64,000 nt of DNA from an uncultured Alphaproteobacteria bacterium. Lineage in GTDB: Bacteria; Pseudomonadota; Alphaproteobacteria; Caulobacterales; Hyphomonadaceae. The stretch's first letter is position 1; each line of letters opens with the position of its first letter. The position numbers and the translations under genes were made by a program. Shown piece after piece: positions 1 to 64,000 of the stretch. A model generated the notes under the pieces. That model saw only the letters and a list, made by a program, of their open reading frames with translations. It had not been told where the DNA came from and searched no databases. The DNA lies in contig CAIMMO010000230.1 in NCBI GenBank assembly GCA_903842595.1, positions 47,590 through 111,589 on the forward strand. Direction: 5' to 3'.

Positions 1-269
1 TGATCGACCAGATGAAGCAGTTCAGCGCCGCGGTTGCAGCTGCTGCGGAAGAGCAGAGCGCCGCCACCAACAGCATCGCCGAGAACGCCAGTTCGGCCGC
101 CGGTCTGTCGGATGAGGCGCGCGACAGCGTCGCTGCAATGAGCAGCGTTACAGCCCAGGCGCGCGCAGCAACATCTTCCGTTCAGGACAGCGCCCGTTCG
201 GTTGAGGATCTGTCCGTGCGCCTCAACGCCTTCGCGCGCGAGTTCCTCGACAGGCTGAAGGCGGCCTAG
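1..269 (+). CDS. methyl-accepting chemotaxis protein, C-terminal fragment (5' end outside window)
   Basis: Ala/Ser/Glu-rich coiled-coil signalling domain (AAAAEEQSAATNSIAENASS) running in from the window edge, ending at 269. Confidence 0.8.
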   Translation, partial: IDQMKQFSAAVAAAAEEQSAATNSIAENASSAAGLSDEARDSVAAMSSVTAQARAATSSVQDSARSVEDLSVRLNAFAREFLDRLKAA

Positions 270-408
270 CCGCCACGTTTGCAGTCCGGCAACCACGGCT
301 TCGCAACCGTTAAGCTTGCCCGTCCATTTACCCTAACAGGATCGGCCGGGAAATTAGGTTTGCTCTGCTAGCGTCCTTCCATTGCTCCTTGAAGCTTGTG
401 GAAGTGTC

Positions 409-1467
409 ATGCACCTCATAGCCCCCAACCAGACCTTCATGCTCCTCGCAATGCTGGCGGCGATTGCTTCGGCTCCTGCCGTTCATGCTCAGGAGGGCGA
501 GACTGCGAATGTCAGCCAGCAAGGTGTCATCGAGCTGACGCTGGATCACGCGGAATCCGGCGAGGATGTGCTCGCAGCCACGATCAACTATGGCCTTGCA
601 GTCCGCCTCTCCGAAGGCTGGACGCTCCAGATGGATGCTGTCCTCGAGCCCGTCGTCGATCCGGTTGGTGACGAAGCCTTCGAGGGGGAGGACGCGTTCA
701 TCGAAACGCTGTCGCTTCAGTATGCCGGCGAGTCCTTCACGGTCTATGGCGGCAAGATCAATCCTGCCTTCGGTAGCGCGGCTGATGTCGCGCCGGGCCT
801 CTACGGCGTCGAGGCCGGCGAAGCCTACCAGATCACCGAGGCGATCGGAATCGGCGGCGACATTTCGTTGACGTCGCTTATGAACCTCGATGGCGAGCAT
901 GTGCTGTCTGCCGCCCTGTTCGCGGCCGACCGCACCTTCCTGTCTGGCTCGTTGGGCGGCTTGCGCGAAGAACTGGACCTCGCCGCTGGCGGCCTCGCCA
1001 ACACGAAAGAGTTTAAGTCGGTCGCCGTCAGCCTCGATGGCGTGCTGGCAAACGGTATCGGTTACAGCCTTGGCCACCGCCAGCTCGCAACCGACACGCC
1101 GGGCGAGGCTGACGAAACTGCAACCGTGCTCGGCGTCAGCTATGGCTGGCCGGAAGACAGCGGTGTCGACCTGTCGCTGATGGCTGAGGTCGTCGCCTCG
1201 CGCAATGCAGATGGCGTCGATGGCGCCAATCGCGACTTCTACACGGCCGGCGGCACACTCGGTCTTGGTGACTGGTTCGTCAATGCGATCGCATCGGGCT
1301 GGCACGAGAACGCAGCAGCGGGCGACCTCGATGTCGGCAAGCTTGAAGTGTCTGTCGGCCGCGCGCTGGCCGAAGCCCTGGTGCTGGAAGTCGGCGTGCA
1401 GGACGTACGCGAAGCTGGAATATCGAGCACCGTGATCGGCGCCCGCCTCGCCTGGGAATTCGGTTGA
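409..1467 (+). CDS. outer-membrane porin-like beta-barrel protein
   Basis: Signal peptide (MLLAMLAAIASAPAVHAQ), alternating beta-strand pattern, 'VYGGKINPAFG' porin-like motif, terminal aromatic (AWEFG). Confidence 0.6.
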   Translation: MHLIAPNQTFMLLAMLAAIASAPAVHAQEGETANVSQQGVIELTLDHAESGEDVLAATINYGLAVRLSEGWTLQMDAVLEPVVDPVGDEAFEGEDAFIETLSLQYAGESFTVYGGKINPAFGSAADVAPGLYGVEAGEAYQITEAIGIGGDISLTSLMNLDGEHVLSAALFAADRTFLSGSLGGLREELDLAAGGLANTKEFKSVAVSLDGVLANGIGYSLGHRQLATDTPGEADETATVLGVSYGWPEDSGVDLSLMAEVVASRNADGVDGANRDFYTAGGTLGLGDWFVNAIASGWHENAAAGDLDVGKLEVSVGRALAEALVLEVGVQDVREAGISSTVIGARLAWEFG

Positions 1468-1473
1468 GCGCTT

Positions 1474-1791
1474 CTAGCGAACCGAAACGATGATCGTGCT
1501 GGCGCCTGCGAGAGCTGGCGTCAGTTGCGTTCTGGCATAGGTCATCCGGCGCGACACCGGCGTTGTCGTCTCGGCAATCATCTTGCCGGAAGCATCATAC
1601 CCAGCCATCAAGATTGCGCGGGGTGATAGGCCGCGGGCCGATCCCGGAACGCCCTGATCAAGCCTTACCAGCACGTCGCCATCAGCAATACTGGCACGAA
1701 TCGCAGGCATCGAAGCCTTGACGACCGGATCTGCAACAGCGGGGGCCGCCAGCATGGCGGCGGCGGCGAAGCGGGCGAGAACGAGGCGCAT
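1474..1791 (-). CDS. small secreted hypothetical protein
   Basis: MRLVLARFAAAAMLAAPAVADP signal peptide; internal start chosen within the 151-aa ORF. Confidence 0.55.
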   Translation of the reverse strand: MRLVLARFAAAAMLAAPAVADPVVKASMPAIRASIADGDVLVRLDQGVPGSARGLSPRAILMAGYDASGKMIAETTTPVSRRMTYARTQLTPALAGASTIIVSVR

Positions 1792-1983
1792 ACCGAGAGC
1801 TCCAGACGTGCCACGTGCGAACGATGCTCGTAGCGTTCCGATCCTGCACCGCAAGGACGAGGCCAACAACCCTGTCTGCGTTAATCGTAATGCTGGCGGG
1901 GCTAACGGCGGGGTGACCGGTGGGCGCAACTGTCCCGGATTCGGCCATGTTCCCGGATGGGGCCATGTTGACGTGCGTCCGCG

Positions 1984-3516
1984 TCACGTTGTGACCTTGG
2001 CGAGCGTCCAGACCGGCGCGCCCGCGGGGCCGCTTACAACCGCGCCGCGAACCCCAACGGCGGTCCTTTGCATCGACGTGAGCTGGCCGATCGTTTCCGT
2101 GTCGGTCGCCGGCGCACTTGCCATCACGCGGCCGCCATCCGGCGTGCGGGCGATGATGATTGCGTCGAACGGAGCGCCATCGCGCGCATAGCGCACTGTG
2201 TAGGTCTCGATCACCCCCGTACCGACATAGCCCTCGCGCAAGGGCGGCGTCGGCCCTCGTGCAGCATCTGCAATGCCCTGCGCGGAATAGTCCGTCGCCA
2301 TCGGCGCGGGCGGCGCCGCCGTGCTCAGCACAAGCGCGTGGTGCTTGTTGACATAGCCGCCCTGTCCGTACAGCAGGCCAAGCTCGCCCGCATGGGCGCG
2401 CAATGCCCGAACCATCGCGGCAATGGCGTGGCTCATGTAGTTGTTCAAAGGTCCACCGAAGAAGGTCAGCCCGCCAGCAACAGTCGGCGGATGCAGCGCC
2501 GGATCAAGCCCCAGCGTCCTGAGCGCCATCTTCGGAACGACAGGAAAACAGCTGTACAGCTCCAGATGCCGAAAGCGCCTCGCGTCTCCCCCGGCTATGA
2601 CGACAGACGTGTCCAGCACCGCCGATTGCGCCGTCGAGTGATCATAGCGGTCGCGATGGAGGTAGTCCTCCGGCTCGATGGCGTTTGCGCCACCCCAGAT
2701 GTGGATCAGCTTCTCTTCCGCAATTCCCATCTCGCGCGCCCGCGCAAGGCTCATGACGATCACCGCCGCAGACTGGTTCACGGCCGGGTTTGCGACCATC
2801 AGTTTGGGGTAGGGCCAGTTGATCAGACGGTTGTCGGCGCTGATTGTCCCGATCGCGTCTGCATCGGGCGCAGAGCGTATCCACGCATAAGGATTACCCG
2901 CCGCCACGGCAGCATAGCGCGCCCAGAGTTCGGCAGATTCCCGCATCCCCTCGGCTGGCGTCTGTCCCCAGGCGGCCTGTGCTGCGACTTCGTAGAAGGG
3001 ATAGACCTGCGCAGGGTTCATCACGCCGAGCTGCTTTGCGATGGGACTCATCGCGAAGCGGCTCGAGGGAAAGCGCACTGTCTCGTCCTTTGCCGCAGCA
3101 GGCGTCCATGGCGGCGCAACGCCTGACTTCTCGGCCTGCCCGCGCGCATGGCTGGCTTCGCCGCCTACGACTGCCGCGACCACGTCCTCCCCCAGGGCGA
3201 TACGCTTGGCCGCCTCGTGAACCAGCCTTACTGGCGTCTCGCCGCCCATACTGGCGTTGACCGCCTCGGCCGGGGCAATGCCCAGCTTCTGTGCAAGCAG
3301 CTGTACCGGATCCTTGTAGGGCCAGCTGACAAGCCCGATCAGACTCAGCAACCCAACCCCGCCGAGCACGCGCACGCCAGCGTCCGTCTCGCACGCCTTA
3401 AGCGCCTCGACCATCAGATCGACCGGCTCACGCGCTTCTTCCGGGCGTTTTGGCCTGTCGATATGCTCTCCGACCGCGGCGATGACAGGAATGGCTTGCG
3501 CAGGGTTTGCCGTCAT
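1984..3516 (-). CDS. thiolase-like acetyltransferase with additional C-terminal domain
   Basis: 510 aa; thiolase-fold N-terminus (IPVIAAVGEHIDRP), 'GLTFFGGPLNNYMSHAIAAMV', C-terminal 'REGYVGTGVIETYTVRY' extension. Confidence 0.75.
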   Translation of the reverse strand: MTANPAQAIPVIAAVGEHIDRPKRPEEAREPVDLMVEALKACETDAGVRVLGGVGLLSLIGLVSWPYKDPVQLLAQKLGIAPAEAVNASMGGETPVRLVHEAAKRIALGEDVVAAVVGGEASHARGQAEKSGVAPPWTPAAAKDETVRFPSSRFAMSPIAKQLGVMNPAQVYPFYEVAAQAAWGQTPAEGMRESAELWARYAAVAAGNPYAWIRSAPDADAIGTISADNRLINWPYPKLMVANPAVNQSAAVIVMSLARAREMGIAEEKLIHIWGGANAIEPEDYLHRDRYDHSTAQSAVLDTSVVIAGGDARRFRHLELYSCFPVVPKMALRTLGLDPALHPPTVAGGLTFFGGPLNNYMSHAIAAMVRALRAHAGELGLLYGQGGYVNKHHALVLSTAAPPAPMATDYSAQGIADAARGPTPPLREGYVGTGVIETYTVRYARDGAPFDAIIIARTPDGGRVMASAPATDTETIGQLTSMQRTAVGVRGAVVSGPAGAPVWTLAKVTT

Positions 3517-3714
3517 CTAGCGCTGGTCTCCATCGTCGCATGCGCGCCAATCCGCACAGCTTGCCGCAACCGTAGGAAATTCACACGCCTTGCGCCAGTT
3601 TCCGCCACGACAAGCGACAGCATGTCCGTTTTCATCTGCCTGCCTGCCGGTTGGCAAAAGTGCATCGGCGTGTCCAATCTCGTCTGCGTCCATGAACCTG
3701 CAGCAGGAGCTACC

Positions 3715-4974
<1,260 letters not shown>

Positions 4975-5314
4975 TTGACGGCGCATATGTCTGAGCCGGC
5001 TGCCGGCACGGGCAGGTCATGACCCGTCTCGCTACAGTCTCGTCGCAGAGATCTGAGGCGGCAACCCGCGCCGTCCGCAGGGGCTGCCTGGCATCAGGAT
5101 CCGTTTCCGTCTGAATGCCCCGGGCCACGGGCTCCGGCAGTGGTCTGTAACTGCCTGGTATCAGGACTGCGACAGGGCAGGACAAGCAGCTGTTACATGC
5201 TTGTCATCAAGCTGTTGCGTAGCTGTCTGACAGCCTCCTGATAGCGGAATCGGGCGTTTCGTCGTCAGCTGGCCGCAAACAGAGAAGACAATTGGCATTG
5301 CAACAGAGCTGCAC

Positions 5315-7387
5315 ATGAACAGGACTTCCAGAGCAATGGCGGCCATGCGCAAGGGCGCCTTGGTTGCACTTCTGGCGATTGCAGCATGCAACCCGGCAAC
5401 GGAGCGGGGGCCGGGGCAGGTTGTGACCCAGGTCGTCGCAAAGGCACAGACCGTGGCAAGCGCAACCGGAACGGTATCGGCCGGCGCAATTGTCCTTGCA
5501 GGTGACGCACTGAGAATTGTCGGGGCCACGGCCCTTGGCGGGCTTGAGGTCTACGATGCAACCGGCACGCGCTTGAGTTCAACACCCGCAGGAGAGGTCG
5601 CAGGCGTCGATATCGCCTATGGCTACGACATGGGCGGATCCTCGGCCACGATCGTCGCGGCTGTCGATATCACCCAGAACGCGTTACGGCTGTTCCAGCT
5701 CCAGGGCGAAGAGCTGACCGAAGTCGGCGCGCGTGCCGTGCCCCTGGGGTTTGCGGCAGAGAATGTCTGCCTCTTCAGCAGCAATCTTGACGGCGCTCTC
5801 TACGCGTTCGTGATTGGCGACGGCGGTGAGATCGACCAGCAACTTATCTACACAGATGCATCGGGCCGGCTGGACGCGCGCCAGGTGCGAAGGCTCAACG
5901 TGATGTCGACGATCAAGCAGTGTGTCGTCGATGACATTTCAGCGAAGGTATACGTCTCCGAGGAAACTGTTGGGATCTGGCGCTTCAATGCCAATCCCGA
6001 AGCCTTCGCTGCGCCGGATCTCGTGGACAGCCCGCGCTTCGGCAAGATCAGGGAAGAGGTCGGCGGACTTGCCCTGCACGACGGGGGCGACGGCGCTCGC
6101 TGGCTAATCGCGTCCGATGCATCGGCAGGTCGACTGAACCTCTACGATCGCGACAGGAACGACGCCTATATCGGTTCCGTCACGGTCTCAGCGACAGCAG
6201 GCGGTGAGGCTATTGACGAACCCGGGCCGCTCTACGGGCTGAGCCATGCCGTGCAGGATTTCCCAAACGGTGTTCTGCTGGTCGCCGATGAAGATGGTTC
6301 AAACTTCAAGGCGCTTTCGTTTTCCGACATCGCCGCGGGCCTCAAGATTTTCGCCGGTGAACCAAGCGATCCACGCGTCGTCAGCGATCCATCTGTTCCG
6401 ACGGTCACTGCCACGGTTGAGACCGTCGCGGTCCCGAGCTTCGGCGACGCGGCGGACGATCCTGCAATCTGGGCAAATCCCGCAAATCCCGGGCAGAGCC
6501 TCGTCGTCGCAACCGACAAGAAGGGCGGCCTTTTCGTCTACGACATGCAGGGCAAGGTCGTTCAGGGGCTTCGCGACGGCAAGATGAACAATGTCGACCT
6601 TCGCGAAGGTTTCCAGCTTGGCGGCAAGAGCGTTGTCCTCGTCACAGCCAGCAACCGGACCGACAGGACTATCGCAATCTATCGTCTCGACACGGTGTCG
6701 CGCCAGCTGATCGACGTCGCTGACGGTCCGCAACAGACCGAGCTTGAGGACCCGTACGGCCTTTGCATGTATCGCGATAAGGGTGGCAAGACGTTCGCCT
6801 TCGTGAACGGCGACGACACGCGCATGCGGCAGTGGGAGCTCGTTGACGCCGGAAACGGCCGTGTGCGCGCCAACTTTGTTCGCGAGTTCGCCTTTGAAAG
6901 CCAGACAGAAGGCTGTGTTGCCGATGATGCGACAGGCCAGCTTATCGTCGACGAGGAAGATGTCGGCATCTGGAGTCTCAGCGCAAGGCCCGACGGGGGC
7001 AAGGAGATGAGATCGGTGCAGAAGGTCGTCGACAGTCCGGCAATCAAGGACGACCTTGAAGGCGTCGGCCTCTACGATCTTGGGAATGGGCGCGGCTATC
7101 TCGTCGTGTCCAGCCAGGGCAACGACACCTACGCAGTCTATCGCCGCGAAGGCGCGCAGGCGTATCTCGGCTCCTTCGCCGTGGCGGCAGACCCGATCCG
7201 CGGCATCGACGGGATTTCCGAGACAGACGGTCTCGAAGTCTCCAGTCGCAATCTAGGCCCGGGATTCGAGTTTGGCGCGATGATTGCGCAGGATGGCCGC
7301 AACGTGCTGCCGGTAGAAAATCAGAACTACAAATATGTCCCCTGGCAGTCGATCGCCGAAGCGCTGAAGCTCGAAATGAGGCGATAA
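5315..7387 (+). CDS. 3-phytase, beta-propeller, tandem-domain lipoprotein
   Basis: Lipobox LLAIAAC; FGDAADDPAIWANP, ATDKKGGLFVYDMQG, NNVDLR; two homologous halves. Confidence 0.85.
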   Translation: MNRTSRAMAAMRKGALVALLAIAACNPATERGPGQVVTQVVAKAQTVASATGTVSAGAIVLAGDALRIVGATALGGLEVYDATGTRLSSTPAGEVAGVDIAYGYDMGGSSATIVAAVDITQNALRLFQLQGEELTEVGARAVPLGFAAENVCLFSSNLDGALYAFVIGDGGEIDQQLIYTDASGRLDARQVRRLNVMSTIKQCVVDDISAKVYVSEETVGIWRFNANPEAFAAPDLVDSPRFGKIREEVGGLALHDGGDGARWLIASDASAGRLNLYDRDRNDAYIGSVTVSATAGGEAIDEPGPLYGLSHAVQDFPNGVLLVADEDGSNFKALSFSDIAAGLKIFAGEPSDPRVVSDPSVPTVTATVETVAVPSFGDAADDPAIWANPANPGQSLVVATDKKGGLFVYDMQGKVVQGLRDGKMNNVDLREGFQLGGKSVVLVTASNRTDRTIAIYRLDTVSRQLIDVADGPQQTELEDPYGLCMYRDKGGKTFAFVNGDDTRMRQWELVDAGNGRVRANFVREFAFESQTEGCVADDATGQLIVDEEDVGIWSLSARPDGGKEMRSVQKVVDSPAIKDDLEGVGLYDLGNGRGYLVVSSQGNDTYAVYRREGAQAYLGSFAVAADPIRGIDGISETDGLEVSSRNLGPGFEFGAMIAQDGRNVLPVENQNYKYVPWQSIAEALKLEMRR

Positions 7388-7678
7388 CGAGTCTCGCCCT
7401 TGATGCCCGAACACCGTCACAACCAAGCTCCCCCATCAAAGCCAGCAACTCGCGAGCGGCGTTCTCGGAGATACCGGGCCATCTCCGATCCAAGGGGTCT
7501 CGAGCGCAGGCTCTGGCAGCATTGCCCGACCTCGCATCATCCCCACATGGGGGATCACAAGGCAGACGCCGTTGCGCCAGGAGCCCATTGTGCCGATGTG
7601 AGTCTTGATCGGCGGCAAGACTGGAGGCCCATATTCTGAAAGAATGGACACAGTCGCGGTTGGCGGTGCGGTGGCCAA

Positions 7679-8368
7679 GTGAGTGTCACTGTCAGCTACG
7701 ATGCGGAAGGGAAGACAGCGCATTTTGCCGTGGTGGATACGGGCGAGGGCATTGCCCCCCAGATCGTCGACAAGGTTTTCGACCAGTTCTTTCAGGGTGA
7801 CTCGTCGTCGACGCGCCGGCACGGCGGCTCGGGACTTGGCCTTGCTATTTCGAAGCAGCTTGTCGGCATGATGGGAGGCAAAATCGGCGTCGTCAGCGAG
7901 CCTGGCGTGGGAAGCACATTTCAGTTCAGTGTCGACGCCCCCGTCGCGCCGTTGCCTGTTATCACGCAAAGTGAACCGCGAACGGCTCCGGTCGAGGGTC
8001 TCCGTATCCTGATCGCGGAGGACAATCCCGCCATGCAACAGATTCTCTCCGCACTGCTGGAGGCGGGCGGGCACCAGCTGAAAATTGTAGCTGATGGTCG
8101 CGACGCGGTCGCCATGGCTGCGAGCGACACGTTTGATGTCATCCTTATGGGCGTGATGATGCCGGTCATGGACGGGCCAACCGCCACGCAACGGATACGT
8201 GAGCTTGGCGGACGGGCGGGAGGAGTCCCGATCATCGCCCTCACTGCCAACGCGCTTGTGGGCGATCGTGATCGATATCTGGAGGTCGGCATGACGGACT
8301 ATCTCGCAAAGCCGATCGACGTCGCCGCGTCGTTTCAGGTTCTGGGCCGTATTGTTCCAAGAGCCTGA
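7679..8368 (+). pseudogene. hybrid sensor histidine kinase remnant (partial HATPase + receiver domain; no HisKA)
   Basis: DTGEGI...GGSGLGLAISKQLVGMMGGKIGVVSEPGVGSTFQF then REC domain; upstream in-frame stop at 7637-7639; receiver Asp replaced (DVILMGVMMPVMDG). Confidence 0.75.
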
Positions 8369-8820
8369 CGCCCCTCTGTGGTTGACAACAGCTCATACCG
8401 AGGCGGAAAAGCCCGAATTGGGTGAGCGATCTCAGCCTGCTTTGGCCCGAACCCCAGTCAGCACGAGTTAAGCATAAGTCTGTCTTGTTGCGGCTTGCAG
8501 TCTTGTCTGCAGGCGGGCCCCATTTCGTATTTTTCAGCTCTCGCAGCAGGGGTATCGACCCGACCAGGTCCTGCGCGCAAAGATGGAAATCACACGGGGT
8601 TTTGTACCGGGCGCGACATAAACAAGACAATTCTCGGCTGATTTACGAGATTGCGATGTGTGTATGGCAAGAAGACGAATGAGAAATTCCATCTTTTACT
8701 GTCAGTCCGCGAATAAATGCGCAGTGTAGACCGTTGTGTGGTGAAGGCTAAGACTTGGTGCGCGCTGCCTGGCGTAAGCCGGCCCGGGCCAGGTGATGTG
8801 TTAAGCGTGGGAGTTCATTC

Positions 8821-9897
8821 ATGTCGTCAGCGGTGGGGCTTTCGTCCCAGATCGACAGCGCGCACCGTTCGTTCGCAACGCGCATTGCAGATCTCGGTGT
8901 GGCCGCCAGCCTCGACAGCAATGCCAGGCCCTCGCCGGGAGACCTCTGCCTTGCCCGTGTGACCAGGCTCGGCCAGCATCGCCATATCGAGCTTGTGACC
9001 GGCCGCCGCGCCCAACTGAATGTCGACGATACCGTCATCCTTGCCTTCGGAAACCGGTATGCGACCGACCAATACGAGGCGCTTGTTCCACCCACACTCG
9101 ATTCCTGCCACCTCGTGGCGGCTGGCGGCATCGCTTCCATGGCGGTCACACGTCATGTGGACATGAAGCCGCCCACGGTCATCCAGCCGCTCGGAATCCT
9201 CCGCGATGCGAACGGCGCCGTGCTGAACCTGTCACGGTGGGGCTGGCCGGGCGTGGGCGCGCCAATGAGCGCGAGCAGCCCGCCGCATATGGTTGTCGTC
9301 GCGGGGGCCAGCATGAATGCAGGCAAGACCACGCTCTGCGCAAATGTCATCCGTACCCTGCGCAAATGCGGATTGAACGTCGCCGCACTGAAGCTCACCG
9401 GAACTGGATCCGGTGGCGATCTGTGGAAGTACCTGGATGCAGGCGCCATCGAGGCGATGGACTTCGGCAATGTCGGGCTCGCGTCAACAGCGGGCATGGA
9501 AGTTCCTGCGCTCGACGCCGCAATCGGACGCCTGTGTGCTGCTGTCTCGCCGCGCGCTGACATCATCGTGGCCGAGCTGGCAGACGGAATTCTTCAGCGC
9601 GAGACGTCGCAGCTGCTGCAGTCATCCAACCTGCGCGCGCGCATCGGATCCCTCCTGTTCGCCGGTTCGGATCCGCTTGGAACCATGGCGGGCGTGGAGC
9701 TGCTCGGCAGGTGGGGGCTTGACGTGTCGGCGGTATCCGGATTGCTCGTAACCTCGCCGCTCGCGGTGCGCGAGTTTTCTTCCCACTGCAACACGCCGGT
9801 GATTTTCGACGACGACGCTGACCCGCAGGCAATTGCCGCCCACCTGTTCGCCCCGGCGATCGCACAGCCGGTGAAGAAACATGCTGCGCAGCGCTGA
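8821..9897 (+). CDS. P-loop NTPase, BioD/DUF1611-like, with distinct N-terminal domain
   Basis: VVVAGASMNAGKTTLCANVIRTLRKCGLNVAALKLTGTG Walker A; first gene of a co-directional cluster. Confidence 0.7.
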   Translation: MSSAVGLSSQIDSAHRSFATRIADLGVAASLDSNARPSPGDLCLARVTRLGQHRHIELVTGRRAQLNVDDTVILAFGNRYATDQYEALVPPTLDSCHLVAAGGIASMAVTRHVDMKPPTVIQPLGILRDANGAVLNLSRWGWPGVGAPMSASSPPHMVVVAGASMNAGKTTLCANVIRTLRKCGLNVAALKLTGTGSGGDLWKYLDAGAIEAMDFGNVGLASTAGMEVPALDAAIGRLCAAVSPRADIIVAELADGILQRETSQLLQSSNLRARIGSLLFAGSDPLGTMAGVELLGRWGLDVSAVSGLLVTSPLAVREFSSHCNTPVIFDDDADPQAIAAHLFAPAIAQPVKKHAAQR

Positions 9898-10711
9898 GAA
9901 GCTGGCCTTGCGTGGATCGGGGTCACTCCAGTGCGCCTCAGGACTCGCAGCCCATCGCGCCGGCGCAGGCGAACTCGACTATTTCGCCTACGTACCGCGC
10001 AATGCATCGTCGACATCGCAGCTGATGGTCACGGTGCACGGGATCGAGCGCCTCGCTTTGCAGCATGCTGTGCGCTTCTCCGCGCTGGCTGAAACCGCAG
10101 GCTTTGTTGTGCTTGCGCCGCTCTTCAGCAAGTCTCGTATGCCGCGATATCAACGCGCAGAGCGCGGGCCGAACGGCGATAGTCCGATCAAGGCCTTCGA
10201 ACTGACGATCGAACATTTCTGTCAGACCAGCGGCCTGCAGACGGGGCCCATTCGTTTGTTTGGCTATTCCGGCGGTGCGCAGTTTGCCATGCGGCAGGTT
10301 CTGCTCGGTTCGCTGCCGGTCGCCCGTCTCGCGCTTGCTGCGCCGGGCTGGTATTCAATGCCGGACGAAGCGCTCGAGTTTCCTTACGGCGTCGCTGCGA
10401 GCAACGCGAGTGAAGGCCGCCAGCCCGAGCTTGCCCGGCTTCTGGCGACGCCGACAATGGTGCTGGTTGGCGGCGGCGACACACGGCGGGACAGCTCGCT
10501 CAATCGCCAGAGGATCGTCGAAGAGACGCAGGGCCGCACGCGCCTTGAACGTGCGCAGCGCTGGCACGCGGCGATGGGTGCGGCGGCCGACATCCGTGGC
10601 ATGCAACGCAGGATCGAACTGCAGGTGCTGCCCGGGGCGCAACATGACTTCAACGAAAACATGCAATCTTTTGGACTTGGCGACTTCGTCGCCAAATGGC
10701 TTATCACGTAG
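9881..10711 (+). CDS. alpha/beta hydrolase
   Basis: LFGYSGGAQFA nucleophile elbow (GxSxG), VTVHG, late 'GAQHDF' histidine; overlaps previous gene. Confidence 0.75.
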   Translation: MLRSAEKLALRGSGSLQCASGLAAHRAGAGELDYFAYVPRNASSTSQLMVTVHGIERLALQHAVRFSALAETAGFVVLAPLFSKSRMPRYQRAERGPNGDSPIKAFELTIEHFCQTSGLQTGPIRLFGYSGGAQFAMRQVLLGSLPVARLALAAPGWYSMPDEALEFPYGVAASNASEGRQPELARLLATPTMVLVGGGDTRRDSSLNRQRIVEETQGRTRLERAQRWHAAMGAAADIRGMQRRIELQVLPGAQHDFNENMQSFGLGDFVAKWLIT

Positions 10712-11911
10712 GTGGAGAGTACAATGACGGGCACGTGGGCAAAGGCGCTGGTCGCCAGCGTTGGTTTCGCGATCGGCGCAGCCGGCATGGCGCATGCACA
10801 AGACAATGAAGTCGACACCGATTTCGACTCCGATGGTTTCTCCCTTGAGTCGGGAGACCTAGAGCTGAATCTCGGTGGCAGGCTCCACGTCGATACCGTC
10901 TCAATCGAAAGCGATCTCATCCAGTTCCAGGATGACACCGATATTCGTCGCCTGCGTCTGGACGCTACGCTCGATCTCGGGAAGGACTGGCGCATCAAGC
11001 TCGATGGCGATGTTGGCGGCCTCAGCCCCGGCATCTACAATGCCTGGATTGCCTATGACGGCATCAAGGACTGGGAGTTCAAGTTCGGCAACTTCATCGC
11101 GCCGTTCAACGGCGAGAACATGATGAGCTCGAACAATATGAAGTTCATCGAGCGCGGACTGCCATCAGAACTTTCTCCCAACTTCCTGCTTGGCGCGACA
11201 GCTGCCTATGAGGGCAAGAACTGGTCGGTCACCGGTGGCTACTTCACCAACCCGATCGAGGACGAGCAGCTGACCAATCGTGACGACGGCAACAGCGTCG
11301 TAGTCCGCGGCGTCTTCGCCCCGATCGAGAAGCGCCGCGAAGTTCTGCATTTTGCGGTCGCAGTTGAGCGTCGCGAACTTGACACCGGGGCGGCGTCACG
11401 TGTGCGCGCCGTCCCCGAATTCGCCCTGACCCGTCAGGCATTGCTCGACACGGCCACGCTTGCCGGGGTCGATGCCTACACAAACCTGAACATCGAAGCC
11501 GCCTACATGAACGGGCCCTTCCTCGTTCAGGCCCAGCAGGTCATGCGCTCGAACGACGCGCCGCTCCTTGGTGATCCGGAGTTCAAGGGCATGTCGGTCC
11601 AGGCTGCCTGGGTCCTGACCGGCGAGCGGCAGCGCTACAGCGTCGGTGGCGGAACGTTCGGCGAAATCCGTCCTGACAGGGACAATGCGTTTGGCGCCTG
11701 GGAAATTGCAGCCCGCTACAGCACGCTGGATCTTGAGGATGGCGGCGTGCTCGGCGGCGAACAGAAGAACTGGACTGTTGGCGTCAACTGGTACGTCAAT
11801 CGGAACGTGCGGCTGTCCGCCAATTATGTCGACGCCAAGGCTGAACCAAACCGTCTCGGCTTCGCAGACAATCCGTCGGCCGTCATGGGGCGTTTGCAGG
11901 TTGCCTTCTAG
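10712..11911 (+). CDS. phosphate-selective porin (OprO/OprP)-like outer-membrane protein
   Basis: Signal peptide ending AHAQ, GGRLHVDTV, RRLRLDATLDLGKDWRIKLDGD, C-terminal GRLQVAF. Confidence 0.75.
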   Translation: MESTMTGTWAKALVASVGFAIGAAGMAHAQDNEVDTDFDSDGFSLESGDLELNLGGRLHVDTVSIESDLIQFQDDTDIRRLRLDATLDLGKDWRIKLDGDVGGLSPGIYNAWIAYDGIKDWEFKFGNFIAPFNGENMMSSNNMKFIERGLPSELSPNFLLGATAAYEGKNWSVTGGYFTNPIEDEQLTNRDDGNSVVVRGVFAPIEKRREVLHFAVAVERRELDTGAASRVRAVPEFALTRQALLDTATLAGVDAYTNLNIEAAYMNGPFLVQAQQVMRSNDAPLLGDPEFKGMSVQAAWVLTGERQRYSVGGGTFGEIRPDRDNAFGAWEIAARYSTLDLEDGGVLGGEQKNWTVGVNWYVNRNVRLSANYVDAKAEPNRLGFADNPSAVMGRLQVAF

Positions 11912-11986
11912 CAAGATCCTGGTCGAAACGAAGTTGCGCGGCCGCAGGTTCGCCTGTCGGCCGTGCGTACTTTCCGGGGGCGCGTG

Positions 11987-13741
11987 ATGGCCGCCAACGA
12001 TCAGGCAAAACCAAAGGCGCCGCTGTTCCTCAGCCCGCGTGGCGAGGCGGCCAAGACCTGGCGTCTCCCAATCCTGCTGCGAGGCCGGCGCAAGCTGAGG
12101 CTTTGGCTGCTGTTTGTCATCGGCCTGGTACAGTCGCTGCTCGCTGTTGTTGTCGCACTAAGCGTCAAGCACGCCTTCGACCAGTTGATGGGTCAGGGGC
12201 AAAACGCTTCCGAGGGAGCAGTAACTGCATCCGTCGCGCTTGGCGCCCTTGCCGTGGGAGCGATATTGCGCTGGCGTGAGTTTCTCGTCGCCGAGAGGCT
12301 GGCGCAGAGCTACGTTCATGCGGTCCGCGTCGTCGTCTTCCGCCATGCAATACGTCTGGGCGAAGCTGGCCTTGCACAGACATCGCGAAGCGCCGTCCTG
12401 CTTCGCTTCACCGGCGACCTCAGCGCCTTGCGGCTCTGGATAAGCCGAGGCCTCGCGCGCGGCCTTGTCGCCATGGCAAGCATTGCCATCACGCTGACGG
12501 CTCTTCTGGTGGTCGACCCCTTCATCGGTCTTGCAGTTGCAGCGTCCGTTGCGCTCACGGGGCTCTCGGCGCTCGCGCTTGGTCCTTCGCTCGACAGGGC
12601 GACACGCCGCGTCCGGGCTCGACGCACGCACATGCTCAAGCATGCCCAGGAAAGGCTCAGCCGCATCAATGTCGTCGATACGCTTGGCGATGCCGGGCGA
12701 GAAAGGCGCCTGCTCGCGAAGAAGAGCAACGCTCTCGCTGCCGCGTCCATCGACCGTGCGAGCGTGATCGGCATCCTGCGGTCCGTTGGTGAAGCAGGCG
12801 CGGCCGTTTCAAGCCTTGGCGCCTTCCTTGTCGGAGCGGTGCTTGCCGGTTTCTCGCTCGTGACCCCCGGCGCCGTTGTCGCCGCTATGCTGCTCGCGGG
12901 CTTGCTGGGCCCGCGTCTGCACGACGCCACGCGAGCCTTCGAATACTGGACAGGCGCAAAGGTATCGATCGAGAAGCAGCAGAAATTCCTGGCGCTTCGC
13001 CCGATTGGCCGTCGCCGCGGGTCATCGGGAAGTTCCAAGCGCCTCCCCCAGGCCGATGGCCGTCTGCATTTGCGCAAGGTCAGCTATCGGGACGTGATCA
13101 AGGGCGTCAATCTGGCCATTGGGCCCGGTGATCGTCACTGGTTGCCGAGTGGATCAAACGGCGAAGCGATCACGCTCCTGCAACTTGCGGCGGGTGTTCT
13201 TCAGCCGACCGAGGGCAGGGTGACGCTGGACGAGGTCAATCTGCGTGACCTTCACAGGCGTGATACCCGCCGGCATGTCGCGCTTGTCTCGGGCGACTTC
13301 CCGCTGTTCGAAGGTCCGCTGCGGGATGCCCTGACTTACGGAATTGAAGCAACGCGGGCCGCGAGCCTGGAGACATTTGTCGACGGTAACGCCGTCGAGG
13401 GCCTGTTCGCAGATCTACCGAACGGTCTCGACCATGTCGTGCTCGATGGAGATCGTCGCATCACCGTTGCGCGCTGTCTTGTCTTCGGGCTCCTTCGTGC
13501 CCGGCTGGCAGGCGCACGCGTCATCCTGATTGATCAGGCTGACACCGCGCTCGGCGATGTCGAGATGGCTGCCATCGAACGACTCCTGCGTGGCTTTGAC
13601 GGCGCTGTTCTGTGGTGCTCGCAAGGCAAGACAGCGCCCTCGGGATTCGATCGGGTAGAAATGGGGCAACACCCATCTCAAGCCCGCGGGGGAGTGCTTA
13701 CGTCTCTCCTGAATCGCCGAAAGCAAAGCGGAGTTGCCTGA
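11987..13741 (+). CDS. ABC exporter-like protein with degenerate nucleotide-binding domain
   Basis: N-terminal multi-TM exporter domain and C-terminal ABC-like domain; Walker A GSNGEAIT, Walker B ILIDQAD, no LSGGQ. Confidence 0.75.
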   Translation: MAANDQAKPKAPLFLSPRGEAAKTWRLPILLRGRRKLRLWLLFVIGLVQSLLAVVVALSVKHAFDQLMGQGQNASEGAVTASVALGALAVGAILRWREFLVAERLAQSYVHAVRVVVFRHAIRLGEAGLAQTSRSAVLLRFTGDLSALRLWISRGLARGLVAMASIAITLTALLVVDPFIGLAVAASVALTGLSALALGPSLDRATRRVRARRTHMLKHAQERLSRINVVDTLGDAGRERRLLAKKSNALAAASIDRASVIGILRSVGEAGAAVSSLGAFLVGAVLAGFSLVTPGAVVAAMLLAGLLGPRLHDATRAFEYWTGAKVSIEKQQKFLALRPIGRRRGSSGSSKRLPQADGRLHLRKVSYRDVIKGVNLAIGPGDRHWLPSGSNGEAITLLQLAAGVLQPTEGRVTLDEVNLRDLHRRDTRRHVALVSGDFPLFEGPLRDALTYGIEATRAASLETFVDGNAVEGLFADLPNGLDHVVLDGDRRITVARCLVFGLLRARLAGARVILIDQADTALGDVEMAAIERLLRGFDGAVLWCSQGKTAPSGFDRVEMGQHPSQARGGVLTSLLNRRKQSGVA

Positions 13742-14326
13742 TTGAGATACTTCCGTCTGATCGAGTCCTGTGTGCCCACACAGCCCTTCCTGTCGGAAAT
13801 TGCATCCGTGCGCGAGGCTTGGTCCTCTGCCACGGGCCGTCAGGAAAAAATCGCCGTCCAGCGCGAGGCCATGGCGATTCCTTTGCGCGGCGTGCGAAAA
13901 TCGGCCATCGGTGAACTAAAGCGCCGCGACGTCCACAAATCCCGGTGGACGTACACGTCGGAGCCCTACGTGCACGCCCGCAGTTTTCTGAAGGCGCTCG
14001 CCGCTCGGCAGGGTGCTGAGCTTGGCCGCGCCAAGCTGGTGATGCTGCCCGCAGGGCGCCGCGTTTACCCTCACATTGATCGTGGCGAATACTACCGGGT
14101 CCGAGACCGCTACCACCTCGTGATCAGGTCGACGGCCGGTTCATGGCTCCGTGCGGGTGACGAGGAGGTCACGATGCAGGAAGGCGAACTCTGGTGGTTC
14201 GACAACAAGGCGATGCATGAGGCCTGGAACCATGGCGACCAGGACCGGCTTCACCTGATCTTCGACATGTTGAGCGCCACGGGTGCTGCGATGGTGGCGC
14301 GCCGTGAAGACATGCAGCCGGCTTGA
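13742..14326 (+). CDS. aspartyl/asparaginyl beta-hydroxylase family protein
   Basis: 194 aa; HIDRGEYYRVRDRYHLVIRS ... GELWWFDNKAMHEAWNHGDQDRLHLIFD; starts immediately after the ABC gene. Confidence 0.8.
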   Translation: MRYFRLIESCVPTQPFLSEIASVREAWSSATGRQEKIAVQREAMAIPLRGVRKSAIGELKRRDVHKSRWTYTSEPYVHARSFLKALAARQGAELGRAKLVMLPAGRRVYPHIDRGEYYRVRDRYHLVIRSTAGSWLRAGDEEVTMQEGELWWFDNKAMHEAWNHGDQDRLHLIFDMLSATGAAMVARREDMQPA

Positions 14327-14386
14327 CCTGCTGGAGGTGAGTTCCAAGGTGAGCCGTGTTCTGACTTTGGCGCTCGCGCTGTTGCG

Positions 14387-15382
14387 TCAGCGCAGGTTTC
14401 TTCGCGCAATCTCGGAACCGAGCGCGTCGCCCGACTGCCACGCAAGTTCGATGCGGGGACCCAGGCGCCAGTCGCCACATACGCCAATTCCCAAATCCTC
14501 GTTCCAGCCAAACGGCGTCCCGGCAGAAACCTGCACCTGCGCATAGCGCCAGCGATGGGCAGACGCGTGAACTGGCTGCACATCGATGTGGGTGATACTC
14601 GCAAATGCACGCGCTAGCCTGTCTGCGACCCACTCGGCAGATTGCTCGATGTTTTCCTCCGACCAGTCCGGCTTTGCATGAAGAACCCAACAGGAGTACG
14701 CGCCGCTATTGCCCTTCATTGCAGCCACCCACGCAAGCGGAGACGAGTCGCTTACGCGGGCTGCTTCGAAGTCAACCCGGATCGGGGATGAGAACGCAAG
14801 CATGGTCGCCCAGCAAGGTGATGTGCGTGCAGCTTGCGCCTCCCGCGCCAATGCTGGTGCGATCGGCAAAAGCAGGTCTGCTGCCTGTTCGGCTGGCGCC
14901 GCAATCACGATGTAGTCGAAAGGTCCGGTCGTTGCGCCTGTTGAAAGAGAAAGCGCCCATCCCCCTGCATCCCGCGTGCACGCTCTGACCTGGCAAGAGG
15001 TCTCGACGTCGAGCCCATCCGCCAGTGCTTTCGCCATCGCGTTCATTCCTGGCGCGCCGACAAATCGCGGCTCGTCGGGAAGATGCGAGCGCGCAGTATC
15101 GGAGATGCCAGTAACGGTATTCGGATATCGCGCGACGGCCCCGGCTGCGACAAGGCGATCCACCTCGATGCGAAAGGCTGGATCCCGGGCCGTGAAGTAC
15201 TGGGCGCCATGATCGAACCTCAGATCTGATTCACCGACCTGTATGCGTCGCGTGGCCGCTCTGCCGCCAACACCCCGACCCTTGTCGTAGATTTTTGCTT
15301 GATGCCCGGACGCGACGAGCCGTCTTGCACAGGCAAGGCCGGCAATGCCTGCACCAACAACCGCGACATGTCTGATGACCAT
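14387..15382 (-). CDS. FAD/NAD-dependent amine oxidase / renalase-like oxidoreductase
   Basis: VAVVGAGIAGLACARRL ... YDKGRGVGGRAATRR. Confidence 0.85.
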   Translation of the reverse strand: MVIRHVAVVGAGIAGLACARRLVASGHQAKIYDKGRGVGGRAATRRIQVGESDLRFDHGAQYFTARDPAFRIEVDRLVAAGAVARYPNTVTGISDTARSHLPDEPRFVGAPGMNAMAKALADGLDVETSCQVRACTRDAGGWALSLSTGATTGPFDYIVIAAPAEQAADLLLPIAPALAREAQAARTSPCWATMLAFSSPIRVDFEAARVSDSSPLAWVAAMKGNSGAYSCWVLHAKPDWSEENIEQSAEWVADRLARAFASITHIDVQPVHASAHRWRYAQVQVSAGTPFGWNEDLGIGVCGDWRLGPRIELAWQSGDALGSEIARRNLR

Positions 15383-15444
15383 GATGGTGACCCGGGAATA
15401 CGAAACAGATTGCGTTGGCGGTTCGTGCGCACCATCTAGAGCCC

Positions 15445-15798
15445 ATGACAAGGCCCCGGCTTACAGTGTGGTTCGACGGAGGATGTCCCCTCTGCCGGCG
15501 TGAGATTTCATTGATCAGGCGTCTCGATTCGCGCGGCGCGATTCAGTTCGTGGATGTGGCCAGCGAGCTGGGCGATTGCCCTATTGATCGCGCTGAACTC
15601 CTCGCCAGGTTCCATGCCAGGGAAGAGGGCGGTCCGCTGCTTTCGGGTGCGGCGGCGTTCGCTGCAATGTGGAGAAGCGTCCCTCTGCTTCGCCCGTTTG
15701 GACGACTCGCGAGGGGCGGCCCGGCGCTATGGGTTCTCGAACGGCTCTACGTCCTGTTCCTGCGTGTTCGTCCCACCTTGCAGAAGCTTGCACGCTGA
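15445..15798 (+). CDS. thiol-disulfide oxidoreductase DCC family (DUF393)
   Basis: VWFDGGCPLCRREISLIRR DxxCPLC motif. Confidence 0.9.
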   Translation: MTRPRLTVWFDGGCPLCRREISLIRRLDSRGAIQFVDVASELGDCPIDRAELLARFHAREEGGPLLSGAAAFAAMWRSVPLLRPFGRLARGGPALWVLERLYVLFLRVRPTLQKLAR

Positions 15799-15816
15799 GT
15801 GAGGCCTGTCGCTCGG

Positions 15817-16023
15817 CTACTGGATCGGCCGCGCGGCAAGGTCTCCCGCTTCAATCGCCGCCACACACGCGATGATGTCATCCCAGGCTGCGAGCGCCTC
15901 CGTATCGCCAACTGCCGCAAATTCAGCGGCGCGCATGACGGCAATCACCTCAGCGTCGATTCCATACTGGCCGATCAGCGCGAGCGCCGTGGACGTGGTC
16001 TGATCATCAAAGGTCTGCGCCAT
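15817..16023 (-). CDS. small conserved-looking hypothetical protein (~68 aa)
   Basis: MAQTFDDQTTSTALALIGQYGIDAEVIAVMRAAEFAAVGDTEALAAWDDI; family pattern suggested, not verified. Confidence 0.45.
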   Translation of the reverse strand: MAQTFDDQTTSTALALIGQYGIDAEVIAVMRAAEFAAVGDTEALAAWDDIIACVAAIEAGDLAARPIQ

Positions 16024-16441
16024 TTGTTCCGATCCCGCCCAGGACAATAACCAGGAGTAGGCTGCTCGGAAAGCAGACGGATCAATACCACCAATCGATT
16101 TCTGAACTCTCATAGGAAGAATTTGTCTTGCCCCTCATCCCCCCTCGAATGAGGGGGTAACCCCCAACCACAATTCCGGCTTACTCTGACAATCACCCTC
16201 GCCCGCTGCTTAGGGTCGTCCAGCGATACGATTCCGCGTTGGCATTTGGCAGGGACGGCGAGGTGGCGTGGGAGCCATGTCTCCAGGTTGGGCTGTCGGA
16301 CATACGGCAAACCGTCTCTGGAAAAGCTTGCGCTGCTCTCTGCAGGCGCCCTCTGACTGCCAAGAGGCGCAAGCTCAGGCCGTCAGTGCACGGTTTGGCC
16401 CTCGCCAATTCCATTCTCGCATTTTCTTTAGGCGCTCTGTT

Positions 16442-17626
16442 TCAGTCTGCGCCGAGTTTCAGCAGAGGCGTTCTTGCGGCACGAAGGGCAGGGAATATCC
16501 CGCCCAGAAGGCCGAGCAGCAGAGCGAGCTGGACGCCTGCGAGGACCTGCTGTGGCCCAATGTTGAAGTCAAAGACAACTTGAGTGAAGCCGCCGCCGAG
16601 GGTGGAGGCGGTCAGCCCGTTGAAAAGCAGGTATGCCGCGCCCGCACCAACAAGGCCGCCAGCCAATGCCAGGACCACGGACTCGGTTATGGCTCCAGCG
16701 AAAGCTGGAAGGCCGCCAAAGCCAATGGCGCGCAAGGTTGCGAGTTCCTTGCTGCGCGCTTCGACTGCCGCGTACATGGTGTTCAACGCACCGGCCAGGG
16801 CGCCGAAGCCCAGCGTTATCGACAGCGCCCAGCCGAAGAAGACGAGATACTGCAGAGACTGTGCTTCGCCAGCGAAGTGTTCCTTCTCTGTCTTGACGTC
16901 GACCTGAAGACGCGGCTCGCTCTCAACAAAAGCCTTGATCTCGGCAAGCGCCGCAGGGGACTCAAGACGGGCGCGCAGCGCCTGAACCGTCGGCCCGCGG
17001 TTGAACAGGCTCTGCACAACGGGCAGGTCAGCCCACAGTTCGCTGTCAAAAACTGTGCCGGGAACCTCGAAGACACCGACAACCTTCCATGTGCTTCCGG
17101 CAAGTTGCAGCTCGGTGTTGAGGTCAAACCCGCCGAACTCGCGAACAACACCGGCGCCAACGATCATCTCGTTGGTGCCAGCCTCGAACATTCTCCCGGA
17201 GCTTATGCGGAAACCAGGCCGAAGTTCCTGAGCCCGCGATGTAACGCCGCGCAGGGAGACGTTCGCCTCCCCACCACCCGCCCGACGGGTTGCCCCAACA
17301 ACGACATAGAGCTCTGGTGACGTAATTGGACGGTCGGCAGCATCACGTGCAATGCCCGGCGACTCTTCCAGAAGGCGCACGGCCTCAGACGACATGGCCG
17401 AGTTCAGCTCTGCCTCCGATCCGGTGCCAAGGATCATCGCAATGTCGTCAGAGCCGGTGCCAGCGACTGTCTTCGCAAAGCCGTTCGACATTGCGAGGAA
17501 TGCAAGAAGGGTTGCGACAACGAGGGCGATGGAGAGGATGGTCGTAAGCGAGCCCCAGAGGCGGCTCGGTAGCCCACCGATCGTCATGCTGACGACAGCA
17601 GATATCTGACGCAGGAGCGATGTCAT
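16442..17626 (-). CDS. ABC transporter permease (FtsX-like)
   Basis: MacB-like periplasmic domain; FtsX-like C-terminus (GALNTMYAAVEARSKELATLRAIGFG). Confidence 0.88.
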   Translation of the reverse strand: MTSLLRQISAVVSMTIGGLPSRLWGSLTTILSIALVVATLLAFLAMSNGFAKTVAGTGSDDIAMILGTGSEAELNSAMSSEAVRLLEESPGIARDAADRPITSPELYVVVGATRRAGGGEANVSLRGVTSRAQELRPGFRISSGRMFEAGTNEMIVGAGVVREFGGFDLNTELQLAGSTWKVVGVFEVPGTVFDSELWADLPVVQSLFNRGPTVQALRARLESPAALAEIKAFVESEPRLQVDVKTEKEHFAGEAQSLQYLVFFGWALSITLGFGALAGALNTMYAAVEARSKELATLRAIGFGGLPAFAGAITESVVLALAGGLVGAGAAYLLFNGLTASTLGGGFTQVVFDFNIGPQQVLAGVQLALLLGLLGGIFPALRAARTPLLKLGAD

Positions 17627-17629
17627 GCG

Positions 17630-18793
17630 CTAGATCCTCCTGAAGGCGGTTATCACATTGATGCGCATGGCGTTGAAGGCTGGCACGGCTCCCGTGATGA
17701 AGCCGAGCGCCGCCATGAATGCCACCGCAGAAACGGCTATTTCAGGCGTCATCCGCATGCCGCCGAAGAACTGGTTCAGCGCGGGAATGCTGCCTAGCGT
17801 GTTTGTCAGAACCGTTGCCAGAGCAAGGCCAAGCAGCCCGCCCATCAATGCCAGTAGAAGGGTCTCGCCAACCACAATCCTTGCGATGCGGCCGGACGTG
17901 AAGCCCAGCGTTTTCATGACCGCGATTTCGCCAGTACGCTCCCGGATGGCGCCGGCCATTGCGTTGCCGACAATAAGCAGGATCGTCGCAAAGGCGGCCC
18001 CAGTGACGCCAAGAATGATGAGGCCGATATTGCCCTGCTGATCAATGAATGCCGCGTTGAACGCTGCTTCGGAAAGCGTCTCCGTTTCCGCGCGCGAGTT
18101 TGCAAACAGGGCATCCACGCGACTGGCGACCGCGTCATTCTCTGCCGCATCTGCCGTCACGATCTGGATGACGCCAACGGTATCGTTTGCGAAGGCGCGG
18201 GCTTCGTCCAGATACTCGAAATGGACGAACACCGAACCTGTCGACGTGTTTGCGTCCTTGCCATCGTAGATCGCCCGAATGACGACGGGCCAGACCGACG
18301 TTCCGTCACGCCGCCGCCAGATGTTCGACGATAGCGGTATCTGCTGGCCAAGCTGCCAGCCATACTGCTCAGCCACGGAGCGACCGACCATGATACTGTC
18401 GCGATTGGCGATGAATGCCTGACGCTGGTCATCAGGCATCACGAACTCGCTATAGACGCGCGTGTAGCTTTCAGGCTCGACGGCGAAGGTAACGAGAAAG
18501 TTTCGCGGCTCCTGATAGAAGCCCCCGAACCAGTTCGAATAGCTGACGTCGACGACGCCATCGGCATTCTGGATGCGGTTCACATACGCAAGGGGCAATG
18601 GCTGAGTGAAATTGATCCGGTTCGCAACAACTAGCCTGTTGCTCGAAGAGGATCCCGCCGCATTCTCGAGCGACGACTGGAAGGCCGCCAGCACGCCGTA
18701 GATCAGGAAAGCGATGAATATGGCGAATATCAACAACCCGGTGCGAACCGGCTTCCGTCCCAGTCCCGACAGGACAAGCCGAAAGTCGCTCAC
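17630..18793 (-). CDS. ABC transporter permease (FtsX-like)
   Basis: GAIRERTGEIAVMKTLGFTSGRIARIVVGETLLLALMGG. Confidence 0.9.
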   Translation of the reverse strand: MSDFRLVLSGLGRKPVRTGLLIFAIFIAFLIYGVLAAFQSSLENAAGSSSSNRLVVANRINFTQPLPLAYVNRIQNADGVVDVSYSNWFGGFYQEPRNFLVTFAVEPESYTRVYSEFVMPDDQRQAFIANRDSIMVGRSVAEQYGWQLGQQIPLSSNIWRRRDGTSVWPVVIRAIYDGKDANTSTGSVFVHFEYLDEARAFANDTVGVIQIVTADAAENDAVASRVDALFANSRAETETLSEAAFNAAFIDQQGNIGLIILGVTGAAFATILLIVGNAMAGAIRERTGEIAVMKTLGFTSGRIARIVVGETLLLALMGGLLGLALATVLTNTLGSIPALNQFFGGMRMTPEIAVSAVAFMAALGFITGAVPAFNAMRINVITAFRRI

Positions 18794-19479
18794 GTCAGCC
18801 GCTCCTCGAACGACCCTTTGTTGAGATGAAGCTCGCGGCGCGCATACTTCGCTGCGGCCGGGTCATGCGTCACCATCACGATGGTCTTGCCCAGTTCGCG
18901 GTTCAGCAGCTGCAGCATGCCGAGGATCTCTTCCGCCGTTGTGCGATCAAGGTCTCCCGTGGGTTCATCCGCGAGGATGAGCTTCGGATCGGCCACGATC
19001 GCGCGTGCGATCGCGACCCGCTGTTGCTGTCCGCCTGACAACTCCTTGGGCTTGTGACCTGCGCGATCTGCAAGCCCTACAATATCGAGCGCTGTCTTGA
19101 CGCGGCGCCGGCGTTCCGTCGCGCCCAGCGGCGTCAGCAGCAGTGGAAGCTCGACATTGCGCGCCGCCGACATGGTCGGCATCAGATTGTAAAACTGGAA
19201 AATGAAGCCGATGTTGGCTGCTCGCCAGGCGGAGAGCTGGTTCTCCGACAGTTTTTCGATGGGTGCGCCGTCAAAAAGGATCGTGCCGCCGGTGGGGCGG
19301 TCGAGTCCCCCGAGCAGGTTGAGCAGGGTCGTCTTGCCTGAGCCCGAAGGCCCCATCATTGCTACGAAATCGCCGGACGGGATCGTCAAGTTGAGGTCGG
19401 CAAAAATGCTGATGGTCTCTTCGCCGCGTCGGTAGGTCTTGGCAATATTGCGCAAGACGATCAGGTCTGTGTCAGCCAT
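18790..19479 (-). CDS. ABC transporter ATP-binding protein (LolD/MacB-type)
   Basis: [42 protein letters not shown]. Confidence 0.95.
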
Positions 19480-19504
19480 GGCCTCGGTAGCTCCGTGTCG
19501 ACTG

Positions 19505-20512
19505 CTAACCAGCCGTTCTGTCGAACGTCACCTTGGCGGCCATCTGAGGCAGAACGCGTTCGTCCCGTTCCTTGAAGCCGACGCGAACCTGGATGGTCGC
19601 GCGGTCACGGTTGGCAGTAGGAATGATAGCGATCACTTCTCCGGCGATCTGCCAGTCCGGGTAGGCGTCCAGCACAATCGTCGCCGTCTGGCCGGACCTG
19701 ATGTCCGATATCTGTCCCTCGTTGACATCGACCTCCACCTCCAGGCTTGCCATGTCAACGAGCGTTGCGACCCCGGTCCGGGTGAATTCGCCACCGCCGG
19801 CGGCAGGCGACAGAATTTCGCCAGCCTGCGCGTTCTTGGCGATGATTACGCCTGCGAACGGCGCCCGCACGATGTGCCGCTCGACAAACTCCGACTGCCG
19901 GTCGATTGCTGTTTGGGCGACAGCTGCATCCGCAATTGCGGCACGCCGCTGGGCCGTCAGGGAGTCGATACGGGAAACGGCTGCCTCATAGGCCGACGCT
20001 GAAACAGCCCCGGACTCAACCAGTTTTTGGGCGCGCTGCCGCTGCGCTTCAGCCTCCGGCATCTGTGCTTCAATTGAGCTGATCGTTGCCTTCGCTGACT
20101 GCAACCGTCCCCGCGTTAGTTCAAGGTCGTATTGCGCAAGGTCAGCATCGAGCCGGGCGAGGATCTGCCCTTTTTCCACAACTGCGCCCTCTTCGAAGAG
20201 CACGTCTGTAAGTCTGCCGGTAATGTCCACCGACACAGTTGCCGACCGGCGGGCAACGACATAACCCGACGCCACCAGACCGCCCCGGGGACGATTGGCC
20301 GCTGCTTCGGCCGCAGCTGCGCCAGGGGTGGGGGCCGACACGTTCGCGGCCTGCACGGGGGGCTCCGCGGGGCCGCGGCCCAAGAGGGCCCATGCGACCC
20401 CGACGAGGGCGACGCCTGCACCGGCAATTGCCGCCATTTTCCAGCCGCCTGCTGGCTTTGCGGAGCCAGCGCGGTCGATCGATAAAGACTTCAGTTTCTC
20501 GGAAACATCCAT
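19505..20512 (-). CDS. periplasmic adaptor (HlyD/MacA-like)
   Basis: GYVVARRSATVSVDITGRLTDVLFEEGAVVEKGQILARLD, RAPFAGVIIAKNAQAGE; upstream of the ABC genes. Confidence 0.88.
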   Translation of the reverse strand: MDVSEKLKSLSIDRAGSAKPAGGWKMAAIAGAGVALVGVAWALLGRGPAEPPVQAANVSAPTPGAAAAEAAANRPRGGLVASGYVVARRSATVSVDITGRLTDVLFEEGAVVEKGQILARLDADLAQYDLELTRGRLQSAKATISSIEAQMPEAEAQRQRAQKLVESGAVSASAYEAAVSRIDSLTAQRRAAIADAAVAQTAIDRQSEFVERHIVRAPFAGVIIAKNAQAGEILSPAAGGGEFTRTGVATLVDMASLEVEVDVNEGQISDIRSGQTATIVLDAYPDWQIAGEVIAIIPTANRDRATIQVRVGFKERDERVLPQMAAKVTFDRTAG

Positions 20513-20953
20513 GTCCGAACCTACCATGCCCGTCCGCCAAGCATTATCCCGCTCACCTCAAAGGCGAGTGGTCAAATGCAGATCGCCCAATGCTACTACG
20601 CAGCGCAGGGGTAAGTGGATTGTGACCAGCCATGCATCTCAGGGCCGGAAAGCTTCAATATACCCGCCAAGCTGGCCGTCAGGCCAGCCCGCTGGCGCCT
20701 GACCGGCTCCCTCTCGGGATACCGGAACCATTTGCATGGAGCTATCGGGAGGGCAATGCACCGGGTGATGACCCTGCTTGCTGCATGCGGAGATCATCCC
20801 GGGCTTCGAATCCCGTCGCCCAGCCGGGTCTGCGAATGCAGCCAGCCGTCAGTTGCACGACCTCGCGAGACGTTTTCCCGGGCCGTCGGCCACTGCCGCG
20901 CCTGGTGGGCGGTTCAGGCCCGCCCCTCCCGGTTCATAAGGCCCGGTTCATAA

Positions 20954-21094
20954 GGATGGTACACCAATACGGAATTCAACGCCCTTGTCGAAGCCCTGAA
21001 GTCTGCCATGGCCAGGGAAGGCGTGGCGTTCCCGGCACAGAGCCGGTTACTCGCGAAGCTGGCGCCGATGCAGCAGGAAGCCGTGGCTCGCTAA
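20954..21094 (+). pseudogene. remnant of group-1-like truncated hemoglobin (C-terminal ~45 residues)
   Basis: YTNTEFNALVEALKSAMAREGVAFPAQSRLLAKLAPMQQEAVAR; no start or proximal domain in frame; 14-bp tandem duplication just upstream. Confidence 0.45.
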
Positions 21095-21217
21095 TCCGTG
21101 CCATGGAGCGGTCAACAATGGTGGCTCACGGGACCGATTGATGTGGGTCCTGATCAGGATGAGCAGTTGGAGCCGCTGCTCCCCTGGCGCTGATCCAGAT
21201 TCGAATTCCAGCTGGCG

Positions 21218-23113
21218 TCAGTCGGCCAGATTGAAAGCAAGCAGAAGATTGCCGCCCTTCTGGCCAAACTTGTCATATCCTGAGGTGGCATAGACAAACT
21301 TCCCGGCAACGACCGGGCCGCTGGAGTCGATTGATCCGCCGCTGCCCGAAATGCCGTTGACGGCCTCGAACTGTCGGTTGGTGTCGAAGGTCCAGAGAAT
21401 TTCGCCGCCGCGCGCAGAGAATGCTCGCAGTGTGCCGTCAAGTGAGCCCCCGAACACGACTCCCGGGGCGAAGGTCGCCGCGGCCGACACGCCAGGTGAA
21501 CAGCGCCATTTTGTGTCCTTGCAAACATCCGGCAGGACGGTCGACCACAGGATTCCTCCCGTTGCGATATCGAGCGCGTGCATGCCGGACTGCGCTGGCA
21601 GGTGAGCGTCTTGCGGATAAACCGAGAGATCCGAGATCGGCACGAACAGCGTCTTGCCATCGGTCGCCATGCCCCAGTGAACGCCACCCATGATCCCGCC
21701 CCGTCCAGGTTTGGCCTTCCAGAGGACAGCGCCACCCTTGTCAGGGTCAAGGCCATAGACGTCGCCCGACTTCTGACCTGCAAGTACAATGGCGCGATCG
21801 TCCGGCAATTCCACGAGTATCGGTGCAGCGCCGAAATCATAGTCGGGTCCCGTGTTCACCGGACAGTTGGGGCCGGACGGGCAGGCAGCATTCCAAACGT
21901 CGTTCGCCGTCGCCTGGAAGGTCCAGACGATCCGGCCTGATGCCAGGTCGAGCGCCATGATCGCGTCGCTCGTTGCGGTGGCTGGACGGGAGTAGTTCTC
22001 GCCCGTTCCGATATAGAGGCGGCCGCGCTTGGGGTCGATTGTCGGTGTCGACCATACGGGTGCGCCGGAGGGGCCGAACCGGTTTGCGCCCGCACGATTT
22101 GTTCCTTGAACCTTGGATTCCTCGGCAATGGTGTACGTTTTCCAGACGTTCGCTCCTGTCTTCACGTCCAGCGCCGCAACCGCGCCACGGAACGTGCAGC
22201 AGGCGTAGGCGCCATCCATCGCTGCCACAACCTCAAGCGAGGAAATGGGTACGTAGAGGCGACCTTCGTGCAGGCGCATTGCGCCAGTGATCGTTGCCTG
22301 AGGGTGCGCGTCTGGTCTGACGGTCCAGACAATCCGCCGTGTGGCGAGGTCGATTGCGTGAACCTGTCCGGCAATATCACCGAAGTAGAGTGCGTCCGGT
22401 TCGCCTGCCGCATTTGTGCCTACAATGAGCGGGGAACGGATTTCCTTGTCCGACTGAACCGTCCAACGGGTGCAGCCTGTTGCTGCATCAAGCGCGTAGA
22501 CGGTTCCAAACTGGTCAGCGGTGAACAGGACATCGCCTGCGATCGTTGGCTGCACGCGCGAGCGCGTCGACCCGGGGAACGCGAAGACCCATGCGAGCTT
22601 CAGGCCGCTGGCGTTTTCCGCATCAATGGAGGTCTGGTCTTTGCCGACGGCGCGCCAGTTCTCCGGTCGCATCCCCCAGTCGAAAACCTTGCCCGGCGCA
22701 AATGAGCGGTTCGGCGAGGCCGCGCAATAGGTTGCCATGCCGCCCCCTGGCGCCTGAGGCACGGAGAGATACGTAGCCAATGTCTCCTTTTCTCCAGGCG
22801 AAAGGCCGCTGGCTTGCGTAGACATGATCCCGGTTGTCATGGCCGCGAGAATGCGCTCGCGACTTAGCGCCGCCAGCGAATCGCGACGGGGCGCCTGGAT
22901 GGCTCCTCCATCATGACAGGTTGCGCAGGCCCGTTCGTAGATCGCGGCGCCTGACGATGTCGGCGTTGCGGGCATTCCCGCGACCACGGGCTGTGGTTGC
23001 TGCATGCATGCGGCCAGAAATGCCGGCAACAGCCACACGGATGCAAGCAACCGCCCGCGGCGCGGGCCTCTTTCGCCCTCCGAAAAAACCTCACTGCGCT
23101 GATGCCGCATCAT
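21218..23113 (-). CDS. PQQ-dependent dehydrogenase with N-terminal cytochrome c domain (polyvinyl-alcohol-dehydrogenase-like)
   Basis: CATCH heme motif after lipoprotein-like signal, then repeated PQQ beta-propeller blades (KLAWVF, TVYALDAATG). Confidence 0.82.
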   Translation of the reverse strand: MMRHQRSEVFSEGERGPRRGRLLASVWLLPAFLAACMQQPQPVVAGMPATPTSSGAAIYERACATCHDGGAIQAPRRDSLAALSRERILAAMTTGIMSTQASGLSPGEKETLATYLSVPQAPGGGMATYCAASPNRSFAPGKVFDWGMRPENWRAVGKDQTSIDAENASGLKLAWVFAFPGSTRSRVQPTIAGDVLFTADQFGTVYALDAATGCTRWTVQSDKEIRSPLIVGTNAAGEPDALYFGDIAGQVHAIDLATRRIVWTVRPDAHPQATITGAMRLHEGRLYVPISSLEVVAAMDGAYACCTFRGAVAALDVKTGANVWKTYTIAEESKVQGTNRAGANRFGPSGAPVWSTPTIDPKRGRLYIGTGENYSRPATATSDAIMALDLASGRIVWTFQATANDVWNAACPSGPNCPVNTGPDYDFGAAPILVELPDDRAIVLAGQKSGDVYGLDPDKGGAVLWKAKPGRGGIMGGVHWGMATDGKTLFVPISDLSVYPQDAHLPAQSGMHALDIATGGILWSTVLPDVCKDTKWRCSPGVSAAATFAPGVVFGGSLDGTLRAFSARGGEILWTFDTNRQFEAVNGISGSGGSIDSSGPVVAGKFVYATSGYDKFGQKGGNLLLAFNLAD

Positions 23114-23163
23114 GTCTTGGCCTTCAGGCTTGTCCGGGATCTGACACTCGCTGTGCCGCTCGC

Positions 23164-23931
23164 CTAGTGGTTCACGGTCTTGACCATCGCGCCGTCGATC
23201 CGGAGGTTTGCGCCTGTGATGAAGCCCGCCCGCGGACTTGCAAGGAACGTTATTGCGTCAGCGACTTCCTCCGGCCGGCCATGGCGCCCCAACGCGCTCA
23301 TCTGGGCGGCGCGGTTGAACAGGTCTGGCTGATGCTTTCGGATCTGATCCCACACGCCGCCCTCGAAAAAGATCGGCCCCGGAGAGACCGCATTCACCCG
23401 GACGCCGGAGGAGCCGTGCTTGGCCGCAAGCTGGCCCATATATGAGATCAGCGCAGCCTTCATCGTGCCATAGGCGCTTTCGCCGGGAGGCAGGATCATC
23501 AAAGTTGCTGCGATCGATGACACGAACAGCAGTGACGTATCCTTCCCACGCGCAAGTATGGGCAGCGAAAGCTCAGCGAAACGGACGTGCTGGAGGAAGT
23601 CCGTTTCAAAGGCTTCCCGCCAGCCGTCTTCTCCCGAGAGGGTGGGGCGTGTTGAGACGTTGGATATTGCGATATCAATGCCGCCGAGTTCGGTGCAGGC
23701 AGACTCGTGCCATTTCGTGAAGGCGTCCCGGTCGCGAACATCAAGCGCTGTGCCGAAGGCCTGCACGCCGAGCGCCCTCAGGGCATTCACGGTCTCGACA
23801 ACGCCGGACTCAGTGCGTGCGCAGACCGCGATGTTGACGCCCTCACGTGCAAGGCTTTCGGCAACGGCGCGCCCGATCCCTCTCGTGCCGCCGGTGACGA
23901 TAGCCTTCTTGCCTTTCAGGTCTAAGTCCAT
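23164..23931 (-). CDS. SDR family oxidoreductase
   Basis: VTGGTRGIGRAVAESLAREG; catalytic SAYGTMK. Confidence 0.9.
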   Translation of the reverse strand: MDLDLKGKKAIVTGGTRGIGRAVAESLAREGVNIAVCARTESGVVETVNALRALGVQAFGTALDVRDRDAFTKWHESACTELGGIDIAISNVSTRPTLSGEDGWREAFETDFLQHVRFAELSLPILARGKDTSLLFVSSIAATLMILPPGESAYGTMKAALISYMGQLAAKHGSSGVRVNAVSPGPIFFEGGVWDQIRKHQPDLFNRAAQMSALGRHGRPEEVADAITFLASPRAGFITGANLRIDGAMVKTVNH

Positions 23932-23984
23932 GGTGGTGCTTCCTAAACTGCTGCGGGTCGTGTTTGGCTGGATCGTCTTCGCTT

Positions 23985-24605
23985 TTATCTGCGCGCGCGG
24001 ATCCTTTCCGCGCCCGCGCTGACCGCGCCGATGATCATCGCACAGGTCGTCTCCTCTATCTCTTCTCGACGTGCGCCACCGCGCTGGATAAGTTCGCCAG
24101 CGGCAATCGTCAGTCCAAGGCCAATTTCGGTGAGTTTCAAGGCCTGAGCGTAGGTGACGCCGAACTCGCGCTGGATGCGTCTGGCCAGGTACCTGGCGTT
24201 GGCGTCGTGCCCTCGCATACGGACCAGTCCGACAGCGCCAGTCAGGCTGGGTTCGTTCAGCAGACGGCGGAGAAGCGGTCCGCGCTGCTCGATTTCGGCA
24301 AGAGCGATATGTGTCGTTGCCTTCACCAGTTCAGGAAATGTCTGGGCGCCCAGCGCAGCACGCGCCTGTTCCGCCTGGATCCGGCTCAGGTCGGCTTCCA
24401 GAAGCTGTCCAAGCAGACCTTTCCGGCTCTCGAAGTAGGCGTAAACCAGCGCCTTCGAGACACCCGCTTCCTCGGCAACGCGCTCCATGTTCAGGACATC
24501 GAGCCCTTCAGAGGTGATCAAGCGCGCAGCGCATTCGAGGATCTGCACACGCCGCTCTTCGGGCGCTAGTCGCGTGCGTGTCTTTGTTTGACGTGGCGAG
24601 GGCAT
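23985..24605 (-). CDS. TetR family transcriptional regulator
   Basis: ILECAARLITSEGLDVLNMERVAEEAGVSKALVYAYFESRKGLL. Confidence 0.92.
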   Translation of the reverse strand: MPSPRQTKTRTRLAPEERRVQILECAARLITSEGLDVLNMERVAEEAGVSKALVYAYFESRKGLLGQLLEADLSRIQAEQARAALGAQTFPELVKATTHIALAEIEQRGPLLRRLLNEPSLTGAVGLVRMRGHDANARYLARRIQREFGVTYAQALKLTEIGLGLTIAAGELIQRGGARREEIEETTCAMIIGAVSAGAERIRARR

Positions 24606-24752
24606 CGGTCGGATCTCAAGAGCCTGGCGGCGGGCCCGCCACTATTGACGATTAGTCTAATAGCGCCTTTACTCGCCTGGCAAGCCTGCTCGCGGCCCTT
24701 GTTTCCTGCCTGGCGTCTGCATTGCAGCCGTAAGCAACGGGAGGTTAGACAA

Positions 24753-25790
24753 ATGATGTTCGACCGACGCAGCGCGCTCGGCGCGCTTATCTACCTTGCA
24801 GCTGTGGTCACCGGCAGCTGTTCGAGTAGTGGTTCGGACGCAACAATGCCGGTCGCCGATGGTCCGGTGGTACGCGGAATCAGCTATATCGGCATCTCGG
24901 TCAGCGACATCGACCGGACGACGGCCTATTTCGCAGGAGCGGGCGGGCTGATCGAGGTTGATCGAAGCGATCTGCGGGGCGCAGCGCTTGATCGGATCGG
25001 CGGAAAGACAATCCGCGCCAAGACCAGAACACTGCGGAGCAACAGCGGCCAGGTAAGGCTGATGCAATTCGACCAACCCGCTGCAGCAGCCCGCGCCGCG
25101 AAGATCGTGCCAGTGCAGGGGCCGGGGATAACGCACGTTTGCTTCCAGTCGCCTGACAACAAGCCGATCTTCCCGAAGTTTGTCGCCGCGGGGGCGATGC
25201 CACTCTCGCGGACGGGCGATCTGGTTCAGCTGAGGCCCGATGTACCCGTAAAATACGCCTATCTCCGTGACGCGGACGGGACGATGATCGAGATCGAGCA
25301 ACTGCTGCTCGACAATCTGAAGTTCGATCACCGCATGCGGCACGTCGCAATCGCTTCGATGGATATCGACCGCACGGTCGCCTTCTATACCGCAGTTCTC
25401 GGCAAGGCTCCGCGTGAGCGCAGATCGAACCTCGTCAACAAGACGTTGGATATCACGGCCAATCTCGATGACATGAAGCTGGATGTTGCGTGGTTTCAGG
25501 TTGGCAATCTGGAGCTTGAGATCTGGGAGTACCTCAATCCGGCGCCAACGCCCGCAACCGAGGCACGACCGCTGGAGGCGCTCGGTCACAACATGATCGT
25601 CTTCGACGTATCTGATCCCGCAGTTGCCTTACAGAGACTGGAGGACGCGGGCGGACTTCGCGTTACGGCGCCATCGCCGATGGATGGCGGTCAAATTGCC
25701 TTTGGGCGTGATCCGGACGGAAACCTGATCGGTTTTTTCCGACCAGGGTCTGAGAGTTCACCGTTCTCGACGCTTGGCCTCACCTACTAG
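24753..25790 (+). CDS. VOC family (glyoxalase-like) protein, two domains, exported
   Basis: YIGISVSDIDRTTAYF and HVAIASMDIDRTVAFYTAVLG repeats; N-terminal signal/lipobox-like Cys. Confidence 0.8.
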   Translation: MMFDRRSALGALIYLAAVVTGSCSSSGSDATMPVADGPVVRGISYIGISVSDIDRTTAYFAGAGGLIEVDRSDLRGAALDRIGGKTIRAKTRTLRSNSGQVRLMQFDQPAAAARAAKIVPVQGPGITHVCFQSPDNKPIFPKFVAAGAMPLSRTGDLVQLRPDVPVKYAYLRDADGTMIEIEQLLLDNLKFDHRMRHVAIASMDIDRTVAFYTAVLGKAPRERRSNLVNKTLDITANLDDMKLDVAWFQVGNLELEIWEYLNPAPTPATEARPLEALGHNMIVFDVSDPAVALQRLEDAGGLRVTAPSPMDGGQIAFGRDPDGNLIGFFRPGSESSPFSTLGLTY

Positions 25791-26018
25791 GCTGGCGTCG
25801 CCCCGGCTCTGTAACTGCGCACGACTGCTCCAATGCAAGCAACGGCCGACGCGCTGTGTCGCAGATGGGCTCTTGAATGAAGGGCAGGTGCGCCAGGTCG
25901 GACCGTAAATGAGAGGTTCTGACCTCAGCGACCAGCGGGTTTCCACGAGCCCGGCCCCGAGCATTCTCAATGGCGGCTCTGAGAGAACTCACACCGCTAC
26001 ATGGCGGCGGCAAAAGGA

Positions 26019-26094
26019 TGGTGGGCCCGGCAGGACTCGAACCTGCAACCAGACCGTTATGAGCGGCCGGCTCTAACCATTGAGCTACAGGCCC
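26019..26094 (-). tRNA. tRNA-Ile2 (anticodon CAT), CCA encoded
   Basis: Reverse complement GGGCCTGTAGCTCAATGGTTAGAGCCGGCCGCTCATAACGGTCTGGTTGCAGGTTCGAGTCCTGCCGGGCCCACCA folds as a complete cloverleaf; body resembles Ile2 rather than Met tRNAs. Confidence 0.88.
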
Positions 26095-26263
26095 CACCGG
26101 GAAGGTCCCGGGTATTGCGCATTTTTCCGCGGTTGGAAACGCCTCGGCTCGCCATACCTGTTCGGCGCTCCGGGCGCCCGCTGCACAGGCCGCCCAGCGC
26201 GGGGGATAACGTGCAGATGGCGGTTCCGGGAGGGGGGGCCTTTGCCTTCTCCTGTTTGCAGGG

Positions 26264-27028
26264 ATGCTCCTCCTGCTGCAGACGGGGTTCCGGCTTGGCG
26301 TCCGATTCGACAAGGCGCGGGGCGGGGCGGCCGCCAGCATCTTTGACAGCGCGGTCTTCGCACTGCTGGGCCTGCTGCTGGGTTTCGCGTTCGCTGGCGC
26401 CGTGGATCGGCTGGACAAGCGCCGTGACCTGATCGTGGCGGAGCCAATGATATGTCGGCCGCCTATCTGTGACTGGACGCGCTCGCGCCAGAAGCCCAGC
26501 CGGCCAGAAGGGAGCTGGTCCGGCAATACCTCGAGGCGAGATCAGGGTCTATCGCGTCATCGACGCCGAGCGTGATCGCGCAAAGGCCTTCGACACCGCA
26601 GAACGCCTCCACGCCGAGATATGGACGGCAGCGGTCGTCGCCGTCAGCAGGCCTGACAGGCAATAGCCTCAGAAATCGTCCTGCCGGCCATAAACGACAT
26701 GATCGGCGTCACTACCGCAAGAAAGGTCGCTTTCACCACGCAGATACCTGAACTTGAGCTCGTGCTGCTGTCTTGTGTTTCGCTGTTCAGCGCGCTTCTC
26801 GCCGGTGCGGGCATGTCGCGGCACGGCGTCCGCCACATTGTCCGCGGTAGCATTTTTGCCGCGGCGGTCACGCTGACGGTGGACACCATCCTCGATCTCG
26901 ATAGTCCGCGGGGAGGACTGATCCGCCTCGACGCCGCTGACAGGGTGCTGGAAGAATTGCGAGGCTCGCTTCAGCCTGCCCAGCCAGCATCCGAAAAGCG
27001 AAGGGCCGGCGGGTGGCCGGCCCTCTGA
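26264..27028 (+). pseudogene. DUF4239 (bestrophin-like) membrane protein, frameshifted
   Basis: FDSAVFALLGLLLGFAFAGAVDRLDKRRDLIVAE / AYL*LDALAPEAQPARRELVRQYLEAR / IRVYRVIDAERDRAKAFDTAERLHAEIW / SEIVLPAINDMIGVTTARK lie in successive frames. Confidence 0.75.
27002..27024. terminator. intrinsic-terminator-like hairpin
   Basis: AGGGCCGGC-GGGTG-GCCGGCCCT, perfect 9-bp stem. Confidence 0.6.
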
Positions 27029-27049
27029 CTGATCCACCGGTGCAGCACG

Positions 27050-27223
27050 TTATACGACTGGCCGTCCCTGGATCGCGCGGACAATGAACGCGATCACGGT
27101 CAGCACCAGGAAGATGACGAAAAGAACCTGCGCGATCGCCGCTGATGCGCCCGCGATGCCGCCAAATCCGAAGGCGGCGGCGACGATCGCCAGAATGAAG
27201 AATGTAAGCGCCCAACCAAGCAT
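27050..27223 (-). CDS. DUF1328 small membrane protein (copy 1)
   Basis: [41 protein letters not shown]. Confidence 0.92.
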
Positions 27224-27260
27224 GTCTTGCTCCTGCCTTATCCGGTCCGTTGGAATCCTG

Positions 27261-27285
27261 AACGCAAGCTGGGGATTGCGGTTCC
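27261..27285 (-). promoter_or_regulatory. EcfG (GSR sigma factor) promoter for DUF1328 copy 1
   Basis: + strand AACG-N16-GTTCC = GGAAC-N16-CGTT on the minus strand, 37 nt before the start codon. Confidence 0.8.
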
Positions 27286-27300
27286 GGCGCGCAAACGCAT

Positions 27301-27325
27301 GGAACTTCGTTGCACAGGCAGCGTT
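27301..27325 (+). promoter_or_regulatory. EcfG promoter for entericidin-like gene
   Basis: GGAAC-ttcgttgcacaggcag-CGTT, N16, 45 nt before ATG 27371. Confidence 0.82.
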
Positions 27326-27370
27326 GACCCCACGATCGGCGGTTGTCGCCGGGGGACATGGAGATCCGAT

Positions 27371-27508
27371 ATGAAAGCTTCCTTTGCAGCTCTGGCCTTC
27401 CTGCTCGCGACCGCCGCCGCTGCCTGCAACACCGTCGAGGGCGTCGGTGAAGACGTGACTGCTGCTGGCCAGGCGGTCGACAACGCTGCTGAAGACGCGA
27501 AGAACTAG
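27371..27508 (+). CDS. entericidin A/B family lipoprotein
   Basis: [45 protein letters not shown]. Confidence 0.9.
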
Positions 27509-27607
27509 AGGCATTCCCACGGTGGCGCTGGATCGTCGGCCCAGAGCCGATCATCCGGCGCCGCTTGTGCATTCAATAATCCGGACACGTCCGGACGGCC
27601 ATAAACC

Positions 27608-28096
27608 ATGTTGCGAATTTCGGGACTCATCAGCGCTTTTCTTGTTGCCACCGTGTGCGCGCCTGGTTCGGCGCAGACAGTGGCCAGGGATTCCGAGAGT
27701 GTTTCATGCCCGCGCGGCGGCCTGTCCGTTTACTATGCCCGCGGCGAAGCCAGCCCATCCGAACAAGCCATGCTGCTGATCGACCGCATCGGCGATGACG
27801 CGTCGCGCTGCCGGCCCGATGGCATCGATATCGTGACGGAAATCGACACCGACCGCGATGGCGAGGACGCCATTCGTCTTGCAATGGCCCGCCTCAACAA
27901 TGTCGCCGACAGCCTTGTCGAGGACGGCTATCCCATCCAGCGCATTCGCCTTGCCGCGCAATCCAGCACCGAAGGCGACATCCGCACGCCCATGGGGGGC
28001 ATCACAGTTTACTTCCGCCAATCCGGCGCCGAACCGGGCAACGCTTCATCGGCAACGCCGGCCAAAGCTTCTGCCCCGACGGTCGGTGCGATCTGA
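27608..28096 (+). CDS. secreted hypothetical protein, possibly OmpA-like C-terminal domain
   Basis: Signal peptide; pattern of paired-residue/loop motifs (RLAMARLNNVADSLVEDGYPIQRIRLAAQS). Confidence 0.5.
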   Translation: MLRISGLISAFLVATVCAPGSAQTVARDSESVSCPRGGLSVYYARGEASPSEQAMLLIDRIGDDASRCRPDGIDIVTEIDTDRDGEDAIRLAMARLNNVADSLVEDGYPIQRIRLAAQSSTEGDIRTPMGGITVYFRQSGAEPGNASSATPAKASAPTVGAI

Positions 28097-28156
28097 TCGA
28101 TCGCAAGCGAACGGCGCGCAAAAGCGGGCCGTCCAGATCCGTTCCGCGGCAAGCGA

Positions 28157-28939
28157 TCAGGCTGCGACCGGCCGTTCCTCATGGAAAAACAGCGCCTGGC
28201 CTATTGCGGCCTTAACTGTCTCGGGCTGGAAGGGCTTGGTGATCAGGAAGGCCGGCTCCGGCTTCTCGCCCGTCAGCAGTCGCTCTGGGAAGGCGGTGAT
28301 GAAGATCACGGGCACGCTGGCGCCGCGCAGGATGTCGTTCACCGCATCGATACCGGAGGATCCGTCCGCCAGCTGGATGTCGGCAAGCACCAGACCCGGA
28401 CGGTTACGCCGGAAAGCGGCCACCGCTTCCGAGCGGGTCGTCGCAACGGCCGTCACCCGATGGCCGAGATCCAGCACGAGGGCCTCGATGTCCGCCGCGA
28501 TCACCGGTTCGTCTTCGATTATCAGCACGTCCGTCGCGAGCTCGTTCTCGATATCAGCCTGGGCGCGGGCGATCAGCTCGCGCACATTCTCTGGCGACTG
28601 GGCGAGGATCTGCGAAGCTTCGTCGATCGTGAAACCTTCGAGCGCCGTCAGCAGAAAGGCCTGGCGGTGTTGGGGTGGGATGCGCAGGACGCGGTCGGCA
28701 ATGCTCGATCCGCTATCGGGGGCCGTTTCCAGCCTTGCGCCGGTCTGTCCCCAGATGATCTGGAACAGCCGGTAAAGCGCCACGCGAGGCGGCATGCTGT
28801 CGAGTTCGTGGGTGCCGGAGGCAAGCGCCTGCAGCGCAGCCTTCACATAGGTATCACCGCTTTTCTGCGTTCCTGTGAGGGCGCGGGCATAACGGCGAAG
28901 AAAGGGTAGATGAGGTCCGAGTTGCTGAACCAGACTCAT
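28157..28939 (-). CDS. phyR: general stress response regulator PhyR (sigma-like + receiver)
   Basis: Sigma70-like N-terminus without DNA-binding function plus receiver DVLIIEDEPVIAADIEALV...; next to nepR/ecfG. Confidence 0.93.
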   Translation of the reverse strand: MSLVQQLGPHLPFLRRYARALTGTQKSGDTYVKAALQALASGTHELDSMPPRVALYRLFQIIWGQTGARLETAPDSGSSIADRVLRIPPQHRQAFLLTALEGFTIDEASQILAQSPENVRELIARAQADIENELATDVLIIEDEPVIAADIEALVLDLGHRVTAVATTRSEAVAAFRRNRPGLVLADIQLADGSSGIDAVNDILRGASVPVIFITAFPERLLTGEKPEPAFLITKPFQPETVKAAIGQALFFHEERPVAA

Positions 28940-28984
28940 GAATTCTCCCACACGCCATCCAGAGAAGATATGTCGAGGCCAATA

Positions 28985-29009
28985 TACGCAGTTCTCCTGT
29001 TTCGGTTCC
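28985..29009 (-). promoter_or_regulatory. EcfG-type promoter for phyR (one mismatch in -10)
   Basis: Minus strand GGAAC-CGAAACAGGAGAACTG-CGTA. Confidence 0.6.
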
Positions 29010-29028
29010 CGAATTACCGAAAAATCGC

Positions 29029-29053
29029 GGAACCTTCATTTCGGGACGGCGTT
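29029..29053 (+). promoter_or_regulatory. EcfG promoter for nepR-ecfG
   Basis: GGAAC-cttcatttcgggacgg-CGTT, N16. Confidence 0.85.
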
Positions 29054-29105
29054 GTTGGCCCGACAGCTGGTACCGCGTAGTAGGCAGAGCGGGCTGAAAA
29101 ACGCC

Positions 29106-29495
29106 ATGGCAACAGAGGTTTCCGGGGATGGATCGGGTTCGAAATCCGCTGCCTCCGCGACAATCCAGCGGAAGGTGAGGACCGTGGACAAGAACAAAAC
29201 CAAAGATGGGCCGGGTTCTCGACCGGGTGAATCCGGGAAGGTTGAACAGGGCAAGTCGATGGCAAAAGACACTTCTGTCGGAGAGCCCGGCTCACGCCCG
29301 GTCGATTCAAGGGTCGCGCGCCGCCGTCAGGACCCTTTGGGCCGGCGGCTGCGCCAGATGTATGACGAGGTGGTCAGCGAAGAAGTGCCCGAGGATTTCC
29401 TCTCCTGCCTCGAGAAAGCGGACGAGCGTTTGACCAGCGGCAAGGACGATGACGGTGCGGGATCCGAGGATCCCGGCAACACGTCGAAATCCTGA
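29106..29495 (+). CDS. nepR: NepR family anti-sigma factor
   Basis: DPLGRRLRQMYDEVVSEEVPEDFLSCLEKADE core; start uncertain (29106 or 29260). Confidence 0.88.
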   Translation: MATEVSGDGSGSKSAASATIQRKVRTVDKNKTKDGPGSRPGESGKVEQGKSMAKDTSVGEPGSRPVDSRVARRRQDPLGRRLRQMYDEVVSEEVPEDFLSCLEKADERLTSGKDDDGAGSEDPGNTSKS

Positions 29496-29504
29496 GGCCC
29501 CAGC

Positions 29505-30179
29505 ATGGTGATGGAATCCAAAGAGATGGCCCGGTCGCCTCCTCGCAAGCGGAGCGGGGACCCCGGGCGCGACGCCGCGGTGTCGAACGAGACGACGTTC
29601 CGAGACCAGCTTGTCGCCGTGATTCCGCACTTGCGCGCCTTTGCGCGCAGCCTGAGCAAGGACCCGACCCAGGCTGATGACCTCGCTCAAGAAGCGCTTG
29701 CGAAGGCCTGGAAAGCGCGCGACTCGTTCGAGCAGGGCACCAGCCTCAAGGCGTGGACCTTCATGATCCTGCGCAACCAGTTCTATTCCGAAAAGCGCCG
29801 CAGCTGGCGCAGCACGCCTCTCGACGCGGAAGTTGCCGAGAACACGCTCGTCGCCAACGACAATCCGACTGCGCCGATGGAGCTGCTTGATCTTCGAGCC
29901 GCACTCAACAAGCTACCCGATGATCAGAAGGAAGCGCTCATTCTTGTCGGCGCCGGCGGCATGGCCTACGAAGAAGCCGCTCAGGTCTGTCAGTGTGCGG
30001 TTGGAACGATAAAGAGCAGGGTCAGTCGCGCACGCCGGGCTCTGGAAGTCATCATGAACGAGACAAACTCGCGCGTACCATCCGAACACGAGATTGGCGC
30101 AGACAAGGCGTTCGACGATATTCTCGGGCAGGCTGCTGCGCTCGCAGGCGGAGGGGCAAGGGCTATGGGTGACGACTGA
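29505..30179 (+). CDS. ecfG: ECF sigma factor EcfG
   Basis: LVAVIPHLRAFARSLSKDPTQADDLAQEALAKAWKARDSF; downstream of nepR. Confidence 0.93.
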   Translation: MVMESKEMARSPPRKRSGDPGRDAAVSNETTFRDQLVAVIPHLRAFARSLSKDPTQADDLAQEALAKAWKARDSFEQGTSLKAWTFMILRNQFYSEKRRSWRSTPLDAEVAENTLVANDNPTAPMELLDLRAALNKLPDDQKEALILVGAGGMAYEEAAQVCQCAVGTIKSRVSRARRALEVIMNETNSRVPSEHEIGADKAFDDILGQAAALAGGGARAMGDD

Positions 30180-31926
30180 CGAAAGACCGCCGCTTCGCCG
30201 GCTGTCGCTGCGCGTCGTCCTGCTTCTGATATTCGCCGTCGCGCTGTCTCCGGTCCTCGTTATCGGCGGGATACGCTGGTCCGGCGATATCGAAAGAGAG
30301 GCGCAGTACCGCCGCGAAAGCATGAAACTCGTTGCACAACTTGCAGCGGGCCGCGCGCAGCGCGCCCTTGAGTCCGCCCCGAGTGCGCTCGAACTCATTG
30401 CTGCGACGATTGAAGACGATCCCTGCAAGGCGCCGCTGAAGCGCGTTGTCGACGCCCTGCCGGCCTTCGGCACGTTCGGCGTCATTGATGCAGGTGGCGC
30501 CGTGCTTTGCTCCACTGTCGCAGGTGCTGTCGGGATCAGCGTTGCGGGGCGCCCCTGGTTCATCGAACTGCGCGAAAGCGGCGCTCCGTTTGTCCAGTCC
30601 TCGCCCCTGATGGCGCTGGTTGCAGGAGAAATGACAATTGCTTCTGCAGCCAGGCTGGAGGACGTCGACGGTGTCTTCACCGGGGCGCTGGTGCTGGGTA
30701 CGCCGGTCAGCACACTGGTCGCCCAGCTCGATCATTCGGACCTGCCGCCATCGTACGAGGTTGCTCTCGTCGATGTGGATGGACACGTGTTCGGCAGCAC
30801 GCACTGGGATCGGATGGACCCCGCCGTGATGGCGCGCCTGTCAGCGGGCGAGACGGGCGCGTTCCCGGCGCAGGCGCAGGGCGGGGCCAAACGCGAAGCT
30901 GCGATTGTACCGCTCGCTGGCAATACCTTTTACGCCATGGTCTCGGCGCCTCCGCCGCCGCCAATCGCCCTTGAATATGTCAACGCCTTCGGCAACTTCG
31001 CGCTGCCCTTGCTCGCCTGGCTCCTGGCGCTGGTAACAGCATGGCTCGCGATGGACCGGCTTGTGCTGCGCTGGCTCGACTATCTCCGCCGCATCGCCAC
31101 GCTCTATGCCAGCGGCAAGCTCACCGTTCAGCCGCTGCGCGCCAGGCAGCAGGCCCCGTTCGAGATCAATGTGCTGGCCGATACACTCGAGGAAATGGCC
31201 GTCCGTATCCGCGACCGGACCAACCGGATGGAAAACGCCCTGCAGGCTCGCGACGCTGCGATGAAGGAGATTCATCATCGCGTTAAGAACAATCTGCAGA
31301 TCATCAACAGCCTGCTCAGCCTGCAGGGGCGCAAGCTTCACGACAAGGCCGCCATCGCGGTGCTCGATGATGCGCGCGCGCGCATCAATGCGCTGTCGCT
31401 GATCCATCGCTCGCTCTACGAGCACGACGACATCACCACTGTGCAGACAAAGTCCTTCCTCAGCGATCTTGTCAGTCACCTCGACCAGGCGCTGGGTGCG
31501 GAGGACCGCGGTATCACGATCGAAAGTGATATCGAGGACGATCGCCTCGATGCGGATTTGGCGGTGCCGCTGGCGCTCTTCACCACGGAGGCCGTGACGA
31601 ACTCCGTGAAGCACGCTTTCCCGGCGACCACAGGCGGCGCCGTGCCCGTTTCCTCCGCGTGGCGCGTACGCGTCAGCTACACTTTGCAGGGCAATGAAGC
31701 GATCCTCGCCGTCGAAGACAATGGTGTCGGCTCAGAGCTGCGCACGCTGGAGAAGTCGACCGGCATCGGCGGTACGCTGATGGCGGCTTTCGCCAAGCAG
31801 GTCCGCGGCAAGCTGGAGGAGAAGTCACTGCCGGAAGGCGGTCGCGCCATCCAGATCCGCATGCCACGCCTCCCGTCCCCGCGTCCGCAGGCTGACCTCG
31901 AACTTGCGCCTGTCGGCGCCGCGTGA
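30169..31926 (+). CDS. phyK: GSR sensor histidine kinase PhyK-like (HisKA_2/HATPase)
   Basis: GTG start overlapping the ecfG stop; two TMs around a periplasmic sensor domain; EIHHRVKNNLQIINSLLSLQ. Confidence 0.85.
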   Translation: MTTDERPPLRRLSLRVVLLLIFAVALSPVLVIGGIRWSGDIEREAQYRRESMKLVAQLAAGRAQRALESAPSALELIAATIEDDPCKAPLKRVVDALPAFGTFGVIDAGGAVLCSTVAGAVGISVAGRPWFIELRESGAPFVQSSPLMALVAGEMTIASAARLEDVDGVFTGALVLGTPVSTLVAQLDHSDLPPSYEVALVDVDGHVFGSTHWDRMDPAVMARLSAGETGAFPAQAQGGAKREAAIVPLAGNTFYAMVSAPPPPPIALEYVNAFGNFALPLLAWLLALVTAWLAMDRLVLRWLDYLRRIATLYASGKLTVQPLRARQQAPFEINVLADTLEEMAVRIRDRTNRMENALQARDAAMKEIHHRVKNNLQIINSLLSLQGRKLHDKAAIAVLDDARARINALSLIHRSLYEHDDITTVQTKSFLSDLVSHLDQALGAEDRGITIESDIEDDRLDADLAVPLALFTTEAVTNSVKHAFPATTGGAVPVSSAWRVRVSYTLQGNEAILAVEDNGVGSELRTLEKSTGIGGTLMAAFAKQVRGKLEEKSLPEGGRAIQIRMPRLPSPRPQADLELAPVGAA

Positions 31927-31939
31927 AGCCACGAGGCAA

Positions 31940-31964
31940 AACAGCCCGGCAATGCCGGGCTGTT
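31940..31964. terminator. bidirectional terminator hairpin
   Basis: AACAGCCCGGC-AAT-GCCGGGCTGTT, perfect 11-bp stem between convergent genes. Confidence 0.75.
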
Positions 31965-31989
31965 GATGGTGCTGGTCGGCTTGAATGTC

Positions 31990-32157
31990 CTACAGGCCCC
32001 GCCGCGTAGCGCCCATCACGAGCGAGACGACGAAGAGCACGAGGAAGATGAAGAACAGGATCTGGGCGATGCCGGCAGCCGAGGCCGCGATGCCGCCGAA
32101 GCCGAAGACGGCCGCGATAACCGCGACGACGAGAAAGACGAGTGTCCAACTGAGCAT
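31990..32157 (-). CDS. DUF1328 small membrane protein (copy 2)
   Basis: [49 protein letters not shown]. Confidence 0.92.
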
Positions 32158-32177
32158 GACAAGATGTCTCCTGCCCA

Positions 32178-33023
32178 TCAACGTGGCGCAGGCAGCGGGG
32201 TTCCATCGCTCTGCGGCGGCGCCCCGACTGACGAGTCATGGTTGCGGCGTACGGTCAGCCCCGCCAGCTCGATCGAGACCACGTCTTGCGTCAGCCTTCC
32301 GTTCTCCATCTGAAGCACACAGAAACTCGGCGCCGTGCCGCGCAGGCGCGTCGACAGCGTGCCCGATCCCATCTGCACCATTGGCCGCCGCGTGTTGGTG
32401 ATCGCGTGCGCAAACGCGTCGTGGATATGCCCCGTCAGGATCGCGTCGACATGCGCCCGCACGCACAGCCTCAGGGCATCGGTCCCGCGCTTGGTCTGGA
32501 CGGAGACCTGCGAGAGCCCCGGCTCATGCAGAGGGTGATGGCAGATCAGCAACCGCCAGGCATCCTCCCGCCCGCCGGCCAGCAGCGCCAGCGCCGTCTC
32601 GAGATCCTCGATATCGATCACGCCATCCGCCCAGTTCAGCCGGCCCTGAACGCCACGTGCGCTGTTGATCGCCACGATGCGCACCGCCCCGCCGCGCAGC
32701 TCAACCAGCCTGTCGACGCAGTCCATGCCGTCCATGTATCTGGTGTAGCGGGCGAACGGTTTTAGCATCCGGGCCGTCATGTTGATCAACGGTGTGTCGT
32801 GATTACCAGGCGCTGCGATCACCGGAAACTCAAGGTTGTCCAGCCATTCGCGCGCCGCCGCGAATTCGCTGTGCCGGCCCTTTTGTGTGATGTCGCCGGC
32901 GAAGATCACTGCGTCCGGCCTCACCCGCCTGGTGAAAGACCCAAGCTGTTCCAGCGCCGCGCGGTCCTCACGCCCGAAATGCACATCGGAGATGTGGATC
33001 AGCCTGATGGCGTCAGGGTTCAT
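32178..33023 (-). CDS. metallophosphoesterase
   Basis: [36 protein letters not shown]. Confidence 0.93.
32180..32204 (-). promoter_or_regulatory. EcfG promoter for DUF1328 copy 2, inside the metallophosphoesterase 3' end
   Basis: + strand AACG-tggcgcaggcagcggg-GTTCC; N16, exact consensus. Confidence 0.8.
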
Positions 33024-33883
33024 TCAGAGCCCGTAAGGCATCGTGACGCGTTCTCGACGAACGTCACATGTAGGTGGGGCGCCGGCTGCATGTGCTCTCC
33101 ATCGGCGATGACGGGAATATCTCCCCCGTCTTCCGCCCCGATGTCCAGCGACGTTGCCGGCGCAACCTCCACGCCCGGCGCATTCCGCCAGTCGGTGAAG
33201 AACGACGTCCACACCACATTCATCGCTCCGGTCGTCGTCGGATTGGCGAGTGACGCCACCTCCATGCCTCTGCCCGCCTTCGTCAGCGAACCAATGATCG
33301 CGCCCACAAAGCTGGATGTCGGCAAGGCTGTGCCCGCGAAAGAATAGCCGTCGCTGTAGGTGGCCTGAAGGTGCATCGTCTTCAGCACTTCGATTGCGGC
33401 GCCCGTCTGCGCCGCAGCCTTGGCAAGGTCTCCGCGCCGAACACTCTCGCGCGCCTCGGCAAAGTACGCCGGTGCGCCTGCCATCATCGCGCAATAGAAG
33501 CGGTCGCCATTCACTTCGCCGGCTGAAAGGCTCTTGAGTTTTGGGCCCTTCAGCACATCGCGCAGCACCATATCCCATGCCTTTTCGCCGTGGATCGAGC
33601 GGGGCAGGAGGTTCATCGTGCCCCCCGGCAGGATCAGCAGGTTCGGCGTGATCGGTCCCACGATCGTCAGGGCCGAGCGTATCGTGCCATCGCCACCCCA
33701 GACAACGAAAAGGTCCGGCGCCATGTCGGCCAGCTCCTTCAACTGGTTCTCGCAGTTTCCAGGATCTGACTCGATCAGGTCAGCACCGTTGATGCCTCCC
33801 TCCCGCAGGACAGCCGTCAGCTTTGCCCGCGCATCAGCTGGGACAGAGCCCGATTTCGGGTTGAACAGCACAATTGATTTCAT
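33020..33883 (-). CDS. diacylglycerol kinase family lipid kinase
   Basis: MKSIVLFNPKSGSVPADARAKL, VVWGGDGTIRSAL, LPGGTMNLLPR; overlaps metallophosphoesterase start. Confidence 0.92.
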   Translation of the reverse strand: MKSIVLFNPKSGSVPADARAKLTAVLREGGINGADLIESDPGNCENQLKELADMAPDLFVVWGGDGTIRSALTIVGPITPNLLILPGGTMNLLPRSIHGEKAWDMVLRDVLKGPKLKSLSAGEVNGDRFYCAMMAGAPAYFAEARESVRRGDLAKAAAQTGAAIEVLKTMHLQATYSDGYSFAGTALPTSSFVGAIIGSLTKAGRGMEVASLANPTTTGAMNVVWTSFFTDWRNAPGVEVAPATSLDIGAEDGGDIPVIADGEHMQPAPHLHVTFVENASRCLTGSE

Positions 33884-34110
33884 GGGTGTGCAGACTTTCC
33901 GGCCAGCAACCACTAACGCGGCCGCGAGCTATTGGTTCTCCGCCGGACACGCGCGTTGACTGAGACCAGCGCCACAACATTTATGGCGGCCAGCAGAACC
34001 ATCCACCGGTGAGTCCAGGGCGCACGACCGGCGCGGCCAGGCCATCCTTGCTGGAACACGCCCGGTCGAGGTCAGCGACGCTCTCTCCAGATTCAATGGA
34101 ATGTGGTGCT

Positions 34111-34470
34111 TTACCCACGATAATCGCCATTGGTCCAATACGTCCGGCCGGAGCGGCGATCGGCGTCGTCGTAACGGCGGGCATTGCCGTCATAAACAAG
34201 AGCCTCGCCATTCGGGCCATAGCCGACAGCGTCGGTGTTCCGGTCGCTCGAAGCGCCGGCCACGCCGCCCGCGATGGCTCCTGTCGCAGCACCAATCGCG
34301 GCGCCCTGGCCGGCATCGCGCGAACCCGTGTTGTTGCCGATGACGGCGCCCGCCGCTGCGCCGAGCAGGCCGCCCGTTACGGCGCCACGCTCCGTGTTGC
34401 CGCTCTGCGTGCAAGCCGCCATTACAAGCGCCGCAAGGGCGCTGACAGCCGTGATCGCAATGATCTTCAT
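34111..34470 (-). CDS. glycine-zipper lipoprotein
   Basis: Lipobox LVMAAC; GLLGAAAGAVIGNNTGSRDAGQGAAIGAATGAIAGGVAG. Confidence 0.85.
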   Translation of the reverse strand: MKIIAITAVSALAALVMAACTQSGNTERGAVTGGLLGAAAGAVIGNNTGSRDAGQGAAIGAATGAIAGGVAGASSDRNTDAVGYGPNGEALVYDGNARRYDDADRRSGRTYWTNGDYRG

Positions 34471-34513
34471 GATCCATCTCCCTGGGTCTGTGTCTGCGAA
34501 CGTCCCTTGGAAG

Positions 34514-34960
34514 CTACAATTCCTTTTTTTGCTGCGGAGCGCGAAGCGCACCCGCAATGCCGCCAACGATCAGGCCAACAACGCTCGCCTGCGCAACAAG
34601 GGCGAACGAGACAGTTGGTGTTGCAGCGGTAGCGACCAGGCCAGCACCCGCGCCGAGCAGTCCGCCGATCGCCATGCCCTCCGCGATCGGGCGTCCGAGA
34701 TCTGGTCGCTGCTTGGCGCCAGGAAGGTGTTCCATGCTCTTCAGATGCATGAGCGCCCGCGAAACGTCCCGCAGGTTGGTTTTCTCGCCCCCAGACATGT
34801 TCTCGGCAGTGCTTTCCGCCAGGCGCTGTGCGTCCAGCTTCCAGCTCTCGAGAATCCGCAGCCGGTCCTTGTGCTTGAGGCCAGGGTAGGTCAGCACCTC
34901 GCCTGGATTGTCGAAGTGTCGTGTGGGTTGCATGACCAGTTCATCGACATGCGTGTTCAT
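34514..34960 (-). CDS. stress-associated hypothetical membrane protein
   Basis: MNTHVDELVMQPTRHFDNPGEVLTYPGLKHKDRLRILESWKLDAQRL + C-terminal hydrophobic Gly-rich segments. Confidence 0.7.
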   Translation of the reverse strand: MNTHVDELVMQPTRHFDNPGEVLTYPGLKHKDRLRILESWKLDAQRLAESTAENMSGGEKTNLRDVSRALMHLKSMEHLPGAKQRPDLGRPIAEGMAIGGLLGAGAGLVATAATPTVSFALVAQASVVGLIVGGIAGALRAPQQKKEL

Positions 34961-34991
34961 GCGCTTCTCCTCGCACACATTGTCAGCCAAC

Positions 34992-35017
34992 AACGGCAGC
35001 CGGTGACATGGAGTTCC
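34992..35017 (-). promoter_or_regulatory. EcfG promoter (N17 spacer) for the 34514-34960 gene
   Basis: + strand AACG-gcagccggtgacatgga-GTTCC. Confidence 0.75.
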
Positions 35018-35040
35018 GGAAAAGAGTCAGCAGAAAATCA

Positions 35041-35062
35041 ACGGCTGGGGGGCTCCAGCCGT
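35041..35062 (-). terminator. intrinsic terminator of the 35090-35890 SDR gene
   Basis: ACGGCTGG-GGGGCT-CCAGCCGT, followed on minus strand by TGATTTTC. Confidence 0.7.
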
Positions 35063-35089
35063 CAACAGCCACATACCATTGCGTGCGGG

Positions 35090-35890
35090 TTAGCTCGGTC
35101 CGTCGCTCGGCAGGCTGGCGTAAGCGATCCCGCCATCCACTGCGATCGAGTCGCCCACGACATAGTCGCCAGCTTTTGATGCAAGAAAGATTGCCGTCCC
35201 AGCCATGTCCTCGTCGCGCCCGATCCGCCGCATCGGCGTGCGCTGCGCAACCATGTCCTCATGATCACGCGCCGCCTTGTTCATCTCGGACGCAAACGGA
35301 CCCGGCGCGATCGCCGTCACGATGATGTTGTCTTGCACCAGCCGCGCCGCCATCCGCTTGGTAAGATAGAGCAGCGACGATTTCGACGCATGATACGAAT
35401 ACGTGTCCCACGGGTTAAGGCGAATGCCGTCGATCGAGCAGATGTTGATCACCTTAGCAGGCCGCTCCGGGCTCGCAGCCTTCTTCAGCGCCGCATGCAG
35501 CGCCTGCGTCAGGAAGAACGGCGACTTAACGTTGAGGTCCATCACCTTGTCCCAGCCATGCTCGGGAAATTCCTCGAACGCCGCGCCCCAGGCCGCGCCC
35601 GCATTGTTGACGAGGATGTCGAGCTTGCCTTCGCGCTTGTAGATTTCCTCCGCCAGCATCTTCCCACCGGCCACCGTCGAAATGTCCTGCGGCAGCGAGA
35701 TGCATTCCGCATGCCCCAGAGCGGTCAGCTCCGCCGCCGTCGCATCACAGGCGTCCGCCTTGCGTGCGGAGATGTAGGTCTTGGCTCCGCTCTCGACGAA
35801 CCCCCGCGCGATCATCTTGCCAATGCCACGCGACCCGCCCGTGACGAGCGCAACACGTCCCTTCAGCGAAAACAGATTGTCGATCATCAT
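35090..35890 (-). CDS. SDR family oxidoreductase
   Basis: VALVTGGSRGIGKMIARGFVESGAKTYISAR, YHASKSSLL. Confidence 0.9.
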   Translation of the reverse strand: MMIDNLFSLKGRVALVTGGSRGIGKMIARGFVESGAKTYISARKADACDATAAELTALGHAECISLPQDISTVAGGKMLAEEIYKREGKLDILVNNAGAAWGAAFEEFPEHGWDKVMDLNVKSPFFLTQALHAALKKAASPERPAKVINICSIDGIRLNPWDTYSYHASKSSLLYLTKRMAARLVQDNIIVTAIAPGPFASEMNKAARDHEDMVAQRTPMRRIGRDEDMAGTAIFLASKAGDYVVGDSIAVDGGIAYASLPSDGPS

Positions 35891-35976
35891 GTGCGCGGCT
35901 CCCGGTGCGTTTCTTGTTGGTGGTCAGGGTAGCGGCCCGCGCACAAAACGCCAACGAGATTGAAGACCCCGAGGGT

Positions 35977-37224
35977 TCACCCAATCAGATGCGCCGCCAA
36001 CGCCGCATAAGCCGGCAACGACACCTTGTCCAAAACCGAATTCCCATTCGCCGCCACTGGATGTGAAGCCAGCCGCGCGATCACAAGCTCGGCCTTGGGC
36101 GCGATCCAGCACACCTGCCCATGGATGCCCCGTGCGGTGAACGCGCCAAGCTCATTGTGCGACACCCACCACTGGTTGCGGTAACTCCAGCCCGTCATCG
36201 TTGTGTAGCCAGCCTTTGCGAAATCCTCCCTCCGCGCGCCGCCCGCAATGTCGTCCACGACGGCGCCAGGCACGACCTGGCGCCCGTTGAACGCCCCGCA
36301 ATTGCGCATCATCTCGCCAAATCGCGCCAGGTCACGCAGCGCAACGTTCATCCCGCCGCCACAAGCCGCCATCCCCGTCGGATCGACGATCAGGCAAGCA
36401 TCCTCCTCGGCGCCGATCTTCTGCCAGATCCGCTCCGAAACCAGCTGCGCCATCGCCTTGCCGGTCACGCGCTGCACCAGCCACGCCAGCACTTCGGTAT
36501 TGCAGGTCTTGTAGGCAAACGCCTGCCCATGCTCGCCCTGCTTCTTCAGCGTCGCCAGGAAGTCGACGATCGAGCGCGGCCCGTCATAGCCTTCCGGCGG
36601 CCTGCTATAGCCAGCCGCGATCCCGTACGTCCGCACTTCGGCTGCCGGGTCTGTGTACGCCTCCGAATACTTCACCCCCACCGTCATATCCATGACGTGC
36701 CGAACGCTCGCATCGCCAAAGGCGGACGCCTTCAACTCCGGCAGGTAGGCCGACACCGGCGCATCCGGATCAATCACGCCCTCATGCGCCTGCGTCGCAG
36801 CCAGCAATCCCACGAACGACTTTGTCACCGAGAATACGATGTGCGGCAGCTCCGGCGCGAGTGCGCCGCGATAGGTCTCGTAGATGACCGCGCCACGGTG
36901 CAGCACCACGATGCCATCGGTGAACATCGCATCGATCGACTGGCCCCATGTCATCATCTCGCCGTCCATCGTCGTGAAGGCGACCGCATCGAGGTCGTCG
37001 CGCAGCTGGCGGGGCAGGGCGCTCGGCGCCCCGGATCCGCGTCGCACATTCACTGTGGCTTTCAGCTCCCGCTGATGGCTGAACGCCCACCGCGTGTTTG
37101 GAAACGAGCTGCCCGACAGGTCCCCGGCATCCGCGCTGACGATCCGGTCCTGCGCCGGCGGAAATCCCTCCATCAGGCCCCGCGCCTTCGGGTCGCTATT
37201 GCCGGCGTTCCACTTCGTGCTCAT
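35977..37224 (-). CDS. beta-lactamase-family serine hydrolase
   Basis: FSVTKSFVG (SxxK), YKTCNTEVLAWLVQRVTG. Confidence 0.88.
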   Translation of the reverse strand: MSTKWNAGNSDPKARGLMEGFPPAQDRIVSADAGDLSGSSFPNTRWAFSHQRELKATVNVRRGSGAPSALPRQLRDDLDAVAFTTMDGEMMTWGQSIDAMFTDGIVVLHRGAVIYETYRGALAPELPHIVFSVTKSFVGLLAATQAHEGVIDPDAPVSAYLPELKASAFGDASVRHVMDMTVGVKYSEAYTDPAAEVRTYGIAAGYSRPPEGYDGPRSIVDFLATLKKQGEHGQAFAYKTCNTEVLAWLVQRVTGKAMAQLVSERIWQKIGAEEDACLIVDPTGMAACGGGMNVALRDLARFGEMMRNCGAFNGRQVVPGAVVDDIAGGARREDFAKAGYTTMTGWSYRNQWWVSHNELGAFTARGIHGQVCWIAPKAELVIARLASHPVAANGNSVLDKVSLPAYAALAAHLIG

Positions 37225-37350
37225 TCCGCTTCCCGCGCGCTGGCCCTGCTTCTTCGCCCGAGCCTAACCGCAAGTCCGTGAAAGACCAGTATGTTTGCAT
37301 GGGAATGATCCGCCTGGGGCGATGGCGCGTACAAGGTGCAGGAAACAAAC

Positions 37351-37926
37351 ATGCGCAAACTTGCTATTCTTCTGCCATCGCTCTGTCTGGCTGCCTGCGC
37401 GTCTGCGCCGGTCGAAGAGCCAGCCTACACCCTTCGCCAGGCCGACGGTGCATTCGAGGTGCGCGCCTATGCGCCAACCATCATTGCGGAAACCACCGTC
37501 GGTGGCGATGCGTTCGCCTCCCGCTTCGAGGGCTTTGGTCCGCTGGCCGACTACATCTTCGCCAAGGAGCGCGACGGCGAGAAGATCGCCATGACTGCCC
37601 CGGTGACGCAGCAGGCAACCACATCGGACGCATGGACAATTGGGTTTACCATGCCGGCAGGTTATTCGATGGAAACACTTCCCGCGCCGGCCAGCGGCAA
37701 CGTCACACTCATCGAGCAGCCCGCGCATACGATGGCCGTGCTCAAATTCACCGGCCTGGCCACCGAGCGCGACATGGATGAGGCAAAGCGCACGCTGATG
37801 CAAAAGGTCGCAAGCGCGGGCCTCGTGACAACTGGCGAACCTGTATTCGCGTTCTACGACCCGCCGTGGACCTTGCCGTTCATGCGCCGAAACGAAGTGA
37901 TGATCGCGCTGGCATCGAACAAGTAG
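37351..37926 (+). CDS. SOUL heme-binding family protein (lipoprotein)
   Basis: Lipobox LCLAAC; FEVRAYAPTIIAETTV, KIAMTAPVTQQ. Confidence 0.92.
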   Translation: MRKLAILLPSLCLAACASAPVEEPAYTLRQADGAFEVRAYAPTIIAETTVGGDAFASRFEGFGPLADYIFAKERDGEKIAMTAPVTQQATTSDAWTIGFTMPAGYSMETLPAPASGNVTLIEQPAHTMAVLKFTGLATERDMDEAKRTLMQKVASAGLVTTGEPVFAFYDPPWTLPFMRRNEVMIALASNK

Positions 37927-38067
37927 TTTTTACGACTTCAAGCAAACGTTGCATTTTCGTTATAACACATCCGTTCGCAGCAGCCGCGCGTATAACTTGA
38001 ATACAAAAGCGCGGTGCACCCGCGAACCGCTCTGCCAACTCGCACATCGACAACAGGAACCGATACA

Positions 38068-38613
38068 ATGAAGTTGCTTCTTCCCATCGCCGCTTTCGCC
38101 CTGATGGGCGTTGCTTGCACCGGCGAAACCGCCCCCGCCACGCCCGCGCCGGCTCCCGTCGCTGAAGCGCCGGCTGCCCCGGCTCCGGTCGAGACGAAGG
38201 ATATCGTCGACACAGCCGTCGGCGCTGGCCAGTTCACCACGCTCGTTGCTGCCGTTCAGGCCGCTGGCCTGGTCGAGACCCTGAAAGGCCCCGGCCCGTT
38301 CACTGTTTTCGCACCAACCGACGCTGCCTTCGCTGCGCTCCCGGCTGGCACGGTTGAAGACCTGCTGAAGCCCGAGAACAAGGCCAAGCTCACCGCGATC
38401 CTCACCTACCACGTTCTGCCGGCCGAAGTGATGTCGTCCGCCATCGGCGCGACGGCGACCGATGTCGCCACGGTTGAAGGCAAGACCGTCAAGGTCGATG
38501 GCAGCACCGCTGGCAAGGTCATGGTCAACGACGCAACCGTCGTCACCGCTGACGTCGATGCCTCCAACGGCGTCATCCACGTCATCGACAAGGTCCTCCT
38601 CCCGCCGATGTAG
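38068..38613 (+). CDS. fasciclin domain lipoprotein
   Basis: [60 protein letters not shown]. Confidence 0.95.
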
Positions 38614-38684
38614 TCAGTCCGCCATCTGGCGTCTGAAGAGCTTCCTCCCCAGCGCAGAAACGTCTGTCCTCCGAACTGCGCTGG

Positions 38685-38714
38685 ACAAGCCGCCCCGTCA
38701 GAAGGGCGGCTTGT
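38685..38714 (+). terminator. intrinsic terminator
   Basis: ACAAGCCGCCC-CGTCAGAA-GGGCGGCTTGT (11-bp perfect stem) then TCCTTTTC. Confidence 0.8.
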
Positions 38715-38726
38715 TCCTTTTCGGGC

Positions 38727-39860
38727 CTAGTACCCCGCCAAACGCGCATAGCGGTCGCGGTGAAAACTCTCGCCGCCATACAGCCCCTCCAGCACGCGCG
38801 CGCGCTTCATGTAGAGGCCTGAGTCGTGCGCATCGGTCATGCCGATGCCGCCATGCATCTGCACCGTCTCGTTCGAAACCAGGTGCAGCGTCTCGCCCGC
38901 GCGCGCCTTGGCCAGCGAGGCAAGCTCTGAAATGTTGTTGGCGTTGCGGTCAAGCGCATCCAGCGCTGCCGCCACGCAGCTCCGCGTCAGCTCCAGCTCT
39001 GTGAACATGATCGCCGCACGATGCTGCAGCGACTGGAACGAGCCGATCAGCTGTCCGAACTGCTTGCGCACCTTCAGGTAGTCGCTCGTCATCTCGAACG
39101 CCGCATCCGCCGCTCCCAGCATCTCGGCCGCAGCGCCAATCCGCGCGCGATCGAGAATCTGCTCCAGCAAACCATACCCGCCGTCCACTGCGCCGAGAAC
39201 CGCGTCAGCGCCAACCTCGACGCCTGCGAAGCTGACATTCGCCGCAGCATGCGCATCCAGCGTCTTCAGCGCCGTCCGGGACACGCCCTTTGCGTCTCCT
39301 GGCACGAGGAAAAGTGTGATCCCTGTCGCGTCCCCCGCATCACCCGACGTGCGCGCCGCCACGATCAGCAGATCCGCCTCGGCGCCATCGACAACATACC
39401 GCTTCTCGCCCGACAGCGCGTAGCCCGCGCTGCTCCTCTTCGCGATCAGCTTCACATGCGCCGGATCATGATGCGGCCGCTCGTCCGCCGCCAGCGCGAC
39501 GATTGCTTCGCCGCCGGCAATCTTGCCGAGCCACGCATCTTTCTGCGGCTGCGACCCGCCCAGCATCAGCGCCGAGGCGCCGATCATCGCCGTCGAGAGC
39601 AGGGGAGAGGCCGCCAACGTGCGCCCCTGCGCTTCCAGAACCTGCCCAAGCCCGACATATCCAAAACCCGATCCGCCAAACTCCTCCGGCACGATTACGC
39701 CGGTGAAACCAAGCTCCGCGATCTCCTTCCACGAACCCGCATCATATGCCTTGCCGTCCTTGCGCAGCGCCCGCAACTGGCTCACCGGGAGCTTCTCGGC
39801 CGCATATGCCTTGGCGCTGTCGCGCAGCATCTGCTGCTCTTCGGTGAGCACGAATGGCAT
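38727..39860 (-). CDS. acyl-CoA dehydrogenase
   Basis: LTEEQQMLRDSAKAYAAEKL, VQMHGGIGMTDAHDSGLYMKRA. Confidence 0.93.
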   Translation of the reverse strand: MPFVLTEEQQMLRDSAKAYAAEKLPVSQLRALRKDGKAYDAGSWKEIAELGFTGVIVPEEFGGSGFGYVGLGQVLEAQGRTLAASPLLSTAMIGASALMLGGSQPQKDAWLGKIAGGEAIVALAADERPHHDPAHVKLIAKRSSAGYALSGEKRYVVDGAEADLLIVAARTSGDAGDATGITLFLVPGDAKGVSRTALKTLDAHAAANVSFAGVEVGADAVLGAVDGGYGLLEQILDRARIGAAAEMLGAADAAFEMTSDYLKVRKQFGQLIGSFQSLQHRAAIMFTELELTRSCVAAALDALDRNANNISELASLAKARAGETLHLVSNETVQMHGGIGMTDAHDSGLYMKRARVLEGLYGGESFHRDRYARLAGY

Positions 39861-39912
39861 TGTGTTCTCCTCGCCAGGTGTGGATCTTGGCGCCAGCTGC
39901 GGCGCCCGTCCT

Positions 39913-40530
39913 TCAGTTCTGCGAGTTGGGTCTTAGCGTCCCGCGTATCGCCCAATCAAGGGCGTCCTCGAACCGGTCATTGCCCCAGAACAACTCGCCA
40001 TCCTCCGTCACGAAGCTCGGCGCGCCAAAGATACCAAGGCCAGCCGCAATCGCCGTCTCCTCGCGCAACTGCTCCTTCACCGGATCGGACGTCATCGCCG
40101 ACAGCGTCTCCAGCGGGTCCAGGCCCGCGCGCCGCGCTGCAGCATGCAGGATTTGCGGATCAGCAATGTCGCGGTCATGCACGAAGTTGGCCTGGTAGAC
40201 AGCCTTCACGAAGTTTGGCCGCGCCTCCTGCGGCAGCGACAGCGTGATCCGTGCCGCCATCAACCCGTTCTGGGGAAAACGCCCCGGCCGCTTGAACGGC
40301 AAGCCGTACCTCTCGCAGGTCCGTTCTACATCGCGCCACATGTACGAGCCCTTGACCGGCACCACATTGAACGGGCTGTCCTTCATCCCTTGTTGCGCGT
40401 GAAACAACGGCCCTAGCAGGAAGGGCCGCCACTCCAGCTCGACGCCCCGCGCCGCTGCAATCTTCCCGGCCCGCATCACCGCCGGGTAGGAATAGGTCGA
40501 CGCAAATTCGAACCAGAACTGAAGTTTCAC
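39913..40530 (-). CDS. 2-hydroxychromene-2-carboxylate isomerase / DsbA-family protein
   Basis: FWFEFASTYSYPAVMRAGKIAAARGVELEWRPFLLG, GIFGAPSFVTEDGELFWGNDR. Confidence 0.92.
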   Translation of the reverse strand: MKLQFWFEFASTYSYPAVMRAGKIAAARGVELEWRPFLLGPLFHAQQGMKDSPFNVVPVKGSYMWRDVERTCERYGLPFKRPGRFPQNGLMAARITLSLPQEARPNFVKAVYQANFVHDRDIADPQILHAAARRAGLDPLETLSAMTSDPVKEQLREETAIAAGLGIFGAPSFVTEDGELFWGNDRFEDALDWAIRGTLRPNSQN

Positions 40531-40642
40531 GAAAGCCTCGCCGCCAGATTCCCGATCCTAGCAGATTGTGGCCAGAAATGCCGCTCCCATATCCATTGCC
40601 GGACGGGCGTCTTCCAGACTCACAAAGGACAAGGGACGATCC

Positions 40643-41149
40643 ATGACGATTTCGATGCACAAGGCCAGTGCGCCTGTTTTCCTGCGCATGCTGACGAATC
40701 TCGATCAGTTGCTTGCCAAGGCCGAGGACAACGCGAAGGCACGCGGCTTCGATCCGGACCTTCTGGTGACGCAGCGCCTTGCGCCAGACATGCGCCCGCT
40801 CTCGTCCCAGATCCAGCTTGCGAGCGATTCGGCAAAGGGCGCGATGGCGCGTCTGTCCGGCGGCGCGCCGCCCGCAATGCCTGACACCGAAACAACGATT
40901 GACCAGCTCCGCGCCCGCATCGCAGCCACGATCGACTATGTGAAAAGCGTCCCCGCCGAAGCCGTCGACGGCTCGGAAGAGCGCGACGTCGTCCTGAGAA
41001 CGCCAAGCGGCGACATCCCCTTCAAGGGCCTCGCCTTCCTGACCGGCTTTGCGCTCCCCAACTTCCTGTTCCACGTCACCACCGCCTACGCGATCCTCCG
41101 CCACAGCGGCGTCCCACTCGGCAAGCTGGACTTCCTGGGGCGCGGATAG
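40643..41149 (+). CDS. DUF1993 domain-containing protein
   Basis: MHKASAPVFLRMLTNLDQLLAKAEDNAKARGFDPDLLVTQRLAPDMRPL. Confidence 0.9.
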   Translation: MTISMHKASAPVFLRMLTNLDQLLAKAEDNAKARGFDPDLLVTQRLAPDMRPLSSQIQLASDSAKGAMARLSGGAPPAMPDTETTIDQLRARIAATIDYVKSVPAEAVDGSEERDVVLRTPSGDIPFKGLAFLTGFALPNFLFHVTTAYAILRHSGVPLGKLDFLGRG

Positions 41150-41382
41150 AACGCAGGCAGCGCGTCGAACGCCCAACTCGTTCCAACAACACTCACTGGG
41201 TCATTCTCGGGTTTGAGCCGAGAAACCTGGTTGCTGATTCGGAGGGAAGGAACGCCCCCGCGCACAGCTGCTGGTCCTCTTTCAACGCGTTCCGAACAAT
41301 CTCAAGCACTTGCACCGACAAGTTAGGCCGTTTCCCGACACGTGCGTCCTCCCGCATTGAGACCTGAGAGATACTGCATGCA

Positions 41383-41735
41383 TCCATCCCGCATGGAGGA
41401 CGGCCATACACCGTTCAACGGCGCAGGGTGGATGCGGGCGAGCGTGAAGAGCCTCTCGAGCCAGCCACACGAGGCGCATTTACGGGAACTGGTCCTGAAC
41501 AGACCGGCCCGCGCGCCGGCAGCCTCAACGGCGCCAAGCGGATGGAATGCGGGGCCGCGGTGCGCGGGCTGCCGTCCAACGCCTGCCGGGGAGGCGGGAT
41601 CAGCAAACCTCTTGTCTACCGGTAGCTCTTCCCACATGCGGCGAGGCCAAATCCCGAGGGGCATCCCGCGTCCCCGGGCCCTCCATCGATCTGAAGACCC
41701 GGAATGACAGCATCACAGGCGGTTCACGCCGGCCT
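41383..41735 (+). repeat. dispersed structured non-coding repeat, copy A
   Basis: Aligns along ~350 bp with the reverse complement of copy B (57955-58325); 14/15 matching inverted-repeat arms 41586-41600 / 41663-41677 with a 62-nt loop. Confidence 0.85.
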
Positions 41736-41847
41736 GGAGGCGAACGCATGCCCGGCAGCACATCAAACCCTCGATTGTTTCGCTTGCGACGCTTGAATCC
41801 TGCCGCCGCCTCTGGCTCAACTCGCAACAGACGGAACAGGCGGCGAC

Positions 41848-43254
41848 ATGGACGGCCATACGCGCAACGTGACCGACGCCGCACGCCTGCTGGAGCTGCA
41901 GCGCGCTGCCCAGCGCAAGGAGGGGCTTACCTCAGCGCGGGCGCGAATCGACCGCCTCTACCAGCTTGAGGACATGGTCCGGAAACGCGCTGATTCGATC
42001 GCGGACGCCATCTCGGCCGACTTCGGCAACCGTTCGCGCTTCGAAACGGACCTGCTCGAAACCATGGTGCTGGTCTCCGCCATCCGCCACGCGCGCAAGA
42101 ACGTGAAATGGTGGATGCAACCGAGCTATCGCGAGGTCGGGATCAATTTCTGGCCCGGCGCCGCCTGGGTGCGGCCCGAGCCGCTCGGCGTGGTCGGCAT
42201 CGTCTCGCCGTGGAACTACCCGTTGCAACTCGCCCTCTCGCCGCTGGTCGACGCCATAGCCGGCGGCAACCGCGTGATCATCAAGCCGTCCGAACAGACG
42301 CCAAATTTCTGCGACCTTCTGCATCGCGCCATCAGCGAGACATTCGAGGAAGACGAAATCGCCGTCGTGCTCGGCGGCCCCGAAGTCGCCGCCGAATTCT
42401 CGCGCCTTCCGTTCGACCATCTCGTCTTCACCGGCTCCACCGGCATCGGCCGCCGCGTCGCCGCTGCCGCCGCCGAGAACCTGACGCCCACGACGCTCGA
42501 GCTCGGCGGCAAGTCGCCCGCCATCGTCTGCCCTTCGGCGTCGATGACCAAGGCCGTGAAAGCGATCGCCTATGGCAAATTCATCAACGCGGGACAGACC
42601 TGCATCGCGCCGGACTACGTGCTCGTGCCGCGCGAGCGCACCATCGAGTTCGCCGAGTTGATCATCGGTGAGGCGCGCCGCGCCTATCCCGATCTCGGCC
42701 CCGACTATTCGAGCATGATAAACGAGCGCGCCTTCGACCGCCTGACGGCTGCGATCACCGAAGCAGAACTTGGCGGCGCGAAAGTGTTGCGTCATCCAGC
42801 GCCGTCAGACCGTGCACGCCGCGTCCTGCCGCCTGTCGTCGTCATCGACGCGCCGCAGGAGTCGCTGCTCATGCGAGAGGAAATCTTCGGGCCCGTCCTT
42901 CCGGTCATCGGCTATGACTCTCTCGCCGACGCGCTCGACTGGGTGAACTCACACCCGCATCCACTGGCACTCTACCTCTTCGCGGAAGATGCACGCGAAC
43001 AGTCCCGCGTCCTCGACCGAACGCAATCGGGCGGCGTCACCGTGAACGGCACCTTGCTCCATATCGCGCAGGAAGGCCTGCCATTCGGCGGCGTAGGGGC
43101 GAGCGGCTGGGGCGCCTATCACGGCAAGCAGGGCTTCGATCAGTTCACTCACCAGCGCGCCGTTTTCAAGACAGGATTCTTCAACTCGGCCACGCTTCTC
43201 GCGCCGCCCTACAGCAAGCGCGCAAAGAGCCTGCTGAAATTCCTGATGCGATGA
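41848..43254 (+). CDS. aldehyde dehydrogenase, coniferyl-aldehyde-dehydrogenase-like
   Basis: VSPWNYPLQLALSPLVDAIAGGNRVIIKPSE, ELGGKSPAIV, GQTCIAPDY. Confidence 0.93.
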   Translation: MDGHTRNVTDAARLLELQRAAQRKEGLTSARARIDRLYQLEDMVRKRADSIADAISADFGNRSRFETDLLETMVLVSAIRHARKNVKWWMQPSYREVGINFWPGAAWVRPEPLGVVGIVSPWNYPLQLALSPLVDAIAGGNRVIIKPSEQTPNFCDLLHRAISETFEEDEIAVVLGGPEVAAEFSRLPFDHLVFTGSTGIGRRVAAAAAENLTPTTLELGGKSPAIVCPSASMTKAVKAIAYGKFINAGQTCIAPDYVLVPRERTIEFAELIIGEARRAYPDLGPDYSSMINERAFDRLTAAITEAELGGAKVLRHPAPSDRARRVLPPVVVIDAPQESLLMREEIFGPVLPVIGYDSLADALDWVNSHPHPLALYLFAEDAREQSRVLDRTQSGGVTVNGTLLHIAQEGLPFGGVGASGWGAYHGKQGFDQFTHQRAVFKTGFFNSATLLAPPYSKRAKSLLKFLMR

Positions 43255-44799
43255 TCAGGTCGGGATCCGGTAGACCGGGCACTCGCGAAGGCTTGAAGGC
43301 GTCGCGAAATCCGTCTCCGTCGGCCAGGTCAGCTGCGTCGACGCATCGATCAGATCGAGCGGCTTCTTGCCCGCTGCCTCCGCCGCTGCCCATTTTTCAG
43401 GCGAGCAAAGCGTGTTGATATTGACCGAGATGACCTCGCCATAGACTTCTTTCCACCCGCCTGCATCCAGGCCGCGGCGCCCCATCTCGACAAGCACGCT
43501 TGCCTCAAGCCCACGCACGCTCACGGCCAAAGCAGGTCGCGGCGCCGGCGGTGACGGCAAGGCCGATGGCGGCGCGACTGCGATGTTCGGCGCCGAGGGA
43601 ATCTTCAGGGGAGGCGCCGCGCCGCGCAAAATCCCCTGCGGGGGGGCAGCTTGCGGCGACGCCAGCACGGGCGGGTTCAATGAAGGCGCGGGCGCTTGCG
43701 CTGTAGGGGGAGGACGCACGAAGTCCGGGGTCGATGCGATTGAATTGTCGGGTTTAGGCGGATCAGCTTGGGCGAGGTCGCCCGGCTGTCCGAACAGCAT
43801 CTGCCCGCCATAGGTCATCACCACGCCGACAAGGCCACCGAGCATCGTGCCGACTGCGAACATCGCGCCGCGCTTCGACCGGCCCGGCCGAAGCACCTGG
43901 AACATCTTCCGCAGCTCATTCGGAATCTTGCCAGCTCGTGTATAGGCAAAGCGGCTGATGTCGCGGTCGATCGGCAAGGCAAAGTCGCCGATGAACTCCC
44001 ACGGCTCAGAGGCCGTTACGGGCGGCGAGCCATCGGTCGGCGCCGTCAGCTCCCCAATCAGACCCATCAAGGCTTCGGCTCTCACGCGTGGCTGTGTCGG
44101 TTCGGCGGCCATCGCCTTCAGCGCCTTGCGACGCGCCACATCCCAGACGCCCTCGCCCGTGGCGATGGTCATCGACTCGATCGCCGTGAAGAACCGGTCC
44201 TTCTGGACCGTGGAGAGGCTTCCCGGCGACCAGACGAGACCGGTCTGGCGGAACAGTCGTGGTTGAAGCGCCTTGGCGAGTGATCCTGCCAGCGCGCGAA
44301 CTTCCTTCGGTTCGGCGGGCTGCCACTCGCTGAACGGCTGATGCCGTTCGGTTTCCGCCGTCAGCTCGCGAACGAACATCTCGAACTTGGCCGTCTCGAA
44401 CGCCTCGACCTCGCCCGGCTCCTTGCTGAACCATCCGGGCGCGATCGACATGACGTCCTGATGCGCGACCATCGAGCTGATGCCCGCAGGCGAAAGCCCG
44501 GGATCGAGGCTGATCGGAACGACCTTCTCCATCATCAGCGAGGCGGAGAGTTCGAGCCAGCACGGATCGGATTCGGCATAGGACCGCGTCAGGACCGGAA
44601 CGACTGCGTTTGCATTCCTCAACCGCCGCCCGACATAGGGAAGGCGATAGGTGTCGCTGGCGGTGTTGACCAGGTCTCCATCCGCCGCTTCGTCGATCGC
44701 GATCTCCATGCCTGCGGGCGCCGCCTTGCGCAGGCGTTCAGCCAGCTTCAGGGCCATATCGCGGTCCTGACGGGCATACGAAACGAAGACAATTGTCAT
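43255..44799 (-). CDS. TIR-like domain protein with transmembrane segment and Pro-rich linker
   Basis: MTIVFVSYARQDRDMALKLAERLRKA ... AVVPVLTRSYAESDPCWLELSASLMMEKVVPI; TM GAMFAVGTMLGGLVGVVMTYGG; Pro/Ala-rich linker. Confidence 0.75.
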   Translation of the reverse strand: MTIVFVSYARQDRDMALKLAERLRKAAPAGMEIAIDEAADGDLVNTASDTYRLPYVGRRLRNANAVVPVLTRSYAESDPCWLELSASLMMEKVVPISLDPGLSPAGISSMVAHQDVMSIAPGWFSKEPGEVEAFETAKFEMFVRELTAETERHQPFSEWQPAEPKEVRALAGSLAKALQPRLFRQTGLVWSPGSLSTVQKDRFFTAIESMTIATGEGVWDVARRKALKAMAAEPTQPRVRAEALMGLIGELTAPTDGSPPVTASEPWEFIGDFALPIDRDISRFAYTRAGKIPNELRKMFQVLRPGRSKRGAMFAVGTMLGGLVGVVMTYGGQMLFGQPGDLAQADPPKPDNSIASTPDFVRPPPTAQAPAPSLNPPVLASPQAAPPQGILRGAAPPLKIPSAPNIAVAPPSALPSPPAPRPALAVSVRGLEASVLVEMGRRGLDAGGWKEVYGEVISVNINTLCSPEKWAAAEAAGKKPLDLIDASTQLTWPTETDFATPSSLRECPVYRIPT

Positions 44800-44970
44800 G
44801 GGCGAGGTCACCAGGAGAGGCGACAACCCTAGCACGCGATTTTCACGCGAAAAGAGATCGTTAACGCAACGAGTTCCGAATTCGCGTGGCAGGTGAAAGC
44901 CTGTCGGGGAATGCGCGCCCCAGGAGACGCTACCTTACTTTCCCGTCAGATTGGGAAGAAACTGGTCTGC

Positions 44971-46164
44971 CTACTGATGGTCCCGCAGGCCCAGCACGCG
45001 CTTGGCGACCACGTTGAGGTTCACCTCAGACGTGCCGCCCTCGATCGAGTTGCCCTTGGCGCGGAGCATGGCGCGGGTGGACATGATCTCACCCGGCTTG
45101 AACCCGTCGCCTTCCCACCCAAGTCCCTGATAGCCCATGGCCTCGACCTGAAGCTCGGTCTTGGTCTGGTTCATCTTGGCCGCCGCATACTTGATGATCG
45201 AGGTCGCCGGTCCCACGTCCGCTCCTGCCTTCGCAAGCTCGGTGTTCCGCTGGATCGTCAGTGCGAAGGCCTGCTCGTACATCATTGATTTCGTGATGCG
45301 GCTGCGCAGGTCGCCATCGGCAAGAACGCCGTCCTTCGTGCCGACATACTTCTTGGCGATGTCGGCCAGCGTCGGCCCTGAACTGCGCTCCGACCCGAAG
45401 CCCGTCGCGGAAATGTTCTGGCGTTCATACTGCAACAGCCGCTTGGCTATGTCCCAACCCTTGCCTGGCACGCCGACCATCTGCGCCTTCGGCACCTTCA
45501 CATCGGTGAAGAATGTTTCGCAGAACGGCGATGAACCTGAGATCAGCAGGATCGGCCGCGTCTCGACGCCCGGGCTCGTCATGTCGAACAGCACGAAGGA
45601 GACGCCTTCGTGCTTTTTCGTGAAGTCCGTCCGCACGAGACAGAAGATCCAGTCGGCATGGTTCGCATACGACGTCCAGATCTTCGATCCGTTGATCAAC
45701 CAGTGATCGCTCTTGTCCTCGCACTTGGTCTGCAGCGAAGCGAGGTCCGATCCAGCGCCGGGCTCCGAATAGCCCTGACACCACCGCGTCTTGCCAGCGA
45801 CAATGTCTGGCAGGAAGCGCTGCTTCTGCTCCTCGGTGGCGTATTCCAGCAGCACCGGCCCAAGCATCCAGACGCCGAATGAGGCGAGGGGCGAGCGCGC
45901 ATTGATGCGCTTGAGTTCATGGTCAAGCACGATTGCTTCGGCGTTCGAGAGCCCACCGCCGCCATACGCTTTAGGCCATGTCGGCGCAGTCCACCCCTTG
46001 CCGGCCATGCGCTCCAGCCACAGCTTGGAGTCAGGGTTCACGAATTTCTGGTTGCGTCCGCCCCAGACGACTTCTTCTTCCACTGCCGGGGTCCGCATCG
46101 ACGCTGGGCAATTTGCCTCGAGCCATGCGCGGGTTTCTGCGCGGAATGTCTCGATGTCGGCCAT
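44971..46164 (-). CDS. acyl-CoA dehydrogenase
   Basis: RWCQGYSEPGAGSDLASLQT, KIWTSYANHADWIFCLVRT. Confidence 0.94.
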   Translation of the reverse strand: MADIETFRAETRAWLEANCPASMRTPAVEEEVVWGGRNQKFVNPDSKLWLERMAGKGWTAPTWPKAYGGGGLSNAEAIVLDHELKRINARSPLASFGVWMLGPVLLEYATEEQKQRFLPDIVAGKTRWCQGYSEPGAGSDLASLQTKCEDKSDHWLINGSKIWTSYANHADWIFCLVRTDFTKKHEGVSFVLFDMTSPGVETRPILLISGSSPFCETFFTDVKVPKAQMVGVPGKGWDIAKRLLQYERQNISATGFGSERSSGPTLADIAKKYVGTKDGVLADGDLRSRITKSMMYEQAFALTIQRNTELAKAGADVGPATSIIKYAAAKMNQTKTELQVEAMGYQGLGWEGDGFKPGEIMSTRAMLRAKGNSIEGGTSEVNLNVVAKRVLGLRDHQ

Positions 46165-46230
46165 TGCTTTCTCCAGATATCCTTTACGTCAGGGCTAAGC
46201 CCGCCCCCGCGCCTGGTCAACCACGCCGCC

Positions 46231-46458
46231 TCAGGGGCCATAGCCCCGCAACGTGTTGCCGCCGGTCTGATAGCCGAGCATGCCTGCAACATGGATGATT
46301 GCAAAGATCGCCGCTGTCGCCGCCAGAACCGTGACGAGCGGCCACGAGATCCACTGCACCCTCAGGCTGTCCCTGCGCGGCCGGCCGGACATCCACCCGG
46401 CAAAGGCGGTAAGACCGCCGAACAGCGCGACTGCAGCAATCGTGATTGGCCATTCCAT
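46231..46458 (-). CDS. small integral membrane protein
   Basis: MEWPITIAAVALFGGLTAFAGWMSGRPR...VLAATAAIFAIIHVAGMLGYQTG. Confidence 0.65.
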   Translation of the reverse strand: MEWPITIAAVALFGGLTAFAGWMSGRPRRDSLRVQWISWPLVTVLAATAAIFAIIHVAGMLGYQTGGNTLRGYGP

Positions 46459-46623
46459 ACGAAGAGGAATGCCGCGCTCAGGAATGTCAGACAAGTCTCA
46501 GGGCGCAGGCGCTGCCGGGACCAATCACCGCGCATCATTCAGAACGGTACGATACCCCTGGACGCCGCTCTGTGCCGAAGGCTCGCTGAGGCGGCGCCCG
46601 CTTTCCGGCGAAGCGGGGCGCGA

Positions 46624-46806
46624 TCATCCACGGCGTGTCGTGGCGTGTTGTGAGCGTGAGGCAAACGCGGCTTCGATCGCGCAGAGATAGCCAAGGCCGA
46701 ACATTATCCAGCGCCACGCCTCCACCTTCCTGAATATCAACAGGTTCGCTGCGATCCAGAGATCGGGCCTGCGCACGATTGCGGCGACCACCGCCCAGAA
46801 GCGCAT
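46624..46806 (-). CDS. small hypothetical protein
   Basis: MRFWAVVAAIVRRPDLWIAANLLIFRKVEAWRWIMFGLGYL; internal start. Confidence 0.45.
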   Translation of the reverse strand: MRFWAVVAAIVRRPDLWIAANLLIFRKVEAWRWIMFGLGYLCAIEAAFASRSQHATTRRG

Positions 46807-47106
46807 CGCAATGATGATGGCGAAGGTCGTTCCGGGTTGGCGCGTATGAAGCCGCCGACCACTGCCGCTAGGTGGCAGCGTCCCAATAGCTATCGAACAG
46901 GATGCCCCCAAGATTCCAGAAATTCAGCCGGGATCGCGTTGGATGCTGCGTTTGCTGCGAATCAAGTCTGGCAGGAAGGTAAGTGCCCATGCGCGCCTGC
47001 GGGTTCGACGGCACATGCTGCCGCAACGCGTTGCCTAACAACATATCCAGGGTCAGGCGTACTTGCACAGACGGTGCATTTCCGCTCCACAGGCGAGAGA
47101 GGCCTC

Positions 47107-48129
47107 ATGAATTTTTCATCCGATACCGCTGCGCCGCCCCATCCCCACATTCTCGAAGCCATGCTCGCGGCAGCGAAAGGCGCAGCGCCCAGTTATGGCA
47201 ACGATGCCTGGACGGCGGCCGCGCGCGCGGCCCTTCGCGATCTGTTTGAGACGGACCTTGATGTCTTGCTAGTCGCGTCGGGTACGGCTGCGAATGCGCT
47301 TGCGCTGGCCACGCTGTGTCCGCCGCACGGGTCGATCCTTTGCCACGCCGAAGCGCATATCGAGCGCGATGAACGTGGCGCGCCTGAATTCTTCACCGGC
47401 GGCGGCAAGCTGTCCCTGCTCTCTGGCGCACATGCGCGCATCGACCTCGGGCAACTCCGCACGCGGCTCGCCGCCAACCGGCATGACTTCGTTCACGAGA
47501 CACCGGCCCATGTGCTGTCCTTGTCGAACCTTACGGAAAGCGGCGCCGCCTATCGGCCGTCGGAGATCGCCGAGCGCGCCGCACTGGCGCGTGAAGCTGG
47601 TCTCGCCGTGCACCTCGACGGCGCACGTCTCGCGAATGCGATCGTCTCGACGGGTGCATCCCCTGCCGAGGCGACGTGGCGCGCCGGCGTCGATGTCCTG
47701 AGTTTCGGCGCTACCAAGAATGGCGGGCTTGGCTGCGAGGCGATCGTGCTGTTCGGCGCCGCGCGGCAACGGATCGGCGACCTGACCGTACGGGCCAAGC
47801 GGGCAGGCCACCTGCCGCCCAAGATGCGCTTCCTCGGTGCTCAGATGTCGGCTTATCTCAAGGACGATCTCTGGCTACAGCTTGCGCGGCAAGCCAACGC
47901 TTCAGCAACACAACTTGCCGATGTGCTAACCGCTGCCGGTGCGGAACTTGCTCATCCGACGGATGGCAACGAAGTATTTGTCACGCTTCCACCCGGCCTC
48001 GGCGAGCGCCTGAAGGCTGCGGGTGCAGGTTTTTACCCATGGATTGACGGCTCGCACCGCTTCGTCTGTTCATGGGCCACAGAGCCGGATGAAATCCGCG
48101 CCTTTTCAGACCTGTTGGGCATCAGTTAA
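47107..48129 (+). CDS. low-specificity L-threonine aldolase / beta-eliminating lyase
   Basis: MNFSSDTAAPPHPHILEAM, VHLDGARLANA, SFGATKNGGLGCEAIVLF (PLP Lys). Confidence 0.93.
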   Translation: MNFSSDTAAPPHPHILEAMLAAAKGAAPSYGNDAWTAAARAALRDLFETDLDVLLVASGTAANALALATLCPPHGSILCHAEAHIERDERGAPEFFTGGGKLSLLSGAHARIDLGQLRTRLAANRHDFVHETPAHVLSLSNLTESGAAYRPSEIAERAALAREAGLAVHLDGARLANAIVSTGASPAEATWRAGVDVLSFGATKNGGLGCEAIVLFGAARQRIGDLTVRAKRAGHLPPKMRFLGAQMSAYLKDDLWLQLARQANASATQLADVLTAAGAELAHPTDGNEVFVTLPPGLGERLKAAGAGFYPWIDGSHRFVCSWATEPDEIRAFSDLLGIS

Positions 48130-48235
48130 GCCTCGCCCCGAATTCTCGCATAGCTGCTTCACGGCTTGTCGACCTTGTTCTGCCATTCTCGCCCCAGTAC
48201 CGGTCCGCCTGGCCGGTCTGTGGGTGGGACAAGGC

Positions 48236-50533
48236 ATGCGCCTCGTTGATCTGAAGACGACGTTTCTCGGCGAGGTCGACGTTCCCGCCGCGCATCGCGA
48301 CGCGATCAATGCCGCCCGGCGCACGACCTTCCATTCGCTTGCCCCGCTCGCTGCTCTCCACTCGCTCCTCAATGCGCTCGTGCTGACATTCGCCTTCTGG
48401 GGGCATGCCGGCATGCCGCTGGTCTTCGTCTGGTGCTACACCAGCGCAGTCCTGATCTTCATCCGCATGCGCGAAGCGCGCCGGCCCGCCGGCCAGCTCG
48501 ATCCGAAAGTCGAAGATGGCCGCATCGTCCGTTACACGCTCCTGTCCGGCGCGCTCTGGAGCGGCATGATCGCTGTGCTCATCGCATCGGGCGGGGCAGA
48601 ACACGCGTTGCTGCTTGGCATCTTCACGGCTGTGATGCTCTGCGTCGGGGCGTTGCTCCATTCGAGCTTCCCGATCGCCTCGCTGGGATACTCGCTGATG
48701 ATTACGGCTGGCGCAGGCCTCGGCATGATGCTCGGTGGTCACAGCTGGTCTTTCAACGCTTTGCTCCTGCTTGCTGCGGGCGTCATCGCCCTGCAGCGTT
48801 TTGCGGCGGCCAGCCACGTGTCCGATATCCGCCGGCGCCTCGCCACGGCGGCCATGCAGGACGCCAAGGACACAGCCGCGCTCCTGCTCCAGGACTTCGA
48901 GGCGCACTCCTCAGACTGGGTGTGGAGGATCGATGCGCACGGCCGGCTCGGAAGTCCCTCGCAGCGCTTCGTCGATGCATCCGGACTCTCTTGTCATGAA
49001 CTGGAAGGGGGCAGCTTCCTGGCCCTTTTCGTGCCGGAATCGTTGCACCACCTGCAGGAGCTTCTGAGGCATCGCAGGCCGTTCCGCGACGAGGCGCTAC
49101 GGGTCAGGATAGGCTCGCGCGAAGTGTGGTGGTCCTTGAGCGGACAGCCCGCAGCCGATGGCGGATGGCGCGGCGTCTGCTCCGACATTACCCGTTCGCG
49201 CGATGCGGAAGCACGTATCGCATACGTCACCGAGTATGACGCCCTTACCGATCTTCCCAACCGCGCTGTGCTCGTGCGCCAGCTCGAAATCGCCGAGGAA
49301 GCGGGCAGGGCGAGCGATGAAAGCTTCGCGCTTTTCGTGATCGACCTCGACAACTTCAAGGCGCTGAATGACACGCAGGGCCACCCGGTCGGTGACGCCT
49401 ATCTCAGGGTCGTGGCTGGGCGGCTGCGCGACTGTGTTGGCCAGACTGCCTTCCTCGCGCGCCTTGGTGGCGACGAGTTTGCGGTGCTTCACCGCGACAT
49501 GCGGGCGGACGAGGCCGGCGGTGTCGCAGAGCTGATCGTCGATGCGCTGCTCGCGCCCGTGACACTCAACGGCAAGGAGATTCTCGCCGGCGGCAGCGTC
49601 GGCGTCGCGATGGCGCCCGAGAACGGGTCTGACCCTGCCATCCTCATGAAGAATGCCGAGCTCGCCCTCTATCGCGCCAAGGCGCAGGGGCGCGGCTGTG
49701 CGCGTTTCTTCGAACCTGGAATGGAAGAGAACGCGCGCGTCCGCGCTGACCTTGAAACGGATCTTCGCACTGCACTGGCAAGCGAGGCGATGGATGTGTA
49801 CTTCCAGCCGCTGGTGAATACGCGCACGCGGAAGGTCTCGGGATACGAGACGCTGCTCCGCTGGAACCGCCCCGGCCACGGCCTCGTGTCACCAGCCGTG
49901 TTCATTTCATGCGCCGAGGAGACCGGCATCATCGTGCCGCTTGGCGAGTGGGTGATCCGCAAGGCGATCGAGGAGGCTGCGCAGTGGCGCGATGATGTGA
50001 CGGTTGCGGTCAACCTGTCGGCCGCGCAGATGCACAACCCTTCGCTGGTCGCCACGGTTGTTGGCGCACTCGCTGCGTCCCAGCTCGATCCGAGCAGGCT
50101 TGAGATCGAGATTGTCGAGAGCGTGCTGATGGATGAAACGGAGCACAACATCCGCACGCTGCATGCGCTGCGGCAGCTGGGGGTGAAGATCGCGCTGGAT
50201 GACTTCGGAACGGGCTATTCGTCGCTGAGCTACCTGCGCGCCTTCCCGTTCGACAAGATCAAGATCGACCAGCGCTTCGTGCGTGACATCGACACCTCGG
50301 TCGAGAACCAGGCGATCGTTCGCGCTGTGATCTCGCTGGCGCGTGACCTTGGCATGCGTGTGACGGCCGAAGGGGTCGAGAACGAACAGCAGGCGGCGAT
50401 CCTGGCCGGGCTTGGCTGCACGGAAGTGCAGGGCTTCCTCTACAGCCGCCCGATTCCAGCCTCGGAGGTCGAGAAGGTTGAAGCCGATAAGCGCCCGGCG
50501 CCCAGCATCCTGAAGCTTCGCCGGAAGGCCTGA
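48236..50533 (+). CDS. PAS-GGDEF-EAL c-di-GMP signalling protein, membrane anchored
   Basis: N-terminal TMs; LARLGGDEFAVL; YFQPLVNTRTRKVSGYETLLRW, DDFGTGYSSLSYLRAFPFDKIKID. Confidence 0.94.
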   Translation: MRLVDLKTTFLGEVDVPAAHRDAINAARRTTFHSLAPLAALHSLLNALVLTFAFWGHAGMPLVFVWCYTSAVLIFIRMREARRPAGQLDPKVEDGRIVRYTLLSGALWSGMIAVLIASGGAEHALLLGIFTAVMLCVGALLHSSFPIASLGYSLMITAGAGLGMMLGGHSWSFNALLLLAAGVIALQRFAAASHVSDIRRRLATAAMQDAKDTAALLLQDFEAHSSDWVWRIDAHGRLGSPSQRFVDASGLSCHELEGGSFLALFVPESLHHLQELLRHRRPFRDEALRVRIGSREVWWSLSGQPAADGGWRGVCSDITRSRDAEARIAYVTEYDALTDLPNRAVLVRQLEIAEEAGRASDESFALFVIDLDNFKALNDTQGHPVGDAYLRVVAGRLRDCVGQTAFLARLGGDEFAVLHRDMRADEAGGVAELIVDALLAPVTLNGKEILAGGSVGVAMAPENGSDPAILMKNAELALYRAKAQGRGCARFFEPGMEENARVRADLETDLRTALASEAMDVYFQPLVNTRTRKVSGYETLLRWNRPGHGLVSPAVFISCAEETGIIVPLGEWVIRKAIEEAAQWRDDVTVAVNLSAAQMHNPSLVATVVGALAASQLDPSRLEIEIVESVLMDETEHNIRTLHALRQLGVKIALDDFGTGYSSLSYLRAFPFDKIKIDQRFVRDIDTSVENQAIVRAVISLARDLGMRVTAEGVENEQQAAILAGLGCTEVQGFLYSRPIPASEVEKVEADKRPAPSILKLRRKA

Positions 50534-50552
50534 ACGCCAGACATGAGAAAGA

Positions 50553-50571
50553 CGCGCTTCGAGGAAGCGCG
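50553..50571 (+). terminator. intrinsic-terminator-like hairpin
   Basis: CGCGCTTC-GAG-GAAGCGCG followed by CCTTTCC. Confidence 0.65.
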
Positions 50572-50821
50572 CCTTTCCATCACTCTACGCGAACTCTACA
50601 CGGCCGAGGAACCACGCGAGTCGGCCATCTGCATTTAGGCATGCGCTGGCAGGCGATGCGAGCGTTCGGAGCAGTGCGAACTGCTCTCCGGCTACGCTGT
50701 ACGGCAAGCTACAAACGAAACGGGCGCGGAGCCGGGTTACCAACTCAACGCGCCCTTCATCGTGTCAGAGACCGATCACGCGGGATCCGGAAGTCAGGAC
50801 CCGCGGCCAGCGAAGACAGTC

Positions 50822-51253
50822 TTAAGCGACTTTCTTGGCGGCGGACTTGACGGCGGCCTTGGTGTGCGAGGCTGCTTCCTCGACCGCTTTCGGGGTCAGG
50901 GTGGCAACCGTGTCGAGCAGGTCCGTCTGGGCTTTCTTGGCCACTTCAGCGAAGGCGAACAGGCGGGCAGGGATGTCCTGCATCGCGGCCTGGGCGACTT
51001 CGCCGGCTTTCTTGGCGTAGGCGGTCGGCTCGGCTTCCGGCGACATCAGGGTCGTCGCGTCTTTCGCGGCGTCCTGCATCCAGGCGGTCGTCAGTTCGAC
51101 GTTCTTGTTCAGCGCCTCGATGGCGACCGCGCGATACTTCGCCGACATTTCGGTGAAGGCCTTCATCGGGCCGGCATTGGCGAAATCGGGCATGTACTTG
51201 GTGAATTGTTCCATGTTCTTGTTGAAGTCGAACATGTCGGTCATCGGGTTCAT
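50822..51253 (-). CDS. phasin family protein
   Basis: FDFNKNMEQFTKYMPDFANAGPMKAFTEMSAKYRAVAIEALNKNVELTTAWMQDA. Confidence 0.88.
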   Translation of the reverse strand: MNPMTDMFDFNKNMEQFTKYMPDFANAGPMKAFTEMSAKYRAVAIEALNKNVELTTAWMQDAAKDATTLMSPEAEPTAYAKKAGEVAQAAMQDIPARLFAFAEVAKKAQTDLLDTVATLTPKAVEEAASHTKAAVKSAAKKVA

Positions 51254-51368
51254 GAGGCTCTCCAGAGGGTTGTCCGGTCGTTGACCAATATCTAATGCCG
51301 CGGCGCGGCAAAGGCAATCTAATTTTGCTGCAGATGCGAGGAAAAATGCCGCGCTTGCGAAGTTCAGA

Positions 51369-52214
51369 TTAGCCTGACGTTAGGGAATTAGCCTGCCGAC
51401 GGGTCGCCAGGGCGGCAAATCCAAGAACCCAGCCAATAACGAAGCTGAGGCCGTACCCGGCTAGCGGGACAGGGTAGGCGCCGAAGAGTGGCGCAAGCGA
51501 AGTCGCTCCGAAGTAAGCTGATAACGCCAATGCTTGCCAGCGCACGTCAGGCGAGCGCAGGAGCAGAATTGGGCTGACCGCAGCCAATCCCAAGCCAGCC
51601 GCCATCGCGATGCCGAGCACCTGGGACTGGCTAAAGGCGAGCAGCAGGATGCCCTCAACATGCGCCACCGGCAGGAGCGGGTCGGGCTGCCTGAGGCAGT
51701 AGGCGACAAGTGCAAAACCGAGGATCAGCGAGCCGAGCGCGCCCTTCCAGCCGAAGGCGAAAGCGAACAGGATCACACTCGCGATCACGAACCCGGCCAG
51801 CTGCGAGATGTCCGGCTGGTGGGCGATCACGGCGCCAATGATGACGAAACTGAGTGCGGCGATCCATGCGCGTGCTCGCGCGAAGGCTGCGATCGCGACC
51901 GGCAGGACCAGTGCTGCGGCGTTGAGCTGGACTGGGCCGGCGCCAACCCAGCGGAAGACGCCTTCCTGACCTGGGCTCACAAGGCTGAGACTGATGACGA
52001 TCACCGCGACCAAGATAGCGCCGATGCCGAACCAGCCACGCGAGGCAATGAAGGGTCCCAAAGCCGCGGCGGCGAACCATGCGACCGGATTGCGGATCCA
52101 GATACCCAGCGGAATGTCAGCCTGCGCCATGGCTGCAGCGCCGAGAACGATCGCAAGCAGGGAACCTGCGCCAAAAGCCCAGATGGCGGAGCGATACGCT
52201 TTGTCCTGATGCAT
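51369..52214 (-). CDS. polytopic membrane protein, divergent SEDS (FtsW/RodA)-like
   Basis: RWVGAGPVQLNAAALVLP, HQPDISQLAGFVIASVILFAFA, LPVAHVEGILLLAFSQSQVLG, GAYPVPLAGYGLSFVIGWVLGF align with successive FtsW/RodA motifs. Confidence 0.6.
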   Translation of the reverse strand: MHQDKAYRSAIWAFGAGSLLAIVLGAAAMAQADIPLGIWIRNPVAWFAAAALGPFIASRGWFGIGAILVAVIVISLSLVSPGQEGVFRWVGAGPVQLNAAALVLPVAIAAFARARAWIAALSFVIIGAVIAHQPDISQLAGFVIASVILFAFAFGWKGALGSLILGFALVAYCLRQPDPLLPVAHVEGILLLAFSQSQVLGIAMAAGLGLAAVSPILLLRSPDVRWQALALSAYFGATSLAPLFGAYPVPLAGYGLSFVIGWVLGFAALATRRQANSLTSG

Positions 52215-52225
52215 GGTTGGCGAGA

Positions 52226-54010
52226 CTACTCGCGCACATACCGGCCGGGCGCCGGCTCAAGCCTTGGAACGCTCTCCGGGAAACTCTCCGCGGCAGAGAC
52301 CTTCTTGCCCGAGCGCTTGCCCAGCCACGCCGCCCAATCGGGCCACCATGAGCCGTCGTGTGCCTCCGTGCCCGCGCGCCACGCGTCCAGGTCTTCGCCG
52401 GGGTCGGCGTCGCTGACCCAGTAGCCGTACTTCTTCTTGTCCGGATGGTTCACGATCCCGGCGATGTGGCCCGACTGCGCCAGCACGAAACGGCCGCCCC
52501 CCTTCAGTCGCGCAAGGCCTTTGAACGAGGCGGTCCACGGCGCAATGTGGTCCTTCTCGCAGGCGACGACGTAGTGCGGGACCTTGATGTCGTCGAGGCC
52601 GACCTTGACGCCTTCGATCTCGAACGCGCCGTGAGCAAAGACGTTGTCGCGATAGAGATGCGTCAGATACTCCTGCGCCATGCGCTCGGGCAGGCGGGTT
52701 GAGTCCTCGTTCCAGAACAGCAGGTCGAACTTCGGGCGGGCCTCACCGAGCAGGTAGGCCTTCACGGCCGGACCGTAGACCAGATCATTCGGGCGCAGAT
52801 AGCTGAAGGTGCGCGCCATGATGCGCTGGTCGAGAAAGCCCTTGCGCTGGGCCTCGATCGTGATCCCGGCGATGAAGCCCTCATCAATGAAGGATTTCAG
52901 CGGGCCGGGATCCTCGAAATCGGTGAGGGCCGTGAAGAAGGTGCAGGACTTGGCAGGATTGTCATGCCTGGTCTTTCCAAGCCATGCCTGCGAGAGGGCG
53001 AGCGTCGTGCCGCCGATGCAATAGCCGACGACGTTGACGCCGTCCCTGCCATGCAACTCGTCCACTTTCTGCACCGCAGGAATGACGCCTTCAAGGACAT
53101 AGGTATCCATGCCGGCCGCGCGAAGCTCTTCGCGCGGGTTTTTCCAGCTGACGATGTAGACGGCAAAGCCCTGCTCGGTGAGCCACTTCACCAGCGATGA
53201 TTTCGGTTGCAGGTCGAGAATGTAGTATTTGTTGATCCAGGGTGGGATCAGCAGGAGCGGGCGGGCGTAGACTTTCTCCGTCGTCGGCTCGTAGCGGATG
53301 AGCTGAAACAGCGGCGTCTCGTGGATCACATGGCCCTTCGTCGTCGCCAGCGTTTCGCCAACCTTGAAGGCTTCGGGATCGGAAAGCGTGACGAGCAGGT
53401 CGCCGCCATTGCGCTCCAGATCCTTCACGAGATTTTCGAGACCCTCGACCAGCGACCGGCCATTGGTCTCGACGGCCTTCTTGATCGCCACCGGATTGGA
53501 GGCAAGGAAGTTTGCCGGCGAGAACATGTCGACCAACTGGTGCGTGAAAAAATGAATCTGCTCGGAGTGCTTCTCGTCTTCGCCTTCCGAGGCCGTATCG
53601 GCGAGCGATTCGAGATAGGCCGACATGATCTGGTACTGGCGTTTCAGATAGTAGAAAAACGGGTGCTTGCTCCACTCGTCATCAGCAAAGCGCGCATCGG
53701 CGGGCGCGGCCTCCGCCTTGGGCATGTGCTGCGCCCCAGACAGCATTGCCTGGGTCAGCTCGGCGTAGAGGGCTGTCGTGTTCTGCCAGAACTGCAGCTG
53801 CGAACTGAATGTCTTCATCGGGTTCGACATCCAGCTCTGCATCTGGCCCGCAGCCGCGCGAAGCAGCAGGGGTTGGCCTGGACCTTCGACGCCGGGATTG
53901 CGGACCTCGCGGCGTGAAACGGCCAGGAAAAGGCGCTGCAGCAGGAAGTTGATGCGCTGGAAATTCTGGCTCAATTCGAACGCGCCGAGAGAGCTCGTCT
54001 GGTCGTTCAT
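52226..54010 (-). CDS. phaC: class I poly(3-hydroxyalkanoate) synthase
   Basis: VVGYCIGGTTLALSQAW lipase-like Cys box, PPWINKYYILDLQPKSSLVKWLTEQGFAVYIVSWKNP; internal start MNDQTSSLG. Confidence 0.95.
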   Translation of the reverse strand: MNDQTSSLGAFELSQNFQRINFLLQRLFLAVSRREVRNPGVEGPGQPLLLRAAAGQMQSWMSNPMKTFSSQLQFWQNTTALYAELTQAMLSGAQHMPKAEAAPADARFADDEWSKHPFFYYLKRQYQIMSAYLESLADTASEGEDEKHSEQIHFFTHQLVDMFSPANFLASNPVAIKKAVETNGRSLVEGLENLVKDLERNGGDLLVTLSDPEAFKVGETLATTKGHVIHETPLFQLIRYEPTTEKVYARPLLLIPPWINKYYILDLQPKSSLVKWLTEQGFAVYIVSWKNPREELRAAGMDTYVLEGVIPAVQKVDELHGRDGVNVVGYCIGGTTLALSQAWLGKTRHDNPAKSCTFFTALTDFEDPGPLKSFIDEGFIAGITIEAQRKGFLDQRIMARTFSYLRPNDLVYGPAVKAYLLGEARPKFDLLFWNEDSTRLPERMAQEYLTHLYRDNVFAHGAFEIEGVKVGLDDIKVPHYVVACEKDHIAPWTASFKGLARLKGGGRFVLAQSGHIAGIVNHPDKKKYGYWVSDADPGEDLDAWRAGTEAHDGSWWPDWAAWLGKRSGKKVSAAESFPESVPRLEPAPGRYVRE

Positions 54011-54257
54011 GATGTGCCCGAAAACGTTTCCTGTTCGATAGGTAACACTGCCCGTGAACCCGTCAAACGCCATATGTTGAAAAGGTTTTCTGCGCCCAGG
54101 CGAAATCCGGGAGGACAGATTACGCGGCGCCGCGGCATGTTTCGCCGCCCTGCGGCAATTCCGGGCTTCGTAATTCCAAAGGACCCGTGTACATGGGCTT
54201 TCGGGGTTGCTGCACCTGCTCACTGTCGTTCGAACGAAACGGGAGATTCCTTCGCCC

Positions 54258-55112
54258 ATGCAGCTTGGCTCACTCGCACGCTGGATGAAGCGCGACATTC
54301 CCGTATGGGAGGGCGAACTGTTCACAAGTTCGGTTTCCGGCGTGGGACGCGATGTGGTGTTCATCCACGGCCTGGCTGCCTCGCCGGAATGCTGGGAGGA
54401 CGCGGCCCCGTCGCTGCCCGGTATACGCGTGCACGCAATCCACATGCGCGGCTTTGCGGGACTGGCGCCGAGCGCCTTCCGCAGCCCGATGAACTTCCTT
54501 AAGCCGGTGGCCGACGCGTTGGCGGGATACATTCGTTCGCTCCGGGTCGGGCCGGCGCCCGTTGTTGGCCATTCGATGGGCGGGCTTGTCGCGCTGATGC
54601 TGGCCCGCGATCACGCCGATGTGGTTGACCGGTTGATGGTGGTCGACGTGCCCGCATTCTTTTCGATGCTGATCACGCCGTTTGCGACGGCCACTTCCAT
54701 GGCGCCGCTGGCCCAGCATTCGCGACGCAGCTATCTGGAGAAATCCAAGGCGCAGCATCACGACGATACGCGCCGCACGAGCGAGAAGCTGGTCACCCGC
54801 CCGGATCTCCTCGAACGCGTTGTCCGCTGGGGCCTGACCTCTGACCGGGCCGCGACGGCTGACGTGATGGCCGAGGTGATGGTGACGGATCTGCGAGGCG
54901 ACATGCAGCGGATCAAGGCGCCGGTGGATGTGATCTATGCGTGGGACCGCGTTAGCCCTGCGTCCAAAATGAGCCTCGACCAGGTGTACGCGTCGTCATA
55001 CGCGGGACTCGTCCAGGGGCGGCGGCAGCGCATCGACGATGCGCGCCACTATGTGATGCTGGACAAGCCGGATGCATTCTACGGCGCCGTGAATGCGTGG
55101 CTGGCGCAATAG
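54258..55112 (+). CDS. alpha/beta hydrolase
   Basis: VVFIHGLAASPECWEDAAPSLPG, VVGHSMGGLVALMLARD. Confidence 0.92.
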   Translation: MQLGSLARWMKRDIPVWEGELFTSSVSGVGRDVVFIHGLAASPECWEDAAPSLPGIRVHAIHMRGFAGLAPSAFRSPMNFLKPVADALAGYIRSLRVGPAPVVGHSMGGLVALMLARDHADVVDRLMVVDVPAFFSMLITPFATATSMAPLAQHSRRSYLEKSKAQHHDDTRRTSEKLVTRPDLLERVVRWGLTSDRAATADVMAEVMVTDLRGDMQRIKAPVDVIYAWDRVSPASKMSLDQVYASSYAGLVQGRRQRIDDARHYVMLDKPDAFYGAVNAWLAQ

Positions 55113-55121
55113 GAACGGGAC

Positions 55122-55727
55122 ATGGCACGTCGGGACCAGAACATGAGCGAAGGTGAAAACGTCGAGCTGCGCCGCTATCCGAGCCGCAAGCTCTACAACA
55201 AGACTGCGTCGAGCTATGTGCGCCTGCCGGAAGTGGCCGAGATGGTGCGCAAGGGCGCCAATATCCGCGTCGAGGACACCGAAACGGGCGAGGACGTTAC
55301 GCGGCAGGTTCTGCTGCAGATCATCATGGAGCAGGAGGGGCAGGCGTCCGGCGCAGTGCTTTCGGCTGATCTGATGATGGACATGATCCGCATGCACCAG
55401 TCGAAGACGTCCGAGATGATGACCGGGCTGTTCGAGCAGTCGGTGGCCTTCATCCGTGCGCAACAGGAACAGCTTGCGAGCCAGATGACCGGCGCGATGT
55501 CTGGCGCGATGCCTCAATGGAATGTGTTCGACCCGGCAGCGATGCAGGCTATGCAGGGCGAATTCCAGAAGCGCCTTGCGGGCTTCTGGACGGGCGCGAT
55601 GCCGGGGATGCCCGGCATGGCGACGACTGCGCCGAAGAAGGCGGAGACTTCAGCCGACAGCGATGCGGACGAGCTGAAGGCGCTGCGCGCGCGACTCGAG
55701 GAGCTGGAGAAGCGGACGGGCAAGTAG
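55122..55727 (+). CDS. phaR: polyhydroxyalkanoate synthesis repressor PhaR
   Basis: ELRRYPSRKLYNKTASSYVRLPEVAEMVRKGANIRVEDTETGEDVTRQVLLQIIMEQE. Confidence 0.95.
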   Translation: MARRDQNMSEGENVELRRYPSRKLYNKTASSYVRLPEVAEMVRKGANIRVEDTETGEDVTRQVLLQIIMEQEGQASGAVLSADLMMDMIRMHQSKTSEMMTGLFEQSVAFIRAQQEQLASQMTGAMSGAMPQWNVFDPAAMQAMQGEFQKRLAGFWTGAMPGMPGMATTAPKKAETSADSDADELKALRARLEELEKRTGK

Positions 55728-55736
55728 CCGGCGCTT

Positions 55737-57857
55737 CTACTTGATGACGCGATAGTCGCGCGTTGCCTGTTTCAGCAGGTCGTCCAGCTTCATCGGCGGG
55801 CGCTTCCATTTCTTCTCGGCGAAGATCGGGGACTGATCGCCATAGTGGGGCGAGGACGCGTCCAGCGTTGCCGATCCGTACTGGTGGATCGTGTCGAGCG
55901 TGTAGGAGCCATCCGGCGCCCAGTCCGCGATGGCGACATAAGTGTCTCCAGCGCGGCCGGAGCGGAACTTCTGCGTAGCGAGGTCGCCGGCTGCATACAT
56001 CGCGCGCAGCGTGTCCGGCCCGCCATCGGTGGGCCATGACTTGCCGCCCCGGGCGACCCGGCTGACCTCGCTCCATTTCGGATCGATGCGGCCGGTGGCG
56101 GCCTTCAACTGCGTCGCCATTGCCTTCAGGGAGGCGAGGGCCTTTGCGCGATCGTACGTGTCATGCATCTGGCTGCCCATCGCGGCCTGGCCGGTGAAGA
56201 TGGCCAGCGCTGCGTTGCGGTTCTCCATGTCTGCTGAGCCGTTCCACGCGGTCACCACGGCGAGGGCCGCCTTGAGCTCGGTATCCTCGCCGGGATCAAT
56301 GGTACGCAAATCAGCCTGCATCTTCATGACGTTGCTGCCGTGCGAGTAGTTGTGGTCCATCTTGTAGCCGATGAACTCCTCGCGCGTGATCGAGGTGTCG
56401 CTGCCATAAAGCTCCTGCGCGCGCAGCCCGCGATTGGTGACAAGGGTGTCGAGCGCGAAGTCCCTCGGATAATTCTCGGCCCTCGGATTGTCGTCCGGGC
56501 CCGAGACCAGCAGCGGAGAGTGATTGGCGTTGACGATGTAGCCTGACTTCGGACGGATGACGGAGGGCAGCGCTTCGACCGGCTCCCAGCCTTTCCAGAC
56601 GGTTTCGGAAATGTCGCCCGGGAGGATCTTCGTGCGGTCCCAGCCGGGGACGCGCTTGGGCATGTGGGCGTTCCAGAAATAGGCGATGCCGCCTTTTGAA
56701 TCCGCGACGATGTAGTTCACCGACGGGATGTCGTTGTACTTCACCTGAGCTGCGCGCCAGTCGTCGATCGTCTTGGCCATGTTCATGTCGAGATATTGAT
56801 CGAGGTGCGCGAAATCGCCCTTGCCGACAAAGGAGACGGCGTAGACGCCCGAGTCGAGCACGTAGACAGCGCCATGTTCGGACGCGTAGCCCGTGCGCTC
56901 GACGGGGACGAGCGCGCCGTTGCGGAGCACGTTGTACCGGATCTGCCTGCGTTCGAGATCCTTCCACTGGCCATCCATGCGATACTTCGTGGGGTTCTTC
57001 GCGTCGTCGACCACCAGCCTGAACGTGTCGTAGAGGTCTGGCTTGTTCACGGTGGCGGCCCAGCCGATGTTGGGGCCGACCGCGGTGAGCAGGATCGGCG
57101 TACCTGGAAAGAGGCCGCCGACAAGGTCGATGCCTTCCTCGGATTTCAGCCGCGCCTCGTACCACGCGACGCGGCCTTCATAGGGCTGGTGTGAGTTGGC
57201 GGCGAGACGCGTGTGACCATCGGCGGAGCGCGAGGGCGCGACGGCGAGGCCGTTTGAGCCGAGTTCGAAATCGTCCGTGATGTCGAGCAATGCCTGGCGC
57301 GTTGACTTCGTGGACATCTGCATGTCGGCGCGGCCGGAGAGCAGGGCGTCGACTTCGGCCTCAAGGCCGTAGAAGGAAAGCGGACGATTGACGAAGCCTG
57401 CGATGATGTCCCGACCGGTGATGGGCGTTGTGCGGGCGCAACTGGTCGTGGGGTTCTTCTCGCACCACAGGTTGAGGCCGGCAGCGTAGCCTTCGGCGAC
57501 GGACTTTGCCTTGGCGGATGTCTGGGTGTCGTAGTCGCGGGCGACGATGGCGGTCATGCCGAGGGCGAGAATGAAGTCGTCGGACTTGGCGCCCGCATCG
57601 CCGACGATTTCGGAGAGCGTGCCGCGGCTGGAGCGGATGACTTCCTCGATGTTCTTCCAGTCGTCTTCGGCGTGGGCGTAGGCGAGGCCGAACGCGACGT
57701 CGGCGTTGCGCTTGCCGTAGATGTGCGGCACGCCGAACGAGTCGCGGATGATACGGGCGTCATAACCTGCGTTGGACGTGCTCATCGGGTCTGACGCCGT
57801 CATGCAGCTGGATAGCGCGAGGACGGATGCGGCGAGCACGAGATTGCGGAGCGTCAT
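55737..57857 (-). CDS. penicillin acylase family protein
   Basis: IIRDSFGVPHIYGKRNADVAFGLAYAHAEDDW; internal catalytic Ser region LGSNGLAVAPSRSADG. Confidence 0.92.
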   Translation of the reverse strand: MTLRNLVLAASVLALSSCMTASDPMSTSNAGYDARIIRDSFGVPHIYGKRNADVAFGLAYAHAEDDWKNIEEVIRSSRGTLSEIVGDAGAKSDDFILALGMTAIVARDYDTQTSAKAKSVAEGYAAGLNLWCEKNPTTSCARTTPITGRDIIAGFVNRPLSFYGLEAEVDALLSGRADMQMSTKSTRQALLDITDDFELGSNGLAVAPSRSADGHTRLAANSHQPYEGRVAWYEARLKSEEGIDLVGGLFPGTPILLTAVGPNIGWAATVNKPDLYDTFRLVVDDAKNPTKYRMDGQWKDLERRQIRYNVLRNGALVPVERTGYASEHGAVYVLDSGVYAVSFVGKGDFAHLDQYLDMNMAKTIDDWRAAQVKYNDIPSVNYIVADSKGGIAYFWNAHMPKRVPGWDRTKILPGDISETVWKGWEPVEALPSVIRPKSGYIVNANHSPLLVSGPDDNPRAENYPRDFALDTLVTNRGLRAQELYGSDTSITREEFIGYKMDHNYSHGSNVMKMQADLRTIDPGEDTELKAALAVVTAWNGSADMENRNAALAIFTGQAAMGSQMHDTYDRAKALASLKAMATQLKAATGRIDPKWSEVSRVARGGKSWPTDGGPDTLRAMYAAGDLATQKFRSGRAGDTYVAIADWAPDGSYTLDTIHQYGSATLDASSPHYGDQSPIFAEKKWKRPPMKLDDLLKQATRDYRVIK

Positions 57858-57954
57858 GGCGTTTTCCCTGTTTGACGGGAGCCTAAGTGCGCGATGGCGA
57901 CGAGGCTAGTCACGTGGGTGAGATAGGAACCGATCTCGCCCGACGTTCCGCATA

Positions 57955-58325
57955 TTGACCGCCCGCTCGCGATGGGGCGGGCGCGGGCCATCCGTTAAGC
58001 TGTGCCTCCGGGTCTCCAGATCGATGGCGGGCCCGGGGACGCGGGATGCCCCTCGGGATTTGGCCTCTCCGCGCGTGGGCAGAGCCACCGCTAGACAGGA
58101 GGTTAGCGGATCCCGCGTCCCCGGCAGGCGTTTGACGGCAGCTCTCACACCGGGGCCTGCATGTCATCCGCCTGGCGCCGATGAGGCTGCCGGCGTGCGG
58201 CCCGGTCTGTTCAGGACCGGTCCCCGTAACAACGCCCCGTCTGGCTGGCGCGAGAGGCTCCTCACGCTCGCCTGCATCCACCCCGGGCCGTTGAACGGTG
58301 ATCTGCCGCCCTCCATGCGGAATGG
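57955..58325 (-). repeat. dispersed structured non-coding repeat, copy B (inverse orientation to copy A)
   Basis: Reverse complement aligns with 41383-41735; perfect 15-bp inverted repeat CCGGGGACGCGGGAT (58033-58047) / ATCCCGCGTCCCCGG (58110-58124). Confidence 0.85.
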
Positions 58326-58421
58326 ATCCAGGCAGCCTGTCACAAGTCCGGAGGCGAAGGACACATGCATCTGGAATCGGCCGGTTCTGCCGGCTGCCGA
58401 ACGGGGTAGACGGCCGGCAGA

Positions 58422-59870
58422 TCAGAATTCTTTCTCACCGACGCGCTTCAGCACGTCGGCGGCGAATTCGGAGAGGGTGTCGTCTCGTGCGCCCATCACG
58501 ACGATGAGGTCGCCAGGTTGAGCCATCTCGACGAGTTTGTCGCCGCAGGCGGCGCGGTCCGGGAGGGCGATGGCGGACTTGCCGCGTGCCGATACGCCTT
58601 GTGCGATGACGGCGGAGCCCATGGTGCGGTCGACGGTGCCGCCGAAGTAAGCGGGCTCCGGCATGATGAGCGTGTCCTTCGCAGCGAGATCGCGCGCGAA
58701 CATCTCGACCAGTTCATCCTTCATCTGGCGGATGGGGCCGAAGCCGTGCGGTTGCCACATGACGAGCAGGCGCCCCGGAAACTGGTGGAGCGTTGCGAGC
58801 GTGGCGGCGATCTTGTCCGGGTTGTGCCCGAAATCGTCGATGACGGTAATGTCCTTTGCAGTTCCCACGACTTCAAGACGGCGGCGGATGCCGACGAAGT
58901 TCATCAGGGCGAGCGTTGCGTCGCGCAGGGGGAGGCCGCAGGCGCGGGCGGCTGCAATGGCGGCCAGCGCGTTCGACAGGTTGTGGCGGCCGGGCGTCTG
59001 CAGGCAGACGCGCTGGCGTTCGCCGGTCGAGCGCTCGGTGACGATGCAGGACTGGCCGTCGGGCTGGGTCATGAGGTCGGAGATTGTGAAATCGGCGTTC
59101 GCATCGGTGAGCGAGTAGGTAAGCGCGTTTGGCAGTTGCAGCGTTTCGTACAGGCGGCGGGTCTCGTCATTGTCGAGGTTGAAGACGGCGACCTGGGCCT
59201 GAGCCACGAAGCCGCTGAAGAGGCTGCGCAGTTCGTCCATCGATTTGTGGTCGAGGGCGATGTTGTTGAGGACGGCGATGGTTGGCTGGTAGAGCGCGAT
59301 GGAGCCGTCGCTCTCGTCGACCTCGGAGACAAAGATCTCGCCTTCGCCGACGATGGCTGAGGCGAAGGGAAAATCGCCAGCAACGAAATTCTTCATCACC
59401 GCGCCGTTCATCACGGTGGGGTCGCGGCGGGTGGCGTAGAGGATCCAGGCGATCATGCCGGTCGTGGTGGATTTGCCGGACGTGCCGCCGACGGCGATCG
59501 AAACCTTGGCGGAGTTGACGAGTTGGGCCAGCAGCTGAGGTCGGGATAGCTGCGGGCAGCCGAGCGCCTTTGCGGCGACGACGTCCGGCACGGTGTCCTC
59601 GACGGCGGCGGAGGTGACGAGGAGCTGGCCGGGGCGTGTGACGCCGGAGCCATCCTGCGGGTGCAGCCCGATGCCGCGAGCCTTGAGGAAGTCGAACTTG
59701 GCGGCGGTGCGGCCTGCGTCGAGCGAGCGGTCCGAGCCTTCAACATCGTGGCCGCGTGCCTTCACGATCAGGGCAAGGGGCAACATTCCGCTGCCGCCGA
59801 TGCCGCAGAAGAAGTACGCTCCCGTGTGGGCAAGGGCGGTCTGTGAGTCGGACATCGCATCTTTCTGCAT
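58422..59870 (-). CDS. Mur ligase (MurC/Mpl-like)
   Basis: FFCGIGGSGMLPLALIVKARGHDVEGSD, VGGTSGKSTTTGMIAW, EVDESDGSI, DDFGHNPDKIAATL. Confidence 0.88.
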   Translation of the reverse strand: MQKDAMSDSQTALAHTGAYFFCGIGGSGMLPLALIVKARGHDVEGSDRSLDAGRTAAKFDFLKARGIGLHPQDGSGVTRPGQLLVTSAAVEDTVPDVVAAKALGCPQLSRPQLLAQLVNSAKVSIAVGGTSGKSTTTGMIAWILYATRRDPTVMNGAVMKNFVAGDFPFASAIVGEGEIFVSEVDESDGSIALYQPTIAVLNNIALDHKSMDELRSLFSGFVAQAQVAVFNLDNDETRRLYETLQLPNALTYSLTDANADFTISDLMTQPDGQSCIVTERSTGERQRVCLQTPGRHNLSNALAAIAAARACGLPLRDATLALMNFVGIRRRLEVVGTAKDITVIDDFGHNPDKIAATLATLHQFPGRLLVMWQPHGFGPIRQMKDELVEMFARDLAAKDTLIMPEPAYFGGTVDRTMGSAVIAQGVSARGKSAIALPDRAACGDKLVEMAQPGDLIVVMGARDDTLSEFAADVLKRVGEKEF

Positions 59871-59896
59871 GATCTGGATGTCTCAGTGAGGCGCGT

Positions 59897-60739
59897 ATGG
59901 GGTCAAGTGAAAAGACGTTCCGCATCGGCGTCGTGGCGCCGGCCGGCGTGCTGGCCGACCATGGCCTGCTCGACCGGATAACTGCGTTCGTTGCGACGAC
60001 GTATGACGGGAGTGTCGAGCTGCTGGTGCACCCGCAGTGCCGGCTTGCGGAGGGCCATTTCGCGGGGGACGACGCGCAGCGGCTTGCGGGGCTGCTCGAG
60101 TATGGCGATCGCGAGGATATCGACGCGATCTGGTTCCTGCGTGGGGGCTATGGGTCGAACCGGATCGCGGAGACGGCGGCAAGGCGGCTCGGGCCGGCGG
60201 CGCGGCGGAAGAAGTGGCTGGGCTATTCAGATACGGGTTTCCTGCTGTCGGCGTTGCATCGCGCGGGGTTTCCCAATGTGGCGCACGGGCCGATGCCCGT
60301 CGATCTCGACCGGGCGGTGCGTGGGCGCGAGGCGGTTGCGCGGGCGCTGGCCTGGCTGGTGGAGGGGCATCCTGCTGCGCTGGAGGCAAGCGAGCGGGCG
60401 GATACGCCGAAGCTGGCGTTCAACCTGACGGTGCTGAGCCAGCTCCTCGGCACGCCGCTGGAGCCGGACTTTTCCGGGCGCGTGCTGATGATCGAGGATG
60501 TGGGGGACTATCTCTATCGCTACGACCGGTTTCTCTTTCATGTGACGTCGAACGCCAATGTGCGGCGCTGCGCAGGCATCCGCGAGGGGCGGCTGGCGGC
60601 GGATGACAATCCCACGGCGGTGTTCCGCGTTCCGGACGGCGGCCTGGTCGCGGACTGGTGCAGGCGCGGGGGCATCCGCTATCTCGGTGCGTGCGATATC
60701 GGGCATGACGGCGACAACAGGGTTGTGCCGTTTGTCTGA
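59897..60739 (+). CDS. LD-carboxypeptidase (peptidase S66)
   Basis: IGVVAPAG, FLRGGYGSNRI, WLGYSDTGFLLSAL, LMIEDVGDYLYRYDR. Confidence 0.92.
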   Translation: MGSSEKTFRIGVVAPAGVLADHGLLDRITAFVATTYDGSVELLVHPQCRLAEGHFAGDDAQRLAGLLEYGDREDIDAIWFLRGGYGSNRIAETAARRLGPAARRKKWLGYSDTGFLLSALHRAGFPNVAHGPMPVDLDRAVRGREAVARALAWLVEGHPAALEASERADTPKLAFNLTVLSQLLGTPLEPDFSGRVLMIEDVGDYLYRYDRFLFHVTSNANVRRCAGIREGRLAADDNPTAVFRVPDGGLVADWCRRGGIRYLGACDIGHDGDNRVVPFV

Positions 60740-60741
60740 CC

Positions 60742-61518
60742 CTACTGTGCGACCCACCCACCATCGATCGACAGCGCCGCGCCGTTGATCTGGTCGGCGG
60801 CTTCGGTGGTAAGGAAGACGGCCATGGCGGCGACGTCTGACACCTTCACGAATTCCTTGGTGGGCTGGGCGGCGAGGAGCACGTCGCGGATGACGGCTTC
60901 CTCGGAGATGCCGCGGGCCTTGGCGGTGTCGGCGATCTGGTTCTCGACGAGGCCGGTGCGGACATAACCTGGGCAGATGGCGTTGACGCGGATGCCGTGC
61001 TGGGCGCCTTCGAGCGCTGTCGATTTGGTGAAGCCGAGAATGCCGTGCTTGGCGGCGACGTAGGCGCTCTTGAATGGCGATGCGACGAGGGCGTGGGCCG
61101 ATGCGATGTTGATGATGCGGCCCCACTTTTTCGCCTTCATGCCCGGGAAGGCGAGGCGCGTGGTGTGGAAGGCAGACGACAGGTTAAGCGCGATGATGAG
61201 GTCCCATTTCGCGACCGGGAAGTCTTCCACGGGCGAGACGTGCTGAACACCAGCATTGTTGACGAGGATATCGACGGGGCCGAGCTTCTCCTTCACGGTG
61301 CTGAACATTGCCTCGATCTGGTCGGGCTTCGTCATGTCGGCGTTGGAGTAGAGGCAGGTGACGTGGTGCTCAGCAGCGATTGAGGCGCGGAGCGTTTCGA
61401 TCGCGGCGGGTTCGCCGAAGCCGTTGATGACGACATTATTGCCGGCGGCGGCGAGGGCGCGGGCGATGCCTTCGCCGATGCCGGAGGTGGAGCCTGTGAC
61501 GATCGCAGTGCGGGGCAT
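60742..61518 (-). CDS. 3-hydroxybutyrate dehydrogenase (SDR)
   Basis: AIVTGSTSGIGEGIARALAAAGNNVVINGFG, AYVAAKHGILGFTKSTALEGA, GYVRTGLVENQI. Confidence 0.93.
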   Translation of the reverse strand: MPRTAIVTGSTSGIGEGIARALAAAGNNVVINGFGEPAAIETLRASIAAEHHVTCLYSNADMTKPDQIEAMFSTVKEKLGPVDILVNNAGVQHVSPVEDFPVAKWDLIIALNLSSAFHTTRLAFPGMKAKKWGRIINIASAHALVASPFKSAYVAAKHGILGFTKSTALEGAQHGIRVNAICPGYVRTGLVENQIADTAKARGISEEAVIRDVLLAAQPTKEFVKVSDVAAMAVFLTTEAADQINGAALSIDGGWVAQ

Positions 61519-61635
61519 GTGGAGCGCTCCAGTTGTGGGGGCGTTGTCGCGCTGGCGGAGGGATCAAGCAATAGCGCATATTGAGGGCGGCTGGTTCGTG
61601 GGGCAGTGTGCCGCACGATTGGACGTGGAGTGCGC

Positions 61636-62433
61636 GTGGCGGACGTTTTCGTTTCTTACAAGCGTGAAGACCGTCGAACCGTAGAAGATCTGAGTCAGGC
61701 GCTTGGCGACCTCGGCTTGACCGTCTGGTTCGACTATTCGATCGAAATCGGAGAGGATTGGGCCAAGCGAATCCAGACAGAGCTGGAAGAGGCTAAGGCA
61801 ATCATCGTTTGCTGGACGCCAGCTGCGTGCAAGTCGGATTGGGTGAAGCACGAAGCTTCTGTGGCTAGCCAGCGCAAAGTGATGCTTCCGATCATTCTGA
61901 AGCACTGCACGCCTCCCGCGCTGTACGCTTCTATCCATGCTGCGAACCTTGCCGACTGGGATGGCTCGACGACAGACGAGCGATTTCTCGCGATACTCGC
62001 GCCGCTTGAGCGACTTACCGGGCGCAAGCGATTGGCAAAGGAGGGATTGCAGCGCGCCGGCGGCAGAAGATCAGACCTCGTGAATGCTCTACGCGCAATG
62101 CTGGTTGAGCGGGCACGATCTGGGGATGCGCCTTTCACTTATGTCGAGGCCGAAGCCGAGCTTAAACGTGCCGCGAAGAACCTAGGCATCGACATGACTG
62201 GATTTGCTCAGCCCTCGCTGTGGGGGGCGCTGGACGAAATTGCGGATCAAAACCGACGCAGCAGAGAGCCTCCCTTGTCTGCACTTGTCGTTGACGCAGA
62301 TAGCGGCCTTCCCGGACGGGGGTATTTTCAAAAGCACGTCTTTCTCGATGGGAGGCAGGACGAACTCGAGAAGCGCGTGTTTCGCCGACATCTTGCGCGA
62401 GTTCGTGAGGCCGCCTGGGGTCGCGATCCCTGA
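61636..62433 (+). CDS. TIR-domain protein
   Basis: VADVFVSYKREDRRTVEDLSQALGDLGLTVWFD ... AIIVCWTPAACKSDWVKHEASVASQRKVMLPIIL; C-terminal PPLSALVVDADSGLPGRGYF motif; GTG starts at 61630/61636. Confidence 0.88.
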   Translation: MADVFVSYKREDRRTVEDLSQALGDLGLTVWFDYSIEIGEDWAKRIQTELEEAKAIIVCWTPAACKSDWVKHEASVASQRKVMLPIILKHCTPPALYASIHAANLADWDGSTTDERFLAILAPLERLTGRKRLAKEGLQRAGGRRSDLVNALRAMLVERARSGDAPFTYVEAEAELKRAAKNLGIDMTGFAQPSLWGALDEIADQNRRSREPPLSALVVDADSGLPGRGYFQKHVFLDGRQDELEKRVFRRHLARVREAAWGRDP

Positions 62434-62438
62434 TCAAG

Positions 62439-63332
62439 TCACTCCAGCTCCCCATCCAGCTTCAGCACCAGCGCGGTAAAGAAGTCAGCTGCCATCGCCA
62501 GTGTGGCCGGCTCGACGCGGTCGATCTTGTCATTCGGCGTGTGGATGTGGGCGAGGATTTCAGGGATGGTGGCGGGGTCGGGTGCTGACCTGGGCGGGTT
62601 GAGCATGAAGGCGCGGAGCTTTTCGGCTTCGGCCTTCGGTTGGTGCCCGAGGGAGACGGTAGGGGCGCCAGCGGCGGAGAAGGCGCTGTCGTCGCTGGGC
62701 GGATATTCGGGGAAGTCGAGGCAGGAGCGTTTGAGCTCAGCGCAGAGTTCGCGGACTGCTTCGGTGATGAAGGCCGACTGCGCGCCATTGTTGAGGCCGT
62801 GCATCAGCGTATCACCATTGGCGTTGATGTCGGCGTTGATGACGGCGGCGAAGTCTTCGACGCCGTGGGCCGTGATGAAGGCGCGGGCGCCGACGAGGCC
62901 TAGTTCTTCCTGGTCGGTGAGGAAGAGCGTGACGGAGTGTCTTGTCTTCCCGGCAACGCGGCGCGTGGTTTCAATCATCGCAACGACCGAGCCGGCATTG
63001 TCGACGACGCCGTCGACGAGCTTGCCGCCTTCCATTTCGAGCGCGTCGTAGTGGGCGGTGAGCAGTATCTGCTTGCCGGTCGCGGGACCTGTGCGGACGA
63101 CCACGTTGCGGCCGGGCGCGGCGCGGCGGCCGGTGAATTCCTCGACCGTGTAGGCAAGGCCGGCGGCGTTGAGCTGGGATTTCAACGTCTCCAGGCGTGC
63201 ATCATGTGTCGGTTGTGCGAATGCGGCGACGTTGGCGAGGAGCTGCTGGGGGGTGGAGGAGGATGAAGGCCAGAGGGCGCACGCAGACAGGCCGAGCAGG
63301 GTCGCCGGCAGAACCAAGAACAAGAGTTTCAT
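62439..63332 (-). CDS. M28 family zinc metallopeptidase
   Basis: LTAHYDALEMEGGKLVDGVVDNAGSVVAMIE, LTDQEELGLVGARAF. Confidence 0.93.
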   Translation of the reverse strand: MKLLFLVLPATLLGLSACALWPSSSSTPQQLLANVAAFAQPTHDARLETLKSQLNAAGLAYTVEEFTGRRAAPGRNVVVRTGPATGKQILLTAHYDALEMEGGKLVDGVVDNAGSVVAMIETTRRVAGKTRHSVTLFLTDQEELGLVGARAFITAHGVEDFAAVINADINANGDTLMHGLNNGAQSAFITEAVRELCAELKRSCLDFPEYPPSDDSAFSAAGAPTVSLGHQPKAEAEKLRAFMLNPPRSAPDPATIPEILAHIHTPNDKIDRVEPATLAMAADFFTALVLKLDGELE

Positions 63333-63501
63333 GATGCCTCCGCCGGGTCGCCTTGGTTATTCCGGGCGCACCGGCAGAGCAACTGATATCGATTCTCGGA
63401 AAAATTCTCCCGATAAGCCCTTGCAGACACTCGGGAAGGGAGCACGTATTGTGCTAATGCGCGCTGCATCCCCCAGCGCGAGGGACAGGGAGAACAACAA
63501 G

Positions 63502-64000
63502 ATGGCGTCCAGCCCCACGGCTCTTCAGTATCTCGACAAGGCGGTCGGCAGCCTTCGCAAGCTGGGCCTCTTTCCGGAGACAAAAAGCGATCCCGCGCCT
63601 GTCGTGGCGCTGCTCAACCAGATCACCGAGCTGTCGCCCGACAAGGTCACGACGATTGCGCGGACGCTGGACCAGGCGTCGACGTTCAACGAGGTGGTGC
63701 GCGAGCACATCTCGGCCATCAAGGTGGGCGAGCGCTACGAGACGATCACCACCGCGTTCAACTCGATCCGCGACGATGCGAAGAGCCTCGTCGAACAGTA
63801 TGCGGACGGCAAGATCTCCACGATGGAGCGCGTCGGCAATATGTGGATGAAGTTCTCGCGGGGCGACATCGCCTCGCGGTTCGACAAGATCAAGGACACG
63901 TATATCGACGTCCAGAAGGACACGAAGGTCCAGATCGAGAAGGAATTCCTGATCCTCGAAGCGTACATGGATTTCCGCGGCGCAATGAAGCAGTCGGAAG
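63502..64000 (+). CDS. hypothetical protein, 3' end outside window
   Basis: MASSPTALQYLDKAVGSLRKLGLFPETKSDPAPVVALLNQITELSPDKVTTIARTLDQ..., open to window end. Confidence 0.75.
   Translation, partial: MASSPTALQYLDKAVGSLRKLGLFPETKSDPAPVVALLNQITELSPDKVTTIARTLDQASTFNEVVREHISAIKVGERYETITTAFNSIRDDAKSLVEQYADGKISTMERVGNMWMKFSRGDIASRFDKIKDTYIDVQKDTKVQIEKEFLILEAYMDFRGAMKQSE

Follow-up and report, generated by a model that had tools for sequence, protein, structure and literature searches.

Gene layout and flanks of the operon

The window, that is the whole stretch of 64,000 nucleotides of DNA that was analysed, carries five genes (A to E) which an earlier note described as co-directional and tightly packed. 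This description is borne out: all five reading frames are open (Table 1), A and B overlap by 17 bp, and the TTG start of E (13742) stands immediately 3' of the TGA stop of D. In the ORF calls, C opens at GTG 10712 and D at GTG 11963. An open frame does run from the C start named earlier (10712), but the likelier start is ATG 10724, which has GGAGAG in front of it and matches the same-genus orthologue. For D, ATG 11987, the start named earlier, is the likely one.

Table 1. Features of the A–E locus, in window positions
Feature	Position	Strand	Basis or remark
Hybrid histidine kinase/response regulator tail (HATPase + receiver), probable remnant	7679..8368	+	Pfam
Operon leader, 452 bp	8369..8820	+	Gap between ORFs
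A: P-loop (SIMIBI-type, MobB/BioD/DUF1611-like) enzyme with own N-terminal domain	8821..9897	+	
B: hydrolase of the alpha/beta type, homologous to LpqC and to the poly(Asp) hydrolase PahZ1	9881..10711	+	
C: Porin_O_P family outer-membrane porin	10724..11911	+	Pfam 195 bits; OprP/OprO in PDB
D: ABC-exporter-type membrane protein with decayed ATPase domain	11987..13741	+	
E: aspartyl/asparaginyl beta-hydroxylase-type protein	13742..14326	+	Conserved HxD, distal His/Arg
Terminator-like hairpin 3' of E, weak	14376..14393	+	Such sites number near the shuffled mean

The leader, previously put at about 450 bp, measures 452 bp and lies behind the histidine kinase tail. It has no Rfam match, on which ground a leader RNA was rejected, and it holds no conserved short peptide in common with the same-genus locus L088. 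A sigma-70 promoter was also rejected, the one site in the region being at chance level, and a search for an ECF promoter motif shared between the upstream region of the A operon and a sigma-factor block on another contig of the source genome (C181, see below) gave nothing consistent. In a close relative, the upstream position is occupied by an 892-residue kinase frame (PAS, HisKA, HATPase) whose 3' end runs into Ns; about 2.4 kb of the L038 kinase sequence is absent at window 7678/7684. The kinase tail in the window is probably a remnant. This regulator upstream of the operon had been overlooked in the earlier reading.

Family relationships of the five proteins

The P-loop domain of A resembles BioD in fold. 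The alignment folded for structure prediction left out the plasmid loci. The sole family cut-off that A passes is that of Pfam MobB, and this barely (26.8 against 26.6 bits); with TIGR00176 far from reached (27.8 against 76.2 bits), membership of MobB, for which both cut-offs were required, was rejected. The BioD model TIGR00347 gives 13.8 bits against a cut-off of 83.3. PF07755 (DUF1611) has no match in the window A, and its matches in 14 of 17 homologues (E 2.5e-4 to 0.1) lie below or near the curated cut-off; A was therefore not assigned to the DUF1611/DgcN family. Thus, of the earlier label ‘BioD/DUF1611-like’ the likeness in fold to BioD stands, but the BioD and DUF1611 cut-offs are not reached.

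On profile comparison, B is a homologue of the poly(aspartic acid) hydrolase PahZ1 (E 1.4e-30 to structure 6ve6 and 1.2e-32 to 9o7u), an enzyme that cleaves beta-Asp amide bonds (PMC4456602). The catalytic residues Ser130, Asp200 and His255 are invariant. The porin C exceeds the Porin_O_P cut-off by a wide margin (195.2 against 20.9 bits) and matches Porin P and Porin O (OprP/OprO) among PDB entries. E contains the Asp_Arg_Hydrox domain (65.9 against 22.6 bits), its HxD motif, H159 and R169 being invariant in seven orthologues, and its nearest solved structures are those of AspH.

The earlier view of D as ABC-exporter-like survives for the membrane part (PF00664, 75.7 against 28 bits) but not for the ATPase motifs. 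The ATPase domain stays below its cut-off (PF00005, 19.1 against 25 bits), and in the window copy Walker A, signature and Walker B are gone, the corresponding sites reading PSGSNGEAIT, ITVAR and ILIDQAD; ATP-driven export is therefore not to be assumed for this copy. These motifs have been lost at least four times within the D family, and D is intact in most relatives. We reject the notion of a pseudogene on two grounds: D has an open frame, and its membrane part, in the same-genus pair, has a dN of 0.26 against a dS of 2.05. In the decayed domain of the same-genus pair, third positions change most (0.71 against 0.35 and 0.33). Judged by these substitution patterns, D is kept under purifying selection despite the loss of its ATPase motifs. 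A heterodimer partner was rejected as far as D-like proteins are concerned, there being no second D-like match in the genome at E 1e-15. Dead copies of D show a suggestive, not significant, association with absence of E (p 0.10).

Conservation of the gene set and its Asp-rich neighbours

The earlier note had proposed that the five genes are one functional unit, an idea to be given up should homologues lie apart in other genomes. When this was checked the homologues proved to be co-located, staying together in many bacteria, and the proposal holds. A and D are the core of the system: within the close A family, 34 of 36 loci have the two linked. Their recurrent companions in other genomes are B, E and an outer-membrane protein. 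Since the same families cluster in dozens of other genomes, their grouping in the window is not due to chance. Orthologues of E occur only where A is present (p 3e-7 and 9e-8). This is a conserved gene system that is horizontally mobile between bacteria; cultured isolates that carry it include Sulfitobacter sp. BSw21498 and Paracoccus albus. It comes with a regulator of its own, which is either a histidine kinase/response regulator or an ECF sigma/anti-sigma pair accompanied by a secreted subtilase.

As in the earlier note, the set was matched to no known pathway. Among the open-access papers searched, those on DUF1611, or on Asp-rich repeats with a hydroxylase, ECF factor or subtilase, contained nothing on the A–E system. 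None of the five proteins matched a PADLOC family, and anti-phage defence was rejected on that basis.

Secreted Asp-rich repeat proteins lie beside 17 of 33 core loci, as against none of the 12 distant-A loci; in about half of the core loci the fetched flanks contain no Asp-rich gene. At linked loci these proteins are secreted subtilases or, in L052, L056, L069-L071 and L088, small proteins. They carry Sec-type signal peptides, so that neither D nor C is needed for their export. A sister clade of E lies directly 3' of (Gly-Asp)n genes, clearly so in three of five loci and cut by the contig in two. Genome G005, which has no match to A, likewise encodes Asp-rich subtilases, and the enrichment of subtilases where A is present is only weak (p 0.075).

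The window operon and leader contain no Asp-rich gene or shared short peptide, in agreement with the earlier statement that no precursor peptide gene is evident. The source genome encodes an Asp-rich repeat protein on contig C181, inside a sigma-factor/subtilase block of the kind that adjoins A-B-C-D in L088; an E-like protein on C181 lacks HxD. These candidate substrates, encoded next to the system in relatives and on a separate contig in the source genome, had escaped the earlier reading.

Interpretation and comparison with known systems

As to substrate, reactions, direction of transport and energy source, we infer, with somewhat less than even confidence, that the system modifies, trims and moves an Asp-rich polypeptide or acidic peptide, with A and D as its core and B, E, an outer-membrane protein and its own regulator as partners. 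E would hydroxylate Asp residues in the cytoplasm, B would cut Asp-Asp amide bonds, and A may alter an acidic residue at its amino or carboxyl group in an ATP-dependent reaction. D would take the product across the inner membrane and porin C would provide passage through the outer membrane. Being hardly ATP-driven, the window D would act as a secondary carrier, for example proton-coupled, like SbmA, for which an ABC-type membrane domain working without an ATPase is established (PMC13316013).

This reading is supported by the linkage of A and D with B, C and E, by the confinement of E to genomes with A, by B as a PahZ1 homologue and by an E nearest to AspH with its metal-binding residues kept. 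Further support comes from the Asp-rich secreted proteins near the loci, the (Gly-Asp)n genes and the C181 block, from the OprO/OprP-like C, and from a D that died repeatedly yet stayed under selection. It is weakened by the core loci, and the window itself, that are without an Asp-rich gene, by the Sec-type signal peptides, by the subtilases of G005 and their weak enrichment, by the missing signal peptide of B and the polyester annotation of LpqC, and by a link of A to acidic residues that comes from distant relatives only. It is tempting to go further and propose that the targets of hydroxylation and processing are secreted Asp-rich repeat proteins of a Ca2+-binding-like kind, and that the transporter, derived from an ABC exporter, has more than once in a single gene family exchanged ATP for a different source of energy; we consider this rather unlikely. 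The earlier frame, in which a small molecule or peptide is both transported and modified, is still the best one.

It is rather doubtful that the product is an N-modified acidic amino acid (an Asp/Glu derivative), assembled by A and hydroxylated by E, with B as tailoring hydrolase, D as exporter, C as outlet and the Asp-rich proteins as bystanders of the regulator block. Such a pathway would suit the BioD-like fold of A, the distant A relatives that lie before argC-argB in genomes without ArgJ, where the ArgA model matches the kinase half only, and another A relative that sits on a plasmid, clustered with genes for an ornithine carbamoyltransferase, an ATP-grasp protein and a PEP-mutase. However, the set includes no further dedicated biosynthetic gene, (Gly-Asp)n genes precede the E sister clade, and ATP-driven export fits the dead D copies poorly.

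Transport might also run inwards, acidic peptides (cut, for example, by the subtilase) entering through C and an SbmA-like importer D, to be cut by a cytoplasmic B and handled further by A and E. The lack of an evident signal peptide in B, the kinship of C to anion-selective porins, the linked secreted Asp-rich subtilases and a D without ATPase, as with SbmA, agree with this; nevertheless D is of exporter type, is intact in most relatives and has no SbmA/BacA family among its Pfam matches, which makes import quite unlikely.

Modification of an envelope lipid is improbable. D would flip the lipid, E would hydroxylate its acyl chain as OlsC and LpxO do, B would be an esterase and the sigma factor would answer envelope stress, consistent with the ECF sigma/anti-sigma linkage and with weak matches, namely of D to MsbA (9.7e-21) and of E to OlsC (9.8e-5) and LpxO (1.1e-3). 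But E scores far below the cut-offs (21.6 bits against 450 for OlsC, 18.1 against 500 for LpxO), AspH is nearest among solved structures, and the set is without an acyltransferase. Finally, a decaying remnant, with D dead, the upstream kinase truncated and the regulatory block elsewhere, is very improbable: lost D motifs, the kinase remnant and the HxD-less protein on C181 would fit, but all five frames are open, E retains its key residues, and A, B and C, like the D membrane part, are constrained relative to the same-genus copy.

What is new here is the homology of B to PahZ1, the motif loss of D under selection, the Asp-rich proteins accompanying the system and the C181 block in its own genome. 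If the system does process Asp-rich polypeptides or acidic peptides, this would explain what a widespread orphan gene set of Alphaproteobacteria, plasmid-borne copies included, is for, and would supply a candidate protein substrate for bacterial AspH-type enzymes. The D family offers at least four instances in which to trace how an ABC exporter loses its ATP drive.

Each component has known counterparts. With DUF1611/DgcN, MobB and BioD proteins A shares the P-loop domain and fold; it differs in its own N-terminal domain and reaches no curated equivalog cut-off. B shares with PahZ1 (6ve6, 9o7u) and LpqC (3d0k) fold-level sequence similarity, the catalytic Ser/Asp/His and the GWYxxPD...PYG region, but is encoded with A, C, D and E and, unlike the secreted PahZ1 enzymes, has no evident signal peptide in its sequence; for its LpqC relatives the annotation is polyester hydrolase. 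C is related to the anion-selective porins OprP/OprO. E and the AspH-type beta-hydroxylases (human AspH, OlsC, LpxO) have in common the Asp_Arg_Hydrox domain, including HxD and the distal His/Arg, whereas E is short, stands alone as a protein and falls well under the OlsC/LpxO cut-offs. The likeness of D to SbmA-like peptide transporters is confined to its putative working without ATPase drive; D still has a decayed ATPase domain and shows no SbmA/BacA family among its Pfam matches. As a whole, the system recalls RiPP-type maturation clusters in its modifying enzyme, hydrolase and transporter, joined in relatives by a small repeat-rich secreted protein. It was not classed among them, as the window operon has no precursor peptide gene, and its candidate substrates differ in carrying Sec-type signal peptides.

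Conservation and spread of the gene set

The earlier note had read five genes of the window as one transcription unit: A (P-loop protein, 8821-9897), B (alpha/beta hydrolase, 9881-10711), C (porin), D (ABC-exporter-like protein) and E (Asp/Asn beta-hydroxylase-type protein, 13742-14326). All five are present on the forward strand, separated by overlaps or short gaps. Comparison with a same-genus orthologue supports ATG 11987 as the likely start of D and favors ATG 10724 over 10712 as that of C. Pfam assigns C to Porin_O_P, E to Asp_Arg_Hydrox and part of D to an ABC membrane domain, and gives a marginal MobB match for A; B alone of the five has no Pfam match above cut-off. The source is a draft genome of 277 contigs; among named relatives, the closest one found is a MAG of the Hyphomonadaceae, whose A is 95% identical to that of the window. 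Upstream lie a phytase gene (5315-7387, with two matched phytase stretches) and the end portion of a hybrid histidine kinase gene, which at window position 7678/7684 lacks about 2.4 kb found in locus L038, whether by true deletion or by misassembly. Downstream, 14387-15798 holds an FAD-dependent oxidoreductase and a DCC1-like gene; in Paracoccus albus a DUF393 gene is likewise found near B-A-D.

The surroundings of A were retrieved from genomes of the order and class and from plasmids. A is present in 12 of 200 genomes of the order, and within the close A family D is linked to it in 34 of 36 loci (it was not found next to A in L054 and L065), a co-location that bears out the proposed functional unit. 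Close orthologues of E (E-value below 1e-60) occur in five of the 200 genomes, all five of which possess A (descriptive p 3e-7); at a threshold of 1e-80 across 385 genomes of the class, the five found again occur only where A does. Gene order varies, typical arrangements being A-B-C-D in the window, L043 and L088 (a same-genus genome), A-D-B-C in L040-L042, L045-L047 and L074, E-B-A-D-kinase-regulator in L062, L066 and L068, and B-A-D on Rhodobacterales plasmids. About a dozen loci carry linked genes for an S8 subtilase, an ECF sigma factor and an anti-sigma factor; in others a kinase/regulator pair is linked. A-D is also found in a planctomycete. Such patchy presence, with D confined within the genus to the window's genome and one more out of 15, and with several copies on plasmids, fits horizontal transfer.

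The P-loop enzyme and the transporter

A retains an intact P-loop (GxxMNxGKT), and Lys191 and Thr193-Gly194-Thr195 are invariant in 17/17 aligned homologues. The best matches of its confidently predicted structure (pLDDT 93) are FtsY/SRP GTPases, BioD and HypB, which places A among the SIMIBI-type nucleotide-binding proteins, with an N-terminal domain peculiar to it. The former description had A as BioD/DUF1611-like; the structural matches include BioD, and the marginal Pfam match is to MobB. DgcN, a D-Glu N-acetyltransferase, belongs to DUF1611. Distant relatives of A lie directly before argC-argB in SAR11-sized and other genomes (L079, L080, L082, L084, L085); ArgJ was not found in the four of these genomes checked (L079, L080, L084, L085), and the only part of the ArgA model to match there is its kinase half. 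This suggests glutamate as a target of A-type chemistry and makes the A-like gene before argC-argB a candidate for a new type of N-acylglutamate synthase. Another distant homologue, on a Priestia megaterium plasmid (L059, 8893-9954), clusters with ornithine carbamoyltransferase, ATP-grasp, thiamine-diphosphate and PEP-mutase family genes in a phosphonate-like arrangement.

Most relatives of D possess normal ATPase motifs (GPNGAGKST in L040, for example). The window copy matches an ABC membrane domain, as its exporter-like label implied, but has PSGSNGEAIT and ILIDQAD in place of these motifs; about ten further copies are likewise dead or eroded, and the copy of L088 is dead as well. On the tree of the membrane part, the label intact or dead requires four changes, each being forced by well-supported branches. 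Despite the dead ATPase in both, dN between the membrane parts of the window and L088 is 0.26 against a dS of 2.05, the latter near saturation at such distance, which indicates that D is maintained by selection. SbmA provides a precedent for a proton-driven ABC-type membrane domain (PMC13316013), and by analogy D may be driven by protons.

Aspartate-rich proteins near the system

Each of the 14 linked subtilases has an extended acidic stretch, which in almost every case is rich in Asp, and small Asp-rich genes with signal-peptide-like starts adjoin the system in L052, L056, L069, L070, L071 and L088; two of the small proteins show sub-threshold similarity to EF-hands. By a fixed rule of 13 or more Asp within 40 residues, 17 of 33 core loci score vs none of 12 loci around distant A relatives (p 0.0013). 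All p-values here are descriptive, since loci were selected by A, related loci are non-independent and the rule was chosen with examples already in view. Of the 19 control loci a single one scores, contig C181 of the window's own genome. The 64-kb window itself contains neither a gene that scores nor any match to the linked subtilases. In L088 a block of the C181 type (677-5983) is followed by A-B-C-D; block and operon thus adjoin there and are separate in the window's assembly.

Features of contig C181
Feature	Position
Subtilase	138-1760
ECF sigma factor	about 1736-2265
Anti-sigma factor	2272-3006
Barrel protein	3096-4010
Secreted repeat protein, two near-copies of SDDDIGADGLKRRGDGSIDDDQPGVA	within 4104-4652
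E-like protein without HxD	within 4656-5369

E retains HxD, H159 and R169. A sister clade of E occurs in genomes mostly lacking A; complete (Gly-Asp)n genes lie directly upstream of it in L089, L090 and L091, and the contigs of L093 and L094 start inside an apparent (Gly-Asp)n repeat. Next to a sixth member, in L092, such a gene is absent. A conserved protein of 500-600 aa with no Pfam match lies near the clade in L090, L091, L093 and L094. The E-like proteins without HxD in C181 and L088 (5363-5983), each beside an Asp-rich secreted protein, are apparent pseudoenzymes. The link of the system and of the sister clade to Asp-rich and (Gly-Asp)n proteins is one of genomic association, and makes the Asp-rich proteins likely candidates for the substrate. 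Asp-rich subtilase loci also occur in trans, in genomes G531, G523, G134, G192 and G028.

Possible roles and relation to known systems

It is tempting to speculate that an Asp-rich polypeptide or acidic peptide would be modified, trimmed and moved by the set; we hold this reading most likely, if tentatively. Against it, roughly one core locus in two lacks a neighboring Asp-rich gene, genome G005 has an Asp-rich subtilase locus and no match to A, and subtilases are only weakly enriched with A (descriptive p 0.075). Export of a small acidic metabolite is possible, with rather less in its favor; import and recycling of acidic peptides is unlikely, and lipid modification more so. Least probable of all is a decaying remnant.

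As before, the set is not recognized as a known pathway: A is named by no NCBIfam equivalog and no PADLOC family, and no description of A-E was found in the open-access papers searched. To our knowledge, neither the way the parts combine nor the Asp-rich link nor the recurrent loss of ATPase motifs has been described. The component families are known already. B, whose Ser130, Asp200 and His255 are unchanged across 12 homologues, is clearly homologous to the poly(aspartic acid) hydrolase PahZ1 and to LpqC; C is a relative of the porins OprO/OprP; and AspH is the nearest of the solved structures to E.
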